A DNA stretch of 64,000 nt, from NCBI GenBank assembly GCA_019636535.1, contig JAHBXK010000004.1, forward strand, positions 1-64,000, read 5' to 3'. The notes beneath the pieces were generated by a model. That model was not told where the DNA came from. It saw only the letters and a list, made by a program, of their open reading frames with translations, and did no database searches. Source of the stretch: Phycisphaeraceae bacterium. GTDB lineage: Bacteria > Planctomycetota > Phycisphaerae > Phycisphaerales > UBA1924. Positions within the stretch are counted from its first letter, which is position 1. Each line of letters starts with the position of its first letter. The position numbers and the translations under genes are program-made. This document shows, piece after piece, positions 1 through 64,000 of the stretch.

Positions 1-488
1 GCGCTATACACGCATCACCACTCGCGCCCGCGCCTTCTAACGCGCCCGATCGCGCGCTCTTCAACCCCCTCCCAGATGGGAGCGAGGGTAGGGGGTGGGT
101 TCGCCTTTGCTTGCCTTGCCTTCGGTGGGACATGCGTCCCGCCTGTCCACTTCACCCACCGCTCCACCGCGCAGCGGCTCCAACATGCAGCCCGAGCATG
201 AGCGAGGGCGCGCGCCTTCAGCGCCCGTCCGCGTTCAACCACCCGAATCCAGTCGATTTCCCGAATACCGCTCGCCCGCTCTTCCGCATCCCCTTCTTGC
301 CCCGCCCGCCCGCAGGGCGGACGACCGTTGCCAGGGGCGCTGCGGGTTCGACGCGAGGCGAACACGCAAGCCCCTGGGAAGCAACCCACCACCCCACCTC
401 TTCTCCGTTCTTCTTCAGCAAGTGGGTTGCAGGGGGACTGCAAGTCCCCCTGCACACGGCGGGGTGGCACCGACCGTGACCTCTTCCC
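1..488. other. Repeat-rich stretch upstream of the RHS fragment
   Basis: I see no credible gene here. The open frames on both strands are Pro/Arg-rich and look like high-GC shadows. The stretch holds two dispersed repeats, annotated separately: a diverged hairpin repeat (326-453) and a short repeat (463-521) that ends 13 bases before RHS-like coding begins. This suggests that the missing 5' part of the RHS gene was replaced or deleted. Confidence 0.6.
326..453 (+). repeat. Dispersed hairpin repeat, diverged copy (family A)
   Basis: This copy matches, with divergence, the longer copies at 8848-9003 and 20940-21086. All have a 'gttgccaggg' start, a 'gcgaac...cccctggaa' middle, 'ttcttcagca' and a terminal hairpin. 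The hairpin arms here are GCAGGGGGACT (429-439) and AGTCCCCCTGC (443-453). The other copies have GCAGGGGGGCC and GGCCCCCCTGC. The last three base pairs therefore differ on both arms in a compensatory way, which implies that the stem is maintained. Confidence 0.7.
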
Positions 489-521
489 GTGCCACCGCAC
501 CGCGGCTTTGAGCGGTCGGTG
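463..521 (+). repeat. Short dispersed repeat R, copy 1
   Basis: This 59-base element shares GGTGGCACCGAC, CTTCCCGTGCCACCG and GCGGTCGGTG, in the same order, with bases 3601-3657. It has nested inverted repeats, GTGGCAC with GTGCCAC and CACCGACC with GGTCGGTG, so the RNA could fold. It abuts the truncated start of the RHS coding region. The second copy lies in the same orientation on the far side of the RHS and immunity genes. Confidence 0.7.
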
Positions 522-2324
522 CTCTTTCTGACCAGGCGGTTCGACGGCAACGCCAACTCGAACTACACCAACGGCGGGGGCGAGTTCGACGACGACCGCG
601 AGTTCAACGCGGCCAACGAACTGCTGGGCCGGAACTGGGACGGCACCATGGGATTCGAACGTACGCCCGTCTACGACGACGTGGGCAACCTGACGCACGA
701 CGACACGAACAACTCGGGGGACGGTCTGCGCTATCGCTACGACGTGATGGGCCGCCTGCTGAAGATCGAGACCAACGAGTCGAGCCCGACGATCCTGGCC
801 CAGTTCGAGTACGACGCGAACCACCAGCGGATCTCTTGGACCCACCCCGAGCGGAACGGCGGGAGCCCCGGCCTCCAAGCCACGCGGCACGAAGCCATCT
901 ACGACCACCGCTGGCGGATGATCGAGGTCCGCCGCGACGAGACGCTCGGCGGGCTGAACACGGGGGACGACGAATCGGAGCAGGGGCGGTTCGAGCGGTT
1001 CTACTACCACAACGCGGGGGTTGCCGGTTCCGGGGGTTCGGTGTACATTGACAGCGTGATCGCACGCGACCGGTCCATCGCCATCAAGCCGACCGTCTTG
1101 AACGAGCGGACGTACTACGCCCAGAACTGGCGGGGGGATGTCGTCCAACTCATCCGTCCCGGCGGGGCGCGTGCCGAGGCCAACCGCTACTCGGCCTACG
1201 GCCGACCGTACAACATCTTGGAGGCGGACGTCAACGCCGACGGCGTCGTTGACCTGGCCGACCTGCTCGACTTCCTCGACGATTGGAACACGCACTTCCC
1301 GTCGGCGGCGTACGTGGGGCTGGCGGATTACAACTTCGATGGGGCCGTGGACCTGTCCGACCTGCTCTCCTTCCAGGAGTACTGGAACCCGGACCTGGGC
1401 GTCGCCACCGGCCGGGACGTCCTCACAGCAGGGGAAACGAGGCTCCACGGCGGCAACCGCAAGGGCTACGCCGGGTACGAGCACGAGCCGTGGTGGTACG
1501 AGTTCCCGTTGAGCGGCACGCCGCCGACCGGCGTCCCCAACGCCGAGGCCGGGCCGCTCATGCAACTGGCACGGCACAGGTTCTACCGCGCCGACCTGGG
1601 GACGTGGACACGGAGAGATCCGTTGGGGTATGTGGATGGAATGGGGCTGTATGTTTATACTGTGGGCAATCCACTGATCAAACGCGATCCGCTCGGCATG
1701 ATGTCCCAATCGACTGATCCATGGCTAGAGAAAATACCCGAAGATCCTCAACAAGCGGTGCGATGCTGCGAGTCACTCAAGCGAGACTCGACGTTCGGTT
1801 CGAAGGTATGGGGTGCAACAACTTGTTGTTATGGCAAGCCCGTAATATGTATATTCGACAAGAACATTGATCGACAGTATGCCGATGAGGAATTCAGAAA
1901 AATCTTCAAATCATGTGTAATGCAACACGAGATACAGCACTACCATGATCTGATAGAACAAAATCGATGTGGACCAATTGTACCACGCAACGACCCCGGA
2001 TTTCAACACCCATTCGATATGAAAGATCCAAAAGATCGACGTGACTTTCACTGTTCGGAGTGTCGCGCATATCAGCAATCGTACTGGTGTCTTCAAGCGC
2101 AGAAACACAGGTGTGGACAGTGGCCGGCAGATAAGAGGCACACCGGTAAACGAACTCAATGTCAAAAAAACTACGACGATGCCATGGATGAAGTTATAAA
2201 AAAGAGGCTCGAGCACTGTGGCGCATGTACACCCGTGCCGATACGACCAGGTGATGCTTCGCCACTGCCACACTGGGACCCCATCATGCCATCACGAGAA
2301 CGTGTTTGTGACAGGGGTCTCTAG
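489..2324 (+). CDS. 5'-truncated RHS protein with internal dockerin repeats and C-terminal HExxH toxin-like domain
   Basis: This is the C-terminal part of an RHS/YD-repeat protein. From about residue 16 it reads as YD-type repeats (YDDVGNLTHDD, YRYDVMGRLLKIE, FEYDANHQRISW). It ends in the RHS core signature, FYRADLGTWTRRDPLGYVDG followed by NPLIKRDPLG (about residues 362-402). No typical N-terminal shell precedes it, so it is truncated or an orphan tip. Residues of about 242-303 are two dockerin-like calcium repeats ([17 protein letters not shown] and DYNFDGAVDLSDLLSF) inserted into the core. After DPLG the base composition turns AT-richer and the protein becomes Cys-rich. H480-E-I-Q-H484 is a zincin-like motif, and Glu524 in CSECRAYQ is a possible third ligand. 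In RHS systems this position holds a variable toxin; a metallopeptidase-type toxin is my inference. The first 15 residues, and so the start codon, are doubtful. Confidence 0.75.
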   Translation: MPPHRGFERSVLFLTRRFDGNANSNYTNGGGEFDDDREFNAANELLGRNWDGTMGFERTPVYDDVGNLTHDDTNNSGDGLRYRYDVMGRLLKIETNESSPTILAQFEYDANHQRISWTHPERNGGSPGLQATRHEAIYDHRWRMIEVRRDETLGGLNTGDDESEQGRFERFYYHNAGVAGSGGSVYIDSVIARDRSIAIKPTVLNERTYYAQNWRGDVVQLIRPGGARAEANRYSAYGRPYNILEADVNADGVVDLADLLDFLDDWNTHFPSAAYVGLADYNFDGAVDLSDLLSFQEYWNPDLGVATGRDVLTAGETRLHGGNRKGYAGYEHEPWWYEFPLSGTPPTGVPNAEAGPLMQLARHRFYRADLGTWTRRDPLGYVDGMGLYVYTVGNPLIKRDPLGMMSQSTDPWLEKIPEDPQQAVRCCESLKRDSTFGSKVWGATTCCYGKPVICIFDKNIDRQYADEEFRKIFKSCVMQHEIQHYHDLIEQNRCGPIVPRNDPGFQHPFDMKDPKDRRDFHCSECRAYQQSYWCLQAQKHRCGQWPADKRHTGKRTQCQKNYDDAMDEVIKKRLEHCGACTPVPIRPGDASPLPHWDPIMPSRERVCDRGL

Positions 2325-2371
2325 TCGTTTACTGATTTAGTTGATAACACTTTTGCATCCTGCATGACATT

Positions 2372-3109
2372 GTGTTGAAAAGCCAATACATCAATTCCAT
2401 CCAACTCGCAATCAGTCGCGTCATTATTAAGACCAGACGACAATTGATGATTGGTATGTGTTCGGCCTGTGCCGCAATAGTTATCACAGTGACATGCTGG
2501 TTGTTGCATTCTGCAGATTATGGTTCAGGGTTTGTTGAACAGAGGCACTCACTATACGTATTTCGAACTCCGATGCGACAACCCGCGGGGTCTCGATCGG
2601 TCATTATAACTAATAGAGTACATCGGTACACAAGCTCCGTGAATTCATCGAGTGAAACTTCATCGGTTAGCAGTTACAAATTTAGTCAAATGCCCACTAG
2701 AGAATTGCCGACGTGGATTCCCAAGACATTGCTAGGAACTGATCCGTTGTTACTGCATTCAGATTCGTTCGGATGGCCTATACCTTGGATTAGGAGAACC
2801 CTAGTCTATTGCTGGGCGAAGTCGGATTATATAGTAATAGAGGGCATGGAGTTGCGTTCCAATTCTGATCGCGCAATCGAAGAGAGGGTGATTGCTCCAA
2901 CAAAGATCATTTGGATTAACTTGTTCATCAATATTGTTATCTACCAGACTGCATTGTCTTGCCTAACATGTTTTGTATACGCCATTATCATTAGCTATAG
3001 AGCATCGGGCAATCGATGTTCGGAATGCGGTTACTCAATGGAAGATGCCACTGCCGCAGTTTGTCCGGAATGTGGGACCGAGTGGCTGCTACGAAGTGAA
3101 CTTGGCTGA
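2372..3109 (+). CDS. AT-rich membrane protein with C-terminal zinc ribbon; candidate immunity protein
   Basis: I do not recognise a named family. The gene starts 47 bases after the RHS stop on the same strand, with GTG at 2372 or ATG at 2447. The protein has an N-terminal transmembrane segment (about residues 26-46, IVITVTCWLL), an extracytoplasmic middle, a second hydrophobic segment (about 185-208, CLTCFVYAIIISY) and a two-CxxC zinc ribbon at the end (CSECG...CPECG). Its base composition is much more AT-rich than the surrounding chromosome and matches the RHS tip. Position and composition suggest that it arrived with the toxin tip and protects against it, which is inference. A standalone planctomycete membrane zinc-ribbon protein is the alternative. 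Confidence 0.65.
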   Translation: MLKSQYINSIQLAISRVIIKTRRQLMIGMCSACAAIVITVTCWLLHSADYGSGFVEQRHSLYVFRTPMRQPAGSRSVIITNRVHRYTSSVNSSSETSSVSSYKFSQMPTRELPTWIPKTLLGTDPLLLHSDSFGWPIPWIRRTLVYCWAKSDYIVIEGMELRSNSDRAIEERVIAPTKIIWINLFINIVIYQTALSCLTCFVYAIIISYRASGNRCSECGYSMEDATAAVCPECGTEWLLRSELG

Positions 3110-3170
3110 CCTGAAATCTCGATGATCCCATATGTGGGCGGGGTGGCATCACCAAACAGCCTTCAAGTGC

Positions 3171-3221
3171 CACCACCGTCGGCGAGCGCCCCCTCTTCAA
3201 GATCACCGAGCGACGGTGGTG
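3171..3221. repeat. Inverted repeat downstream of the candidate immunity gene
   Basis: CACCACCGTCG (3171-3181) is an exact reverse complement of CGACGGTGGTG (3211-3221), separated by 29 bases. It lies 60 bases beyond the stop of the AT-rich membrane gene. It may be a terminator or another repeat-family hairpin, but no T-run follows it. Confidence 0.5.
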
Positions 3222-3417
3222 CCGTCCCGCCCATCACGCGCCGTCCGACCTCCAGACCCCACCGTCCCATCTTCTGAAAAGGGGTGCGGGGGAAGGTAGC
3301 GTCCGGGTAGCGTCCGTCAAGTTGCGCACATTGCCAAAGAGGTTCTCCCAAGGAAGGTTCTTCCCGCCGCTGGCCGGAGGGGCGTAGCCCCGGAGGCTCA
3401 GCGGCGGGCGCGGCTCA
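3222..3417. other. Intergenic, no gene seen
   Basis: I see no coding signal. The stretch includes a 'ggaggggcgtagccccgga' palindromic segment near 3376-3394. It resembles the 'agccccggaggggcg' start of the direct repeats at 9218 and 9365. Confidence 0.4.
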
Positions 3418-3597
3418 CGCGGCCGCGGCCGTCCGTTCCGTCGTCGTCGCCGGCTCGGTCAGCAACCGCTCCCGCAGCCGGTTCATGTCCAGGTACCTCC
3501 GCGTGCCCCACCTGGTCCCCGCCACGTGACGCAGCCGGGCGGCGACCAGCATCAACGCCGACTGTCCGTCAGGGAACGCCCCCACCACGCGCGTCTG
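3418..3597 (-). pseudogene. IS256-type (mutator) transposase, C-terminal remnant
   Basis: The minus strand reads RVVGAFPDGQSALMLVAARL, then RHVAGTRWGTRRYLDMNRL and a short tail to a stop. This is the characteristic C-terminal end of IS256/mutator transposases (VGxFPDxxSALML...LRHVAGTxWGxxRYL). Only about 60 residues remain. The catalytic part is absent, and upstream the frame runs into the short dispersed repeat at 3601-3657 and then antisense to the MATE gene. No terminal inverted repeat was recognised. Confidence 0.75.
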
Positions 3598-3600
3598 GCA

Positions 3601-3657
3601 GGTGGCACCGACTGCGAACACTTCCCGTGCCACCGATCCGCGCTCTGGCGGTCGGTG
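3601..3657 (+). repeat. Short dispersed repeat R, copy 2
   Basis: This is a second copy of the element at 463-521, in the same orientation. It shares GGTGGCACCGAC, CTTCCCGTGCCACCG and GCGGTCGGTG. It abuts the truncated transposase end, as copy 1 abuts the truncated RHS gene. The two copies bracket the RHS tip and its AT-rich neighbour as direct repeats about 3.1 kb apart. Confidence 0.7.
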
Positions 3658-3764
3658 ATCTTGGCTTTCGTATCTCGCAGCGGAACGGCATCCCCCCGAT
3701 CCATTCCGCGACCCGACTGCGCCCGCGTATAGCCCTTTGATCGAATCGGCTCTAATCGGCTCCG

Positions 3765-5498
3765 TTACCGGCTCTCCGGCCCAAACGCCCCCACCATCCC
3801 GTCCACAGGCTCCACCGGCACCTGCGACAGCACGCTCGGCCGCGCCGTCTCCCCGTCCGCGCTCACGCCCGCCCCCACCCCGCCCCCCTCGCTCTTCTTG
3901 AGCAACTCCATCGTCTTCCACTTCCCGCTCAGGAACCGCGCCAGAATCGCCAGCGACAGCACCGCGATGTACACCGCCGCCGCCACCCACGGCCCAACCG
4001 CCCCCAGCCCCGGCACAAACTCAACCAGCGCCAACCCGCCGCCCACGATCACCGTCCAACTCAGCGCCAGCGTCACCACCCCCACCCACACCGTGTCCCC
4101 CGCGCCGCGCAGCGCCCCCGACAGCGTCATCGCCACCGCGTCGAACACCTGAAACGCCGCCGTCAAAATCAGGAACTTCCCGCCGAGCGTGATCAGCAGC
4201 GCGCGCGTCTCCTCCGGCGTCTGCGGCTCGATGAACAACTCCACCATCGGCCGCCGGAACACCACGAAGCACACCGCGCACAAACCCATGTACCCGAGCG
4301 CAAGCCCAAGCCCCGCCCACGCGCGGTGCGCCGCCAGGTCCGGCCTCCCAGCCCCAAGGCACTTCCCCACCGTCGCCGTGATCGCGATCGACAGCCCCAC
4401 CGCCGGCATGAAACTCAGCGTCATCCACTGGTGCGCGATCCACCCCGCCGTCGAGTTCTCCGACCCGAACTTCCCCACCAGGTACACCATGAAGAACGCC
4501 CAGCAGATCATCTCGTTGCCAAACATCAGCCCCGCCGGCCAGCCGATCCGCAGCAAGTCCCGCACGTGCGGCACGCTCGGCCGCCACGAGTCGCGCGTCC
4601 GATACCGCCGCTGATACTTCGCGGACAAAAACACCGCGAGCGGAATCCCCAACTCCAGCAGCGTCGCCAAGAGCGTCCCGAAGGCGGCCCCCGCGATCCC
4701 CATCTCCGGAATCCCGAGCGCCCCCGCCACCGGCGCCGTCACCGACGACACCGCTTCCAGCATCGCATCCACCGGCGTGTCACGCCACGCCGGCACGCGC
4801 GGCCCGTAGATCAACAACGCGTTGAAAAACAGGTTCGCCACGTTCCCCAGCACCGTCGCGATCAGCACCACCCCCGGCCGGTGCATCCCGTAAAAATACT
4901 GCGAGATCGCCCGCGTGCACAGCGTCAACGCAGCGCCGAACATCAGGATCCGCCCGTACGTCCCCGCCAGCCGGTCGCGCTCCACCACCAGCGCCAGCGC
5001 CTCACCCCCCGCCTCCGTGATCGACGACGGCCGGATCGCCTCGAAAATCCACGGCAGCACAAACGCCACCGGCACCAGCACCGCCACCCAGAACGCAAGC
5101 CCAGTCCAGATCCCCGCCCACGCGTACGCGGGCGCTCGCTCCGGCTTCCCCGCGCCCAGGTTCTGCGCCACGTACGTGTTGATCACCGTCAACACGCCCA
5201 TCGCGATCGCGATCAGCACGAACGCCGCGAGCCCCCCGTTCCCCTGCGCCCCAACATAGATCGGCTCCGGCCCGATCCGCGACACCATCAACTTGTCGAT
5301 GAACTGCATCAGCGTGTACGACGTCATCGTCGCGATCGTCGGCGCAGCGATCACCAGGAGGTCGCGAACCGCCGACCGCGCACCCACCACCACCGGCGCC
5401 GATCCTCCCGACCCGCCGGTCGTTTGCCCCGCCTCAGCGTGATTCGAACCACCCTCCCGACCCTCCCGGCCGGGCGGCGGCATTCCTTCACCAGACAT
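3765..5498 (-). CDS. MATE family efflux transporter
   Basis: This is a multidrug and toxic compound extrusion type membrane transporter that exports organic compounds using a sodium or proton gradient. The protein is 577 residues with about twelve hydrophobic segments. The first follows a Gly/Ser-rich N-terminus (RDLLVIAAPTIATMTSYTLM). The MATE-like stretches FIDKLMVSRIG, NTYVAQNLGAGKPE and, in the second half, ITATVGKCLGAGRPDLA mark the two pseudo-symmetric halves. I place the start at ATG 5498, preceded by GAAGAG, rather than at an upstream GTG (5552). It is longer than a typical MATE protein (about 450) because of N- and C-terminal hydrophilic extensions. The substrate cannot be deduced, and no regulator is adjacent. 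Confidence 0.88.
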   Translation of the reverse strand: MSGEGMPPPGREGREGGSNHAEAGQTTGGSGGSAPVVVGARSAVRDLLVIAAPTIATMTSYTLMQFIDKLMVSRIGPEPIYVGAQGNGGLAAFVLIAIAMGVLTVINTYVAQNLGAGKPERAPAYAWAGIWTGLAFWVAVLVPVAFVLPWIFEAIRPSSITEAGGEALALVVERDRLAGTYGRILMFGAALTLCTRAISQYFYGMHRPGVVLIATVLGNVANLFFNALLIYGPRVPAWRDTPVDAMLEAVSSVTAPVAGALGIPEMGIAGAAFGTLLATLLELGIPLAVFLSAKYQRRYRTRDSWRPSVPHVRDLLRIGWPAGLMFGNEMICWAFFMVYLVGKFGSENSTAGWIAHQWMTLSFMPAVGLSIAITATVGKCLGAGRPDLAAHRAWAGLGLALGYMGLCAVCFVVFRRPMVELFIEPQTPEETRALLITLGGKFLILTAAFQVFDAVAMTLSGALRGAGDTVWVGVVTLALSWTVIVGGGLALVEFVPGLGAVGPWVAAAVYIAVLSLAILARFLSGKWKTMELLKKSEGGGVGAGVSADGETARPSVLSQVPVEPVDGMVGAFGPESR

Positions 5499-5689
5499 GC
5501 TCTTCAACTCTTCGAGTAAGACAACGCCCGCGCCACCCGCGCGGTCGCGCACGCGGCGACCACGCTCCGCCGCGACACCATCGTAGGTTCAACCCTACCG
5601 CCCGCCCCCTCAAAGGATGCTCATTCCCGCACCCGCCCGTTCACCCGCGCGCGAACGCACACCGCCCCGCGCTGCGCCCGCTCACACGC

Positions 5690-8600
5690 TCACACGCGCT
5701 GCCGACCCGTGCTCGGCCGCGTCTGCACGTCGAACGGCGGCTCATCCTCCCCGTCATCGTCATCCTCGCCCTCCCCCTCCTCCTCAAACTCTTCGTCCCC
5801 TTCCTCCTCAAGCTCGTCCACCAACTCCCCTTCCTCCACGTCCTCCTCTTCATCCGCCGCGCGCGCCCGGCCGTTCACCACCGCCTGCGTCACCTCCAGC
5901 GTCTCTCCCGTCGTCGGGTGCGTGTTCAACGCACCCCCGCCCTCCGCGTCCGCCTGCGCCTGCGCCTTGATCGCGTGCCACTCCTCCAGCGTCATGATCA
6001 CGTCGCGCGACACCGTCCCCTTGTGCCCGCCCAGGATCCCCGCCTCTCCCATCATCTCGATCAGCCGCGCCGACCGCGTGTACCCGATCGCCAGCCGACG
6101 CTGAAGCATCGACACGCTCCCGCGCCCCGACTCGATCACCGCCTCCACCGCCTCGTCAAACAGCGGGTCCTCCTGCGCGGCGGAGAATCCGTCACGCTTC
6201 GCTCCAGCCTCCTCCGCCTGCGCCGCCGTCATCCCCGCGCGGATCTGCATCAGACTCCGCTCAAAGCTCGGCGCCGCAACGTCCCGCAGGAACCTCGCTA
6301 CCTTCCGGATCTCCCGATCGTCCACCAGCGTCCCCTGCGAACGCGTCAGCTTGCTGCTCCGCGGCGACAGATACAACATGTCACCCTGCCCAAGCAGCAA
6401 CTCGCCGCCCTTCTGATCCAGCACAATCCGCGAGTCCATCCCGCTCGCCACCTTGAAGCACAGCCGCCCCGGCATGTTGCTCTTGATCAACCCCGTCACC
6501 ACGTTCGCCTGCGGACGCTGCGTCGCCAGGATCAGGTGCATCCCCACCGCGCGCGCCTTCTGCGCAATCCGAACGATCGCGTGCTCGACCTCCTTGTTCG
6601 TCATCATCAGGTCCGCAAGCTCGTCGATCACGAACACCATGTACGGCAGCTTGCGCGGAACCCGCGCCTCCTCCTCCGGCGTCGTGATGTTCAGCCGGTC
6701 CTTCAGCTCCTCCCAGTCCAGCCCGTTGTAGCTCCCGATGTCCCGGCACCCCGCCTCCGCCAGCAGCTCGTACCGCTCGTCCATCTTCGCAACGGCCCAC
6801 TCCAGGATCGCCGCGGCCTTGGCCATCTCCGTCACCACCGGGCACATCAGGTGCGGAATGTCCTTGAACTGGCTCAGCTCCACCATCTTCGGATCGACCA
6901 GCACCAGCTTCAGCTCGTTCGGCTTCTTCGTGTACAGGAACGACATGATGATCGTGTTCATGCACACGCTCTTGCCGGACCCCGTCGTCCCCGCGATCAG
7001 GATGTGCGGCATCGTCGCAAGGTCCGCGATCAGCGGCTCTCCGCTCGCGTCCTTCCCGAGGAACATCGGCAGCGCCATCTTCGAGTGAATGTCCCCGCGC
7101 GTCATCAGCTCCTTCAGCCGGACCTTCTCCTTCTGCGCGTTCGGAACCTCAACCCCCACCGTGTCACGCCCCGCCGTGTTCGGAACGATCCGGATGTTCA
7201 CGCTCTTGAGCGCTCGCGCCAGATCGCTCGCCACCGCCTGCAACACCGACACCTTCGTCCCCGGCGCAAGCCGAACCTCGTACAGCGTGATCACCGGCCC
7301 CGACTCAACGCCCACCACCTCCCCATCGATCCGATACTCCTTCAGCGCACGCTCCAGCGCTTCGGCCTGCTCGCGCACAAACACCTCGATCGTCTGCGAG
7401 AACCCTTCCTCCGGCTCCTCCAGCAGATCCAACCCGGGGAACCGATACCCCTCCAGGTTCATCGGCGTCGATCCGCCCCCGCGACCGTCCCCAGCCTCCG
7501 CCTTCTCCCCAAACCCCTGCTGCACTTCCTTCAGATCCTCCTCCGTCGCCGCGCGCCGTTCCTTCGCCGCAAACCGCACCGGCAGCTTCGCGATCTTCGC
7601 CCGCAACTGCTCCGGATCGAACGACTTCGCCCCGCCCTCCGCCCCCGCATCCGCCCCCGCTCCCGTCATCGCCGCGTCCGGGTCCTCAACCACGTCCTCC
7701 ACGCCGCCGCGCGCGTTCGGATCACCCACCGACAGCCCACCTCCCGCCGGGTCGAACAGCGACGGATCGTCCTCCCCCTCCTGCATCCCTCCGCGCGCCG
7801 GCCGCGCCACCGCCACGCCACCAATCCCGCCCGCGCCCATCCTCCGCACCGGCCCCGCACCCCCCGGCCTCCTCCCCCCCACCCCACCAACACCACCAAG
7901 CACACGCGTCGTCGCCGATTCCCCAACGTCCGGCAACTCCGCATCATCCGTCAAGTCGTCCGGCCGATACCCGCCCGCCCCCATCACACGCCGACGCATC
8001 TCCTCACGCGTCAACTTCGCCTGCTCACGCTTCAGCGCGGCCGCCCTCGCCGCCGCCACCGCATACCGACCGCCCGTCCGCGCCCCGGCAAACAACAACC
8101 GCCCCGTCCACGCCGCCACGATCAACGCCCACACGTCCAACGCCACCACCGCTCCGACACACAACCCAAGCAGCAGCGCCAGCACGCTCCCCACCGTCGA
8201 GAAACTCTCCACCAACTTCCCGCCACCCACCGTCCCCACCAATCCCCCCGGCAGCATCGGCACCGGCCCGCTCGTCGGAAGCCACACCGCCTGCAACCCC
8301 GACACCGCGCACGCCATCATCGCTGCGCCCACAAACCTGATCGGGATCTGCGTCACCCCGCGCCCCGTCACCGTCACACCCAGCGCCAGCGCCGTCAACG
8401 CCACCAGCACCCACGCCCCGTGCCCCAGAAGCGTGAACCCGTAGTGCGCCACCACCGCCCCCGCCTTCCCGCACAGGTTCGCCACCGACACGTTGTGCGG
8501 AACCACCGACGTCCCCGGCGCATCCGCCGGCGAGTAGCTGAACAGACTCAACGTCACAAACGCCCACACCACCGCGCACGCCAGCCACGCCACGCGCTTC

Positions 8601-8827
8601 CACGCCACCGACGCGTCCGGCCCACCCGCCGCCTTCACCCCTTCGCGCGCGCTGCGCCCACGCCCACCCCCCTCCGTCCCCGCACCCTCTCCGCCCCGCC
8701 GCCCCCCGGCGGTCGATCCCGAGGTGGTGCGGGCAGCCCTGGCGCGCGGCACCGCACGCCCCGAAACGGTGGAACCTTCGGTAATCACAGGGGATGGATA
8801 TCGGCATCCCTTGCGCGTCCCGGCCAA
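5690..8827 (-). CDS. ftsK: DNA translocase FtsK/SpoIIIE
   Basis: This is a septum-anchored hexameric DNA pump that clears and helps unlink chromosome termini at division. About four transmembrane segments lie at residues 75-260 (from VAWLACAVVWAFVTLSLF). A long Gly/Ala-rich linker follows. The motor domain has Walker A GTTGSGKSV near residue 614 and Walker B LKLVLVDPKM near 642, then LATQRPQANVVTGLIKSNMP. The winged-helix gamma domain (SMLQRRLAIGYTRSARLIEMM) that reads orienting DNA motifs is at about 890-955. A very acidic tail of about 60 residues ends the protein. At 1045 residues it is within the family range. The start is uncertain: TTG 8827 and GTG 8788 are both possible and neither has a convincing ribosome site. 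A long dispersed repeat begins about 20 bases upstream. Confidence 0.93.
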   Translation of the reverse strand: MAGTRKGCRYPSPVITEGSTVSGRAVPRARAARTTSGSTAGGRRGGEGAGTEGGGRGRSAREGVKAAGGPDASVAWKRVAWLACAVVWAFVTLSLFSYSPADAPGTSVVPHNVSVANLCGKAGAVVAHYGFTLLGHGAWVLVALTALALGVTVTGRGVTQIPIRFVGAAMMACAVSGLQAVWLPTSGPVPMLPGGLVGTVGGGKLVESFSTVGSVLALLLGLCVGAVVALDVWALIVAAWTGRLLFAGARTGGRYAVAAARAAALKREQAKLTREEMRRRVMGAGGYRPDDLTDDAELPDVGESATTRVLGGVGGVGGRRPGGAGPVRRMGAGGIGGVAVARPARGGMQEGEDDPSLFDPAGGGLSVGDPNARGGVEDVVEDPDAAMTGAGADAGAEGGAKSFDPEQLRAKIAKLPVRFAAKERRAATEEDLKEVQQGFGEKAEAGDGRGGGSTPMNLEGYRFPGLDLLEEPEEGFSQTIEVFVREQAEALERALKEYRIDGEVVGVESGPVITLYEVRLAPGTKVSVLQAVASDLARALKSVNIRIVPNTAGRDTVGVEVPNAQKEKVRLKELMTRGDIHSKMALPMFLGKDASGEPLIADLATMPHILIAGTTGSGKSVCMNTIIMSFLYTKKPNELKLVLVDPKMVELSQFKDIPHLMCPVVTEMAKAAAILEWAVAKMDERYELLAEAGCRDIGSYNGLDWEELKDRLNITTPEEEARVPRKLPYMVFVIDELADLMMTNKEVEHAIVRIAQKARAVGMHLILATQRPQANVVTGLIKSNMPGRLCFKVASGMDSRIVLDQKGGELLLGQGDMLYLSPRSSKLTRSQGTLVDDREIRKVARFLRDVAAPSFERSLMQIRAGMTAAQAEEAGAKRDGFSAAQEDPLFDEAVEAVIESGRGSVSMLQRRLAIGYTRSARLIEMMGEAGILGGHKGTVSRDVIMTLEEWHAIKAQAQADAEGGGALNTHPTTGETLEVTQAVVNGRARAADEEEDVEEGELVDELEEEGDEEFEEEGEGEDDDDGEDEPPFDVQTRPSTGRQRV

Positions 8828-8847
8828 GTTTCACACCCACTCCCTGC

Positions 8848-9003
8848 TTCAAGCCCATGAAATGGGCGTTCGATGGTTGCCAGGGGAGGAGCGAGCCGCG
8901 ACTCCTGTCGCGGCGAACGAAACCCCTGGAAAGTGCCCCCCTCCCCTCCCCTGCTTCTTCTTCAGCAGGGGGTTGCAGGGGGGCCGCTCAGGCCCCCCTG
9001 CAC
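8848..9003 (+). repeat. Dispersed hairpin repeat, long copy (family A)
   Basis: This copy is nearly identical, over about 150 bases, to the reverse complement of 20940-21086. It runs from 'cttcaagcccatgaaatggg' through 'gttgccaggggaggagcgag', 'gactcctgtcgcggcgaacg' and 'ttcagcagggggttgcag'. It ends in a hairpin with 11-base arms GCAGGGGGGCC (8975-8985) and GGCCCCCCTGC (8991-9001) and loop GCTCA. It lies just upstream of ftsK. Confidence 0.85.
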
Positions 9004-9217
9004 GCGTGTACCACATTCCCAACTCTTCAACGGGGGGTGGGCGTTCGATGGTTGCCAGGCGGGAGGGGGGGCGAAGCGTCTGGTACAAGCCCACAACAAC
9101 ACCTTCTTCAGCCCGTGAAACGGGCGCTCCCAGCACCCACCCTCAAACACCGGCGACCCAGCACCCGCGCATCCCCGGCCCCCAACGGGGGCCGTGGCAT
9201 GCAGCCATCCCCGTCTG

Positions 9218-9330
9218 AAGCCCCGGCGGGGCGTCGGGCTGTAGCCAGCGGGGGGGCGGGTGGAGCGAGCCGCCCCGCGGCGAGCGCTACCCGTGGTCAA
9301 CCGGCCCTCGATCCAACACCGCCCCGGCAA
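9218..9330 (+). repeat. Direct repeat C, copy 1
   Basis: About 113 bases match 9365-9480 with few differences. Shared segments include 'gtcgggctgtagccagcggg' (differing by one base), 'ggcgggtggagcgagccg' and 'gtggtcaaccggcc', then 'gatccaacaccgccccggca'. It has the 'agccccgg...ggcg' start common to intergenic repeats in this window. No coding frame is conserved between the copies. Confidence 0.8.
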
Positions 9331-9364
9331 GGACCTTGACCTGTCGCGACAATCCCCCCTTCTT

Positions 9365-9480
9365 AAGCCCCGGAGGGGCGCCGGGCTGTAGCCAGCGGGG
9401 GGGCGGGTGGAGCGAGCCGCGCCCCGCGGCGAGCGCAACCCGTGGTCAACCGGCCCCCGATCCAACACCGCCCCGGCAGG
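9365..9480 (+). repeat. Direct repeat C, copy 2
   Basis: This is the second copy of the element at 9218-9330, 147 bases further on in the same orientation. It differs by small substitutions and a two-base insertion near 'gccgcgccccgcgg'. Confidence 0.8.
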
Positions 9481-9577
9481 GGCGGAGGAGTTCTCCGCTC
9501 CCTCTCACCTCAAACCGTTCCCAATTGTGTCAACCATGTCCCCGAACACCCGTCAACCATGTCCCCGGGCGCAACAA

Positions 9578-9598
9578 GGGGGGCCGCTCAGGCCCCCC
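9578..9598 (+). repeat. Family A hairpin core, solo
   Basis: GGGGGGCC, loop GCTCA and GGCCCCCC are followed by TGCACGCG. This is the terminal hairpin of the family A repeat without the rest of the element, so the hairpin can occur alone. Confidence 0.65.
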
Positions 9599-9791
9599 TG
9601 CACGCGCTCGCCAATCCGATCGATCTCACACACCTCCAGCATGGCTGTATACATCGAGTATCTGAAACGAAGGTGGATCTCAGTCGCCCGAACGGCGCCA
9701 TCGCAACGCACGGTCTACGAGCAACCCAACATGCATCAAATAAAGTCACCAACAGGACTATCGACCGTTCGCCAGCAGTACACTACATGCC

Positions 9792-10637
9792 ATGAAAGCA
9801 ATCCTCCTGAAATTCCGCTTTATCCCCGATGACTTCGCCTCAGATCGTGTGTCGATCGTTGATGCCGACTACGACCCCGCGACCGAACGGTCTAAGTGCA
9901 TCATCGGGTTGACATTCGATCAGATGCGTGAGTGGTCTTGCTGCAACTTGCGCAATCCCATGTCATACGGCATCGGCAACTCGATGCACTTGCCCCGCGA
10001 GCAAGCGGTGCAAGCCAGGCTGCATCTGCGCGGCATGATCGCGGACGCGCCGGACGATGTTCTTTTCTTGCCTACGAACGAATCCGTCGGCGCGGACGTG
10101 CTCATGTCCCAGGGCCTCACGCCTTCACGAGTGCTCGGTGCCTTGGCCGTGGCGGGTATTGAGACTTGCATGCCCGCCTTGCCCGTGCTTCCGGACGAAG
10201 AGCTTCTCGAATTGAAAGATCGCTGCAAACCTGAGCGGGAAGGCTATCTGGCCTCACTCGGCACACACTTGGCGGATGCGCGAACCAGAATTCGGGCTGG
10301 TGACTACGTCGATGCAGCAGAGTACGCGCAGTGGGAAACGAGCCCACGCTTGAAACTCGCCGTGCTGGAGTACGAGCGGGCCGCGCAATGCGCTTCGGTG
10401 TCATTGCTGGCAAGGCTGAATGCCAAACTAGCCGAACGTAGCGAGATGATCGCAGGAACCGTGACGACATTCGTCGTGTGTCCGAACCAAGCAACCGCAG
10501 CAGCGGCGTTGTCTTCGATCATTGCACCTACCGCGAGTGCGTTGGTTGACCATGCACGCCGCGATGGCGTGCCATCGTTGCCTTTCGGCATCAAGTATCT
10601 AGTACGGATTCGTGAAACAGTTCGCACGGCCAACTAG
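9792..10637 (+). CDS. Hypothetical protein in a repeat island
   Basis: I do not recognise this 281-residue protein. It starts at ATG 9792 (MKAILLKFRFIPDDF) and has no signal peptide or membrane segment. The middle is rich in charged helices (DEELLELKDRCKPEREGYL). A later stretch (residues about 215-260) is Ala-rich and may be helical. Codon usage is less GC-biased than in the neighbouring housekeeping genes, and the gene sits alone between repeat arrays, so it may have been acquired. It converges on nusG. No function is proposed. Confidence 0.6.
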   Translation: MKAILLKFRFIPDDFASDRVSIVDADYDPATERSKCIIGLTFDQMREWSCCNLRNPMSYGIGNSMHLPREQAVQARLHLRGMIADAPDDVLFLPTNESVGADVLMSQGLTPSRVLGALAVAGIETCMPALPVLPDEELLELKDRCKPEREGYLASLGTHLADARTRIRAGDYVDAAEYAQWETSPRLKLAVLEYERAAQCASVSLLARLNAKLAERSEMIAGTVTTFVVCPNQATAAAALSSIIAPTASALVDHARRDGVPSLPFGIKYLVRIRETVRTAN

Positions 10638-10750
10638 CGGAGCCTTGCGTCCTGTCACCCGCCGGCCCCGCTCCGCCCCAACACCCCGCGAACTCACCCG
10701 CGCAGAAGACGCTCCAGCGTGCTCCCCCCCGCCTGCATCTTCTTCTCCCA

Positions 10751-10782
10751 CTTTGCCCCTCTGCCCCTCTGCCCCTCTGCCG
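10751..10782 (-). repeat. 8-base tandem repeat, AGAGGGGC type
   Basis: There are four head-to-tail units of CTCTGCCC (the first CTTTGCCC). On the other strand this reads GGGCAGAG. The same degenerate octamer, AGNGGCAR, occurs in tandem at 19000-19064 and 44945-44970. It lies just beyond the 3' end of nusG. Confidence 0.7.
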
Positions 10783-10806
10783 CTTCCCCCTCCCCCCCCC
10801 CTCCTC

Positions 10807-11469
10807 TCACATCTCCTCCGCCTTCCCCAACTGCCACTCCTCGATCTCGATCGGCGCCTGCCTTCCAAAGATCGTCACCAGCACGCGAACCAGCCCCTTC
10901 TCCGGGATCAGTTCGTCCACCGTTCCCTCGTAACTCTGGAACGGCCCTTCCTTGATGATCACCGTCTCCCCCTTCTGGAACACCAGCTTGATCGTCGGCT
11001 CGTCGTCCGGCTTGCGCGAGTCCAGCAGCATCTTCTCGATCTCGTGCTCCTTCATCGGCGTCGGCCGTCCCGCCGTGCCCACGAAGTCGCCCACCCCCGT
11101 CGTCTCCTTGATCAGGAAGAACACGTCCTGCGGAATCCGCCCGTCCGGCTCCAACTGCATCTCCACGAACACATAGCCGGGGTACAACTTCTCTTCCGTG
11201 ATCCGCTGCTTCCCGTTGCGGATCACCTTCTTCTTCTCCGTCGGCACCAGGATCCGCCCCACCAGGTGCGTCATCTTCTCGATCTGCACCTTCCGCAGCA
11301 GCGTGTCGCGCACGCTCCCCTCCTTGTTCGAGGCGACGCGCAGCACAAACCAGTCCATCCCCGCCTGTCGCACCGGGTCACCCGGCGCAACCTTGTCCAG
11401 CGTCTCGATCGTCTGCTCGGGCTGTTCCGCCGCCGTCTCCGATCCGGGCTTCGTTGTGCTCTCGGTCAT
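10807..11469 (-). CDS. nusG: Transcription termination/antitermination protein NusG
   Basis: NusG binds RNA polymerase, suppresses pausing and links transcription to Rho or the ribosome. The NGN domain runs from DWFVLRVASNKEGSVRDTLL through LYPGYVFVEM to FLIKETTGVGDFVG. The C-terminal KOW domain is FQKGETVIIKEGPFQSYEGT. The 220-residue length includes an acidic N-terminal tail of about 35 residues. I chose ATG 11469 because GGAG lies eight bases upstream. It follows secE on the same strand, the usual order. The expected rplK-rplA genes do not follow; instead there are repeats and a convergent hypothetical gene. Confidence 0.95.
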   Translation of the reverse strand: MTESTTKPGSETAAEQPEQTIETLDKVAPGDPVRQAGMDWFVLRVASNKEGSVRDTLLRKVQIEKMTHLVGRILVPTEKKKVIRNGKQRITEEKLYPGYVFVEMQLEPDGRIPQDVFFLIKETTGVGDFVGTAGRPTPMKEHEIEKMLLDSRKPDDEPTIKLVFQKGETVIIKEGPFQSYEGTVDELIPEKGLVRVLVTIFGRQAPIEIEEWQLGKAEEM

Positions 11470-11674
11470 GGCCATCGCTCCGATCATGATCTGATCCGCT
11501 TCCCGTCTTCGCTCACGCCGCGCGGGCGTCGGCCGCGTCACTCGCGGACAACGCAAACGCCCAAAACGGCCCGACGCCGACACCCCCGCGCCCCTTCCGT
11601 CTCCCGCACTCCCCCGCCGCCGATCCGCCGCTTCGGGCGCTCGCCGCCCTCGGCCGCGTGCCCCCCTTCCCCGC

Positions 11675-12367
11675 TCACCCCGTCTTCAGCACCCCGATCC
11701 CGCGGAAGAACGCCTGGAACCCCAGGTCGAACGTGAACAGAAACGCCGCCACCAGCAGGCTGAACACGATCACCACGATCGTCTGCCCCCGGATCTCCGG
11801 GAACGTCGACCAGTGGACCTTCTTCATCTCCATGTCCGTCGCGATCAGAAACTCGCTGCTCCGCGGCTTGAGCGCGCAGAACCAGTACGCGATCACCGCG
11901 CCCCCCAGCAGCACCAGCGACGCGATCCCGCCCTGCAACAGCGCCGGAGGCACCGGCGGCAGCCCGCGAATCCCGCCCTGCGGAACCGAGGCCCGAAACT
12001 CACCCGTCGTCGAGCGAACCTGCCGCACCGAGATCGGCGTCACCGTGGCCGACTCCATCGTCACCGCCGTGAACCGCGCCTCCTGCGCGGTGCCGATCCA
12101 CTCCGAGATCCGCGCTGTCCCCAGCCGCGGCGGCTGCTCACCCGTCGCCGGCATGGCGCCGAGCAGCGCCACCGTCTCACCCACCTTCGGCTCCTCGCTC
12201 GGTGCCGCCAGCGTCATCGCCCACACCGTCTTGGGCAACTTGTCCGCCACGATCTTCATCTGGTTCCACGACCACGCCGCCGCCGCCAGCGTGATCACGC
12301 CGACGCCCGTCGCCGTCAGCACGCGGACCCAATACCCCTGACCTGGTTTGTGAATGCCGAGTGCCAT
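11675..12367 (-). CDS. secE: Preprotein translocase subunit SecE, with extracytoplasmic insertion
   Basis: SecE clamps SecY in the export channel. The conserved SecE region is C-terminal: MEMKKVHWSTFPEIRGQT, the amphipathic helix, followed by the transmembrane helix VVIVFSLLVAAFLFTFDLGF (about 205-225). Two more transmembrane helices lie at about 14-33 and 148-166. The roughly 110 residues between them are hydrophilic and would face outside the membrane. At 230 residues it is much longer than a typical SecE (about 60-130). It is flanked by tRNA-Trp and nusG, the classic order. Confidence 0.92.
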   Translation of the reverse strand: MALGIHKPGQGYWVRVLTATGVGVITLAAAAWSWNQMKIVADKLPKTVWAMTLAAPSEEPKVGETVALLGAMPATGEQPPRLGTARISEWIGTAQEARFTAVTMESATVTPISVRQVRSTTGEFRASVPQGGIRGLPPVPPALLQGGIASLVLLGGAVIAYWFCALKPRSSEFLIATDMEMKKVHWSTFPEIRGQTIVVIVFSLLVAAFLFTFDLGFQAFFRGIGVLKTG

Positions 12368-12512
12368 GCGTCGTCCAAGTGCTCCGCAGGCGTCCGCAGG
12401 CCGTGGTCGTTCACGCCCAACTCGCGCCGCTCATTCCCCCGAACTCCCCGACTCACCCCATCCCCCCTCGCGCTGCCACGCGCTGGCCCCATCCGTCGGG
12501 CCGCTCACTCAA

Positions 12513-12585
12513 CACGGGGAGAGGGACTCGAACCCGCAACCTGCGGATTTGGAATCCGCTGCTCTACCAATTGAGCTATCCCCGT
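12513..12585 (-). tRNA. trnW: tRNA-Trp (CCA)
   Basis: The 73-base cloverleaf on the minus strand has acceptor stem ACGGGGA/TCCCCGT and D arm GCTCAATTGGTAGAGC. The anticodon arm is GCGGA-TTCCAAA-TCCGC with anticodon CCA, and the T loop is TTCGAGT. The discriminator is G and CCA is not encoded. Its position between rpmG and secE is conserved in many bacteria. Confidence 0.97.
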
Positions 12586-12634
12586 AGATACCAACAGGTT
12601 GCGCTCCTGCGATCCGAGCCGTCCACCGGCCCGC

Positions 12635-12820
12635 TCACTTGCGCTTGATCTTGTGCAGCGTATGCCGACGAAGCCGAGGGCAATACCGCTTGAAACCCTC
12701 CTTCACACGCTCCGAAATGCCGCCCTTGGTCCGAATCTCCGTCCGGTAATTCAGATCCCCGGTCTCCGTGCACTGCAGCCACACGTACTCGCGGGCCGGT
12801 GCTCCACCTTTCTTCGCCAT
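12635..12820 (-). CDS. rpmG: 50S ribosomal protein L33
   Basis: This is a small zinc-site or zinc-less ribosomal protein of the large subunit. The 61 residues include the L33 pattern [18 protein letters not shown] and the basic end [17 protein letters not shown]. Only scattered Cys remain (QC and YC) rather than four paired Cys, so it looks like the zinc-independent type. ATG 12820 is preceded by AAAGAGGA. It lies between tuf and tRNA-Trp. Confidence 0.95.
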
Positions 12821-12843
12821 GGCGCTGTTCCTCTTTCGTCAAA

Positions 12844-12872
12844 TCGGCCCGCCGGCTGTTCGCCGGCGGGCC
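12844..12872 (-). terminator. Strong hairpin between tuf and rpmG
   Basis: A perfect 12-base stem (CGGCCCGCCGGC with GCCGGCGGGCCG, loop of five) lies in the gap between the tuf stop and the rpmG start. On the minus strand it is followed by ATTTGACG, a weak T tract. It may end tuf transcripts or partly attenuate read-through into rpmG. Confidence 0.6.
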
Positions 12873-12988
12873 GCTTGGGGTCGTCCTTCCATCCGTCACG
12901 GCGCCGTCGCTTCTACCCGCCGACGCCTCGTGCCGTTCGCGGTCATCACCGGCTCACGCCGATCCGCCGCGCACTCCGCCGTCCTTCC

Positions 12989-14188
<1,200 letters not shown>

Positions 14189-14441
14189 GACTCTGTTCTC
14201 CGATTGGGCCGTGGTCTTTGTGACCACTCGGCTCTGTGACTGCTTCGGTTCGATCCGCGACGCCGGGCCTGCGGCCCCGGCGGTACTTAAAGACTCGCAA
14301 ACGGACATCCACGATAGGCGCCGCGTCCGCCGCGGCAGCCGGAAGAGAAGGCGATGATTCGCCTCATCTCCCCTTCTGGCAAGTCCCCGCTCCCCCAACT
14401 ACCACCAAACCCCAACCCAACCCCCCCAAAAAGCCTCGCAA

Positions 14442-14513
14442 AGCCGCTGAAGGGATTTGAACCCTTGACCTCACCCTTACCAAGGGTGCGCTCTACCACT
14501 GAGCTACAGCGGC
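14442..14513 (-). tRNA. trnT: tRNA-Thr (GGT)
   Basis: The 72-base cloverleaf on the minus strand has acceptor GCCGCTG/CAGCGGC, D arm GCTCAGTGGTAGAGC and T loop TTCAAAT. The anticodon arm is CACCC-TTGGTAA-GGGTG with anticodon GGT. CCA is not encoded. Its location upstream of tuf is typical. Confidence 0.97.
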
Positions 14514-14676
14514 AACCGTGCCTCAAAGCAAGCCGCCATGATAGTGTCCGCGCCCACCGAATCCAACACGCCCAAACACCCCCTCACCCCACCCCCTAAA
14601 CCAGTATTATCCCAGATACAAAGTCCAATAATAACCCAATCCCTAACCCAAAAACCCATTTCGGGCGCTTCGCAGA

Positions 14677-14702
14677 GGGGGTGTTCCACGTGGAACACCC
14701 CC
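14677..14702. promoter_or_regulatory. parS-like ParB binding site
   Basis: The 16-base core TGTTCCACGTGGAACA (14682-14697) is a perfect palindrome and equals the known parS consensus bound by chromosomal ParB proteins. Five G on the left and five C on the right extend the symmetry to 26 bases. It lies between tRNA-Thr and a lipoprotein gene, outside coding sequence. Because it also sits just past the lipoprotein stop (14716), a terminator hairpin is an alternative, though the exact parS core makes that less likely. parA and parB are not in the window. Confidence 0.8.
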
Positions 14703-14715
14703 CCTCCCCCCCAAA

Positions 14716-15315
14716 TCACCCGCCCCGTTTCCGGCGAATCTCCTCCTCAATGAACTTGATCGCTTCCAAACGATGCTCGTCGAAATCCGGCCGGCTCCGA
14801 AGCCGCGAAAGCGCTTCCTGACTTTCTCCGCGTTCGTGCAACAAAAGTGCGGCCAGAGCATCGTGTTCCGGATGCGCGAGCCAGTAGGAATCGGTTTGCC
14901 AGCGGGAAGTGCCGGCCAGGACGAGCGAATCGGCGAGTTTGTGGCCCTGATTTCTCGCGGCGGCGGCGGAATTGCCGGCGAGCGTGCCGACGCGGATCCA
15001 GAAAAACTCGTTGACTTTGGCGCGGTCGATTTCCGGCTCGACGATTTCGATCACGTCGAGGACCGCGCGCGCGAAGGTGATCGACTGCTCGTCGGAAGGC
15101 GATTCGATCTTTCGGTGCGCGAAGTCGACGGCGCCGGCGAGCGTGATTTTGTCGGCGTAAAAAGCGCGGCGGAGTTCCTGCGCGGCGGCGCCGCGGCCGG
15201 TGGGACCGGCCGCGGACGCGAACATGGATTCGAGCGAGGACTCTTTGGAACCGCACGCGGCGAGGATCGCCGGGAGGAGCAAGAGGAGAAGAAAGGTCGC
15301 AGCGCGTGCGGGCAT
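14716..15315 (-). CDS. Hypothetical lipoprotein
   Basis: I do not recognise a family. The N-terminus MPARAATFLLLLLLPAILAAC is a clear lipoprotein signal with cleavage before the Cys at residue 21 (LAAC lipobox). The remaining 180 residues are hydrophilic and mostly helical, with no membrane segment and an Arg/Lys end (EEEIRRKRGG). I chose ATG 15315 because GGAG lies nine bases upstream and it places the signal peptide correctly. It is transcribed divergently from the exported protein at 15641, with a symmetric element between them. Confidence 0.7.
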   Translation of the reverse strand: MPARAATFLLLLLLPAILAACGSKESSLESMFASAAGPTGRGAAAQELRRAFYADKITLAGAVDFAHRKIESPSDEQSITFARAVLDVIEIVEPEIDRAKVNEFFWIRVGTLAGNSAAAARNQGHKLADSLVLAGTSRWQTDSYWLAHPEHDALAALLLHERGESQEALSRLRSRPDFDEHRLEAIKFIEEEIRRKRGG

Positions 15316-15640
15316 GTGCGGGACTCCGGAGCGGTTTGGAACGATTTTTTGCGCCGGTGGGCGCTCGCGGGCGCGGAAGTTTTGGAGCGGCGTGAAGGTG
15401 TGTACCGATGCTTGCAGGTTCGGTGTCGCCGCGCCCGCGTTGTTCACCAAGACCGACAGGCGCGCGATGATCGGGGCGAGCGGTTTGACACGCCAACTCC
15501 AGCGGTGTCAAACTGTTGCGATCGTGGATCGGTGGAAGCCGGCGCGGTTCTGGTCGTCGGCGCGATGATCGAGACGCTTGTACACGGAGCGCGGAGCGCT
15601 CCGCCCATCCGCTCTCGAACGGGAGCAGAAGGGGAGGCAG
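15316..15640. other. Divergent intergenic region
   Basis: This 325-base region separates the divergent lipoprotein and exported-protein genes. Apart from the dyad at 15483-15513, no gene or repeat is supported. Confidence 0.5.
15483..15513. promoter_or_regulatory. Symmetric element with two opposed TTGACA boxes
   Basis: GTTTGACAC (15483-15491) is the exact reverse complement of GTGTCAAAC (15505-15513), with 13 bases between. Each arm contains TTGACA, the -35 consensus, one on each strand and pointing inward. It lies in the divergent region, so it may be an operator or a pair of overlapping promoters. Good -10 boxes are not obvious at the standard spacing. Confidence 0.5.
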
Positions 15641-16861
15641 ATGGATCTGCTCACCCGGCCCAGTGGGCCAGTCGTTGGCATCGGCGGCTTTCGCGTGGTC
15701 TTTCCTTCCAACATGGTGATTCGGCGGCTGATCGCCGGTTTGGCGATCGGGCTGGCTTCGACCGCGCTCGGCCAGAGCGCGGTGGAGGGTCGTCCGCACG
15801 TGGCGCGGTCGAGCGCGGAGGCGCACGCCTCAGCGCTTCCCGATCTTTCGGGCGGGAACGTGCAGGTGGTGCTGGCGGCGCTGGGCGAGAGCCAACTGGA
15901 CTTCTTCGACGACCTCGAGAAGCAGCCGCTGGTGTGTCACGACGATGCGCTGCACGCGTGCCTACTGCTGGGCGCGGGGATCAACGCGACGACGTTCGAG
16001 CAGCGCGTGGCGATGGCGTCGCAGTTGGGATGGATCGCGCCGAACTTCGACCGGCCCGCGCTCGAGGCGGTGACGGTGGGCGAGGTGGCGAAGATGGCGG
16101 TGGCGATCATGGACGGTCGTCGCGAGGGGCCGTCGCCGACGCCGGAGCAAGCGCTGACGCGCGCGGCGCGCGTGAGCCCGATTCCGAGCACGCTTCGGCC
16201 GTACCAGGGGATCACGGGGGCGCAGTTGCTGTCGATGCTGGGCGGGGTTCACGACGCGATGGGTGCACGGCAGGAGATGGAGAGCGCTTCGGCGGTGGAG
16301 CCGATGCAGCCGGTTCAGCCGATTGCCGCGCCCGCCGCTGCGACTGCGCCGGTTGCGCCCGTGGCGCCGGCGGTGGTTGAGCCGCCGCCGCGCGCGGAAG
16401 CGCCGACGGCGGTTGAGCCGGTGCGCGCGGAGCCGGTGCGGGCGCCGGGCGCTTCGGTGCAGGTGGTGGACGTGACGCCGGGCCGGCCCGCGGTGGTTGA
16501 GGAGCAGCCCGTGCGAACCGCGCCGACGCAAGCGGAGCCGATGGCGCTGGACCTGCCTGGGCAGAAGCCGGTGAGCGAGCCGGCACGACCGGCGGACGCG
16601 CCCGCGCACGAGGCGGTGATCTCGCTGGATGATCGGATCGGACCGCCGAGTACTGCACCGGGCACAGGGCGGAGCGCACCGGCGGGCGAGGCTGCCGCGG
16701 TTGCGACTGCTCCGGCTGCGACTGCACCGGGTGCGACTGCTCCGGGTGCGACTGCTCCGGGTGCGGAAGAGGCCGCGGTGAAGGAAGCGGCGGAGGAGCA
16801 GGCGGTTCGGACGTCGCAGTTCGTGCCAGGCAAGCCGCTTCGTCGGCCGACGCGGAAGTGA
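15641..16861 (+). CDS. Exported Pro/Ala-rich protein
   Basis: I do not recognise a family. A signal peptide is present (MVIRRLIAGLAIGLASTALG with cleavage near GQS). The start is ATG 15641, which has GGGGAGG four bases upstream, or ATG 15713, which begins the signal peptide directly. A globular N-terminal part of about 150 residues (DFFDDLEKQPLVCHDDALHA) is followed by a long low-complexity tail of A, P, V and E. Near residue 325 the tail holds HEAVISLDDR, a version of a short motif repeated in the next gene. It is followed 94 bases later by the FecR-like exported protein and probably cotranscribed with it. Confidence 0.65.
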   Translation: MDLLTRPSGPVVGIGGFRVVFPSNMVIRRLIAGLAIGLASTALGQSAVEGRPHVARSSAEAHASALPDLSGGNVQVVLAALGESQLDFFDDLEKQPLVCHDDALHACLLLGAGINATTFEQRVAMASQLGWIAPNFDRPALEAVTVGEVAKMAVAIMDGRREGPSPTPEQALTRAARVSPIPSTLRPYQGITGAQLLSMLGGVHDAMGARQEMESASAVEPMQPVQPIAAPAAATAPVAPVAPAVVEPPPRAEAPTAVEPVRAEPVRAPGASVQVVDVTPGRPAVVEEQPVRTAPTQAEPMALDLPGQKPVSEPARPADAPAHEAVISLDDRIGPPSTAPGTGRSAPAGEAAAVATAPAATAPGATAPGATAPGAEEAAVKEAAEEQAVRTSQFVPGKPLRRPTRK

Positions 16862-16955
16862 TTGGCGAGCGCTGGGCGCTTCGGCTGCGTGTCCCTGCAA
16901 TGAGAAGAACGCGCGAGAGCGCACGCGGAAATCGGTTGACCCATCGAGAAAGACC

Positions 16956-18986
16956 ATGACGACGTCGACGAACATCACACGAGCGGGCGTGAACGGGCCT
17001 TTGGCATTGCGCGGGAGAACGGCCGCGTGCTGGGGCGTGGTGGCGCTGCTTGCGCTGGCGGGCGCTGCGCAGGGACAGAGCGGCCCGGGCGGCTTTGGCC
17101 GGTCGGAGATGGGCTCGAACGCGCGAGGCGGGCGGAGCGCGCCCGCTCGCGGCGGGAGCGCCTTTGCGTCGGCCGGGTTTCGCGAGCCGGTGATCGATCT
17201 GAACCGTCAGGCGCGGCTGCGGCGGTCGGGGCAGGTGCTGCCTGGGGACACGCTGCCATCGCTGGCGAGCGGGAGCACGCGAGAAGCGCTGCTTCGCGAT
17301 GAGCCGGTGGACTGGGGACGGGACGGCGGAGCGCCGGGCGCTCGTGAGACGGCGGAACGCTTCCCGGCGGAGTTGCCGGGTGATGCGGGGCGGTACGGGG
17401 AGCGGAACGCGGTGATCGACGTCTCGCCGGGGACGCTGCCGGGTGGCGTGGAGAGCGCGGACGACGTGGGGAGCGGGATGGGGATGATGGAAGCGCCGGT
17501 TGCACCGAGCGCGCCGGCGATGCACGACGATTACGGTGCATCGATGGGCGGGGACGACTGGTCGACAGCGGGGCGGGTGGATGACGCGAGCACGGCGGAG
17601 AGCGCCGAGTGGGGCGCACGCGTTGCGGCGGATGATCCGTTCGTGCCGGTTCGGCGCGTGTCGGACTCGGTGACGGTGGTGGACCTGGGTGTGGACGGGG
17701 TGCCGATGGCGTTCGCGGCGGAGGGGTACGGGTTTGAAGACCGCCAGCGCGAGACGCCGCGAGAGCGTGGCGGGGAGCGATCGAACGATGAGGCGGATCG
17801 TCAGCGGGTGGTGGCGAATCGCGAGGTGTCGGCGGAGGAAGTGCTGGCGGTGATCGAGGAGATGCGTCGCGAGGAGGAGGCGGAGCGACTGGCGATGGCG
17901 GAGCGCGATGCTCGCGTGATCGAGGTTGCGCCGGTTGCCGACGCGATGCCCGTTGAACCCGTCGCGACGACGACGAACGCGCCGACCGCGGTGCTGGATG
18001 AGCGGACGCTGGTGGCACGGCCGGAGGCGTATCAGCAGTCGGAGCCGCGTCGGGAGGGGCGGGGGATGAAGGACCCGGTGGTGTCGCTGGACGACTCGCC
18101 GCGCGTGTCGCCGGCACGACCGACGACGTCGACGACCACCACGCCACCGCCCGCGCCTCGGCCGGCGGTGACGACGCTGGACCCGTCGCGGCCGGGCGCA
18201 ACCGGTGCACCGGGCGCCCCGACGACCGCGCAGCCTTCGGGTGTGCGCGAGCCGGTGGTGGCGCTGGATGGACAGTCGGCGGGGAGGCCGACGACGACGG
18301 CGTCACGGTTCCCAACGGGGGCGCCGAGGCCGGGGACGACGGGGATGCGGCCGGTGGTTGATCCGGCGTTCCCGGTTGGTCCCGTTCGCGAGTCGGTGAT
18401 CGACCTTGCGGGTCCGAACGATCAGCCGCTGTCGGTGCTGGACCGCGCGGTGGAGATGTACGAGCGCGAGCCGGTGATGAGCGGTGAGGATTGGACGCGC
18501 GTGGATGAGGCGCGGACGATGCCAGCGCCCGGGCAGTCACCCGCGGCGGCGGTGACGCAGCCGCGATTGTCGGTGGTGCTGGTGGAAGGCTCGATCAGCA
18601 ACGTGCAGTGGCGGTCGCTGAGTGCGCACGGGCAGGCGATGGAGACGGACTGGACGACGCCGATGATCGGTGAGGAGCGGACGGGGGCGATCGAGGTTCG
18701 GACGGGTGTGGGGACGGCGGTGCGGGTGCGGCTGGACGAGTGGTCGATCGCGGAGATCGATCGGATGTCGCGCGTGACGATCCGGCCGGGCGCAGTGGCG
18801 GAGGGCTTCGGCGCGTCGCCCGCGCGGGTGGAACTGAATCGCGGTCGCGTGCATCTGCGCGCGTCGGAGATGGGTCGCGCTCCGAGCGCGACGATCGTGA
18901 CGCCGGACCAGGTGTTTGAGATGCAGAGCGCTGGGACGATTGATTACAGCGCGTTTGTTGGGTCGAGGCGGATGATGGGGGAGTGA
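16956..18986 (+). CDS. Exported FecR-like protein with repeated [RK]xxVVxLD motifs
   Basis: The N-terminus has a signal peptide (CWGVVALLALAGAAQGQ). Most of the 676 residues are low-complexity. They contain several copies of a short motif: REPVIDLN, RNAVIDVS, KDPVVSLDD, REPVVALDG and RESVIDLAG. Residues from about 560 to 660 resemble a FecR-type domain (TGAIEVRTGVGTAVRVRLDE, then ELNRGRVHLRASE). In other proteins that fold senses signals or binds envelope polymers. It probably acts in the periplasm or at the cell surface. The start ATG 16956 is preceded by GAGAAAG. It shares its motif with the upstream gene, so the two may act together. Confidence 0.65.
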   Translation: MTTSTNITRAGVNGPLALRGRTAACWGVVALLALAGAAQGQSGPGGFGRSEMGSNARGGRSAPARGGSAFASAGFREPVIDLNRQARLRRSGQVLPGDTLPSLASGSTREALLRDEPVDWGRDGGAPGARETAERFPAELPGDAGRYGERNAVIDVSPGTLPGGVESADDVGSGMGMMEAPVAPSAPAMHDDYGASMGGDDWSTAGRVDDASTAESAEWGARVAADDPFVPVRRVSDSVTVVDLGVDGVPMAFAAEGYGFEDRQRETPRERGGERSNDEADRQRVVANREVSAEEVLAVIEEMRREEEAERLAMAERDARVIEVAPVADAMPVEPVATTTNAPTAVLDERTLVARPEAYQQSEPRREGRGMKDPVVSLDDSPRVSPARPTTSTTTTPPPAPRPAVTTLDPSRPGATGAPGAPTTAQPSGVREPVVALDGQSAGRPTTTASRFPTGAPRPGTTGMRPVVDPAFPVGPVRESVIDLAGPNDQPLSVLDRAVEMYEREPVMSGEDWTRVDEARTMPAPGQSPAAAVTQPRLSVVLVEGSISNVQWRSLSAHGQAMETDWTTPMIGEERTGAIEVRTGVGTAVRVRLDEWSIAEIDRMSRVTIRPGAVAEGFGASPARVELNRGRVHLRASEMGRAPSATIVTPDQVFEMQSAGTIDYSAFVGSRRMMGE

Positions 18987-19373
18987 AGGGGGGGAGAGAA
19001 GCGGCAAAGCGGCAAAGCGGCAAAGCGGCAGAGGGGCAGCGGGGCAGAGTGGCGAAGCGGCGAACGGGCGGAGAATGCAGAGGGGCATGGAGAGACGGGC
19101 GGGTTTGTCAGGGGGAAGTTTGGAGATGGTCCGGAAATCGCACTGTTTTGCGGCCGGGACGTAGGAGAGAGGGGCGTATAGAGGGGTGTGTTGAGAAGAA
19201 ATGTGAGCGGGGGGCGCATCGGCCGGGTTCGGAGGCATGCTTGCTTGGTGGGGTGACTTGTGGAGTGGGGTCATGGGATTGGGAGATCCCGTGAAGGACC
19301 GAGGTTTGCGAGGCGGGAAGGAGCGGCCGAGCGCGGGGGTGGGGATGGGGGTGGGGGCTGAGGTGACCGGCCC
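18987..19373. other. Intergenic with an 8-base tandem repeat
   Basis: No gene is supported. Bases 19000-19064 form the tandem octamer repeat. The rest is G-rich and without clear structure, ending in GAGGTGA, the ribosome site of the next gene. Confidence 0.5.
19000..19064 (+). repeat. 8-base tandem repeat, AGCGGCAA type
   Basis: About eight degenerate units read AGCGGCAA three times, then AGCGGCAG, AGGGGCAG, CGGGGCAG, AGTGGCGA and AGCGGCGA. This is the same octamer class as at 10751-10782 (opposite strand) and 44945-44970. It begins 13 bases after the stop of the FecR-like gene. Confidence 0.75.
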
Positions 19374-20009
19374 ATGCGCATTCAGATCCGAGAGTCCGCG
19401 ATCTCTCGACGGCTGAGCACGCTGCAGGCGGAACTCGCGCAGAAACTGGAAGAGACGCACGTGAGCGCGTGGAGTGCTGACCCGCTGCTGCGGTCGCGGT
19501 TCGTCGCGGAGTTGGCGACGGGGCTGAGCCGGCTGGAAGACACGAGCGTGGCGGTGCTGCCGGGGTCGGCGATCACGGACCTGTATTCGTTCTGCACGCA
19601 ACTGGAGTCAGCGCTGGGGACCGCGCGGATCCGCCGGAGCGTGGAGGGGCCGCGCGGCGTGGTGGAAGCGCTCGGGTATCAGCCGATCCAGCCGAACGGC
19701 CGGGCGCTGCGGAGGCGGTACCTGATCTGGGACGATGCGCACGTGCTGCTAAGCGCGGACCACGGGCTGTTCGGTCGGCTGGTGGAGGCGATGCTGGGGG
19801 TGAGCGCGCAGTTGGAGTTCGCGAGCGACGACCTGCTGCTGTTGCAGCGTGTGGTGCTCGTGGGTGGGGCCGCGCTGGACGTGTATGCGGAGGACGGACG
19901 CGGAGCGCTGAAGCGGTGGTCTGCCGCGCGGTCGGGATCGCCGTCGTGGAAGCGGTTGACGGGTCAGGAACGGCCGGCGGTGATGCGGGTGGATATTGGT
20001 GGTGGGTGA
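19374..20009 (+). CDS. Hypothetical protein, 211 residues
   Basis: I do not recognise a family. ATG 19374 has GAGGTGA eight bases upstream. The N-terminal third is helical (SRRLSTLQAELAQKLEE). A more hydrophobic stretch follows (DDLLLLQRVVLVGGAALDVY), but no clear transmembrane segment or signal peptide is seen. Codon usage matches the chromosome. No partner gene is obvious. Confidence 0.65.
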   Translation: MRIQIRESAISRRLSTLQAELAQKLEETHVSAWSADPLLRSRFVAELATGLSRLEDTSVAVLPGSAITDLYSFCTQLESALGTARIRRSVEGPRGVVEALGYQPIQPNGRALRRRYLIWDDAHVLLSADHGLFGRLVEAMLGVSAQLEFASDDLLLLQRVVLVGGAALDVYAEDGRGALKRWSAARSGSPSWKRLTGQERPAVMRVDIGGG

Positions 20010-20131
20010 GGGGGGAATTGAGGGATGAGCCGGTGCACTGGGCAGCGGGGCAACGAGGCGGAGCGGGGTGCTGCCCTGTGGTCGTGAAGCAGATTCCGTG
20101 AGGAGCGGCGGGACACCTCGTACAGTGCTGC

Positions 20132-20935
20132 GTGGCCGACCTTGCTTTCACTGAGTGGAGTCAGATCGAACAGTGCTTCGGGATGAAGTCCGGCTATGTG
20201 CTGGACTTTTCAGACAGGACTTTCGAGCAATTCGTACGTGACGCCGTCGGCCGAGGCATCTATGACGGTGCCTACTCCTTCAATGGAACTTCAAAGGCGA
20301 AGCACCTTCGATCGTTCCTGGAGGTCGAGCCGAATCACGTTGTCGGCACGTTGATCGCCGCGCTGGTGGAATATGCGGGCACCCGCGACTCTCCACCATC
20401 TGCGGAGTTACTCGCTGCATGCCGAGGCATCGCGGAGCGTCTGAAACAGTGCGCCGGGATCTTAGAGAACATTGCTGCGGACACCGGCGAAGCGACGTTC
20501 GCCGCGCTCACGAAGGAAGTTAGGTGGTCGATCCAACGCAATGAGCCAGCCACAGGCCTTGACCGACTACACACGTTCTTCGTTGACTTGATGCGTACCG
20601 TGTGTAAAGGGAGAGGCGTTCCGACGACGCGGGAGGAACCTGCGCACAGCCTGCTCGGGAAGTACCTGAAGCAGTGCAAGAGGGTTGGGCATATCGAGTC
20701 GGAAATGACCGAGCGGATTCTGAAGTACGCGCTGAGCACCATGGAGTCGTTTAACCATGTTCGGAACAACCAGAGCATGGCGCACTCAAATCCGATACTG
20801 AACCACGATGAGGCGTTGCTGATCTTCAACCACGTCATCGCAGTGGTGAATTTCATACACGCGCTTGAGAAACGGAACGATCGCCCCGCAACGCCACCGG
20901 GAGAATCCGATGGTGAACCGGACGCGCCGTTTTGA
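20132..20935 (+). CDS. Abi-C/HEPN-like protein, candidate phage defence
   Basis: The C-terminal third (FNHVRNNQSMAHSNPILNHD, then EALLIFNHVIAVVNFIHAL) resembles the abortive-infection C-terminal (Abi-C) domain. It contains R-N-x5-H, the R-x(4-6)-H pattern of HEPN ribonucleases. The N-terminal half (residues 1-170) includes FEQFVRDAVGRGIYDG and EPNHVVGTLIAALVEY and is not recognised. The start is GTG 20132. Codon usage is less GC-biased than in the flanking genes. A long family A repeat begins four bases after the stop. HEPN proteins often act in abortive infection; the role here is inferred, with moderate confidence. Confidence 0.6.
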   Translation: MADLAFTEWSQIEQCFGMKSGYVLDFSDRTFEQFVRDAVGRGIYDGAYSFNGTSKAKHLRSFLEVEPNHVVGTLIAALVEYAGTRDSPPSAELLAACRGIAERLKQCAGILENIAADTGEATFAALTKEVRWSIQRNEPATGLDRLHTFFVDLMRTVCKGRGVPTTREEPAHSLLGKYLKQCKRVGHIESEMTERILKYALSTMESFNHVRNNQSMAHSNPILNHDEALLIFNHVIAVVNFIHALEKRNDRPATPPGESDGEPDAPF

Positions 20936-20939
20936 TGCG

Positions 20940-21086
20940 TGTGCAGGGGGGCCTGAGCGGCCCCCCTGCAACCCCCTGCTGAAGAGCAAGAGGTGGTCTC
21001 CTTCCAGGGGTTTCGTTCGCCGCGACAGGAGTCGCGGCTCACTTCACCCCTGGCAACCATCGAACGCCCATTTCATGGGCTTGAAG
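20940..21086 (-). repeat. Dispersed hairpin repeat, long copy in inverse orientation (family A)
   Basis: This is close to the exact reverse complement of 8848-9003, including the terminal hairpin 'gcaggggggcctgagcggcc', the 'gacaggagtcgcggctc' middle and 'atttcatgggcttgaag'. It fills the gap between the HEPN-like gene and rsmD. With the copy near ftsK it forms inverted repeats around about 12 kb that include tuf, secE and nusG. Confidence 0.85.
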
Positions 21087-21119
21087 CGTGGCGGGAGGGG
21101 GCGGTTCCTACGATTGGCG

Positions 21120-22106
21120 ATGCGGATCATCGGTGGGCGGTATCGGTCTCGGCGGTTGCACTCGCCGGCGGATGCGTTGACGACTCGGCCGATTCCGGAT
21201 CGGGTGAAGGAGTCGGTGTTCAACCTGCTGCGCGGGCACTTTGAGGGTGCGCGGGTGGTGGACTGCTTCGCCGGGACGGGGTCGATCGGGTTGGAGGCGG
21301 TCAGCCGGGGGGCGGAGCAGTGCGTGTTTGTGGAGCAGGACAAGCGCGCGGTGGAGATGCTCGAGAAGAACATCGGGATGCTGGGGTGTGGGGATCGGTG
21401 CGCGGTGGTGCGTGGGGATGCGCTCGGGGCCGCGGTGATGACGCGGATCGCGGCGATGGGGGGCGTGGACCTGGTGTTTTTGGATCCGCCGTACCCGCTG
21501 GTGCGTGATGCGGGTGGAGGGTGGGTGCGTGTGAAGTCGCAGGTGGAGCGGCTGCTGGGGATGCTGAGCGAGAAGGGGTTTCTGGTGTTGCGGACGCCGT
21601 GGCCGTTTCGGCATGCGGAGGTGACGGCGGCGGCGGCGGATGGGCAGGGGGAGGACGGCGGGGCGGAGGGGCGCGAGGCGGGCGGGGGTGGGGGTCGCGC
21701 GGGGAAGAAGCACCGGAGTTCGCGGCCGCGATTGGAGCGGTCGTGGGTGATCGGCTCGGGGGGCGTGGGGGACCGGATCGACGTGGAGGCGATCGAGGAG
21801 GGGTCGAAGCGGCTGGAGCGTGCGATGCGGAAGGGGAAAGGGAAGGGGGAAGACGAGGGCGCGGGGGGGATGGGGGGGCGGCGGGTGAGGCTGGAGGATG
21901 AGGATGAGGAGGAGGGGGAGGGTGGGGACCGGGACGTGGGGGAGATGGAAGGGGCGGGGATCGGGGCGGAGGAGGAGGATGCGGGCGCGGTGGAGCAGCC
22001 GGGCGTGACGTATCACGAGGTGGAGATGGGGATGGCGGGGGGCATCGGGCCGGAGACGCACGTGTACGGCTCAACGGCGGTGCACTTGTATATGCGGGGG
22101 AAGTGA
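21120..22106 (+). CDS. rsmD: 16S rRNA (guanine(966)-N2)-methyltransferase RsmD, with a large insertion
   Basis: RsmD methylates G966 of 16S rRNA in the 30S subunit using S-adenosylmethionine. MRIIGGRYRSRRL at the start and TRPIPDRVKESVFNLL are RsmD signatures. VVDCFAGTGSIGLEAVSRGA binds the cofactor and FLDPPYP is the catalytic NPPY-type motif. ATG 21120 begins the conserved region; in-frame sequence upstream lies within the repeat. The protein is 328 residues, about 140 longer than usual. The extra sequence (about residues 175-300) is Gly/Glu-rich and of low complexity, and the end YGSTAVHLYMRGK follows it. Confidence 0.88.
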   Translation: MRIIGGRYRSRRLHSPADALTTRPIPDRVKESVFNLLRGHFEGARVVDCFAGTGSIGLEAVSRGAEQCVFVEQDKRAVEMLEKNIGMLGCGDRCAVVRGDALGAAVMTRIAAMGGVDLVFLDPPYPLVRDAGGGWVRVKSQVERLLGMLSEKGFLVLRTPWPFRHAEVTAAAADGQGEDGGAEGREAGGGGGRAGKKHRSSRPRLERSWVIGSGGVGDRIDVEAIEEGSKRLERAMRKGKGKGEDEGAGGMGGRRVRLEDEDEEEGEGGDRDVGEMEGAGIGAEEEDAGAVEQPGVTYHEVEMGMAGGIGPETHVYGSTAVHLYMRGK

Positions 22107-22119
22107 GGGGGGAGGCACG

Positions 22120-22440
22120 TCAACCGATGACGGTGACGGTGCGCGGGCGGAGACTCTGCAGGTGGTCGAGGAGCGCAGGGATCGCGTGCCTGAGACTGTC
22201 GAGGGTGCATCCTCTGCCACGCACGATCACGACCGCGACGGACGGCTGTTCGTGTGCGTAGTCATGTTCGATGCCCGCGTCGAGCGTGATGACGGCGTCA
22301 AAGCCTGCTTCGGCGGCTCGCTTGAAGAGTTCACCGTTTCGGACGCCCTTCCATTGCATGTACGCGACCGTGAACACTTCGTGACCCGCGAGGAAGTGCC
22401 GCAGGTCGGTCGGAAGATTCTCGTCGAGCAGGAGTTTCAT
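22120..22440 (-). CDS. DUF5615 PIN-like protein, probable toxin
   Basis: This 106-residue protein starts MKLLLDENLPTDLRHFLAGH and contains VITLDAGIEHDYA. Those Asp/Glu positions belong to the DUF5615 PIN-like nuclease fold. It overlaps the upstream DUF433 gene by four bases (ATGA), the standard arrangement of a type II toxin-antitoxin pair. It is probably an RNase held inactive by its partner. Confidence 0.85.
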   Translation of the reverse strand: MKLLLDENLPTDLRHFLAGHEVFTVAYMQWKGVRNGELFKRAAEAGFDAVITLDAGIEHDYAHEQPSVAVVIVRGRGCTLDSLRHAIPALLDHLQSLRPRTVTVIG

Positions 22441-22682
22441 CCCGCGGCCCGGCGTGCGGCGGCGTCACCGTCGGACTGATCGAGGAACGGGAGCGGGTTG
22501 CTCTCGACGGAACGCAGGACGCCCTCGGCCTGCTGACGTGTGACGGTGGGGAACTGGGAGAGGAAGTACTCGACGGTGTAGCCAGCGCGGAGGTGCTCGA
22601 AGAGCGCGGCGACGGGGACGCGCGTGCCGGCGAAACACGGGACGCCACCGAGGATCTGGGGATCGGATCGGACGAGTTCCAT
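22437..22682 (-). CDS. DUF433 protein, probable antitoxin
   Basis: The sequence MELVRSDPQILGGVPCFAGT, then RVPVAALFEHLRAGYTVEYF, is the DUF433 signature (GxPxxxGTRVPV). The domain is a small helix-turn-helix protein paired with DUF5615 toxins. The start is ATG 22682, giving 81 residues. It is divergent from nuoD, whose ATG lies about 100 bases away. It overlaps the toxin start by four bases. Confidence 0.85.
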   Translation of the reverse strand: MELVRSDPQILGGVPCFAGTRVPVAALFEHLRAGYTVEYFLSQFPTVTRQQAEGVLRSVESNPLPFLDQSDGDAAARRAAG

Positions 22683-22785
22683 CGGCGGATTGTATCTCGA
22701 GGCGGAGCCGGGCCGTGCGTTTGTGGAGGGCGGGCGGGGCGGCAGCGCGGGTGCGGACGGTGGGAGCGCGGAATACCCTCCCGGC

Positions 22786-24072
22786 ATGCCGTACACACTC
22801 CGTCCCGAGCAGGGGTTCGACGTCGACATCGAGAAGATCGACTACCTGAAGGACAGCATCGACACCGGTGAGCGGTGGGTGCTGAACTTCGGCCCGCAGC
22901 ACCCGGCGACGCACACGACGCTTCGGCTGGTTTTGGAACTGGACGGGGAGCGGGTGGCGCGGTGCACGCCGCACATCGGGTACTTGCATTCCGGGTTCGA
23001 GAAACTGGGTGAGCACCTGGATTACAACCAGTATGTGACGGTTGTGTCGCGGATGGACTATCTGAGCCCGATCGCGAACGACATCTGCTGGCACCACGCG
23101 GTGGAGACGCTGTTCGGGATCGAGTTGACGCCGCGGTGCAAGGTGTTGCGGACGATCATGGCGGAGATGGCGCGGATCCAGAACCACCTGCTGTGCGTGG
23201 GGGCGGCGGCGCTGGACCTGGGCGGGATCTCGGCGTTCCTCTACATGTTCAACCCGCGCGAGAAGATCTACGACCTCTGCGACTTCATCTCGGGGCAGCG
23301 GTTTCACCCGGACTGGACGCGCGTGGGCGGGCTGATGTCGGACCTGCTCGACGAGGCGGTGTTTGTGCGGATGGTGAAGGACACTTGCGCGGACATCGAG
23401 AAGGCGATCGAGGAGACGGAGGGGCTGCTGGTTCGGAACCGGATTTTCATCGATCGGACGGCGGGGGTGGGGGTGATCAACGAGGAGGAGGCGATCGCGT
23501 GGAGCCTGACGGGGCCGATGGCTCGCGCGAGCGGGGTGAAGCGGGACCTGCGGAAGGACTTTCCGTACCTGTGTTACAAGGACAACTGGGACAACGCGGG
23601 CGCGGAGGCGGTGAAGTTCAAGGTGCCGATCTCGCGCGAGGGGGACTGCTATGCGCGGTTCCGCGTGCGGTGCGAGGAGATGAAGGAGTCGATGTCGATC
23701 ATCCGGCAGTTGATCGATCGGATTCCCGGCGGGCCGGTGGACGCGTTCGCGGACTCGAAGATGGTGAAGCCGGCGAAGAAGGACGTGTACGGCTCGATCG
23801 AAGGGCTGATCCAGCACTTCGAGTTGATCATGACGAACCGTGGGTGGAAGGCGCCGGTGGCGGAGGCGTATGGGGCGATCGAGACGGCGAACGGGGAGTT
23901 GGGGTATTACATCGTTGCGGACGGCGGGCCGCGAGCGTGGCGCGTGCGGACGCGGCCGCCGTGCTTCATCAACTACGCCGTGATGGCGAAGTTGACCGAG
24001 GGGCACATGGTGTCGGACATCCCGGCGGTGCTGGGGTCGATCAACGTGGTGGCGGCGGAGCTGGATCGGTGA
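22786..24072 (+). CDS. nuoD: NADH-quinone oxidoreductase subunit D
   Basis: This is the 49-kDa quinone-site subunit of respiratory complex I. NFGPQHPATHTTLRLVLELD and IGYLHSGFEK are the family's N-terminal motifs. GGISAFLYMFNPREKIYDLC and the C-terminal DIPAVLGSINVVAAELDR follow. The length is 428 residues. The start is ATG 22786, with no good ribosome site. Other nuo genes are not adjacent, so the subunit is encoded outside a nuo operon or in a dispersed set. Confidence 0.93.
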   Translation: MPYTLRPEQGFDVDIEKIDYLKDSIDTGERWVLNFGPQHPATHTTLRLVLELDGERVARCTPHIGYLHSGFEKLGEHLDYNQYVTVVSRMDYLSPIANDICWHHAVETLFGIELTPRCKVLRTIMAEMARIQNHLLCVGAAALDLGGISAFLYMFNPREKIYDLCDFISGQRFHPDWTRVGGLMSDLLDEAVFVRMVKDTCADIEKAIEETEGLLVRNRIFIDRTAGVGVINEEEAIAWSLTGPMARASGVKRDLRKDFPYLCYKDNWDNAGAEAVKFKVPISREGDCYARFRVRCEEMKESMSIIRQLIDRIPGGPVDAFADSKMVKPAKKDVYGSIEGLIQHFELIMTNRGWKAPVAEAYGAIETANGELGYYIVADGGPRAWRVRTRPPCFINYAVMAKLTEGHMVSDIPAVLGSINVVAAELDR

Positions 24073-24130
24073 GACAACTCAAAGACGCAACAAAGCTCGC
24101 TCCGTGGGCACAAACCAAACGTGCATTGGG

Positions 24131-24363
24131 TTAGCCCGCGAGCGGGTAGTGGTGCTCGCGGTCGAGCAGTTCCGTGACGTATGCGAGGGCCACGCGGACG
24201 TCTTCGAGCGTCAGACCGTACTCGGCGGCGACGGCTTTCTTGGTCATTCCGCCGGCGAGGCTTCTGACCGCAAGGCGGCGGGCACGCGTGTGCCGCGGAT
24301 CACGGGTCGACCGTGGCACTTCCTGGGGTCGATCTCGATGCGGGGATTCGGCGGCTTGGTCAT
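24131..24363 (-). pseudogene. Frameshifted DUF433 antitoxin
   Basis: From ATG 24363 the minus strand reads MTKPPNPRIEIDPRKCHGRP, then VIRGTRVPAAL, a DUF433 start with GRPVIRGTRVP. The frame then reaches a stop after about 40 codons. A shift of one base near 24272-24282 restores the family's second half, LAVRSLAGGMTKKAVAAEYG then LTLEDVRVALAYVTELL. A single missing base thus splits a complete domain. No DUF5615 partner lies downstream. It is either a decayed orphan antitoxin or a sequencing error in a G/C run. Confidence 0.8.
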
Positions 24364-24509
24364 GTTCGCACCTTCCGGGGCAAGCGTACGCGAGGATCTC
24401 GGGCTGTCGGTCGTCGGTCATGCGCGTGAACCGCCACGGGGCGCACGATCTGGTCCAGCGTCAGGGGCGCGGGGCCCAGCCGCCGATGATGGGCGGGGGA
24501 AGGAAAGAA

Positions 24510-24535
24510 CCGACCCCGGATCGCTCCGGGGTCGG
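24510..24535 (-). terminator. Rho-independent terminator of the dockerin protein gene
   Basis: CCGACCCCGGA and TCCGGGGTCGG form an 11-base stem with a four-base loop, 28 bases past the stop of the minus-strand gene ending at 24564. On the minus strand the stem is followed by TTCTTTCCTTCC, a T-rich tract. Confidence 0.8.
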
Positions 24536-24563
24536 AAATGTTGGGCGGTAGTAACCTGTCTGA

Positions 24564-25931
24564 CTACGGGCAGGCTGTGCCGAGGCGATTGTTCCAGTCG
24601 GCGATAAAATCGAGGTAGTCGGCCAAATCGACAACACCATCGTTGTTGATGTCGGCTTCGAGCGCCACGCCGGTCATGCTCACCTGCACGTTCCAAACAG
24701 CAAGGAAGTCGAGAAGATCGGCGATGTCGACTTCGCCGTCGCAATTGAAGTCCGAAAGGCAGGCGGACTCGGCGAAGATGTCGTGAAAGGCGTCGTAGTC
24801 GTCGGAGTCGATTTCGCCGTTGAGATCAAAGTCAGCACGCGGGACGTAGCCTTCGTCGTTCAGCGACTTGCCGAGCAGCGATGCGATGTACGCCCGATCG
24901 TCGTAGCACACAACGCGGTCGGGCGGGGGGTTGTTGCTGAAATCGCCGTCGAACTCGTGGAACGTGCGCGACTCGATCGACATTTCGATGCGCTCGATGT
25001 CGGTCAGGCTGAAAGCGAACGGCACTTCGACACCGGAGCCGAAGTACCGCACGTTCGACGCGTCGCCGTCCAGCGTGAACTCTTCAGAGTCGAAAATCCC
25101 GAGGGGCTCGATGTCAAGGTCGGCGGTCGCACCCGCCAAGCCGCAAGACCGGATGGTCTCGATCTGGTTGCTGGGGCCGAATGCCTTGCATGTGATGCAA
25201 AGGAAGACCGCGCCCGGGGTGTTCGGAAACACACGGCCTGGAGGGGTGGGGTGAGTCGGCTCGTTGTCGCACGGTTCGTAGATCACTCGGCCGATCAGGT
25301 CGAGATCGAAAGAGATGAGTAGGTCGATGTCAGAACATGGCTCTTCGAACCACCAGGCCTGGTCGAGTCTGCTGTAGGCGAGGCCCATGCGCAGATCGGT
25401 TGCGGCCCACCCGCCGTTGCAATTCCAGCCGCTCGCGATCTCCGTGACGACAAGGCTCGCCGTCGTGCCGCTGAAACCGCCGGTGGACGCGAGAGCCCAT
25501 GCCCGATTGCCGCCCGGATAGTCGATCGGTGGAAGGGCTTCAGCGATGGCATCCGGAATGGCCTGGACCAGCGCATCGCCGGTTTCGAGCGCGAAGTCCG
25601 TGCAGAAGTACTGGACCAGCGGCGCGCCGCAGCATGCTGGCAGGAACCCCGAACTGCACGCTGTGATGGTGCACAGGTCGAACAACGGGAGGTTGTAGGC
25701 CGATGCGGACGCAACAAGTATTGAAGGGATGGCGTCAACGTCGCACGAGGTCGTCAGAGACCAGTTCACTTCCACCGAAAGTTCCGACTGTTTGGTCAGT
25801 TGACCCCAATTGCAGGTAGCCAGACACACTTGATCTGGCGGGTTGTACACGCACTGCGCCGAGACTGAGTTCGCAACGAAGTGCGCAGCGGCGGCACCGA
25901 AGATGAGTGAACGAATCCGTGTGTGCTTCAT
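24564..25931 (-). CDS. Exported protein with C-terminal dockerin-like repeats
   Basis: ATG 25931 has AGAGGA at the right distance and begins a signal peptide (MKHTRIRSLIFGAAAAHFVA, then NSVSAQ). The body of about 330 residues is Cys-rich and unrecognised. The last 100 residues hold EF-hand-type repeats: DLNGEIDSDDYDAF, DFNCDGEVDIADLLDFLAVW and [20 protein letters not shown]. It is 455 residues, secreted or surface-bound, with calcium-binding ends. A strong terminator follows. The dockerin ends match four other proteins in this window. Confidence 0.8.
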   Translation of the reverse strand: MKHTRIRSLIFGAAAAHFVANSVSAQCVYNPPDQVCLATCNWGQLTKQSELSVEVNWSLTTSCDVDAIPSILVASASAYNLPLFDLCTITACSSGFLPACCGAPLVQYFCTDFALETGDALVQAIPDAIAEALPPIDYPGGNRAWALASTGGFSGTTASLVVTEIASGWNCNGGWAATDLRMGLAYSRLDQAWWFEEPCSDIDLLISFDLDLIGRVIYEPCDNEPTHPTPPGRVFPNTPGAVFLCITCKAFGPSNQIETIRSCGLAGATADLDIEPLGIFDSEEFTLDGDASNVRYFGSGVEVPFAFSLTDIERIEMSIESRTFHEFDGDFSNNPPPDRVVCYDDRAYIASLLGKSLNDEGYVPRADFDLNGEIDSDDYDAFHDIFAESACLSDFNCDGEVDIADLLDFLAVWNVQVSMTGVALEADINNDGVVDLADYLDFIADWNNRLGTACP

Positions 25932-26048
25932 GGGGTTCCTCTCATGTGAGTGTGGCGAGTCGTTGTGCGCCGATTGCACAACGATCAATAACACCATACT
26001 CTCAAAGAGAAAGCTTGACCATGAAGAACCCGAGAATTTCCGTTCGCG

Positions 26049-26288
26049 TTATGGAGAAATCAACCCACTTGAAACGGGGGGTGGCGGCTCAGGCTGGCCC
26101 GGTGCGGGCTGGCTCTGCAGTTCGGCCTGCCGCCGCGCCTCGGCCTGCTGCTCCTCGTTCACCACGGCGTCGAGTTCGGATTGACTGACGGGCGGTGCCG
26201 GATCACGGTTCAAGACGACGACGATGATCGCCAGCACGACGATGGCCGCTCCGGCGACAATCAACTTGACTTTGGAGGACCGTTCCAT
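26049..26288 (-). CDS. Small single-pass membrane protein
   Basis: The 79 residues begin MERSSKVKLIVAGAAIVVLA and continue IIVVVLNRDP, one transmembrane helix (about 8-26). A charged, Gln/Pro-rich tail follows (EEQQAEARRQAELQSQPAP). ATG 26288 is preceded by GAGGG. It lies between the prepilin-like and dockerin protein genes on the same strand. No function is known. The end overlaps no other gene. Confidence 0.6.
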   Translation of the reverse strand: MERSSKVKLIVAGAAIVVLAIIVVVLNRDPAPPVSQSELDAVVNEEQQAEARRQAELQSQPAPGQPEPPPPVSSGLISP

Positions 26289-26475
26289 TCAGCACCCTCT
26301 GTGTGTGGGCGAAAGTGAGCGGTGGTCGTGAGCAACGGCAACCGCCAGAAGCAAGGGTATGCCGCTTGATGGGCGGGCATGTGGCGACGAGTGGGTATCG
26401 GCACGACCACTCAAGCCGAGCGTGCAGATCTCTGCGCACGCACGGCGATGGCGTGTGGAAGCGGGATAAGGCGGA

Positions 26476-27591
26476 TCAGCGGTTCTGCACGTCCTGGCCG
26501 CGAATGCCGTTGCGCGTGCCGTAGAGGAACTGCTTGTAGATTCTCGTGCCGCTCTGACCGTTCTCCCACAGCGGATCGCGTCCCGTTGAGCCGGGGCGGC
26601 CGGCCTGATCGGGCAGAACATCATTGATCATGTTGAACTGTCCGCTGGGATCGAAGACGGCGCGAACCTCGGGCGGCTGGGTGGCGAGCGCGAGGTTGTG
26701 GAGCGTGATCATCTTGACCTTGGAGACGCTGCCGTCGACGAAACACGATTGTGGCTCTCCTTCGGGGCTGAGCCAAGACGGGGAGACGCGGACACGGCCA
26801 CCGCCCTGCGAGCGGGATTCGCGCAGGAAGTCGCCGCGCTCAAAGATCATCGCCTTCAGACTTGAGAAAGGGACCGAATCGATGCGGTTGTGGCGCACGA
26901 GTGTGCGTCCGCTGATCTCGCTGCTTTGGAGTGCCTGCAAAGCCGTACTCGAGTAACGCTCAGGGGCGGTCCAGAACGTGGGTGGATAGACATATGAACC
27001 GTCGGGCACACCGCCGCCGCTGCCGCTCAAGTTGCCCTGGGTGATGCTGCGGTACCGAGCCTGGATGGTTGCGTCGTGCGGCGCGATGAACGTGTCGGAG
27101 GCGTTGGGGCCTTGAGCGGAACTGGTGTACGGGGCCATGAAAATGCCCCACGAGAAGAAGAACGGTTCGGAGAATCGGCTTCCAGGCTCGCCACCCGGTC
27201 GGAAGACAAGGGGCGGATTGGTGTTGGGGAGGTAGATTCCGTCCCACGCCGGGGCGCCCAGACCACCCGGCCACGGATTGATCTGCGGACGGCCGTCGGA
27301 AGGGAAGGGGTTGAGGAAGACGTCGCGGTACTCGACGGCGTAGGCGTAGAAGGCTTTGCCGAGGCCGCTGAGGTTGGCCGCGCTCTTGAGGCCCTGGCCG
27401 GACTTGCGCGCTTCGCGGAGCGCGGGGAGGAGGATGCCGACGAGGAGGGCGATGATGGCGATGACGACGAGGAGTTCGATGAGCGTGAAGGCGGGGCGCT
27501 GCTTGCCGGCGGTATGCGCTGCGGGGGCTTCGGCGAAGACCGAGCGGAGGGCGGAGCGGCAACGGCTCTGGAGACTGGCGTGTGCGTTCAT
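26476..27591 (-). CDS. Prepilin-like secreted protein with N-terminal methylation motif
   Basis: After a 40-residue leader the sequence [20 protein letters not shown] is the type II/IV pseudopilin cleavage and methylation motif. A prepilin peptidase would cut before F. The rest (about 320 residues) has the extracellular plan of the planctomycete DUF1559/prepilin-like family and ends near ENGQSGTRIYKQFLYGTRN. The start is ATG 27591 (371 residues). Such proteins are numerous in planctomycetes, where their partners are mostly unknown. Confidence 0.85.
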   Translation of the reverse strand: MNAHASLQSRCRSALRSVFAEAPAAHTAGKQRPAFTLIELLVVIAIIALLVGILLPALREARKSGQGLKSAANLSGLGKAFYAYAVEYRDVFLNPFPSDGRPQINPWPGGLGAPAWDGIYLPNTNPPLVFRPGGEPGSRFSEPFFFSWGIFMAPYTSSAQGPNASDTFIAPHDATIQARYRSITQGNLSGSGGGVPDGSYVYPPTFWTAPERYSSTALQALQSSEISGRTLVRHNRIDSVPFSSLKAMIFERGDFLRESRSQGGGRVRVSPSWLSPEGEPQSCFVDGSVSKVKMITLHNLALATQPPEVRAVFDPSGQFNMINDVLPDQAGRPGSTGRDPLWENGQSGTRIYKQFLYGTRNGIRGQDVQNR

Positions 27592-28292
27592 ACTCCCACG
27601 ATTCCTTTGCAAATGGCCTTCGAGGCGTGCGGTCGCATCACGAGATGAAGCGACGGCGTGCGTTGTCTGAATCGAAACTCGAGGCGGGCGGAGTGCCCGG
27701 ATCGGATGCTCCCATGCTCCCTCGCCCCCGCGACTTTCCCGCCGACCCCTCTGCGCCGACCCCTTTGGGCTGAACTTTGCGATGCACTTGCGTCCCTGAA
27801 TCCGGTGTTCGATGCAAAAGATCCGGATCGGGCGAATTGGAGTTCCGGGCACCTCAACGAAGGCTGATGAAAACAATCGGCCAAGCGGGAGGGCAACGGA
27901 AGCGTTGAAGGTGCGCCCGCGTGGGGCGAGGGTGAAGGGGCGGAGCGTAGGGGGTTTCGTGTTCAGAATCCGTATACGACGAATATTCTACTGGATGGCC
28001 GAGAACTTGCCATGCCGGTGTCAATGTGAAGATTCGTCGGTTGGGTGGAGGAGGTTGCGTTTGGTTTTTTGGAGGGTTGGGAGGGAATCGACGGGCGTGG
28101 AGGGGGGGCCGGGCGCTGACGGGTGCACGCACGGCGGGGTCCGAGGAGGTTGCCCGAAGGTGCTGCGTGGGCGGGGCGGGAATGGCGGGGGATCGGGGTG
28201 AGTGGCACGGCAGAGGCGATGAACCGTCAGGGTATTGGGATATCCCCTGCCGAAAGGGCGAAGAACCTTCGGCGGTGCTAGGCTTGTGGACC
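27592..28292. other. Intergenic region before the Lrp/AsnC gene
   Basis: I see no convincing gene in these 700 bases. Near 28237 there is a perfect ten-base palindrome GGGATATCCC. It is followed by CCGAA/TTCGG arms (about 28250-28273) close to the regulator's start, possibly an operator for self-control. Other stretches are G-rich and unstructured. Confidence 0.45.
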
Positions 28293-28826
28293 ATGATCGA
28301 TGACACCGACCTTCAGATCATCACGATCCTTCAGGAGCACGGGAGGATTCCGGCGGCGGAGGTTGCGCGGCGGGTGGGGATGGCGCCGTCGGCGGTGTTC
28401 GAGCGGATCCGGAAACTCGAAGAGCGTGGCGTGATCACGTCGTACTCGGCGAACCTGAACCCGAACCTGATCGGGCTGAGTCTGCTGGCGTTTGTGTTCG
28501 TGAACATCGACGAGCGCGTGAACTCGGACGAATCGGGCCGGAAGTTGGCGGCGATTCCGGGCGTGATGGAGGTTCATCACGTTGCGGGGGAGGACAGTTA
28601 CCTGGTGAAGGTTCGCGCGAAGGACCCGGAGGGTCTTGGCCGGTTGCTGCGCGAGCACATCGGCGCGATCTCGACGGTTCGGAACACTCGGACGACGATC
28701 GTTCTGGAGACGCTGAAGCACACGTCGTCGATGCCGCTGGTGAACGGCGGGAGCGCGGATGGTGCGGGGACGAAGAACAGCGCTGTTCGCGGCGCGGTGG
28801 ACGCGGGGGCGGGCGCGGGGGTGTGA
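28293..28826 (+). CDS. Lrp/AsnC family transcriptional regulator
   Basis: The N-terminal helix-turn-helix is DDTDLQIITILQEHGRIPAA, then EVARRVGMAPSAVFERIRKL. The C-terminal ligand-binding RAM domain includes AIPGVMEVHHVAGEDSYLVK. Such proteins sense amino acids or related metabolites and bind DNA as dimers or octamers. The start is ATG 28293 (177 residues). A Gly/Ala-rich tail of about 30 residues extends beyond the family end. The effector is unknown; no metabolic operon is adjacent. Confidence 0.9.
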   Translation: MIDDTDLQIITILQEHGRIPAAEVARRVGMAPSAVFERIRKLEERGVITSYSANLNPNLIGLSLLAFVFVNIDERVNSDESGRKLAAIPGVMEVHHVAGEDSYLVKVRAKDPEGLGRLLREHIGAISTVRNTRTTIVLETLKHTSSMPLVNGGSADGAGTKNSAVRGAVDAGAGAGV

Positions 28827-29167
28827 GTGGATGGGCGCGGCGGAGTGGGCGCGGCGCGAGAAGCGAAGGCAGGGTGTCACGCCCTCGAGTACAAAGTGGG
28901 TCGGTGCGGAGCCGTGAACGTTCAGGCGTGCGATGTTCACCTGCACGCCGACGGGTTGCTATGTGCTCGTGGGCTCGGCTTCCGGGGGTGCGGCTCCCCC
29001 CCCATGACCGCGACCCCCGGCTATTTTTCTCCACCGCTACGCGGTGAAGATTGAGTCGAAGGATCGAACGATCCTGACCGCACAAGTGAAAGGCCCCCCG
29101 CTCGCGTGAGCGGGGGGCCTTGTGTGTTTGCGCAGCACATGTCGGCGGAAGACCGCCGGGGATCGTG
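28827..29167. other. Intergenic with stacked hairpins
   Basis: No gene is supported. Two hairpins occur in series: CACCGC/GCGGTG (29032-29046) and AGGATCG/CGATCCT (29060-29075). The long terminator at 29090-29121 follows. All lie between the stops of two converging genes. Confidence 0.55.
29090..29121 (-). terminator. Strong terminator hairpin
   Basis: A perfect 14-base stem AAGGCCCCCCGCTC with GAGCGGGGGGCCTT and loop GCGT lies 46 bases past the stop of the minus-strand dockerin protein gene. The minus strand continues TTCACTT, a modest T tract. It lies between convergent genes and could serve both. Confidence 0.75.
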
Positions 29168-32100
29168 TTACGGGCAGTCCTGGCCGAGGTTGGCGTTCCA
29201 GTCGGCGAGGAAGTCGAGGAGGTCGGCAAGGTCGACGATGCCGTCGGCGTTGAGGTCGCCGTTCTCGCCGGGCGTGACGGCCTGGCCGAGGTTGGCGTTC
29301 CACGGGCCGAGGAAGTCGAGGAGGTCTGCGAGATCGACGATGCCGTCGTCGTTGAAGTCGCCCGGGCAAGGCTCGGGCGTGCTGCAGGAAGAGGGGAGGC
29401 AGGTGACGTCGTTTCCGAGGTAGGTTCCGCCGTCGGCGCCGCAGGCGCTTGGGCCGACCATGGTGCAGGTCTCACCGACGCAGCAAGCGCCGAGCGTGGG
29501 GACGAAGGCGACGTTGAGGACGCCGTTGCCGGTGGAGCCGTTGAAGCCGCCGACGCGGATCATGACGCCGAGGTTGGCGTCGACGTAGGCGCTGGCCTGG
29601 GCGGTGGAGGCTCCGCCGCCGCAGCCCGAGGCGTCGTCGTTGCAGGCGAGGAGGCGTGCGTCGTTCACCGGGCATGAGGGCTGTGAGTAGAGGGCGACGA
29701 AGGGGTTGTAGCCGGCGGTGCCGCAGACGGTGATGGTGAAGGTGCCGTCGACGCCTGAGGGAGAGTAGAACCAGACGTCGTTGGTGATCTGGGTCTGGCC
29801 GTTGGAGAGGCAGTCGTCGTGGGCGGGGCCGTCGGTGGTTGCGCCGAGGGTTGAGAAGGGGATGTCGCCGAGGCCGACGCCGAAGCGGTTGATGCAGTTG
29901 TCGTTGGAGGGAGCCTCAACGCCCTGTCCGCCGGTGACGAGGAGCCTGTAGGCGCCGGCGTTGGTCTGCCAGCCGGCGACGCGGATGTAGTAGGCGGTGC
30001 CCGCGACGCCGGACCAGGAGACGGTCGAGGCGCGTCCGGTGGGGCTGGAGAGAGAGCAAGAGACGTCGTCGTTGCACTGAATGGTGTTGGTGACGGTCGC
30101 GCTGACCGGGCAGGCGGAGTGAACGCTGAGGACCGTGTCGAAGAGCGTTCCGGTCTGGCAAGTGGTGGCGGAGATGGTGCCGCTGACGAGTGGGATGTAG
30201 CGGTACCAAACGTCGCGGCTGCCGTTGGAAGAGCCGCAGTTGGTCCAACCGACGGCGGTGTAGTCGTTGGTGTTGCCGGTCTTGGCGACGCCGTCGCCGA
30301 TGGAGTGGGCCGAGTTGCAGGTATCGCCGGGGGGCGCGGGGCAGAGGCCGGGGGTGCAGGTGGAATCGACGCCCTGGAAGACGCCGTTGCAGGCTGTGGA
30401 AGCGGCGACGATGGTGCAGGTGCCGTTGGATGCGCAGCAGGCGCCGGAGGTGTTGGGTCCGATGATGTTCAAGCTGACGCCGCCGAAGTTGGCGAGGTAT
30501 CCGCCGACACGGATGAGGTATTGCTGTCCTTCAACGCCGTTGAACTCGACTTGGGATTGGAGCGTGCCGCCGATGGGACAGGCGAAGTCGTCGTTGCAGG
30601 CCAAGTGGGTGCCGGGCTCGGTGGGGCAGGTGTCGCCGTAGACAGCGAGCTTGGTGTCGAAGTCGGAGCCGCAGAGGGAGACGGTGACGGGGCCGGATGC
30701 GAGCGCCGTGTACCGGAACCAGATGTCCTGGTTGATCGCCGCGCTGCTTGCGAATGTGCAGGCGTCGGGGCCTGCGCTGGTTGCGCCGGCGGTCGACGTA
30801 AAGATCGTGCCGTTGCCGACCATGATGGCCTGCGGGCAGTCGTCGTTGATCGGCGATCCGGCGATGGCGCCGCCGGGCGTGGGGGCGGTGAAGAGTACGA
30901 CGTTGCTCGCGCTTCCCGGTCGGAAGAGGCCCATGTCGACGTTTCCGTCGAAGGTGCCGGGGCCGGCGTCGGCCTCGAACCAGAAGGAGTAGACGGTTCC
31001 CCAACGGAGTGCGTTGGCGGTCAGTTCGTTGCCGACGGGTGCCGCGCCCGTGTATGCGGGGCCGGACCAGACCACCTCGTCGCCCGAGATGGACATCGTC
31101 CACGGGTCGTTGCTGTGGGGCTCACCGGAGTGGTAGGGGACGTTGTGGAAGCCGACGTTGGTGATGTTGACACCGGGGGCGAAGGGGACGCGGAAGTACT
31201 GGCCTGAGCGGTGGGAGTTGAGATTCTGGACGGCGTACTCGTAGCGCCAGGTGCTGACACCGGTCTGGAAGACTCGTGCGCCGAGGATGAATCGGCCGTC
31301 GTCTGGGACGTCGATGGGGACGATTCGGACGTTGTTGTCGGGCGCGTTGGGGCCGTTGCCGTGGTCGCGCCAGGCGTAGATGGCGGGAATCTGGCGGACG
31401 GTGGAATCGACGAGGCTCAAGGAAAGGTCGGTGACCTGACCCTCACCGTTGGTCGTCGCGGTCATGGTTGCGCGGCGGTAGGAGGCGTTGTTGTTTTTGT
31501 TGCCGTTCTGGGCGTCGTCCTGGGCGACGTACTGGGCTTCAGCGATCCAGACGGCTGTGGGGGAGTAGGAGGAGAGGGGGACCTGGAGACGGCGGTGGAC
31601 GGAGGTGGTTGTGCCGGAGGGCATGCCGGAGTAATCGACCGGGTAGGGGAAGAAGCCGGTGGCGGCGTTGACCTGGGACTTGGGGCCTGCGCTGGTCTGG
31701 CCGGAGTTGAGGCTGGCGGAGTAGGGATCTGAGCAGCCGACGCCGAGGAGGGAGCCGGTTCCCGAGGGCTGGCATCCGAGGTTGCAGGCGTTCTGCTGGA
31801 GGGCGGTGAAGCCGTGCTTGAGCCACGACTGGCCGACGTGGATGAATCGGCCGTTGTCGACCTTGAAGAGGTTCTGGGCGATGACGGGGTGGCGGTTGGT
31901 GGAGGAGTACCACTCGAAGGGGACGTCGCCGATGTTGCAGGAGGTTGTGCCGAGTGAGAAGGCGGTGACGAGACCGGTTAGGGATGAGTCGGCGGGTGAG
32001 TTGACGGGGCCACCGGTGATCTTCCAAGCGGAGCCGGGCGTGTCTCCGCCGGCGGTGGACATGACCTGGCCGACGATGACGTCGGCGCCGTCGGCGAGTG

Positions 32101-32170
32101 CGAGGCCCGCGGACGAGGCGATCAACGCGGCAGCGCAGAGGGCCCCTTTGAGTTTCGATGGCTCGGACAT
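29168..32170 (-). CDS. Large exported protein with PPC-like repeats and dockerin-like end
   Basis: ATG 32170 has GGAGAAGGAG upstream and begins a signal peptide (KGALCAAALIASSAGLALAD). Residues of about 450-920 hold at least three pre-peptidase C-terminal-like beta domains with NDDC...DIWFRYTA...VSLCGSDFDTKLAVY and VWYRYIPLVSGTISATTC patterns. Cys-rich GACC modules separate them. The end has two dockerin-like repeats (FNDDGIVDLADLLDFLGPWN and LNADGIVDLADLLDFLADWN). The 1000-residue protein is secreted; the N-terminal third is unrecognised. No enzyme motif was seen. Confidence 0.82.
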   Translation of the reverse strand: MSEPSKLKGALCAAALIASSAGLALADGADVIVGQVMSTAGGDTPGSAWKITGGPVNSPADSSLTGLVTAFSLGTTSCNIGDVPFEWYSSTNRHPVIAQNLFKVDNGRFIHVGQSWLKHGFTALQQNACNLGCQPSGTGSLLGVGCSDPYSASLNSGQTSAGPKSQVNAATGFFPYPVDYSGMPSGTTTSVHRRLQVPLSSYSPTAVWIAEAQYVAQDDAQNGNKNNNASYRRATMTATTNGEGQVTDLSLSLVDSTVRQIPAIYAWRDHGNGPNAPDNNVRIVPIDVPDDGRFILGARVFQTGVSTWRYEYAVQNLNSHRSGQYFRVPFAPGVNITNVGFHNVPYHSGEPHSNDPWTMSISGDEVVWSGPAYTGAAPVGNELTANALRWGTVYSFWFEADAGPGTFDGNVDMGLFRPGSASNVVLFTAPTPGGAIAGSPINDDCPQAIMVGNGTIFTSTAGATSAGPDACTFASSAAINQDIWFRYTALASGPVTVSLCGSDFDTKLAVYGDTCPTEPGTHLACNDDFACPIGGTLQSQVEFNGVEGQQYLIRVGGYLANFGGVSLNIIGPNTSGACCASNGTCTIVAASTACNGVFQGVDSTCTPGLCPAPPGDTCNSAHSIGDGVAKTGNTNDYTAVGWTNCGSSNGSRDVWYRYIPLVSGTISATTCQTGTLFDTVLSVHSACPVSATVTNTIQCNDDVSCSLSSPTGRASTVSWSGVAGTAYYIRVAGWQTNAGAYRLLVTGGQGVEAPSNDNCINRFGVGLGDIPFSTLGATTDGPAHDDCLSNGQTQITNDVWFYSPSGVDGTFTITVCGTAGYNPFVALYSQPSCPVNDARLLACNDDASGCGGGASTAQASAYVDANLGVMIRVGGFNGSTGNGVLNVAFVPTLGACCVGETCTMVGPSACGADGGTYLGNDVTCLPSSCSTPEPCPGDFNDDGIVDLADLLDFLGPWNANLGQAVTPGENGDLNADGIVDLADLLDFLADWNANLGQDCP

Positions 32171-32635
32171 GAAGGCTCCTTCTCCTAATTTGGATGTTGT
32201 GAGCAAGGCCGCGTGGCACGGCCGAACGCGACAGCGTGCGGAAGTGATCGCCTTTGATCGTTCCGTTACGCGCAGAATTGACTGAGATCGACCATCAGAT
32301 GAAGAGGCTCAACGCCCATTCGCGGACCCACACGTAGAACAAGACACACACCGCGGCGAGAAGGCGCGGCCAACACCGGAGCGATACGTCTGGAACCGGT
32401 CGGTGAGTTGCAGGAATCTGTGAAGGGGCAAAGAAACTTTGGCGGTTCCGATAACGGGGTTTTCCCTTGTCACACTTCGTGGCGGGAGGAATCAAGGGAA
32501 AGTGATGCAGGAAGGGGCGGTTGGCAAGGGTTCATGGGTGGAGCGGCGAAGAAACTGGTATCGACCGCAGCGCAACGGACGTGGAGGCCGGAAAGTGGCT
32601 GAAGGGTGGATGGCGGCTGTGGTTGGCGGCGGGAA
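32171..32635. other. Intergenic, no gene supported
   Basis: The only notable frame, 32295-32495 on the minus strand, encodes 66 residues with one hydrophobic stretch (RLLAAVCVLFYVWVREW). It has no ribosome site and is not claimed. The stretch near 32170 should hold the promoter of the dockerin gene, but no clear -35/-10 pair is seen. Confidence 0.4.
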
Positions 32636-33469
32636 CTAGAAGCGTTTGTGTGCGGCCCGGCCTTCGGGCGCGCGGAAGCCGAGTATGGAGCGGGCGAGGG
32701 CGAGATCGGCTGGGCGGGTGATCTTGATGTTTGTGGACTCGCCGGGGACGACGAGGACGGGTTGGCCGAGTCGCTCAACGATCTGGGCGTCGTCGGTGCT
32801 GGAGAGGTCTTGCTGGGCGTAGGCCCGGCGGAGGAGGGAGACCTCGAAGACCTGCGGGGTTTGGACGGCGACGAGGTTGGCGCGGTCGATGGTCTGGACG
32901 ACGGTGCGGCCGAGTTTGCTGGTGGAGCCAGACTGGCCGAGGATGGCGGCAATGGGGTCGTCGTTGGCGCGCTCGATCCAGGTCGGGTCGATGCGCTTGA
33001 GGGTGTCGGGGACATCGACGGCGGGGATGACGGCGGCGTGGCCCGCGCGGGCGGCGTCGAAGGTTCGCTCGATGAGGTCGGGGGAAGCGCAGGGGCGCGC
33101 GGCGTCGTGGACGGCGACGTGGGTGCAGGAGGCGGGGACGAGTTTGAGTGCGTTGGCGACGGTCTGGTAGCGGTGGTCTTTGCCGCCCTTGCAGAGGGTT
33201 GCGCCCAGGAGTGAGAGTTTGTCGGCGTGACGGTCCTTGAAGGCGGCGAAGTCGGCGTCGTCGGCGGGGCCTGCGACGACGATGAAGGAGACTTCGGGGA
33301 GTTTGTTGAAGAGTTCGACGGTGCGCTGGAGGACGGGCCGGCCGCCGAGGTCTTCGTCGAGTTTGGATCGGCCGGAGGAGAGCGCTGCGGCGGCGGAGTC
33401 GGCGTCGTCGTGGAAGCGGCGGGAAGCGCCGGCGGCGGGGATGATGAGCGCGATGTTCAAGTCGGGCAT
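32636..33469 (-). CDS. ispD: 2-C-methyl-D-erythritol 4-phosphate cytidylyltransferase
   Basis: IspD joins CTP to methylerythritol phosphate in the MEP isoprenoid pathway. IIPAAGASRRF near the N-terminus is the nucleotide-binding start. VAVHDAARPCASPDLIE and VPVxDTLKR-like AVDVPDTLKR follow, then QTPQVFEVSLLRRAYAQ and STDDAQIVERLGQPV. The length is 277 residues, slightly long because of an insert after the nucleotide site. No ispF neighbour is seen. It is divergent from a small membrane gene. Confidence 0.93.
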   Translation of the reverse strand: MPDLNIALIIPAAGASRRFHDDADSAAAALSSGRSKLDEDLGGRPVLQRTVELFNKLPEVSFIVVAGPADDADFAAFKDRHADKLSLLGATLCKGGKDHRYQTVANALKLVPASCTHVAVHDAARPCASPDLIERTFDAARAGHAAVIPAVDVPDTLKRIDPTWIERANDDPIAAILGQSGSTSKLGRTVVQTIDRANLVAVQTPQVFEVSLLRRAYAQQDLSSTDDAQIVERLGQPVLVVPGESTNIKITRPADLALARSILGFRAPEGRAAHKRF

Positions 33470-33580
33470 GATCGGGTAGGTTACGACGTGGGGGTGGGGA
33501 TGGAGCGCGGGCGGAGCGGGCGTGGGTTGGAGCGAGTGGTGGATTGGAGCAGGCGGGGGACATGGCCGCGGGAGGTGTCT

Positions 33581-33775
33581 ATGGGCTCGAACATGATCGT
33601 GCTGATCGCGGGGGTGATCGGTGTGGGGGTGGTGTCGTTGTGGAAGGCGTGGGAAGCGTGGGAGGAGGGTCGGGAGAGCCTGATGTGGGGGTGGTTGATC
33701 GCCGGGGTGGTGATGTGCGGGGTGTTGGGTGCGGGGATCTGGCTGGCGATGAATGCGCAGGTCGTGGGGCCGTGA
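33581..33775 (+). CDS. Small two-helix membrane protein
   Basis: The 64 residues MGSNMIVLIAGVIGVGVVSL and later WGWLIAGVVMCGVLGAGIWL form two membrane helices joined by a charged turn (WEAWEEGRES). GGGAGG lies five bases before ATG 33581, a strong ribosome site. It ends 55 bases before the ArsR-type regulator. No function is known. Confidence 0.65.
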   Translation: MGSNMIVLIAGVIGVGVVSLWKAWEAWEEGRESLMWGWLIAGVVMCGVLGAGIWLAMNAQVVGP

Positions 33776-33794
33776 GAGGGCAGGCTGCTTCGAC

Positions 33795-33830
33795 TTGACA
33801 GCGATAATTTTCTAGTCGTACTCTCTAGTC
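33795..33830 (+). promoter_or_regulatory. Promoter and direct-repeat operator of the ArsR-type gene
   Basis: TTGACA (33795-33800) is a consensus -35 box. TACTCT (33819-33824) at 18-base spacing is a possible -10. TCTAGTC occurs twice, at 33811-33817 and 33824-33830, 13 bases apart, overlapping the -10 region and running into the start codon. No ribosome site lies between the promoter and ATG 33831, so the transcript could be leaderless. Confidence 0.6.
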
Positions 33831-34481
33831 ATGACAGAAGCAATCGACGGTCCAGTTTCGGTTCAGTCGTTGGATACGGTCGGGTCGGCGGGGGTGATGA
33901 TGGACCCGGCGAGGCTTCGGCTGGTTCGGGAGGTGACGGAGGAGCCGGCGTCGGCGACGGAGTTGGCGCGGCGGCTTGGGCTGACTCGGCAGCGGGTGAA
34001 CTACCACCTGAAGGAACTGGAGAAGGCGGGTGTGGTTCGGGAGGTGGGCCGTCGTCGGAAGCGGAACTGCGAGGAGCGGCTGATGCGGGCGACCGCGCGG
34101 GCCTATGTCGTCTCGCCGGGGGTGCTGGGGGATGTGTCGCCGGACCCGGCGCGGATCGAGGACCGGCGGAGTTCGGCGTACCTGGTGGCGGTGGCGTCGA
34201 AGGCGATCGGCGAGGTGAGCGCGTTGGGTGCGTGGGCGGAGCGGGCGGGGAAACGACCGACGACGGTGGCGCTGGAGGCGGAGATCGCGTTCGCCTCGGC
34301 GGAGGATCGGAAGGCGTTTGCGGAGGAACTGACGACGCTGGTTGCGCAGTTGGTGCGGGAGTATCACGCGCCGGACGCGGCGGGCGCAACGACTTTCAGG
34401 TTCATTGTGGGCGGATATCCGAAGTTCGCCGGACACGAGGAGAGCGCATTGATGGGCGGTGAGGAGGAGGTGGGAGCGTGA
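33831..34481 (+). CDS. ArsR-type helix-turn-helix transcriptional regulator
   Basis: Winged helix-turn-helix at residues of about 25-85: DPARLRLVREVTEEPASATE, then LARRLGLTRQRVNYHLKELE and KAGVVREVGRRRKRNCEERL. The C-terminal half (to residue 216) has no clear metal-binding Cys and is not recognised. It precedes an SRPBCC protein by about 90 bases, a known neighbour of this regulator class. The promoter carries two direct repeats, so the gene may repress itself. Confidence 0.85.
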   Translation: MTEAIDGPVSVQSLDTVGSAGVMMDPARLRLVREVTEEPASATELARRLGLTRQRVNYHLKELEKAGVVREVGRRRKRNCEERLMRATARAYVVSPGVLGDVSPDPARIEDRRSSAYLVAVASKAIGEVSALGAWAERAGKRPTTVALEAEIAFASAEDRKAFAEELTTLVAQLVREYHAPDAAGATTFRFIVGGYPKFAGHEESALMGGEEEVGA

Positions 34482-34570
34482 GGCGAGTTGGGGTATGCTG
34501 GTGCGATCGGTCGTCGGCGGGGTTTGGTGCGTGCGGAAGCGAACGATCGTGAGAAAGAGGAGCGTGCGGG

Positions 34571-35161
34571 ATGCTCGCGATTCTCTTGTGGGTGCTGTAT
34601 GCGGTTGTGGGGCTGGTGGTGGTGCTGACGGTGGCGGGGGTGGCGCTGCACGCGATGGGCAAGCGCCTGCCGGAGGAGCATCGCGGGCACGCGAAGATCA
34701 GGCTGCACCGGTCGGCGCAGGCGGTGTGGGACGCGATAACGGACTTTGAGAAGTATCCGAAGTGGGCGCCGGGTGTGACGGGGATGGAACGGCTGCCGGA
34801 CCACGACGGGCTGCCGAGTTACCGGCAGACGATGGGGCGGAACGCGTTCGTGCTGACGATCACGAAGTTCGTGCCGCCGGGGACGGGGGGGACTGCGCTC
34901 GGGAAGCGCGGGCGGTTTGAGACGACGATCGTGGACGATCACGATGGGCCATTCGGCGGGTCGTGGTTGTACACGATCACCCCGGAGGAGGACCTGCCGG
35001 ACGATGCGCCGGAGAGCACGCTGGAGATCGTGGAGATCGGGCGGATTCGGCCGGCGATGCCGCGCGCGATCATGAAGTACGTGATGGGGTACAACGCGTA
35101 CGTGAAGAAGTTTTTGAAGGGCGTGGCGCGGGCTTTCAACGAGCCGGCGCGGTTTGAGTGA
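34571..35161 (+). CDS. SRPBCC (START-like) protein with membrane anchor
   Basis: The N-terminal helix MLAILLWVLYAVVGLVVVLT is a membrane anchor. The rest is a START/polyketide-cyclase-like fold: IRLHRSAQAVWDAITDFEKY and PKWAPGVTGMERL are its usual start, and the last long helix AIMKYVMGYNAYVKKFLKGV its end. The fold binds hydrophobic ligands. The start is ATG 34571 with AGAGGAG about nine bases upstream. It is probably cotranscribed with the regulator. The ligand is unknown. Confidence 0.85.
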   Translation: MLAILLWVLYAVVGLVVVLTVAGVALHAMGKRLPEEHRGHAKIRLHRSAQAVWDAITDFEKYPKWAPGVTGMERLPDHDGLPSYRQTMGRNAFVLTITKFVPPGTGGTALGKRGRFETTIVDDHDGPFGGSWLYTITPEEDLPDDAPESTLEIVEIGRIRPAMPRAIMKYVMGYNAYVKKFLKGVARAFNEPARFE

Positions 35162-35170
35162 GGGGCGGGC

Positions 35171-35608
35171 TCAGCCTCCGTGCCGACCGGATTGACCGTC
35201 GCTCAGCACCAACGGGATGCCCGAACGCTTCGCCGCCTCGGTCAGGTTCCGGTCGATGGTGCAGAGCGGAAAGCCGAGGGTGATGGCCAGATCCAAGTAG
35301 GCCGCGTCGTAGGCGGTGAGTTGGTGCGGCCTGGCGAGGTGCGCGATCGTCGAAGCCGAGACAGCCGCGGCGCCGTCCGTCAGATTCACGCCGATCCCGT
35401 CGATCTCGGAGAGGTAGACCCGAGCGTGGTCGGGGCTGATCAACTTGCGTCGCTCGCGCACGAGCACGATGTTCGCGACTTCCAAGCGCCAGATCGGTGG
35501 CGCGTGGGCGTCGGCGGATTCGAGAAGCGTGTCGATGCGTCCGGAGTCCTGCGCGTCTCGGAAGAGCCAGGCCAGGGCCGCGCTCGCGTCGATGACGAAA
35601 GAGACCAT
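35171..35608 (-). CDS. vapC: PIN domain toxin (VapC family)
   Basis: This is a predicted ribonuclease of a type II toxin-antitoxin pair. FVIDASAALAWLF holds the first catalytic Asp. LEVANIV carries the next acidic residue and LTAYDAAYLDLAITLGFPLC, then TIDRNL, the last ones. It is 145 residues. Its ATG shares one base with the antitoxin stop (TGATG), so translation is coupled. Confidence 0.9.
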   Translation of the reverse strand: MVSFVIDASAALAWLFRDAQDSGRIDTLLESADAHAPPIWRLEVANIVLVRERRKLISPDHARVYLSEIDGIGVNLTDGAAAVSASTIAHLARPHQLTAYDAAYLDLAITLGFPLCTIDRNLTEAAKRSGIPLVLSDGQSGRHGG

Positions 35609-35859
35609 CAGCGGCGACCCTCGGCCAAGTCCTTGAGGATCTCTTCGCGCGAAGCGGGGAGGATCTGCTCGCGAACCTCGCGGATCGCCCGGAGCGCGTG
35701 GAGGCGACGGGCTTTCTGGTCCTCGTCCGGCGTGTCGGGGACGATCCTCACGCCGCGTTTGCCGCGCATGGTGACGCGGACGGACTTGCCGGTGGCCATG
35801 ACCCATCGGGCGATCTCGGAGAAGCGGGTTTTGGCCTCGAACATGCCGAACTCTTCCAC
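35608..35859 (-). CDS. vapB: Phd/YefM-type antitoxin (VapB)
   Basis: The sequence MFEAKTRFSEIARWVMATGK, then VRVTMRGKRGVRIVPD, is a Phd/YefM antitoxin N-terminal DNA-binding domain. The charged C-terminal helix would bind the toxin. I chose GTG 35859 because GGGAGG lies five bases upstream; this gives EEFGMFEAK as the start, as in the family. An in-frame TTG 35886 lies inside the operator. It sits directly behind two identical palindromes and represses its own operon by analogy. Confidence 0.88.
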   Translation of the reverse strand: MEEFGMFEAKTRFSEIARWVMATGKSVRVTMRGKRGVRIVPDTPDEDQKARRLHALRAIREVREQILPASREEILKDLAEGRR

Positions 35860-36184
35860 GGCGGACCTCCCAACTAGTTGGATCAACTAGTTGATTGTAC
35901 GGATCGGGCGGGGGGTGGGTTGCCTGAAGTTCGCGACCGATTGGCGTGCGGGGGGTGCTGGTGGTCCGGGCAAGATGGGCGGGATGTGGGGACGGGCGAT
36001 CGTCCGGAAGCGCGTGGAGTGGCCGGTAAAGGCGTGGCTGCGCAGATTGTCCCCTGAATTGGGGGGCATCAAACAGAATCGGGGTTAGGTTGTCTCCGCT
36101 GGCTTTCGCGCAGGAACTGCGCTCCGGGTCCTCTTCAGGGGACGGCCCGGGGCAACCGGCGTGAGGGCGGCGGAGGGCCTGGCC
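35860..36184. other. Intergenic between the toxin-antitoxin pair and the PEPK protein
   Basis: Apart from the operator at 35871-35893 there is no gene. Near 35995-36010 a short CGATCG-centred symmetric sequence is visible, of unknown meaning. Confidence 0.4.
35871..35893 (-). promoter_or_regulatory. Twin-palindrome operator of the toxin-antitoxin pair
   Basis: Two copies of the ten-base palindrome CAACTAGTTG lie at 35871-35880 and 35884-35893, separated by GAT. They are immediately upstream of the antitoxin ribosome site. Two adjacent identical palindromes are the usual operator form for Phd-type antitoxin dimers. Confidence 0.82.
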
Positions 36185-38920
36185 ATGTGCAGGCGCGAAC
36201 GGTCGTCCCCGGTTCGTCGGGTGGGTTTGGTCGCGGCGTCGCTTCTGGCGGTGCTGACGGTCGGCACGGGCTCGGTCTCGGGCGCGGTGCGCGTGGTGGT
36301 GACGGGCGGGAGCGGGACGCTCTCGTCGCAGAACGTCACGGCGGGTCCGAACGGCGCGATCGTGCGGTTCACGGTGACGGCGAGCGGCTCAGCGCACGTG
36401 GCGGTTGAGACGGACACGCCGGCCGAGATCGATCTGATCGAGATCGAGAGCAACCGTGCGGACGTAAACCAGCCAGCGGTGGTGTTTCTGACGGTGCGCG
36501 AGCAGCCGGGGACGGCGGGGAAGTTGATCCGCGTGGGGACGGTTCGGATGGTGTCGGTGGACACGATCCTGGATGCGGAGTTGGTGATCGACAGCATCGA
36601 GACGAGCAAGACCTCGACCGGGGGCGGCGGGAACATCGGCGTTGCGGGGGAGACTCGCGGCGGGGTGATCCGGGCGCACCAGGTGCTGAACCTGGTGGCG
36701 GCGGGGAACCTGACGGCGGACGTGCAGGCGGTGGGTCGTGCGGGCGCTGCGACGCTGGACATCGCGCGGTTGGAGACGCGCGGGCGGCTGCTCGGGCGCG
36801 TGCATTGCCAGAAGGGGTACATGGGGCTGGTGGTGGCGGACCAGGGGATCGGCGACCCGGCGGGAACATCGGGGGACGCGGGGACGGCGACGCCGCCGAC
36901 GTGGATCAGGGCGCAGGAGGGGATTCGCGAGATCCGCGCGGCGAGCGTTCACGACGCGTCGATCACGTCGGGGTATGCCGGGACGCCGCGTGGGAACCTT
37001 CAACGGCTGAACATCACGGGTGACTTCGCGGGCTCGCTGTGGTGCGGGGCGCTTGCGCCGACGGACGAGAGTTTCCCGGCGCGCGGTCTGAGCGTGGGCG
37101 GGCACATGACGGGCACGATGTTCTTCGAGCGGGCGACGATCTGCCAGATGCAGATCGGGGGGATGCTGAGCGGCGTGATCGAGACGGGGTCGGTGGCATC
37201 GCACCAGCCGGTGACGGACCCGACGCGTCGGACGGACATCACGCTGGGCGGGCTGCCGGCGGGTGGCGCGTTTGTGTCGCGCGACACGGTGGGCGGGCCG
37301 ATCACGCTGAACGGGGACCTGGGCGGGTTGATCGACGTGGGGAGCGCCGGCGCGGGGAACCTCGCGGCGGATGTGACGGTGCACGGCTCGATCGACGGGA
37401 CGGTGCGCGTGGCGGGGTCGATCAACGCGAATCGGAAACTGCGCGCGACGCAGGCGCTGAGCGAGTCGGGGCGGGTGCTGATCGGACGGAACCTCGCGGG
37501 GACGGTTGAGGTGGGTGCGATGGGGCTTCGCGGGATGCTGCTGGTGAACGAGCGGCACGGCGTTGGCAGCGCAGCCGCGGGGACGTGGACGGGGACGGTG
37601 AAAGTCGGGAGTGCAAGTTACACGAACCCGCCGGACGGCGAGCACGGCGCTGCGCGGGAGATGATCGGTGGGGGCGTCATGGCGCTGGTGCCGTACCGGC
37701 TGGCGCGGGAGTTGTGCTCACCGATGCACGAAGCGCTGACGCCGATCGAGGGTCGGCTTTTCAACGTGCTGGACGGGCATGAGTACGCGCGGCTTCGGCT
37801 GGAGTCGTACGGCCCGCTGGTGCTGGACACGAGCGCTGCGGGGTGGCACGAGGCGGTGCGGATCGAGCGGCGGGTGGGGAGCGAGCAGGTGATCAACGGT
37901 GCGGCGAGCGATGCGCCGTGCCAGTGGCAGGAGGCGTCGCACCTGTTCGACGTGTGGGTTGAAGATGAAGGCGATCCGAGGACGCTGTTGATCGAATCGT
38001 CGGGGATCGGATTCCCACCGACGGGTGAGTATCGGGTGCTGCCGAGCGCGCTGCGGAGCGATGAGACACCGATGCGGCCGATGGTGATGTGGCCGACGAG
38101 TTGTGATGGTCAGGGTGCGTACACGTTCCGCGTGGTGCTGGAGTGTCCCGCTGTGCCGGTGCCGCCGGAACCGGAGCCGGAACCGGAACCCAAGCCCGAG
38201 CCGAAACCCGAGCCCAAGCCTGAGCCGAAACCGGAACCCAAGCCCGAGCCGGAGCCGGAACCGAAACCGGAACCGAAGCCGGAACCCAAGCCTGAGCCGA
38301 AACCGGAGCCCAAGCCTGAACCGGAACCGAAGCCGGAGCCCAAGCCCGAGCCGAAGCCGGAACCCAAGCCCGAGCCTAAGCCCGAGCCGAAGCCGGAACC
38401 CAAGCCGGAGCCCAAGCCTGAGCCGAAGCCCGAGCCTGAACCGGAGCCGAAGCCGGAGCCCAAGCCCGAACCCAAACCGGAACCGGAGCCTGAACCGAAG
38501 GACCCGGATGATCCGATCATTCCGCCGGACGTGACGCCGACTGATCCCACCCCGCCCCCGCCGGAAGAACCGGAGCCGACGGACCCGAACGACGACCCGA
38601 TCATTCCGCCGTGGTTCACGCCGCTCGGCGGTGCGTGGGTGGAGCCTGTGGCGGACGTGGACGGCGATGGAGAGCCGGATGTCTGTCAGAGTGCGCAGCC
38701 GCCCGCGCCGGAGCCGGTGTGCCCTTGCGACGTGGAGGAGGACGGCCGACTGGACCTTGGTGATCTGCTGTCGTTCTTGTCGGACTGGAGCGCGAACCTC
38801 GGCGCATCGGTGACGCCCGGCGAGTCGGGCGACTTCACCGGCGACGGCGTGGTGGACCTTGCGGACCTTCTGGGGTTCCTTGACTGCTGGCTGCCGAACC
38901 TGGGCGGGACGTGCCCGTGA
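36185..38920 (+). CDS. Exported protein with PEPK-repeat linker and dockerin-like end
   Basis: ATG 36185 begins [20 protein letters not shown], then [14 protein letters not shown], a signal peptide with twin-Arg-like charge. GTG 36161 is an alternative. The first 650 residues are a beta-rich repeat body with many Gly/Thr (LTADVQAV...[11 protein letters not shown]). A linker of about 115 residues is almost wholly EPKP/EPEP. The end has two dockerin-like repeats ([20 protein letters not shown] and [18 protein letters not shown]). The secreted body is unrecognised. The linker is likely a rigid polyproline spacer that holds the dockerin away from the body. Confidence 0.8.
38158..38505 (+). repeat. 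Coding repeat, EP/KP dipeptides
   Basis: This coding region is made of short units GAGCCGAAG, GAACCCAAG and similar, with synonymous variation (GAG/GAA and CCG/CCC/CCT), encoding an alternating EPKP/EPEP chain. Variation at third positions means that the repeat is old or maintained at the protein level. Confidence 0.9.
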
Positions 38921-38935
38921 GGTGACGGGGACCGA

Positions 38936-40210
38936 TCAGGCGGAGTAGCGGCCGAGGATGAGGGTCACGTTGTGGCCGCCGAAGCCGAAGGTGTTGTTCA
39001 TGACGTAATCGACCCGGCGTTCGCGCGCGTGGTGCGGGACGAGGTCGAGGTCGAAGCCTTCGTCGGGGTTGTCGAGGTTGATGGTGGGGGCGATGACGCC
39101 GTCGGTGAGTGCGTGGACGCAGGCGATGGTCTCGATGGCGCCGGAGGCGCCGAGGCCGTGGCCGTGCATGGACTTGGTGGAGGACATCATGAGTTTGCCG
39201 CCGCGTGACTTGACGGCGTGATCGCCGAAGAGCGTCGAGACGGCCTGGACCTCGGCCTTGTCGCCGAGGGGCGTGCTGGTGCCGTGGGCGTTGACGTAGC
39301 CGATCTGGTCGTTGTTGAGTTTGGCGTCCTGCATGGCCCAGCGCATGGAACGCATGGCGCCTCGGCCGGCGGCGTCGGGCGCGGTGATGTGTGTTCCGTC
39401 GGAGGCATTGGCGTGGCCGACGATCTCGGCGAGAATGCGCGCGCCGCGCTTGCGGGCGTGCGCTTCGGACTCGAGGACGTACATGGCGGCGCCCTCGGCG
39501 AGGACGAAGCCGTCGCGGTTTCGGTCGAAGGGGCGGCTTGCGCGCGTGGGCTCGTCGTTGCGTGTGGAGAGGGCGGTCATGGTCATGAAAGCGCCGACGC
39601 AGAGGGGGCTGACGGCGGCCTCAGCGCCGCCGGCGATCATGACGTCGGCGTGGCCCTTGCGGATGTACTCGGCGGCGTCGCCGATGGCGTGGCCGGAGGA
39701 AGCGCAGGCGGTGGCGTGGGCGGAGGCGGGGCCCTGCAAGCCGAACATGATGGAGATGTTGCCGGTGGCGGCGTTGACCATGAGTTTGGGGACGGTCAAG
39801 GGGGAGAGGCGGTGCGGGCCCTTCTCGTGCATGACCAGGACGCCGTCTTCGATGGTGATGATGCCGCCGACACCCGAACCGACGACGACGCCGCAGCGCT
39901 CGGGGTCTTCGGATGAGAAGTTGACGCCGGAGTCGTTGACGGCCTCAACGGCGGCGCCCATGCCCAGGAGGGAGAAGCGGTCGTAGCGGCGGGCGAGGGC
40001 GGGCTCGATCCACGGGCCGGGGGACCAGTTCAGGACCTGTCCGGCGATGCGGACCTTCCACTTGTCGTCGAACTTGGCGAACTCTGGGCCGTGGATGCGG
40101 GTGATGCCGGAGCGGCCCTCGCGCATGCCGGCCCAGGTGGATTTGGCGTCGTGGCCGAGGTTGGTGATGGCCCCCATGCCGGTGATGACGACGCGCGGGC
40201 GGTTGTTCAT
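38936..40210 (-). CDS. fabF: Beta-ketoacyl-ACP synthase II
   Basis: FabF elongates fatty acyl-ACP with malonyl-ACP. The catalytic Cys is in HATACASSGHAIGDAAEYI at about residue 170. The two His are in NAHGTSTPLGDKAE and SMHGHGLGASGAIETI, the last being SMTGHLLGAAG in most family members. It ends NTFGFGGHNVTLILGRY. The length is 424 residues. ATG 40210 is preceded by AGAGGA. Next to acpP, 233 bases away in the same direction; they are likely an operon with a short gap. Confidence 0.93.
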   Translation of the reverse strand: MNNRPRVVITGMGAITNLGHDAKSTWAGMREGRSGITRIHGPEFAKFDDKWKVRIAGQVLNWSPGPWIEPALARRYDRFSLLGMGAAVEAVNDSGVNFSSEDPERCGVVVGSGVGGIITIEDGVLVMHEKGPHRLSPLTVPKLMVNAATGNISIMFGLQGPASAHATACASSGHAIGDAAEYIRKGHADVMIAGGAEAAVSPLCVGAFMTMTALSTRNDEPTRASRPFDRNRDGFVLAEGAAMYVLESEAHARKRGARILAEIVGHANASDGTHITAPDAAGRGAMRSMRWAMQDAKLNNDQIGYVNAHGTSTPLGDKAEVQAVSTLFGDHAVKSRGGKLMMSSTKSMHGHGLGASGAIETIACVHALTDGVIAPTINLDNPDEGFDLDLVPHHARERRVDYVMNNTFGFGGHNVTLILGRYSA

Positions 40211-40442
40211 GGCCGGGGATCCTCTTTCAACAGCGGAACGAAGGGCACGCAGCCGGCGGTTGTGCCGGTGGTGACTCTAGTCGCGGCGGGGGCGCTGGGT
40301 CGCTGCGCCGATGCGGGGAGCATGGCGCTACGGCGGCACGGGCGCAGGGCGCGGTGGGTGCGTACGGAGAGCGCGAGGACGGGGAGCGTCCGCGGTGTGT
40401 TGGGCGCTGCTGGATGGAGAGGGCCGAAGACGGGCCGGCTGG

Positions 40443-40688
40443 TCAGGCGCCGGTGGCCTGCTTGATGAACTCGATGGCCTGTCCGACGGTCTTGATGTTC
40501 TCGGCCTGCTCGTCGGGGATGGAGGTCTCGAAGGCGTCTTCGAAGTCCATGACGAGTTCGACCCGGTCGAGGCTGTCGGCGTTGAGGTCGTCGACGAAAC
40601 TTGTTGCGCGGCTGATTGAGCCCTTGTCGGCGCCCATTTTGTTCGCGACGATCTCGATGACTTTGGCTTCGATTTCTGCTTCGGTCAC
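40443..40688 (-). CDS. acpP: Acyl carrier protein
   Basis: ACP carries growing acyl chains on phosphopantetheine. DDLNADSLDRVELVMDFEDA contains the Ser that is modified (DSLD). The length is 81 residues, acidic as usual. The start is GTG 40688 with GGAG eight bases upstream. It precedes fabF on the same strand. Confidence 0.95.
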   Translation of the reverse strand: MTEAEIEAKVIEIVANKMGADKGSISRATSFVDDLNADSLDRVELVMDFEDAFETSIPDEQAENIKTVGQAIEFIKQATGA

Positions 40689-41262
40689 GGGTGATTCTCC
40701 GGGCTGACGCCCCTTTGTGCCCCGCCCCCCCGCCCCACCCCACCGATCGGCCCGGCGTCCGACCCCAGCGCATGCTGCGAGGGGCGGCCCGACGAAGGGT
40801 CAAATATAGACGAAGGATGACCGAATCTCCAAACCGGATCGGGGGGTTCGATCGTAGTTTGTTTGGATAGGACGCGTGAGGGTGGTGTCGGCGGTGCGCG
40901 GCGGCGGGGCGGAGAGCGGGTGCGGTGGGGAGGCTCGGGCGTGGGCGGTGGGTGCTTGGCGAGGCGAGGCGAGGCGAACGGGGCGCGCGCGAGCGAGCGA
41001 GCGCGGGTGATTGACGGGTACTTGAAATTGGCGGTGGTTGAAGCGGCGGAGGGTGCGAAGGGGAGTCGGTGCGCAATCGCCGCGCGATCGGGGAAGGGGT
41101 TGGGGTAAAGCGTGGCGAGGTCCAGTGGGGCTCGTTATTGGTCGATAGGTTCCGGCTTGCGCTGGCGAGTCGGCCGAGAGGCGGACGGGCGCGGGCACGG
41201 TTGATCCGGAGCGCATCATTCCGCGTATTTCTCTGCGGGACGCTCTGGGCCGTTGTGTTTGA
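40689..41262. other. Intergenic before the DUF1444 gene
   Basis: No gene is supported in about 570 bases. An AT-rich patch near 40797-40870 ('gtcaaatatagacg') may hold the acpP promoter. Short simple repeats occur at about 40960 (gaggc units) and 40990 (gagc units). Confidence 0.45.
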
Positions 41263-42096
41263 ATGGACACGGACCCATCCATGGCACGGATGCCCAGAGA
41301 GCCCGAAGCGTTCGCGGAGCAGGTTGCGTATCTGCTTCGAAGGCTGCAGCCGGATCACTCGATCCAGTTCGTCGGTCCGCGCGAGTTGATCGTGGACGGC
41401 CGTCGGCTGGACCTGGAGAACCTGTACCGGCTGGTGAATCACGACGTTGATCGGGGTCAGGAGATCGTGGAGCACTACCTGGAACAACTGTTCAACGGTG
41501 AGTCGCTGAGCCTGAGCGCGGCGAGCTTTGACTTTGTGCGGCCGCGGATCATGCCGCGGATCCAGCCGGAGACGATCTTCGAGCACTTGTCTCGCGAGCA
41601 GGTTGCGCACGTGCAGTATGTGAACGGGACGGTGATCGTGTTCGTGATCGACCTGCCGCAGATGACGGTGAGCGTGACGACGGAGCAGATGGTTCGGTGG
41701 GGCGTGCAGGTGGACGATCTCGAGGAGATCGCGCGGAAGAATCTGGACACGTACGCGCCGGAACTGAGTTTCCAGATCGTGAAGAGCAAGGAGGGGGGGA
41801 CGGCGGCGATTCTGAACGAGCAGGACGGGTATGACGCGGCACGGCTGCTGCTGACGAGTCTGCACGGGAAGTTGGCGTCGAAGATGGGGGGGAATTTTTA
41901 TGTTGCGACGCCGGCGCGGGACATGTTCATCGCGATGTCGCACGGGCCGGAGCCGTTTTTGAACCGGCTGCGCGGGCGCGTGAAGCACGACTATCGGCGA
42001 TTGCCGTACCCGATCACGAGCGAGTTGTTCTACGTGACGCGGGACGGCGTGGCGGGGACGCTGGAAGCGCCGCCGGCGAGCAGCGAGGCGGCGTGA
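41263..42096 (+). CDS. DUF1444 family protein
   Basis: The protein is 277 residues and soluble. The sequence VTTEQMVRWGVQVDDLEEIA, then RKNLDTYAP, is typical of the DUF1444 family, whose function is unknown. The end has DMFIAMSHGPEPFLNRLRGR. The start is ATG 41263 or ATG 41281; neither has a clear ribosome site. Unlinked to its neighbours. Confidence 0.8.
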   Translation: MDTDPSMARMPREPEAFAEQVAYLLRRLQPDHSIQFVGPRELIVDGRRLDLENLYRLVNHDVDRGQEIVEHYLEQLFNGESLSLSAASFDFVRPRIMPRIQPETIFEHLSREQVAHVQYVNGTVIVFVIDLPQMTVSVTTEQMVRWGVQVDDLEEIARKNLDTYAPELSFQIVKSKEGGTAAILNEQDGYDAARLLLTSLHGKLASKMGGNFYVATPARDMFIAMSHGPEPFLNRLRGRVKHDYRRLPYPITSELFYVTRDGVAGTLEAPPASSEAA

Positions 42097-42204
42097 GGCC
42101 GGGCGCGTGTCGCGAGCGTTGAACGCGACCGTGGCTTCAACGCGGAGACGCAGAGACGCCGAGAGGGTGCCGGGCGCAGCGCATGATCCGCGTACGCTCT
42201 TTGC

Positions 42205-42978
42205 GTGAAACCGCCGCGTATCGACCGTGATCCGCATGAAAGCCACGACCCCGGCCGGGCGGTGGTGCTGCTTTCGGGCGGTTTGGATTCGGCGGTGACG
42301 CTGGCGGTGGCGGCGCGGCGGGACGGTCGGGTGTGCCACGCGATCACTTTCGACTATGGGCAGCGGCACAGGCACGAACTGGAAGCGTCGGACCGGGTGG
42401 CGGCGTCGCTGGGCGTTGGGCCGGAGCGGCGGCTGCGGCTGCGGATCGATCTGCGGGCGATCGGCGGCTCAGCGCTGACGGACGATGCGATCGGTGTGCC
42501 GAAGGACGGGCGGAGCGCGGGGGGGGCGGGGGGGGCGGCGGGTGAGATCCCGATGACGTATGTGCCCGCGCGGAACCTGATCTTTCTGAGTTGTGCGGCG
42601 GGGTATGCCGAGACGATCGGGGCGGGGTCGATCTACATCGGTGTGAACGCGGTGGACTTTTCGGGGTATCCGGACTGCCGGGAACCGTTTCTGCGCGCTT
42701 TCGAGCGTGCGGCCGCGCTGGGGACGCGGGCAGGGGCGGAGGCGGATGAGGGCGGTGGTGGGGCGGTGCGTGTGGTGTCGCCGCTGGTGCATTTGAGCAA
42801 GGCGGAGATCATCCGGCTCGGGGCGGAGTTGGGTGTGGACTATGGGCTGACGCACTCGTGCTACGACCCGGTGGTGCGACGCGGGGAGGTGCTGGCGTGC
42901 GGCGGGTGCGACTCGTGCCGGATTCGGCGGGAGGGGTTTGCGTCGGCGGGGGTGGCGGACCCGACGAGGTACGCATGA
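42205..42978 (+). CDS. queC: 7-cyano-7-deazaguanine synthase QueC
   Basis: QueC converts carboxydeazaguanine to preQ0 with ATP and ammonia in queuosine biosynthesis. [18 protein letters not shown] is the PP-loop. [16 protein letters not shown] and [17 protein letters not shown] follow. The zinc site is CYDP with CGGCDSC. The length is 257 residues, with a Gly-rich insert at about 103-115. The start is GTG 42205, with no clear ribosome site. It overlaps the DUF167 gene (ATGA). Confidence 0.94.
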
Positions 42979-43304
42979 GTGGGGTTGCGGGCGTGCGGAT
43001 CGAGGCGGAGGGGGGCGCGGGGGTTGCGGGAGAGCCCGCGGGCGTGCTGTTGCACGTGAAGGCGGTGCCGGGGGCGAAGCGGGACGGGATCGTGGGAGCG
43101 CTGGGGGAACGGCTGAAGGTGCGTGTGAGCGCGCCGCCGGAGGGTGGGAGGGCGAACCGGGCGATCTGCGCGCTGCTGGCGGAGCGCTTGGGGCTGTCAG
43201 CGCGGGACGTAGAGGTGGTGCGCGGGGCGACGAGCGCGGAGAAGGTGGTGCGGGTGCGCGGGTTGACGGTGGAGGGGGTTCGGGCGCGGCTGGGGGAGGG
43301 GTGA
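42975..43304 (+). CDS. DUF167 (YggU-like) family protein
   Basis: The 109 residues include [20 protein letters not shown], then [20 protein letters not shown] and [17 protein letters not shown], the full DUF167 pattern. Function is unknown. The first 20 residues are a Gly-rich extension. The ATG lies in the last codon of queC, so translation is coupled. Confidence 0.88.
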
Positions 43305-43315
43305 GGGGGCGAGCG

Positions 43316-44836
43316 TCAGCCCTTCGCGATGGCGGCCTCGGTTTCGGTCAGCAGTTTCTCGGCGGTTTCGCGGGTCGGGGCCTCGGCGATGAGTCGCATG
43401 ATCGGTTCGGTGTTGCTGGCGCGGACGTGGACCCAGGCGCGGTCGGCGTCGATGTCCACGCGCACGCCGTCCTGGCGGTCGAGGCGGTGGTCCTTGAAGC
43501 GTTTGGCGACGGCCTCGCAGGCGCGGTTGGCAACGGAGAGGTCGGGGAGATCGACCTTGCGCTTGAGGATCGAGTAGGCGGGGATGTCGGCGACGAGTTG
43601 GCTGACGGTCTTCTTGGTGCGGGCCATGAGGGCGATGACCAGCGCCATGCCCGAGAGCGAGTCGCGGATGTAGGTGACCTCGGGCCAGATGACGCCGCCG
43701 TTGCCCTCGCCCCCCATGACGGCGTGGTGCTTCTTCATGGCCTCGACGACGTTGGCCTCGCCGACGGACGCACGGACGACCTTGGCGCCGAACTTCGTCG
43801 CAACGTCTTCGAGCATGCGGGAGGTGCTGAGGTTGGTGCAGAGAATCGACCCCTCATTCGATTCTCCGCGCGCCTCGCGGGCGCCCAGCACGGCCATGGC
43901 GGTGAGGACGAGGGTGTATTCCTCGCCGATGTACTCGCCCCTTTCGTCGATGAGGGCGAGGCGGTCGGCGTCGGGGTCCTGTGCGAAGCCGACGTCGGCC
44001 TTGTGGCTCTTGACGGCGGAGGCGAGTTCAGTGAGGTTTTCTTTGAGCGGTTCGGGGGTGTGGGGGAAGAGGCCGCTGCGACCCGCGCCGAGGTGGTGGA
44101 CGAGCCGGCGGCCGAGGAACTCGCGCGAACCCGCAACGCCGGAGGAGTTGACGGAATCGACGACGCAGCGGACGCCCATGTGGGCGCGGTCGTCGGTGAC
44201 GCCGATGGCGGCGAGGGCGCGGCGGAGGTGCTCGACGTGGGCGTACGTCGCCTCATCGGGGATGTTGAAGCCGTCGTCGCCGCGGGAGAGTGCGCGGTAT
44301 GAGCCGGTGTCGGTGGGGGGAACGTCGGAGCGGACGGGGGAGAAGCCGGGCTGGGGGGGGCGGGGGGGGGAGTCGGCGGGGTTGGTGGCGAAGAGCGCGA
44401 TGACGCGGTCGGCGGTGGCTCTGTCGGGGGCGCAGGCATCGACGACGCCGGGGGCGAGAGACGGCGAGCGGGCGACGAGTTTCAGGCCGTTCCACTGCTG
44501 GGGGTTGTGGCTGGCGGTGATGATGAGGCCTGCGTCAGCGCCGCGGAGATCGGCGAAGACGGCGACGGTGGGGGTCATGGCGACGCCGGCGTCGAGGACG
44601 TCGCAGCCGCCGGCCTGCAGGCCGGATGCGGCGGCGCGGGCGAGGGAGTCGCCGCCTGCACGGCCGTCGCGGCCGAGGACGACGAGGGGACGCGCGGGCT
44701 GTGCGGCGGCAGCGCGCTGGGCGCGGAGGTGGTTGGCCGCGGCGATGGCGAAGCGGGCTGCGGTCTCCGGGGTCATGGTGGAGCCGAAGATGCCGCGGCA
44801 GCCGGAGACGGAGAGCATGAGGGGGTCGGTGGACAT
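43316..44836 (-). CDS. Phosphohexomutase (phosphoglucosamine/phosphomannomutase family)
   Basis: This enzyme moves phosphate between C1 and C6 of a hexose phosphate. The catalytic Ser is in IITASHNPQQWNGLKLV (about residue 107). The Mg site is DPDADRLALIDERG (about 283), the sugar site GEGNGGVI and the phosphate site RASNTEPIMRL. It is 506 residues, longer than GlmM (about 450), with an insert after the catalytic site near 145-180. Which sugar it uses cannot be decided. The start is ATG 44836 with AGGA eight bases upstream. Confidence 0.88.
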   Translation of the reverse strand: MSTDPLMLSVSGCRGIFGSTMTPETAARFAIAAANHLRAQRAAAAQPARPLVVLGRDGRAGGDSLARAAASGLQAGGCDVLDAGVAMTPTVAVFADLRGADAGLIITASHNPQQWNGLKLVARSPSLAPGVVDACAPDRATADRVIALFATNPADSPPRPPQPGFSPVRSDVPPTDTGSYRALSRGDDGFNIPDEATYAHVEHLRRALAAIGVTDDRAHMGVRCVVDSVNSSGVAGSREFLGRRLVHHLGAGRSGLFPHTPEPLKENLTELASAVKSHKADVGFAQDPDADRLALIDERGEYIGEEYTLVLTAMAVLGAREARGESNEGSILCTNLSTSRMLEDVATKFGAKVVRASVGEANVVEAMKKHHAVMGGEGNGGVIWPEVTYIRDSLSGMALVIALMARTKKTVSQLVADIPAYSILKRKVDLPDLSVANRACEAVAKRFKDHRLDRQDGVRVDIDADRAWVHVRASNTEPIMRLIAEAPTRETAEKLLTETEAAIAKG

Positions 44837-44944
44837 CGGGGCGTCCTGAGAGATTGTGAAGATGAACTCAGAGGACTCGGAGAGCGTGGAGGAGCTCAGA
44901 GGGAAGATGGGATGAAGGCAGTGCTGGAAGTCAGCAAATCGGAA

Positions 44945-44970
44945 GAGAGGCAAAGAGGCAAAGAGGCAAC
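44945..44970 (+). repeat. 8-base tandem repeat, AGAGGCAA type
   Basis: Three units of AGAGGCAA belong to the same octamer class as at 10751-10782 and 19000-19064. It lies in the gap upstream of the phosphohexomutase gene. Confidence 0.6.
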
Positions 44971-45051
44971 GCTGGGCATCGTACGAGGGCGCGAGTTTGT
45001 GCCCCGACCGACCGCGTGGTGGGTTCCGCCTGGGGGGGAACTTGCGCGTCA

Positions 45052-46434
45052 TCAGACCGCCGCGGGAAGGACGAGCGTGGCGGGACCGGCGAGCGCTTCG
45101 ACGACGCGGATCTCGGGTGGCTCGGCGGCGAGGTCGAGGACGTCGGGCTTGAGTTCGAGCGCTGGCTCTTCGCGCTCGATGAGGCGGACGACGGGTCGGT
45201 CGGCGCGAGTCGGATCGGGGAGAGACTCGACGAGGGCGAGTTCACCGCCGCTGAGCCGGACGCGCGAGCCGGCGGGGAAGAGACCGACGGCGCGGACCGC
45301 CGCGCGTGCGGTGGCCTTGTCGAGCCTGCCGGCGGCGGCCTCGCGGACGACGGCCTGCACGGCGGCGTGGGGCGTGAGGCCGGGGCGGTGGGCGCGGGGC
45401 TGGCTGGCGGCGGCGAGGGTGTCGGCGACGGCGACGACGCGTGCGAGGTCGCTGATGGTGGATGTGGCGGGGTTGGCGTTCGGGCCCGTGGGCGTGCGCA
45501 GGGCGAGGGGGTAGCCCGAGCCGTCTTCGCGCTCGTGGTGCTGATAGACCGCGAGCGAGACGGACTCGGGGAGTTCGAGGACGTGCGACGCGAGCGCTAC
45601 GGAGTAGGCCGGATGGCGCTTGAGGGCGTTGGACTCGACCTCGGTGAGCGGGCGAGCCACCGCGCGGAGGTCGGTGGGGAGCAGGAGCATGCCCGAGTCG
45701 GCCAGGAGCGCAGCGAGGCCCGCAGCGCGGATGTCGGCGTGGCCCCAGGCGAGTTGGCGGGCGATGGCGACGGCGAGGGCGGCGGTTCGGTAGGCGTGAT
45801 CGGCGACGGAGAGGCTCTGCAGCTCGCCGGGGAGGGCGACGAGGGCGAAGCGATCGGCGTGACGCTCGGCGGCGTCGGCGAGTTCGTCGACGAGTTCGCG
45901 CAGGGGCGTGGCGCGGACGCGCTGGGCGTCGAGGAGACGCGCGTAGATTCGATCGATGATCCGGACGCGCTCGGGCCGGCCGAGGGTCAGATCGATGAGC
46001 GACTCATCGTTGCCGGCGTTCTTGAACTCGCGCATCGGCGCGGGCTGGGGGGAGATTCGGCGCGGGAGGCGCGACCAGAGTCCGGCGTGGGACTGGACGA
46101 GTTCGTCGGCTGCTCGGCGGAGTGAAGCGCGCGTGCGGAGGGCGAGGCGCTGGAACTCCCAGACGCGGCGGAGTGCGCGGCGGCGGGCGGTATCGGGGTC
46201 GGGTTCGGGTTCGGGCTCGGTGTCGTCGTTGGTTGGTTCGGCGTAGTCCGGCGCGGTGTGGTCTTGTTGGGCGTCGGCGAGGGTGACTTGTGCGGGACGC
46301 AGGCGGCGGAGACGCTCGAGGAGGTCAGCGCTGACGGGCGAGCCGGGGGCGAGCAGGAGGAGGCCGCGCGGCGAGTAGAGGGGCCGGTCGAAGACCTGGC
46401 CAGCGCGGATGGAAGCGACGGGGAGAATCTCCAT
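45052..46434 (-). CDS. Degenerate HD-GYP domain protein
   Basis: Residues from about 205 to 370 follow the HD-GYP plan. These domains hydrolyse cyclic di-GMP. Landmarks include LLADSGMLLLPTDLR (HDIGKL in active forms), HPAYSVALASHVLELPESVS, VYQHHEREDGSGYP and ISDLARVVAVADTLAAASQP. The HHE...DGSGYP part is conserved but the HD pair itself is A-D. Catalysis may therefore be lost or altered and the domain may only bind. The N-terminal part (to about residue 110) and the acidic linker are unrecognised. 460 residues, soluble. Confidence 0.78.
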   Translation of the reverse strand: MEILPVASIRAGQVFDRPLYSPRGLLLLAPGSPVSADLLERLRRLRPAQVTLADAQQDHTAPDYAEPTNDDTEPEPEPDPDTARRRALRRVWEFQRLALRTRASLRRAADELVQSHAGLWSRLPRRISPQPAPMREFKNAGNDESLIDLTLGRPERVRIIDRIYARLLDAQRVRATPLRELVDELADAAERHADRFALVALPGELQSLSVADHAYRTAALAVAIARQLAWGHADIRAAGLAALLADSGMLLLPTDLRAVARPLTEVESNALKRHPAYSVALASHVLELPESVSLAVYQHHEREDGSGYPLALRTPTGPNANPATSTISDLARVVAVADTLAAASQPRAHRPGLTPHAAVQAVVREAAAGRLDKATARAAVRAVGLFPAGSRVRLSGGELALVESLPDPTRADRPVVRLIEREEPALELKPDVLDLAAEPPEIRVVEALAGPATLVLPAAV

Positions 46435-46528
46435 GGCAGGGTGTTATCGGCCATTCGCTGGTCGCGACTGAGCGAAGCACGGAGGTGCCTGCGTGTGAGG
46501 TCGGAATCGCCGTCGCTACAGTGCGGCG

Positions 46529-46936
46529 ATGTACGAGTTGATCGTTGAGGGCGAGTTCTGCGCTGCGCACGCGATCGTGATCAAGGGAGCACGCGAGGCG
46601 ATGCACGGGCACAACTTTCGGGTGAAGGCGGGCGTGGTGGGGGAAGCGCTGGACGGTGAGGGGCTGTTGGTGGACTTTCACGCGGTGGAAGGGGCGTTGC
46701 GTGGGGTGCTGGACGGGTGGAACAACCGGAACCTGAACGAGTGCCCACCGTTTGATCGCCTGAACCCGACGGCGGAGTTGATTGCCCGAACATTGTACGA
46801 ACTGATGACGGAGCGGCTGGCTGCGTGTGGGGTTCAGAGTGGAGGGGCCGAGACGCCCGACACACGGGCTCGGCTGGGGTGGGTGAGCGTGACCGAAGCG
46901 CCGGGCTGCACGGCGAGGTATGAGCCGGGGCGGTGA
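46529..46936 (+). CDS. 6-pyruvoyltetrahydropterin synthase family protein (PTPS-III-like)
   Basis: The zinc ligands CAAHAI and HGHNF and the acidic region VDFHAVEGALRGVLDGWNNR, then NLNE, then NPTAELIA, are the PTPS/QueD fold. In QueD and PTPS-I a catalytic Cys lies before HGH. Here the residues are ARE-AM-HGH: no Cys is present and a Glu is in the ExxHGH place. In some bacteria such paralogues (PTPS-III) supply folate by replacing FolB. The reading is therefore either folate (PTPS-III) or a divergent queuosine enzyme. 135 residues. Confidence 0.8.
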   Translation: MYELIVEGEFCAAHAIVIKGAREAMHGHNFRVKAGVVGEALDGEGLLVDFHAVEGALRGVLDGWNNRNLNECPPFDRLNPTAELIARTLYELMTERLAACGVQSGGAETPDTRARLGWVSVTEAPGCTARYEPGR

Positions 46937-47126
46937 AGGGCGGGGGTAGGAAGCGAGAGACCGAACCTGAGCACGGAAAGAAGCGAACGGTTATCGCCCC
47001 TTGCTCAACGGGGTGGTCGATCGGGCCGATGCGAAGGGTTCGCACGGCGGGTCGGTGGCGGTCCGATGTGGCGGCGCTGCGAGACTCGGGCGGCCAACGA
47101 TCCGCCTGACGGGAGTGCGTGCACGG

Positions 47127-49448
47127 ATGTCCAAGGCGGTGTCAGTCCAGAATCGAGCCGGGATGGCCGACGGTGCGTCGGCGGCGGACGCCGCGAGCGC
47201 TGAGGTTGTCGCTCGTCCGGACGTGCATGCCGGCACGACGGCCTTCAACCGCGATCTGGCGTGGCTGGAATTCAATCGGCGTGTGCTGGCGCTGGCGCAG
47301 GACGAGCGGACGCCGCTGCTGGAGCGAGTGCGCTTTCTGGCGATCTTTTCGAGCAACCTCGACGAGTTCGTGATGAAGCGGCTGGGTCTGCTTGCGAGAC
47401 GGATCGAACTTGGTCGGACGGAGCCGGATCAGGACGGCGTGCCCGCGCCGACGCTGCTGGCGTCGCTGCGGCGGACGATCAGCGACTTGCAGCACGAGCA
47501 GCAGGAGTGTTATGAAGCGTGCATCCGGCCCGCGCTGGAGCGAGAGGGGATCGAGCTGCTGGAGTACGAGCGGCTGGGCGCGGACGAGAAGCGATGGCTG
47601 CGGAAGTGGTTTCGCAAGAATGTGTTTCCGACGCTGACACCGCTGGCGGTTGATCCGGGGCACCGGTTTCCGTTCATCTCGAACCAGTCTCGGAATCTGG
47701 GCATCCTGCTGGCCGAGCCGGAGTTGGGGACGGAGGCGCGGCCGGCGAGCGCAGAGCACTCGGCGGGGCACGCCTCGCCGCTGCGACGGCGCGGGCAGAA
47801 GCCGGGGGAGGCGCTGTTTGCGCGTGTGAAAGTGCCGGACATGCTGACGCAGTGGGTGCGTCTGCCGGAAGACCATTCGGACCCCGGCTGCCCCGCAGGG
47901 GCATCGCGGCCGACGGGGGCGGTGGGGCGCGGGCGGTTCGTGAACCTTCGCGACATCATCACGGAGAACCTGGACGACCTGTTTCCCGGGATGCAGATCG
48001 TGGAGATCGTGCCGTTCCGCGTGCTGCGAGACAGCGAAGGGCAATCGGCGGAGCCATCGAGCGAGGGGGACCTGCTGATCGAGCGCGTGGAGGACGAACT
48101 GCGGATGCGGCGGTTCGCGGCGCCGGTGCGGATGGAGATCTGCTCGAACCCGTCGCCGCGCGTGCTGGGGCACCTGGCGCAGGAACTGAAACTGGACCAG
48201 GCGTCGATCGACCAGCGCGAGGGGCTGCTGGACTACACGATCCTGAACGAGATCGCGGACCTTGACCGGCCGGAACTGCGATGGCCGAAGTGGACGGCGG
48301 TGGTTCCGCCGCGGCTGGCCGAAGCGCGGAGGGACATCTTCAGCGTGATCCGGCAGGGGGACGTGCTGGTGCACCACCCGTTCGACAGTTTCGAGGCGAG
48401 CGCGACGCGGTTCATCGCGGAGGCAGCGCGGGACCCGGACGTGCTGGCGATCAAGCAGACGATCTACCGCACGAGCCGGGAATCGCCGTTTGTGGCGTCG
48501 CTGATCCGCGCTGCGGAGAGCGGCAAGCAGGTGGCGGTGCTGGTGGAACTGCGTGCGCGGTTCGATGAGCAATCGAACATGAAGATCGCGCGGGCGCTGG
48601 AGAAGGCGGGCGCGCACGTGGCGTACGGCGTGATGGGGTTCAAAACGCACTGCAAGGCGGCGCTGGTGGTTCGGCGCGAGGCGGACGGGCTTCGGTCGTA
48701 CGCGCACCTGGGGACGGGCAACTACAACCCCAAGACGGCGATGCTGTACACGGACCTGGGGCTGTTCACGTGCGACCCGATGGTCACCGACGACGTGATC
48801 GAGTTGTTCAACCTGCTGACGGGGCGCTCGCGGCTGGACACGTACGAGACGCTGCTGGTGGCGCCCGTGAACATGAAGAAGCGGTTCATCGAGATGATCG
48901 ACCGGGAGGCGGAACTAGCGCGGCTGCACGCGGCGGGGAAGAGCCCCGTGGGCGGGCGGATCGTGGCGAAGATGAACTCTCTGGCGGACCCGGACGTGAA
49001 CGAGCGGCTGTACGCGGCGTCGCAAGCGGGTGTGCAGATCACGCTGTTCGTGCGCGGGTTCTGCACGCTGCGGCCGCGGGTGCCGGGGTTGAGCGAGGGA
49101 ATCCGGGTGTTCAGCGTGCTGGGGCGGTTCCTCGAGCACTCGCGGATCTTCCACTTCGGCGCGGGGCACGCGGATCCGCTGGAAGGGGAGTGGTACATCG
49201 CGAGCGCGGACTGGATGTACCGCAACCTGAACAACCGGGTGGAGAGCGCAACGCCCGTGAACGGGCGCGGGAACCGTGCGAAACTGCTGCGGATCATCGA
49301 GATCATGAGCGCGGACTGCCGGGGGGCGTGGGAACTGAACCCGGACGGGACGTACACGCAGCGGGCCGCGCCGGTGGGTGCGCCGGAGGACTCGCCGGAG
49401 ATGCTGGGCACTTTCGAGGCGATGATGCGGGAGGCGCGGGGGGCGTGA
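47127..49448 (+). CDS. ppk1: Polyphosphate kinase 1
   Basis: PPK1 polymerises ATP gamma-phosphate into polyphosphate and runs in reverse. NRDLAWLEFNRRVLALAQDE starts the family. The phosphorylated His is in MGFKTHCKAALVVRREADG and the second active His in EHSRIFHFGAGHAD. YAHLGTGNYNPKTAMLYTDL and GLFTCDP lie between. It is 773 residues from ATG 47127, with an N-terminal extension of about 50 and an insert near 220-240. The start is uncertain; an in-frame ATG at 47163 is also possible. Confidence 0.95.
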   Translation: MSKAVSVQNRAGMADGASAADAASAEVVARPDVHAGTTAFNRDLAWLEFNRRVLALAQDERTPLLERVRFLAIFSSNLDEFVMKRLGLLARRIELGRTEPDQDGVPAPTLLASLRRTISDLQHEQQECYEACIRPALEREGIELLEYERLGADEKRWLRKWFRKNVFPTLTPLAVDPGHRFPFISNQSRNLGILLAEPELGTEARPASAEHSAGHASPLRRRGQKPGEALFARVKVPDMLTQWVRLPEDHSDPGCPAGASRPTGAVGRGRFVNLRDIITENLDDLFPGMQIVEIVPFRVLRDSEGQSAEPSSEGDLLIERVEDELRMRRFAAPVRMEICSNPSPRVLGHLAQELKLDQASIDQREGLLDYTILNEIADLDRPELRWPKWTAVVPPRLAEARRDIFSVIRQGDVLVHHPFDSFEASATRFIAEAARDPDVLAIKQTIYRTSRESPFVASLIRAAESGKQVAVLVELRARFDEQSNMKIARALEKAGAHVAYGVMGFKTHCKAALVVRREADGLRSYAHLGTGNYNPKTAMLYTDLGLFTCDPMVTDDVIELFNLLTGRSRLDTYETLLVAPVNMKKRFIEMIDREAELARLHAAGKSPVGGRIVAKMNSLADPDVNERLYAASQAGVQITLFVRGFCTLRPRVPGLSEGIRVFSVLGRFLEHSRIFHFGAGHADPLEGEWYIASADWMYRNLNNRVESATPVNGRGNRAKLLRIIEIMSADCRGAWELNPDGTYTQRAAPVGAPEDSPEMLGTFEAMMREARGA

Positions 49449-49478
49449 GCGTCGCAGCGGGGTGCTCGGCGGGGCGTG

Positions 49479-51068
49479 CTACGGCTCGCCGACGAGCAGG
49501 CCCGCCCAGCGCAGAAGCGTGGGGCCGAAGAGGTACATCACGCCGACGACGCTGATCGCGGTGATGACGTCGACGAAGACGCCGGCCTTGATCATCACGC
49601 GCAGTGGCAGACGGCCGGTGGCGAAGGCGATGGCGTTCGGCGGCGTGGCGACGGGGAGGGCGACGCCGAGGCTGGCGGCGAGCGTGATGGTGAAGAGCAG
49701 GAGCATGGGATCGATGGGGAAGCCCCCCGCCACCGCGACAGCGCCGAGGACGGGGATCATGGTCGCGGCGACGGCGGTGTTGCTGGCGAACTCGCTGAGC
49801 AGGATGACCAGGAGCGAGACGCCCAGGAGCATGATGACGACGGGGAGGCCGCCGAAGCCCTGCGCGAGCGCGCCGAGGTATTGGTCGAGGCCCGAGGACT
49901 CGATGGACTGCGCGAGCGAGAGGCCGCCGCCGAAGAGCAGCAGCACGCCCCAGGGGACCTTGTCGGTGTCGGCCCATTCGAGGGCGAAACGTCGCTCACG
50001 GAAGTTGACGGGGATGAGGAAGAGGAGGACGGCGGCGGTGACGGCGATGCCCGCGTCGGTGATGCGTTCGGCGATGGCACGGGCGAAGGAGCCGTCGGGG
50101 AGCGCGCCGGTGACGGGCGTTCGGGCGACCCACGCGAGCGCGGCGAGGGTGAAGACGACGAGCACGGTGATCTCGCCGCGACCGAGCGGGCCGATGCGGC
50201 GGAGCCCGTCGCGGGCGAAGGCCCGACCGCCGGGGAGCGAACGGGCGCTCACGCGGTGGATCGCGCGGGTGAGCACGAACCAGATCAGCGGCAGGATGAT
50301 GAGGACCGAGGGGAGCGCCACGATCATCCACTCGTCGAAGCCGATCTTGAGGTTGAAGCGCTCCTCGGCGTAGCGGAGGAGGATGGCGTTGGGGGGCGTA
50401 CCGATAGGCGTGCCCATTCCGCCGATGGTGGCGGCGTAGGCGATGCCGAGCATGAGCATGTAGCCGAAGGCGGTCACGTCGGCGGGCGACCAGTTCGACT
50501 GGGCGCGGGTGTCGCTCTCGCTTCGTTCGGCGAGAGCCACGAGGCTGATGGCGATGGGGAACATCATCACGGCGGTGGCCGTGTTGGAGATCCACATCGA
50601 GAGGAAGGCGGTGATGGCCATCATGCCTGCGACGAGCACGGAAGGCCTGGAGCCGCAGGCGAGCACGGTGAGATAGGCCATGCGCTTGTGCAGGCCCCAG
50701 CGCTGCACGGCAGCGCCGATGAGGAAGCCGCCGAGGAAGAGGAAGATGATCGGCTCGGCGAAAGGGGCCGCGGCCGAGCGCATGGTGCCGATGTTGAGGA
50801 GCGGGATGAGGACCAGCGGGAGGAGGGCCGTGATGCTGATGTGGATGGCCTCGGTGAGCCACCAGACGGCCATCCAGACGCCCATGCAGAGGGTCATGAG
50901 ACCAGCGCGGGTGAGATCGGCGGGCTTGGCGACGGTGGGATCGACGACGCGGTCGCGCAGAAGGAGGTAGAGCGTGAGCGCGAGGAGCGGGCCGAGGGCC
51001 AGGCCGATCCACTTGACGGCGTGGTCGAGCGAGCGGGTGCTGGGCGTGGGTGGCGGGCGGTTGTCCAT
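49479..51068 (-). CDS. DASS (SLC13) family sodium:anion symporter
   Basis: This is a sodium-driven transporter of dicarboxylates, sulfate or phosphate. About eleven to twelve membrane helices are present. The two SNT signature loops are MWISNTATAVMMFP and LLSEFASNTAVAATMIPVLG, and TEAIHISITALLPLVLIPLL is the usual start of the family core. The start is ATG 51068 (529 residues). Adjacent sulfate-activation genes make sulfate a plausible substrate, but that is context only. Confidence 0.88.
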   Translation of the reverse strand: MDNRPPPTPSTRSLDHAVKWIGLALGPLLALTLYLLLRDRVVDPTVAKPADLTRAGLMTLCMGVWMAVWWLTEAIHISITALLPLVLIPLLNIGTMRSAAAPFAEPIIFLFLGGFLIGAAVQRWGLHKRMAYLTVLACGSRPSVLVAGMMAITAFLSMWISNTATAVMMFPIAISLVALAERSESDTRAQSNWSPADVTAFGYMLMLGIAYAATIGGMGTPIGTPPNAILLRYAEERFNLKIGFDEWMIVALPSVLIILPLIWFVLTRAIHRVSARSLPGGRAFARDGLRRIGPLGRGEITVLVVFTLAALAWVARTPVTGALPDGSFARAIAERITDAGIAVTAAVLLFLIPVNFRERRFALEWADTDKVPWGVLLLFGGGLSLAQSIESSGLDQYLGALAQGFGGLPVVIMLLGVSLLVILLSEFASNTAVAATMIPVLGAVAVAGGFPIDPMLLLFTITLAASLGVALPVATPPNAIAFATGRLPLRVMIKAGVFVDVITAISVVGVMYLFGPTLLRWAGLLVGEP

Positions 51069-51296
51069 TTCGATGGCGAGTGTGGAAGCCCCGGACAGGG
51101 GGGGTGCGCGTCGGTCCGGTGAAAGGGAAGGCCGATGCCGGCACGGCAAAGCCTACTCGAACGGGTGCGGAGCGTATCGCGCAGGGACTGCGCGATGCGG
51201 GGGTGGGGATCTGGCGGTGAGTCCGTGCTGGTGCTCGGTGGGGTGGATCGTGTCGATGAATGGTGGCGGAAGAGCAGGGATGAACAAGGAGGTTCG

Positions 51297-51878
51297 ATGC
51301 AACTGTTCCTCATCCGTGCAGCGCGGACGAACACGCAGGATCCGACAGTTCTGACACCGCGCGGGCGCGAGCAGGCCGAGTATCTGGGGCGATGGTTGAC
51401 GGATCGGCGCGGGTCGGCCGAGGCGATGGCACGTGCGGCGGCGAGCGGCTCGGGACCGGGATCTGTCTGGACGAGCGGCGACGCGAGCGCGATGGAGACG
51501 GCGCGGGTGGTCGCGAAGGCGCTCGGGATCGAGTCGTGCGTTCGGCCGGAGTTGAACGCGGGCGCGGACGTGCGCGGGTTCGTGCGGCTTCTGCAATCGC
51601 ACGCGGACCGATCGCTTGCGCGGTCGAGCCCGGGGTGCGCTGCGCTGCTGGTCTGCTCGCCGATCGCGGTGGCGGAACTGGTGAGCGCGCTGCTCAGCCC
51701 CGAGCAGGCGTCGGCGGTGCTGCTGCGCGCGGGCGAAGCGCTGGAACTGGAAGTGCGGATGGCGCAGCCGATCGGCACGTCGCGGCTGGTGGCGCGTGGG
51801 TATCTCGACGAGCGCTCGGCGCCGAGGTCGGAGGTTGACCGGCTGGCGGACGCGGTGCGTGCGCGGGCGGCGGCGTGA
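51297..51878 (+). CDS. Histidine phosphatase-like protein lacking the catalytic His
   Basis: AAGGAGG lies five bases before ATG 51297, the best ribosome site in the window. MQLFLIRAARTNTQDPTVLT, then PRGREQAEYLGRWL, is the SixA/phosphoglycerate-mutase N-terminus. The catalytic RHG is RAA here. The second His region, normally HxG, reads VCSPIAVAEL. So both catalytic His appear lost, and the protein may bind phosphate or partners rather than catalyse. 193 residues. Confidence 0.8.
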   Translation: MQLFLIRAARTNTQDPTVLTPRGREQAEYLGRWLTDRRGSAEAMARAAASGSGPGSVWTSGDASAMETARVVAKALGIESCVRPELNAGADVRGFVRLLQSHADRSLARSSPGCAALLVCSPIAVAELVSALLSPEQASAVLLRAGEALELEVRMAQPIGTSRLVARGYLDERSAPRSEVDRLADAVRARAAA

Positions 51879-51907
51879 CGGCGGGCCGTTGACGCGAAGA
51901 TCGCGGA

Positions 51908-53068
51908 TCAGCGCGGCGCAAGATCGGCGATGGAGCGGACGACCTGCGGGTGCAACCAGGCTGGAGCCGCGACGATGCCGCGGTTGGACTCGAGGCCGCG
52001 GCCCAATGAGAAGTCGAGTTCGCGGCCGAGGGCGTCGGTGACGGTGCACCCGGCCTGTTGGGCCACGAGCATGCCCGCGGCGTGGTCCCAGATGCGCTCG
52101 ACGTAGCCCTTGCGGCTGGGCAGGCGGAGATAGACGTCGGCCTGCCCTCTGGCGACGACGGCGTACTTGCACTGCGAGTCGAGGCGGATGGATGGGACGA
52201 GCGGTACGCGCAGCGCCTCGGCCGCGTGCGCCACAACCGTGGCGGAGGCGGAGTGGTTGGAGTGGCCGGACTCGACGGACTCGGCGAGGCGGACGCGGCG
52301 CGCGGGGAGGGTGGCGGCTTCGGACGCGGCAGCGCCGTGTCGGCTCGCCGCTCCACTCCTCGCCCACTGCTCGTGCTCGTCGAAGCGCGAGACCGGGAAG
52401 ACGGTTGAGCCGGGATCGCCGAGCGCACGCACTCGCGTGCAGGCCCGGCCCGAAGCACGATCGCCCGCAACGGCCCAGAAGAGCGTGCCCTGCGCGTTGA
52501 CGTGATCGTCGGACGGTCCCGCATCGTCGGACGGCGTCGGAGTCCGGCCGCTTGCGTCGATCGGAGATTCGGGGTCGAGAGGGAGATTGGGGCAGGCGAG
52601 GTAGCCTTGCTCAACCTGGCCGCGGCGGATGAAGGCGAGCGAGATGCAGTACTGCTGGCCGCGGAGGAAGCCCTTGGTACCGTCGATGGGGTCGAGGGTC
52701 CAGCCGCCTTCTTCGGAGTTCAGGCATTCGGCATCCGCGCCACCGAGATCGACCGAGCCGATGAGTTCGTCCTCGGTGCAATCCGGCCACGCGCCCGATT
52801 CGCGGAGCGCTATAAGGCAGGCTTGCAGGTGGGCGCGATGGTCTGGGTGCTTGAGGAACTCGGCGGACTCCTCGGCGACGAGGCCGCCGGCGAGCGAGCC
52901 CGAGGCGTGCAGTCCACGCGCGACGACTGCTTGTGAAGCGAAGTCGGCGATGGTGACGGGGGAGGCGTCGTCCTTGGTCATGGAGCGCAGCGCGTCGAGC
53001 CGCGACTGGACGTGGCGGCAGACGGAGGCGGCACGGGCGAGGGTGAGGGAGAGTTGGGCGAGGTCCAT
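51908..53068 (-). CDS. cysQ: 3'(2'),5'-bisphosphate nucleotidase (CysQ/HAL2 type)
   Basis: This enzyme removes the 3'-phosphate from PAP, the by-product of PAPS use. LVAEESAEFL and GGWTLDPIDGTKGFLRGQQY are the metal and substrate motifs of the inositol monophosphatase-like family. WDHAAGMLVAQQAGCTVTDA carries the last Asp. The 386-residue protein is closer to the HAL2/SAL1 form, with an insert at about 175-250. ATG 53068 lies five bases past the cysC stop, so the genes are an operon. Confidence 0.9.
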   Translation of the reverse strand: MDLAQLSLTLARAASVCRHVQSRLDALRSMTKDDASPVTIADFASQAVVARGLHASGSLAGGLVAEESAEFLKHPDHRAHLQACLIALRESGAWPDCTEDELIGSVDLGGADAECLNSEEGGWTLDPIDGTKGFLRGQQYCISLAFIRRGQVEQGYLACPNLPLDPESPIDASGRTPTPSDDAGPSDDHVNAQGTLFWAVAGDRASGRACTRVRALGDPGSTVFPVSRFDEHEQWARSGAASRHGAAASEAATLPARRVRLAESVESGHSNHSASATVVAHAAEALRVPLVPSIRLDSQCKYAVVARGQADVYLRLPSRKGYVERIWDHAAGMLVAQQAGCTVTDALGRELDFSLGRGLESNRGIVAAPAWLHPQVVRSIADLAPR

Positions 53069-53073
53069 CGCGT

Positions 53074-53763
53074 TCACGAGCGGATGGCGCCGCGAGCGGC
53101 CAGCAACTCCAAACACGCGTCCACGCAGTCCTGCACGCTCATGGTCGCGGGCTTGAGGACCAGTTCCGGCTTGGTGGGTGCTTCGTAGGGGTCGTCGATG
53201 CCGGTGAAGCCCTTGAGTTGGCCGGCGCGGGCCTTCTTGTAGAGGCCCTTGGGGTCGCGCTCTTCGCAGACCTCGATCGGGCAGTCCACGAAGACCTCGA
53301 GGAAGGGGATTCCGCCGGCCTGGTCCTGCTCGTGCAGCGTGCGGCAGAGGTCGCGGTCGGCGCGGTAGGGGCTGATGAAACTGGTCAGCGCGATGCAGCC
53401 GGAATCCGCGAAGAGCTTGGCAACCTCGCCGATGCGGCGGATGTTCTCGGCGCGGTCCTCGGCTGAGAAGCCGAGGTTCTTGTTGAGGCCCATGCGGATG
53501 TTGTCGCCGTCGAGGCGGTAGCAGTGGACGCCGCGGTTGACGAGCACCTGCTCGAGGGCGCAGGCGATGGTGCTCTTGCCGCTGGCCGAGAGGCCGGTGA
53601 ACCAGAGCGTGGCGCCCGTGGCGTTGAGCGCCTTGAAGCGCTCGGAACGGCTGATGTTGCCGTCGTGCCAGGTGACGTTGGTGGCCTTGTTGACGGTGTG
53701 CTCGTTGCCCACGGCGGGACTCACAGAAACGGGCGATCGGGACGGGGTGGTGGTGTTGGTCAT
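53074..53763 (-). CDS. cysC: Adenylylsulfate kinase
   Basis: CysC phosphorylates APS to PAPS with [22 protein letters not shown] is the P-loop (about residue 60). [20 protein letters not shown] and [17 protein letters not shown], then [20 protein letters not shown] are the family motifs. 229 residues from ATG 53763, with a hydrophilic N-terminus of about 40. Immediately upstream of cysQ. Confidence 0.95.
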
Positions 53764-53872
53764 AAGCGGGGATGATAGGAACACGCCCGAATATGGGGGC
53801 GATTGAGCCGGTGTACGTCCTGAACTGTCGGCCGATGGCCCGCGCGATGATGCGCGTGAGGCTGAGGAATGC

Positions 53873-54718
53873 TCAGGCGGCTTCGGAACGGCTGGCCGGG
53901 GGCTTTGGGGAGTTCCCGGCCTCGGCGGCCTCGCGGGCCATGACGCGTTTCTTGATGCGCTGGTAGCGCCAGTTGAGCAGCGCGATGATGGCGATGACCG
54001 CGGCGATGCCGGAAAGGGCGAAGAAGGGGTTGGTTCGGTCGATGTGCTTGACGACGAGGTTCGCGCCGAGGTAGACGGCCGAACTGCCGAGCACGCTGCC
54101 GAGCGCGATGCCGAGGAAGGTTGCTCGGCGCGTCAGGCCGAGCAGTCGGCCGAAGATCGCGCCGCCGACGCTGCCCGTTGCGGGGAGCGGGGCCATGACG
54201 AACACGACCAGACCCGCGAGGGTGAGCCTGCGCATCCACGGCTGAGTGCGCAGCATGAACTGCCCGTCTTCGACCAGTCTCAGCAGCCGGACGCCGACGA
54301 AGGGGATCTTGAAGAGGAACCCGGCGTGGTAGACGAGCACGCAGGCCACGGCCAAGTCCATATACACGACCATCATCATCAGCTCGACGGTTGTGAAGAA
54401 CTTGGCGGTCTCGCGGAACTCGGGGTCCTCACCGCCGAGGATGACGAACCGTCCGAAGACGAAGAACGCCAGGAGCGCGGTGATCGTGAGGGTCTTGGCA
54501 AAGACCCACCCCTTGAAGACCCACGCGAGCGTCACCAGCGTGATGGATAGCACGGGCGGGCCGAAGAGGGTCAGGAACCAGATCAACGGCGATTTGCGGC
54601 GCAGGTCCTGGATGTACGCGCTCTCGGAGCGCGCCAGCCACGACGCCTGATCGGCGTCGGCGGCGGGCCGAGGCTCGGGCGTGACGGCGGGCTGGGAGTT
54701 GGTCGGTTGGACGGACAT
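53873..54718 (-). CDS. Small multidrug export protein-like membrane protein
   Basis: The sequence [20 protein letters not shown] and the tandem hydrophobic helices (about residues 50-95, 115-140, 175-260) resemble the Sm_multidrug_ex (PF06695) family, whose substrates are unknown. 281 residues. The N-terminus is Pro/Ala-rich and hydrophilic and the C-terminus is basic. It precedes cysC by 110 bases on the same strand, perhaps in one operon. Divergent from sat. Confidence 0.75.
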
Positions 54719-55059
54719 CGCGACGTAGTAGCGGTCTTGCGGCCTGAACACGGGCCGGTGCGTTCGGGGATGAGTGGTGACGTGTGATTCGCTGAATATC
54801 GGCCGGAAGCATGAACCGGTTCGGGAGGTCGTGCACCCAACAACACGCCTTGTCTCACCCCCCTGCCGCACGTTGCCGGCGATGGTACGCCGGTGTGCTG
54901 TCGGGTTTGTGTGCCTCAGCGCTTGTACGCCGCTCAACACTCCTATGCTCGTGCTGATCGTGCCCGGCAGGGTTTCGGCAGGGGGATCGAGCGGGTTGGG
55001 GGGGGCGGGCAATCGAACAGGACGCTCCTGGGAGCGTCCACAATCTCAGGAGTCGATGG
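54719..55059. other. Divergent region between the membrane gene and sat
   Basis: Nothing is coded here. The only structure is the inverted repeat at 55020-55039, near sat. Confidence 0.5.
55020..55039 (+). promoter_or_regulatory. Inverted repeat upstream of sat
   Basis: GGACGCTCC (55020-55028) and GGAGCGTCC (55031-55039) form a nine-base inverted repeat around TG. It lies just before the ribosome site AGGAG (55048). With so small a centre it is more likely a protein operator than an RNA hairpin, although a shorter stem is possible. It may adjust sulfate-activation genes to sulfur supply. Confidence 0.55.
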
Positions 55060-56226
55060 ATGCAGGGTCTGATCGCGCCGCACGGCGGCACGCTGGTGAA
55101 TCGTCTGGCGACGGGAGCGAAGGCTGACAAACTGCGCGCTGAGGCCGCGGGTCTGAAGAAGGTCGCGCTGAGCCCCAAACAGTCTTGCGACCTGGAGATG
55201 ATCACGATCGGGGCCTTCAGCCCGCTCGAGGGGTTCATGGGCAAGGCCGACTTCGAGCGCGTCTGCCGCGAGATGAAACTGGCCGACGGGACGCTCTGGC
55301 CGATCCCGATCCTGCTGGCGATGAAGAAGGAGGCCGCGCCGGCGGTCGGCGAGCGCGTGGCGCTGATGGCGCCGAACGGTGTGCCGCAGGCGGTGATGAC
55401 CGTCACGGAGGTGTTTGCCCATAACAAGGATCTTGAGATCCCCGCCGTGTTCCGCACGAGCGACCCGGCGCACCCCGGCGTGAAGCAGGTGATGGAAGAG
55501 GGCGACGTGTGCGTGGGCGGCCCGGTTGAGTCGCTGGAAGTCTGCGTCGATCCGAAGGGACCGGAGGCGTTTCTTGAGCATCGCCTGACGCCGGCGCAGA
55601 CGCGCGAGCAGTTTGCGCGCAAGGGCTGGAAGACGGTGTGCGCTTTCCAGACGAGAAACCCGATCCACCGCGCGCACGAGTATCTGTGCAAGGTGGCGCA
55701 GGAGATCTGCGACGGCCTGCTGATCCATCCGCTGGTGGGCGAGACCAAGGAAGGGGACATCCCCGCGGCTGTGCGGATGGACTGCTACAAGGTGCTGATC
55801 GAGAAGTATTTCGTGCCGGAGCGGACGATGCTGAGCGTGATGCCCGCGGCGATGCGGTACGCCGGGCCGCGCGAGGCGGTGCTGCACTCGATTGTTCGGA
55901 AGAACTACGGGTGCAACCACTTCATCGTCGGGCGCGACCACGCGGGCGTGGGGAACTACTACGGCACGTACGACGCGCAGACGATCTTCGATGACCTTGC
56001 GCCGGACGCATTGGGCATGACGATCCTGAAGTTCGAGCACTCGGCGTACTCGAAACTGGCGCAGGGGATGGTGACGAGCAAGAGTTTCCCGAAGATCGAG
56101 GGAGACCAGGTGGCGCTGAGCGGCACGAAGGTTCGCGAGATGCTCGCGGCGGGCGAGCGGCCGCCGATGGAGTTCACGCGGCCCGAGGTGGCGGACGTGC
56201 TGATCCGCTGGGCACGGGGCAAGTGA
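55060..56226 (+). CDS. sat: Sulfate adenylyltransferase (ATP sulfurylase)
   Basis: It makes APS from ATP and sulfate. The ATP motif QTRNPIHRAHE is at residue 197, HPLVGETKEGDI and GRDHAGVGNYYGTYDAQ follow, and SGTKVREMLAAGERPP is near the end. It is the single-domain 388-residue type. AGGAG lies seven bases before ATG 55060; a second ATG four bases earlier is out of frame. Divergent from the cysC group, with which it forms the sulfate activation set. Confidence 0.96.
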   Translation: MQGLIAPHGGTLVNRLATGAKADKLRAEAAGLKKVALSPKQSCDLEMITIGAFSPLEGFMGKADFERVCREMKLADGTLWPIPILLAMKKEAAPAVGERVALMAPNGVPQAVMTVTEVFAHNKDLEIPAVFRTSDPAHPGVKQVMEEGDVCVGGPVESLEVCVDPKGPEAFLEHRLTPAQTREQFARKGWKTVCAFQTRNPIHRAHEYLCKVAQEICDGLLIHPLVGETKEGDIPAAVRMDCYKVLIEKYFVPERTMLSVMPAAMRYAGPREAVLHSIVRKNYGCNHFIVGRDHAGVGNYYGTYDAQTIFDDLAPDALGMTILKFEHSAYSKLAQGMVTSKSFPKIEGDQVALSGTKVREMLAAGERPPMEFTRPEVADVLIRWARGK

Positions 56227-56320
56227 ACGGATTGGGAGGAAGAGGCTCGACCGCTGCGTAGGGACGGCAACGCCTTAGCGGGGCCATCCGGTTTGGATTG
56301 CGTGCTCGAGGTCGCGCGCA

Positions 56321-58033
56321 TCACTCGTCGGGAGTTGCAACGGCGTCGAGGCGGATGACCCGCGTGGGGCCGAGTTCCACGCCGCGGGCTCGCAGGCCGG
56401 CGACGTAAGGCAGGTCGACACGCACGGTCGCTCCATCAGACTTGGTGAAGACCAGTCTGCGGACAAGATTCACGCGTCCTTGGCGGTCAACGATGAACGG
56501 AACGACCTGAGACCACGGAGCCGGTGACTCGCCCGGGAAGTACGGCGAGCAGTAAGGGCCCCACAGCATCATTCCATTCTCATCACTCCACTGAAACGCC
56601 TGTGCCGCATCATCTCTGAGCCCGCGGAGATGGACATCGTTCCGTCCGATGGCGGATCGGAACGCAGTCTGGTCGAAGACGTCCGGCGAGAGGTTGTGCG
56701 GGATGGCACCGTCGAAGGTCGCGTGGCCGGTTGCGATCGGTGGCGAGACGACTCTCAATGCGAGGTATCTGGCGTGCTCGGGAGGATCGCGGGTCACGCG
56801 AGCGAGTTGCGTAATCACCGACCGATCGAACGCCCGAGCTCGCACGAACGCCGATTGCCAGCCGACGTGCACAAGCGCTGACCATCCGATCGCTCCGACG
56901 GCGATCACTCCAACGACGGCGGCCACCGCAGCGCGAGCCGGGGCCGAACGCCGGAAGGCCCGAACGAGCGCGTCGATCGCGACGGCGGCCAGAACCGCCA
57001 AGCCCGCGGCGAACGGGTACAACGCCACGGCCACGGGCGCCAGCCACCTGATCGACTCGGCGAAGAGGATCGCGGTCGCGGCGAGCGCGGGGCCGAGCAA
57101 CCACCACGCGCCATGCCACGCCCACAGCCGTTGATACGACGGCGGGTCGCCCGCGGCGTGGGCGAGCACCAAGCCCGACGGCCGTGTGTCGCTCGACGAA
57201 GAAGTGATGCAAGCCCACACCAGCCACGTGATCGCCGCGAGCGCCAGCACGCTCAGCAGCATCATCCCCGTGGGCGTGTTGAGGATCGACCAGCCGAACG
57301 CCGCGGCGCCGACGGAGGCCGCTGCCAGGTCGGTCAGCGTCTCGAAGTCGTCGAAGGCTCGCCACGGCGACGGCGCACTCCCCCACTTGCGCCACACGAC
57401 CCCCGCCGCGAGCGACAGCGCGAAGGCGGTGCTTGCCCGGACCGCGCGGAGCATGACCGGCCGGACGGCGATCGCCGCGATGATGGCCAGCGTGCCCGCG
57501 ACGGCCGCAACCCCGACGAACTGCACGCCGAACCGCCCGAGGACCACACCCATTGCCACCATGGCCGGCCACGCGACGATCGGTGCTCGCGGGTCGGCCC
57601 GGACGATGCGGTGCAGCCCGATCGCCGAAACGCAGACCAAGGTGAGCGAGACGCACGAACGCACGGCCTCTCGGACCGCGTCGTGCCCTGAAATCGGCGC
57701 GTAGACCACCTCGTGGTGCAAGGGGAAGACCAGGAAGAGCACCGCGCCCGCCGCGGCGGGAAACGCGCTCGAAACGGCCGATCGCATCAGGAAGTAGAGC
57801 GAGGCGGTCGCGAGTACGTGCGCTGCGATCGGGATGAACAGACGCGGCTGGTCCCACGCGCTCCGCCCCAGCACGAGCGCGACGAGCGCTGCGGGGAGCA
57901 ACAACGCACCGAGGACTCTGGGCTCGAGCATGCTCCACGGCCGGCGCGCGATCGCGGTCAGCAGCGGCGGCTGAACGTGCGCTTGCGGCGTCGATGCGGC
58001 TGCGTCGGCGGTTGTCGGGTGCGATGTGGTCAT
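56321..58033 (-). CDS. Multi-pass membrane protein, paralogue of the divergent gene
   Basis: No family is named with confidence; the layout (many helices, then a soluble end) suggests a GT-C type glycosyltransferase-like membrane protein. About ten helices occupy residues 40-400 (LYFLMRSAVSSAFPAAAGAV, ILFAESIRWLAPVAVALYPF). The last 170 residues are soluble: ITQLARVTRDPPEHARYLAL and VVPFIVDRQGRVNLVRRLVF. The gene at 58368 has the same pattern (LLAQLRALMPDPPEGATFVP and SIPFVVDASGKARLVRTIEF). I chose ATG 58033 (570 residues). Confidence 0.7.
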   Translation of the reverse strand: MTTSHPTTADAAASTPQAHVQPPLLTAIARRPWSMLEPRVLGALLLPAALVALVLGRSAWDQPRLFIPIAAHVLATASLYFLMRSAVSSAFPAAAGAVLFLVFPLHHEVVYAPISGHDAVREAVRSCVSLTLVCVSAIGLHRIVRADPRAPIVAWPAMVAMGVVLGRFGVQFVGVAAVAGTLAIIAAIAVRPVMLRAVRASTAFALSLAAGVVWRKWGSAPSPWRAFDDFETLTDLAAASVGAAAFGWSILNTPTGMMLLSVLALAAITWLVWACITSSSSDTRPSGLVLAHAAGDPPSYQRLWAWHGAWWLLGPALAATAILFAESIRWLAPVAVALYPFAAGLAVLAAVAIDALVRAFRRSAPARAAVAAVVGVIAVGAIGWSALVHVGWQSAFVRARAFDRSVITQLARVTRDPPEHARYLALRVVSPPIATGHATFDGAIPHNLSPDVFDQTAFRSAIGRNDVHLRGLRDDAAQAFQWSDENGMMLWGPYCSPYFPGESPAPWSQVVPFIVDRQGRVNLVRRLVFTKSDGATVRVDLPYVAGLRARGVELGPTRVIRLDAVATPDE

Positions 58034-58094
58034 GAACGGTGCGACTGCGACGGTGCTCGTCCCGATCTGTTCCCCCCCACCCCCACCCCCACCC

Positions 58095-58126
58095 ACCTAC
58101 CCACCTACCCACCTACCCACCTCCCC
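58095..58126 (+). repeat. 8-base tandem repeat ACCTACCC
   Basis: Three exact units of ACCTACCC are followed by a variant ACCTCCCC, between C-rich runs. It is a simple-sequence tract, likely unstable in length, between the two promoters. Confidence 0.8.
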
Positions 58127-58201
58127 CCCCCACCACCATTTCCCGCAGATCATTGACTCCACATGGGCGCTGCTCCGGAGATCGATCTTGAGCACGGGCC
58201 C

Positions 58202-58241
58202 GATGGTAACGCATCGCGGTTGCAACGACGTTGGGTTACCA
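58202..58241. promoter_or_regulatory. 40-base imperfect dyad in a divergent promoter
   Basis: ATGGTAAC (58202-58209) and GTTACCAT (58234-58241) are exact inverted repeats. They share their centre with the inner palindrome GTTGCAAC (58218-58225). Over 20 bases per arm, 16 are symmetric. The element lies about 125 bases before ATG 58368 and 170 before ATG 58033. It is likely a binding site for a dimeric or tetrameric regulator of both paralogues. Confidence 0.6.
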
Positions 58242-58367
58242 TGCGCGGCCCGCATCGAACTTCGCTCGCGCAGATGCGCCCGGAGCGACTCGCGACGGCA
58301 CCGATCCGATCTGTTCCGCCACTCCACCCAATCTCCAGACTCGCACACGCACGAGCGCTGAACCGAT

Positions 58368-60230
58368 ATGACCACTCGACCGAACCAGGCCGCACCGCGT
58401 GTTCTGCCGCTCGCGCTCGCGGCGGCGTTCCCGCTGCTGGTGTGGTGGTGCGCTTCGTTCTACTTCCTCGGCGATACGGGCAAGTACTCGGACGATTGGT
58501 CGATCAACTACCGGGCATTCGGGTCGCAGGGCTTTGCGCTCGATGGTCACCCGTTCGAGCGGTGGAACTACTTCTGGCGGCCGCTGCACCTGGTGCTGAC
58601 ATGCGGCGGGCAGACGCTCTTCTGGGAGATGGGCTGGGTGCTGCACGCGCTCAACGCGCTGGCGCACGGGGCGGTGGCGTGGCTGGTGTGGCGCTTCGCG
58701 CGGGAGATCGGCGTCGGGCCGCGGTGCGCTGCGGCGTCAGCGCTGCTCGTGCTCGTGCACCCCGCGGTTTACGAGGTCGTCAACTGGACATCAACCATCT
58801 CCACCGCGATCGCGACGGCCGCGCTGATCGGGCTGTGGCGGCGCACGGCGGCGTGGGCCACCAACGCACGGTCGTGGCACGGCTGGCGCAGCGTGTGGTG
58901 GCTCGGCCCCGCGGTGTTCGGCATCGCGTGCTTCTATGAGCAACAGGCCGGGGCGGCGTGCCTCTTGCCGCTGCTCTACTGGACGCTCGGTGAACTCGAC
59001 CCGGATCGGCCCCGGCGGGAGGTGCGCCTTCAGCGCGCAGCGATGATCGGTGTGGGACCGGCCGCGGCGTGCGTGCTTTATGTCGTACTGATGGTCTCGA
59101 CGGCGCCGAGGCACCTGCGCGGCGGTGAAGGGTCGTTCGGCACGCTCGGCGAGATCGCCGTGCGGTTCCGCGACGGTTTGCGCACATGCTCCGAGTGGCT
59201 GTGGGGCGAGCGTGCGTGGTCGTTCGCACGCGGCGGGCTGGAGCAGGGCGGCGCAGCGCTCACGGACGTTGGACCGTTTCAAGGCTGGGCGCCGGGCGTG
59301 TACGGCGGCGTGCTGATGGGCCTGCTCATCGTCGCGGCGTCGGTCTGGTTTGCGGGTTGGTGGCGTGTCCACGCGAGCGAAGAACCGTCCGAGCCCGCCG
59401 ATCGTCGGGTTCGGTACGGGCTTGTTGCGATCGGGATGATCGTGTTCACATCGCTCAGCATCGCGATCTCGCTCCTTCCCTCGGCCGCGGCGACCAAAGT
59501 CCTGCCACAGCCGAGGCTGATGTACTTTCCCGTGGTCTGCCTGGCGGTGGCACTCGGGGCGGTCATCACGGCGGTTGTTCGCGCGATGGGCGCGAGCCGC
59601 TCGGAGGCGGTCGCACACCGGCTTGGGCCGGTGTTGGTCGTCGGTGTGCTGCTCGGGTGTGTTGTTCATGTCGGTGCGCAGGATGCGTTCCGTCGCAGGT
59701 CACGCGCGGACTTCGACCTGCTCGCCCAGTTGCGCGCACTGATGCCCGATCCGCCCGAGGGGGCAACGTTCGTGCCCGTCTCGCTGCAGCACCGGCCCGT
59801 GCGCACTTCGTCGGTGCGGTTCAACACCGCCGCGCCCTCGGCCGCGAACCTGCCGTGGGCCGCGTGGGCGTGGGTTCGTCAGGGGTATCAGCGTCGCGAC
59901 CTGCTGAGCACGAACTTCAGACCCGCGCTGGCGTCGCCGTTCGCGGCGGTGGATGGGAAGGGATTCAGATACGTCTCGCGCTGGGGAGGTGCGCGCGGGG
60001 CGGTTCCAGCCGGAGGCTGGCGCGTGCGCTGGGACGAATCGATCCCGTTCGTTGTGGACGCGTCGGGGAAGGCCCGGCTCGTCCGCACGATCGAGTTCGC
60101 GGGTGTGCCCGGACGGGACAACGAACCGACGCTGCGCATCGAGATCCCGATTGTTGTGAAGGCGATCGAGGGTGGTCGGCTGGATGCCGACCGCGTTGTT
60201 GATCACACCGTGGGGCCGGCGCGCCGGTGA
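58368..60230 (+). CDS. Multi-pass membrane protein, paralogue of the divergent gene
   Basis: The 620-residue protein begins with a short tail and helices from FPLLVWWCASFYFLGD on. The sequence TGKYSDDWSINYRAF places acidic residues after helix 1, as GT-C glycosyltransferases do. About ten further helices reach residue 430. A soluble C-terminal part of about 170 residues has the same motifs as the divergent gene (DPPEGATFVP, PFVVDASGKARLVR). Function is unknown; a role in surface sugar or lipid processing is inferred only. Confidence 0.7.
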   Translation: MTTRPNQAAPRVLPLALAAAFPLLVWWCASFYFLGDTGKYSDDWSINYRAFGSQGFALDGHPFERWNYFWRPLHLVLTCGGQTLFWEMGWVLHALNALAHGAVAWLVWRFAREIGVGPRCAAASALLVLVHPAVYEVVNWTSTISTAIATAALIGLWRRTAAWATNARSWHGWRSVWWLGPAVFGIACFYEQQAGAACLLPLLYWTLGELDPDRPRREVRLQRAAMIGVGPAAACVLYVVLMVSTAPRHLRGGEGSFGTLGEIAVRFRDGLRTCSEWLWGERAWSFARGGLEQGGAALTDVGPFQGWAPGVYGGVLMGLLIVAASVWFAGWWRVHASEEPSEPADRRVRYGLVAIGMIVFTSLSIAISLLPSAAATKVLPQPRLMYFPVVCLAVALGAVITAVVRAMGASRSEAVAHRLGPVLVVGVLLGCVVHVGAQDAFRRRSRADFDLLAQLRALMPDPPEGATFVPVSLQHRPVRTSSVRFNTAAPSAANLPWAAWAWVRQGYQRRDLLSTNFRPALASPFAAVDGKGFRYVSRWGGARGAVPAGGWRVRWDESIPFVVDASGKARLVRTIEFAGVPGRDNEPTLRIEIPIVVKAIEGGRLDADRVVDHTVGPARR

Positions 60231-60285
60231 TCGATCTTCGCCGGATGCACGGCGCTTCGTCTCGTCGCCCGCTGCTTAACCGTCA

Positions 60286-63117
60286 TCACAGGCACGACTG
60301 GCCGAGGCTCGGGTTCCAGAGGCCAAGGAAGTCGAGCAGGTCGGCCAGATCGACGATGCCATTGCCGTTGAAGTCGCCGTTGGTTCCCGGAGACACGGAT
60401 TGGCCGAGCGACGGGTTCCACAGCGCGAGGAACGAGAGGAGATCGGCCAGATCGACGACACCGTCGCTGTTGATGTCGGCGGGGCAGCAGTTCACGCCGA
60501 CGCACGAGGTCACGCCCTGCGTCCATGAGCCCGCCGCGCACTCGTCCTCGATCACGATCGAGCAGGCGGACCCGACGCAGCAAGCCCCGACGACCTCCAC
60601 AAGCAGATTGACCGTGCCCGTGCCCGAGAGACCGGCGGATGTTCCGCCCACGCGGAACATGTATGTCTGGCCGGCGGTGACGTTGGTCACGACCGGCAGC
60701 GCGAAGTCGTCGCAGCCGAGCAGCGTGCCCGGCGGACAGGACGTCCCCTGGTACATCGCCAGCCGGATGGAGAAGTTGCCCGAGTAACTCGCGGTGAGCC
60801 GGCCGGTGATCGGGGCGGTCCACGAGTACCAGACGTCGTTGTGGATCGAGCCGGCGGCGGGGCACCCGCTGGCGGGGAACGACTGGTTCGCCGAGGTGGT
60901 GGCGTTGACGGTGTTCACGCTCTTGGCGCCCGCGGTGTTGCCCCAGGAGATCGGCGCCGAACACTCGTCGTTCGACGGAGGCGATGCGGCGAGGATGGTG
61001 AACGCGTTGATTGCCTGGAGCGAAGAGTCGTTGCCGTCGGTGTTGAAGATCGTGAGGGTGCGCTGGCCGAGCGCTGCGCCGGACGAGATCACCACGCTGA
61101 CACCTGTCACCTCTGTGCCGAGCGCATCGACGACCGGCGTGCCGGTGAAGGTCACGCCCGATCCCGACATTGCGAACTGCGAGATGGTCTTGACGTTCTT
61201 GAGGTTTGTTCCGTAGACGGTGATGGGGACGGTTGCGCTGCGCGCGCCAGAGTTGGGAACCAGCGCCTGGAACTGTGTGGTGGCCCCGAAGACCCGGACC
61301 TTGATCGTGTCGAAGCCCTGCATGCCGTTGCTGTCGGTCACACGCAGTCGTACGTCGTAGACGCCGTTCGAGGGATACTGGAACGTCGGCCTCGGCTGAC
61401 CGATGGTCTCGAACACTCCGTCACCGTCGAGATCCCAGTCATAGGCGGTCGGGAAGATGCTTGCGCCCACCTCGGTCACCTGCGAGTTCGGCACGCCGTT
61501 GAAGTAGGCCGTGGTGTTGGCCGCGACGCGCTTGTTGATGCCCGCCACCGCCCACGGCGGCGCCATGGATGTGCCGACGCGGATGAGCAGGTCGTAGAGT
61601 TGTGTCGTCAGGTTGGGGTTGGTTTCGAACGGGTTGGTGTAGCCGGCGTTCCGCACCAGGACCAGGTACGTGCCGGCCGAGAGCGACCGCGTGATCGTCT
61701 CGGCCTGGCCGATGGCGGTATCGACCGCCTGCTCGATCAGCGTGCCGACCGAGTTGTGCAGCGACAACTGGATGTTCCCCGCCGCGGTCGCGTCAACCGT
61801 CGGGGTCGGGGAGCCGTTGGCGCCGGTGCATCCGCCCATCGAGCTCTGCTGGTCGTTCGCGTACACGCCGCCCGTCGGCGTCACGGTGATGGTGACGCTG
61901 CGTGTGCCGGTCAGCGTGAACTTGAACCAGTCGTCCTGATTCTGGTTCGGCGAGGCGACGCGGTTGAGTGCCAGGTCCCGCTCGATGACGCTCCGATCCG
62001 AAGGAGAGGTCAAGGTGCCGAAGTCGTGCGCGAGCGCCGACGTCTGGTTGCCGCTGAAGCGGTCGCCGTAGTTGTGTGCCACGGCCCGCCGCTCGTCGAT
62101 CGTGAGCGCGATCGGCGTCGCGGTGATGGTCGGCTCCATGATTTTGGTCTGGTTGCACGGGACGGCGTGGAAGTAACCCAAGCCGTGGCCGTGCTCGTGG
62201 CTGACGGTGTTGCGCAGGTAGCGGTAGTCGTTGTTCGCGTTGCGATAGAACGTCCCGGGCGTGACGTCGGTGAAATAGGACGTGTTGAGGCACATGTCGC
62301 CCCCGCCCAGCGTTGCGCCGCCGAGTGTCGATGGGAAGGCGTTGTACCCGAGCACGCCGTTCACGCCGAGCGAGATACCGCCGATCCGGATGTCGCCTCG
62401 AGTGGCCACGCGGGTTGTCGAACTCGACATGGACGTGTTGTCGTCGGCGACTTCTTCGTACTCGACGCCTCCGTACTTGCGCCACGCGGCGAGCGCCTGG
62501 CGGATGAACTCGCGTCCGCGGTCGGGGTCGGAACCGAACACGAAAGCCAGCGCCGAGTTGAGATTGTTCGGCGCGGGGCTGAATCCCGAGGCCGCCATCC
62601 CCCACACCGCCGTGCCACCCACGGGTTGATCCGCCGGGAATGAGTACGTCAGGCGGGCACGCTTGCCCTGCCCCGGCAAACCCTGCAATCCGTCATCGAC
62701 CCACACTCTCCCGCTGGAAGACTCGGTGAAGAACCGGTCTCCCATCTCATCGTCGAATGAGCCGGGGGGGCGGAGAAGGTAGTCCTTCATCGCCGCTTCC
62801 AACTGCTCGTCGGTTGCCTCGGCCGCAAAGCAGGTGTTGGCCCACCGAAGATGGTTCACCAAGTGCCGGCGAACCCGTTCGGGCCGATCGAACTCGGACG
62901 CGATGCGGTCGATCACCCGATCGATCTGGGCCTGGATCGGATGCACGTCGTCACGGATGAGCGAGACGGACGGCGGGGCGCTAAGCGACTCGACTACGGC
63001 GTGCACCGGAGCATCGCCGCCGCTGCGCGCAGCTATGGGGGCGTACGCGAACACCATCGCCGCGGGACAGGCAGCGAGCACGAACAACAACCTGATCGCG
63101 ATGGCGAACCTCGACAT
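60286..63117 (-). CDS. Secreted matrixin-like metalloprotease with PKD and dockerin modules
   Basis: ATG 63117 begins a signal peptide (IAIRLLFVLAACPAAMVFAY). The zinc site HEHGHGLGYFHAVPC (about residues 303-317) is HExGHxLGxxH of the matrixin type, and IMEP about ten residues on is the likely Met-turn. A pre-peptidase C-terminal-like domain follows (DWFKFTLTGTRSVTITVTPT). A PKD domain follows (DWDLDGDGVFETIGQPRPTF) and then a TIG-like region. The end is [20 protein letters not shown] then GNGIVDLADLLDFLGLWNPS. It is 943 residues. Residues 30-240 look like a propeptide or domain of unknown role. It acts outside the cytoplasm. Confidence 0.88.
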   Translation of the reverse strand: MSRFAIAIRLLFVLAACPAAMVFAYAPIAARSGGDAPVHAVVESLSAPPSVSLIRDDVHPIQAQIDRVIDRIASEFDRPERVRRHLVNHLRWANTCFAAEATDEQLEAAMKDYLLRPPGSFDDEMGDRFFTESSSGRVWVDDGLQGLPGQGKRARLTYSFPADQPVGGTAVWGMAASGFSPAPNNLNSALAFVFGSDPDRGREFIRQALAAWRKYGGVEYEEVADDNTSMSSSTTRVATRGDIRIGGISLGVNGVLGYNAFPSTLGGATLGGGDMCLNTSYFTDVTPGTFYRNANNDYRYLRNTVSHEHGHGLGYFHAVPCNQTKIMEPTITATPIALTIDERRAVAHNYGDRFSGNQTSALAHDFGTLTSPSDRSVIERDLALNRVASPNQNQDDWFKFTLTGTRSVTITVTPTGGVYANDQQSSMGGCTGANGSPTPTVDATAAGNIQLSLHNSVGTLIEQAVDTAIGQAETITRSLSAGTYLVLVRNAGYTNPFETNPNLTTQLYDLLIRVGTSMAPPWAVAGINKRVAANTTAYFNGVPNSQVTEVGASIFPTAYDWDLDGDGVFETIGQPRPTFQYPSNGVYDVRLRVTDSNGMQGFDTIKVRVFGATTQFQALVPNSGARSATVPITVYGTNLKNVKTISQFAMSGSGVTFTGTPVVDALGTEVTGVSVVISSGAALGQRTLTIFNTDGNDSSLQAINAFTILAASPPSNDECSAPISWGNTAGAKSVNTVNATTSANQSFPASGCPAAGSIHNDVWYSWTAPITGRLTASYSGNFSIRLAMYQGTSCPPGTLLGCDDFALPVVTNVTAGQTYMFRVGGTSAGLSGTGTVNLLVEVVGACCVGSACSIVIEDECAAGSWTQGVTSCVGVNCCPADINSDGVVDLADLLSFLALWNPSLGQSVSPGTNGDFNGNGIVDLADLLDFLGLWNPSLGQSCL

Positions 63118-63450
63118 CTTCAATGGGCCTCAAGACGGAGCGAGCGGCACGAACCCCCAGCGGAGTGCTCTAGTGTCCACGCTGTACGCACGCGGGCAAA
63201 CGACGGTCGAGAAAAGCCGGCCGACACCATGAAACCTGCGTGCTTTACGGACTTTGTCATGACTTATCGGGCCTTCCTTGCCTGTAACTGCCTGCCCGAC
63301 GGGTCGTGTTTTCGCCCTATAGTCGGCCCCGATCCATGACAGGACACGAACGGCCGTTCCGACCCGCGGCTCTCGGGCCTGTCGAAAGCGTCCGCTTCAT
63401 CCTTGATATGGATCGGTCGGAACGACCCCCACCTTGCACGGAGCACGCTC
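63118..63450. other. Divergent region between the protease and dihydrolipoyl dehydrogenase genes
   Basis: No gene is supported here. No clear promoter or repeat was seen. Confidence 0.5.
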
Positions 63451-64000
63451 GTGGCAGACGCCCCCCCTCCCGGTTCTTCGTCCGGTTCGAACCAGTTCGA
63501 TGTTGTCGTGATCGGCGGCGGCCCGGCGGGCTACGTCGCGGCGATCCGCGCTTCGCAGCTCGGTTTCAAGACCGCGATCATCGAGCGCGCCAAACTCGGC
63601 GGCGTGTGCCTCAACTGGGGCTGCATCCCCTCCAAGGCGCTCTTGGCCAACGCCGAACTGGTCGAGAAGATCAAGACCCAGGACGACCAGAAGTTCTGGG
63701 GGCTGAAGATCAGCGGCGAAGTCGGCTTCGACTGGGACCGCATCATCGGCCGCTCGCGCGACGTCGCGGCGAAACTCAACAAGGGCGTTGAGTTCCTGAT
63801 GAAGAAGAACAAGGTGACGCACTTCGTCGGCAACGGCAAGATCGTCGCGGGGCGCAAGGGCTCGCAGCCGTGCAAGGTCGAGGTGCAGGAGTGCAAGGTC
63901 CAGGAGGAACTGACCAGCGCCCCCGCCGAGCCGGGCAAGACCACGCAGACGCTCACGGCCAACCACGTCATCGTCGCCACCGGCTCGGTGGCTCGTGATC
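63451..64000 (+). CDS. lpdA: Dihydrolipoyl dehydrogenase, N-terminal part (runs off the window)
   Basis: E3 oxidises dihydrolipoamide of 2-oxoacid dehydrogenase complexes with FAD and NAD. The FAD site is DVVVIGGGPAGYVAAIRASQ. The redox Cys pair is C53 and C58 in LGGVCLNWGCIPSKALL. NHVIVATGS near the window end is the usual next motif. It starts at GTG 63451 and continues past 64000. An insert rich in Lys/Gln (about 130-160) sits before the NHVIVATGS motif. Confidence 0.92.
   Translation, partial: MADAPPPGSSSGSNQFDVVVIGGGPAGYVAAIRASQLGFKTAIIERAKLGGVCLNWGCIPSKALLANAELVEKIKTQDDQKFWGLKISGEVGFDWDRIIGRSRDVAAKLNKGVEFLMKKNKVTHFVGNGKIVAGRKGSQPCKVEVQECKVQEELTSAPAEPGKTTQTLTANHVIVATGSVARD

What the first reader, a model, noticed from the sequence alone, without database searches (positions are those of the whole stretch)
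1690..3109. Candidate new RHS tip toxin (Cys-rich HExxH) with membrane zinc-ribbon immunity gene
Seen: the RHS core DPLG (about 1684-1695) is followed by about 200 residues with twelve or more Cys and the motif H480-E-I-Q-H484, plus Glu524 as a possible third ligand. The base composition falls sharply at the DPLG boundary and stays low through the next gene (2372-3109), an orphan membrane protein with a C-terminal zinc ribbon, 47 bases downstream. Known: RHS proteins carry variable C-terminal toxins after DPxG, paired with an immunity gene directly downstream. Inferred: this is a zincin-type toxin/immunity pair. I cannot name either family.
Basis: partly seen in the sequence, partly recalled or inferred. 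Interest (0 to 1): 0.7.

Follow-up and report, generated by a model that had tools for sequence, protein, structure and literature searches.

The report
Cysteine-rich RHS toxin tip, membrane partner
A planctomycete genome carries a cut-and-paste toxin cassette whose cysteine-stapled tip looks like a zinc protease, followed by a zinc-ribbon membrane protein; the same pair occurs in nine genera of one bacterial family, so it is probably an undescribed toxin and its immunity gene.

Summary
An RHS core ends in DPLG (1686-1697) and runs into a low-GC, 208-residue tip with 15 Cys and HEIQH. A two-TM zinc-ribbon gene follows 47 nt downstream. The tip matches no Pfam or NCBIfam family. From 79 RHS tips read in related genomes I built a profile of the tip family. 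A search of 163 genomes of the same family with the tip alone found 13 loci; 12 have a two-TM zinc-ribbon gene immediately downstream. Such genes follow 23 of 79 RHS tips but only 4 of 190 other ORFs in the same loci (p = 3e-10). E481 is invariant, and E524 is lost only in the two members that lost both motif histidines, so H480, H484 and E524 behave as one site. AlphaFold2 gives a confident helical model (pLDDT 81), but no fold match. Full-length relatives are about 2,200-residue, apparently exported proteins; relatives also show tandem truncated RHS cassettes. I conclude: a polymorphic-toxin cassette, probably a silent orphan module here, with a zincin-like tip and a cognate membrane immunity protein. 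Toxicity and catalysis are untested. Several members lack intact HExxH. The membrane family mostly occurs without RHS.

The parts
533..1697 (+). truncated RHS core (YD repeats, dockerin-like insert at about 1223-1394, RHS-associated core ending in DPLG at 1686-1697)
   Evidence: ORF 489-2324
1698..2324 (+). variable C-terminal tip, 208 residues and stop, 15 Cys, HEIQH (1926-1940) and Glu524 (2058-2060); proposed zincin-like toxin domain. Model core about tip residues 16-180; residues 188-208 low confidence
2372..3109 (+). two-TM protein with C-terminal zinc ribbon (CSECGY..CPECG) and a GWP motif before TM2; proposed immunity protein
463..526 (+). upstream copy of an interspersed repeat at the point where the RHS reading frame is cut
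3601..3662 (+). downstream copy of the same repeat (84-86% identical), bracketing the cassette

Best explanation
This is an orphan cassette of a polymorphic RHS toxin system: a fragment of RHS core, a swappable C-terminal toxin tip, and a cognate immunity gene. The tip is a disulfide-stapled, zincin-like metallopeptidase domain in which H480 and H484, probably with Glu524, hold the metal and Glu481 is the general base. In full-length relatives the tip is carried by an apparently secreted protein of about 2,200 residues, and it would act outside the cytoplasm, where the disulfides can form. The downstream two-TM protein would sit in the producer's inner membrane, bind the tip through its extracytoplasmic GWP domain, and keep its zinc ribbon in the cytoplasm. 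In this genome the RHS part is cut at a repeat and has no signal peptide, so the cassette is probably a silent reserve that becomes active only if recombined onto a full-length RHS gene. Shown: the sequence features, the recurrent pairing, the truncated and tandem cassettes, and joint conservation of the motif residues. Inferred: metal binding, peptidase activity, toxicity, immunity, topology and silence.
For: A tip-only profile search of 163 genomes found 13 loci; 12 have a two-TM zinc-ribbon gene at the 3' end of the tip, L175 being the exception. Zinc-ribbon TM genes follow 23 of 79 RHS tips against 4 of 190 background ORFs, Fisher p = 3e-10; within the tip family 7 of 8 by the automatic rule, 8 of 8 once L115 (the same locus as L169) is read by eye. 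E481 is invariant in 13 of 13; E524 is lost only in the two rows that lost both H480 and H484. AlphaFold2 model: pLDDT 81, pTM 0.76, hairpin 39-44/47-52, HExxH on helix 64-87, E524 (tip E121) on helix 111-134. A similar-looking RHS tip (L113) hits Peptidase_M76 at 6e-12 with an HExxH...C.E..AY...C pattern. Full-length relatives of 2,191-2,357 aa carry one predicted hydrophobic segment, at the N-terminus and signal-peptide-like in L187, and L193 shows an intact RHS followed by a truncated RHS-tip-zinc-ribbon cassette and further RHS sequence. Own genome: two other Cys-rich RHS tips (C44, C37) also overlap a two-TM zinc-ribbon gene by 4 nt.
Against: Only 6 of the 13 aligned members have intact HExxH; three have HExxN, two CExxH and two neither histidine. 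No solved or viral structure matches the model, and the site geometry could not be measured. Most homologues of the membrane protein are not next to RHS tips. The correlation between tip and partner divergence (r = 0.52, p = 0.002) rests on one pair of loci and vanishes without it. No activity data exist for any member.
Confidence: 0.58

Rival explanations
1. Toxin/immunity pair, but the tip is not a working peptidase: the conserved Cys scaffold is a binding or pore-type domain in which the metal site is optional.
For: Seven of 13 members lack a complete HExxH while keeping the Cys scaffold and nearly always the partner gene. Foldseek found no zincin among its listed matches.
Against: E481 is kept in all members, and E524 disappears only with both histidines. 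HExxH is over-represented among RHS tips (7 against 0.33 expected). The window member keeps every motif residue.
Confidence: 0.25
2. Not a toxin: the secreted RHS proteins are surface adhesins or matrix proteins with variable disulfide-rich tips, and the downstream membrane protein is an anchor, receptor or maturation factor.
For: The proteins carry dockerin-like inserts. A related domain sits at the C-terminus of a non-RHS surface protein with Ig-like and carboxypeptidase-regulatory domains in another planctomycete family, followed there by a different gene (L182, L184). The zinc-ribbon membrane family is common away from RHS.
Against: Truncated and tandem RHS-tip-partner cassettes and a sharp GC break at DPxG fit polymorphic toxins (PMC3482391). 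A small downstream gene tends to follow each tip, and 56 of 79 tips have a TM protein next door.
Confidence: 0.17
3. Dead remnant: the cassette is a decaying fragment without a function of its own.
For: The RHS part is truncated at a repeat, at the start of a contig, with no signal peptide. A search of the own genome with an 800-residue N-terminal RHS part from another genus found nothing, though that search had no positive control.
Against: Both reading frames are intact, and all tip motif residues and all four zinc Cys are kept. Orphan modules are a normal part of RHS systems.
Confidence: 0.2

Closest known systems
Tox-MPTase1-5 (zincin-like RHS tip toxins, Zhang et al. 2012, PMC3482391)
   Same: HExxH tips at the C-terminus of RHS proteins, reported from bacteria including planctomycetes
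   Different: The window tip matches no Pfam family at E up to 5, has a conserved Cys scaffold, and has an identified partner gene; the paper's table lists no immunity protein for Tox-MPTase1-5
Peptidase_M76 (ATP23-type), PF09768
   Same: HExxH followed by C...C.E..A....C; another RHS tip of these genomes (L113) is a clear match (6e-12)
   Different: The window tip has no M76 match, and profile comparison with the L113 group is inconclusive (E 0.0033, probability 9.8%)
Two-TM immunity proteins Imm17 and Imm-CdiI (PMC3482391)
   Same: Small proteins with two TM helices acting beside a polymorphic toxin
   Different: The protein here adds a large extracytoplasmic segment with a GWP motif and a C-terminal zinc ribbon
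Orphan Rhs-CT/immunity cassettes
   Same: Core fragment, tip and partner gene, in tandem behind an intact RHS gene in a relative (L193)
   Different: Here the cassette stands alone between interspersed repeats in a fragmented assembly

Membership tests
RHS polymorphic toxin | RHS/YD repeats and an RHS-associated core ending in DPxG | tested here: met
   PF05593 and TIGR03696 above cut-off
RHS polymorphic toxin | conserved core followed by different C-terminal tips | tested here: met
   four cassettes in the own genome share the core (93-98% identity to the query core) but carry different tips
RHS polymorphic toxin | immunity gene directly downstream of the tip | tested here: inconclusive
   recurrent cognate gene shown; protection not tested
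RHS polymorphic toxin | toxic activity of the tip | not testable with these tools
   needs expression
Zincin metallopeptidase (gluzincin type) | HExxH plus a downstream Glu ligand | tested here: met
   H480, E481, H484, E524 present; joint conservation. Metal binding itself not tested
Zincin metallopeptidase (gluzincin type) | zincin fold with the ligands around one site | tested here: inconclusive
   confident model but no zincin among listed Foldseek matches; coordinates not available
Peptidase_M76 (PF09768) | match to the family profile | tested here: not met
   no match at E up to 5
Tox-MPTase families | match to a Pfam toxin-metallopeptidase profile | tested here: not met
   no Pfam match to the tip at E up to 5; whether all five families are in Pfam was not checked
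Imm17 / Imm-CdiI | two TM helices and little else; profile match | tested here: not met
   two TM segments present, but only weak zinc-ribbon matches in Pfam

The most novel reading that the evidence does not exclude
Planctomycetes of this family run a large RHS arsenal of disulfide-stapled tips that act outside the cytoplasm, and have turned a lineage-specific family of two-TM zinc-ribbon membrane proteins into its immunity pool; the tandem arrays of such genes without RHS neighbours (for example several in a row in G303) would be stored immunity.
Probability: 0.3. Interest if true: 0.65.

Novelty: new variant of a known kind. Interest (0 to 1): 0.5.

Why it matters
Interbacterial warfare in planctomycetes is little described; the one paper found in the held library that names RHS repeats, planctomycetes, toxin and immunity together is a general survey. 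This gives a testable pair: a Cys-stapled protease-like tip that no domain library searched here knows, and a new architecture for an immunity protein. If it holds, it would explain part of a very common but unexplained membrane protein family of these bacteria, and would offer a protease fitted to oxidising conditions.

Tried and rejected
Single-sequence searches of viral contigs, plasmids, PDB and 392 genomes of the phylum with the window tip gave only itself or chance-like hits. A narrower alignment found two places in 84,980 species: G589's contig, titled Phycisphaeraceae, and G133's, titled Planctomycetia. Fold searches of the tip model gave nothing below E 0.1. The membrane protein model is poor (pLDDT 61) and was not searched. 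Tip-partner co-divergence looked significant but depended on one pair of loci. A link of the window tip to M76 was considered and left open. PHROGs gave nothing for the tip. PADLOC was not run.

Full report
What is there. The window is the first 64 kb of contig C34 of a 3.56 Mb, 71-contig planctomycete genome; a genome of the same family, G589, matches a record titled Phycisphaeraceae bacterium. ORF 489-2324 encodes a truncated RHS protein. RHS-like sequence begins near 533, after about 500 nt of repeats that also occur elsewhere in the genome. A dockerin-like insert lies at residues 246-300, and the RHS-associated core ends at DPLG, 1686-1697. Base composition drops from about 0.67 to 0.45 GC at that point and stays low to about 3110. 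The tip has 208 residues, 15 Cys, HEIQH at 480-484 and Glu524. Gene 2372-3109 codes a 245-residue protein with two predicted TM segments and a C-terminal zinc ribbon.

Context. The same genome has three more cassettes with the same core (C37, C44, C54) and one different RHS gene (C43). The C44 and C37 tips are also Cys-rich and are followed, with a 4-nt overlap, by two-TM proteins with an N-terminal zinc ribbon; the two tips are related to each other (E 2e-11) but showed no match to the window tip. In this and related genomes I read 79 complete tips: median 7.4 Cys per 100 aa against 1.7 in other ORFs, a TM protein next door in 56, and a zinc-ribbon TM protein in 23, against 4 of 190 background ORFs.

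The tip family. Window-like tips share a scaffold of invariant Cys (tip positions 24, 43, 51, 73, 91, 131; 139 in 12 of 13). A profile from seven of them found 13 loci in 163 genomes of the family, in ten genera including the window's own. Twelve, in nine genera, have a two-TM zinc-ribbon gene immediately downstream; L175 has a different, large exported protein. The partners share G134 and P136 (the GWP motif) and the four zinc Cys, and little else. Outside RHS, a related domain ends a surface protein in another planctomycete family (L182, L184).

The motif. E481 is invariant. H480 is kept in 9 and H484 in 8 of 13 rows; both together in 6. E524 is kept in 11, and lost exactly in the two rows that lost both histidines. 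It also shows that the metal site is not needed in every member. The AlphaFold2 model (pLDDT 81, pTM 0.76, 13 sequences) has a beta hairpin, the HExxH helix 64-87, the E524 helix 111-134 and a long helix 146-177. Neither the PDB nor BFVD offers a match, and distances could not be measured. Another HExxH tip of these genomes, L113, is a clear Peptidase_M76 match (6e-12) with a similar layout, but the profile comparison with the window family is inconclusive.

How it probably works. Full-length relatives (L187-L190) are 2,191-2,357 residues long with one predicted hydrophobic segment; in L187 it is N-terminal and looks like a signal peptide. The tip would be exported, fold with disulfides, and act outside the cytoplasm of a target cell; the partner would protect the producer at its membrane. 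L193 shows an intact RHS gene, then a truncated cassette with tip and partner, then more RHS sequence, which fits the recombining standalone cassettes described for polymorphic toxin systems (PMC3482391). The window's cassette has the truncated form. Everything from metal binding to protection is inference.

Limits. The partner family is large: in 301 genomes of the order, 41 had matches at 1e-5, often several and often in tandem. Of the loci fetched in that search only the window and L024 had an RHS tip upstream; one further hit, in G095, lies beside a tip by its coordinates. So the family as a whole is not an immunity family; a subset is tied to RHS tips. ORF calls are my own, mechanical and without curation, and TM counts come from a simple hydropathy rule. 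The paper library holds open-licence papers only; seven literature searches found no report of this tip or pair.

Noticed in passing
window 463-526 and 3601-3662; also C37, C43, C35 and other contigs: An interspersed repeat (GGTGGCACCGACNG...CTTCCCGTGCCACC, partly palindromic) brackets the RHS cassette and occurs near other RHS cassettes of the genome.
   Followed up: partly
window 429-457: A palindromic GCAGGGGGACTGCAAGTCCCCCTGC element just upstream of the RHS ORF; similar pieces on C37, C44, C17 and C22.
   Followed up: partly
window 1223-1394: Dockerin-like duplicated segment inside the RHS core, also seen in several other RHS proteins of this order.
   Followed up: no
L049 3809-7270 (G303:C23), L051 2556-4943, L058, L059: Tandem arrays of several diverse two-TM zinc-ribbon genes without an RHS gene next to them; possible stored immunity genes or an unrelated expanded family.
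   Followed up: partly
L113 2-1486 (G589:C34): RHS protein with a clear Peptidase_M76 (ATP23-type) C-terminal tip, 6e-12, followed by a 103-residue protein with one hydrophobic segment.
   Followed up: partly
L044 3-1498 and L046 81-1825 (own genome): A second pair of Cys-rich tips, not matching the window tip, each overlapping a two-TM protein with an N-terminal zinc ribbon by 4 nt.
   Followed up: partly
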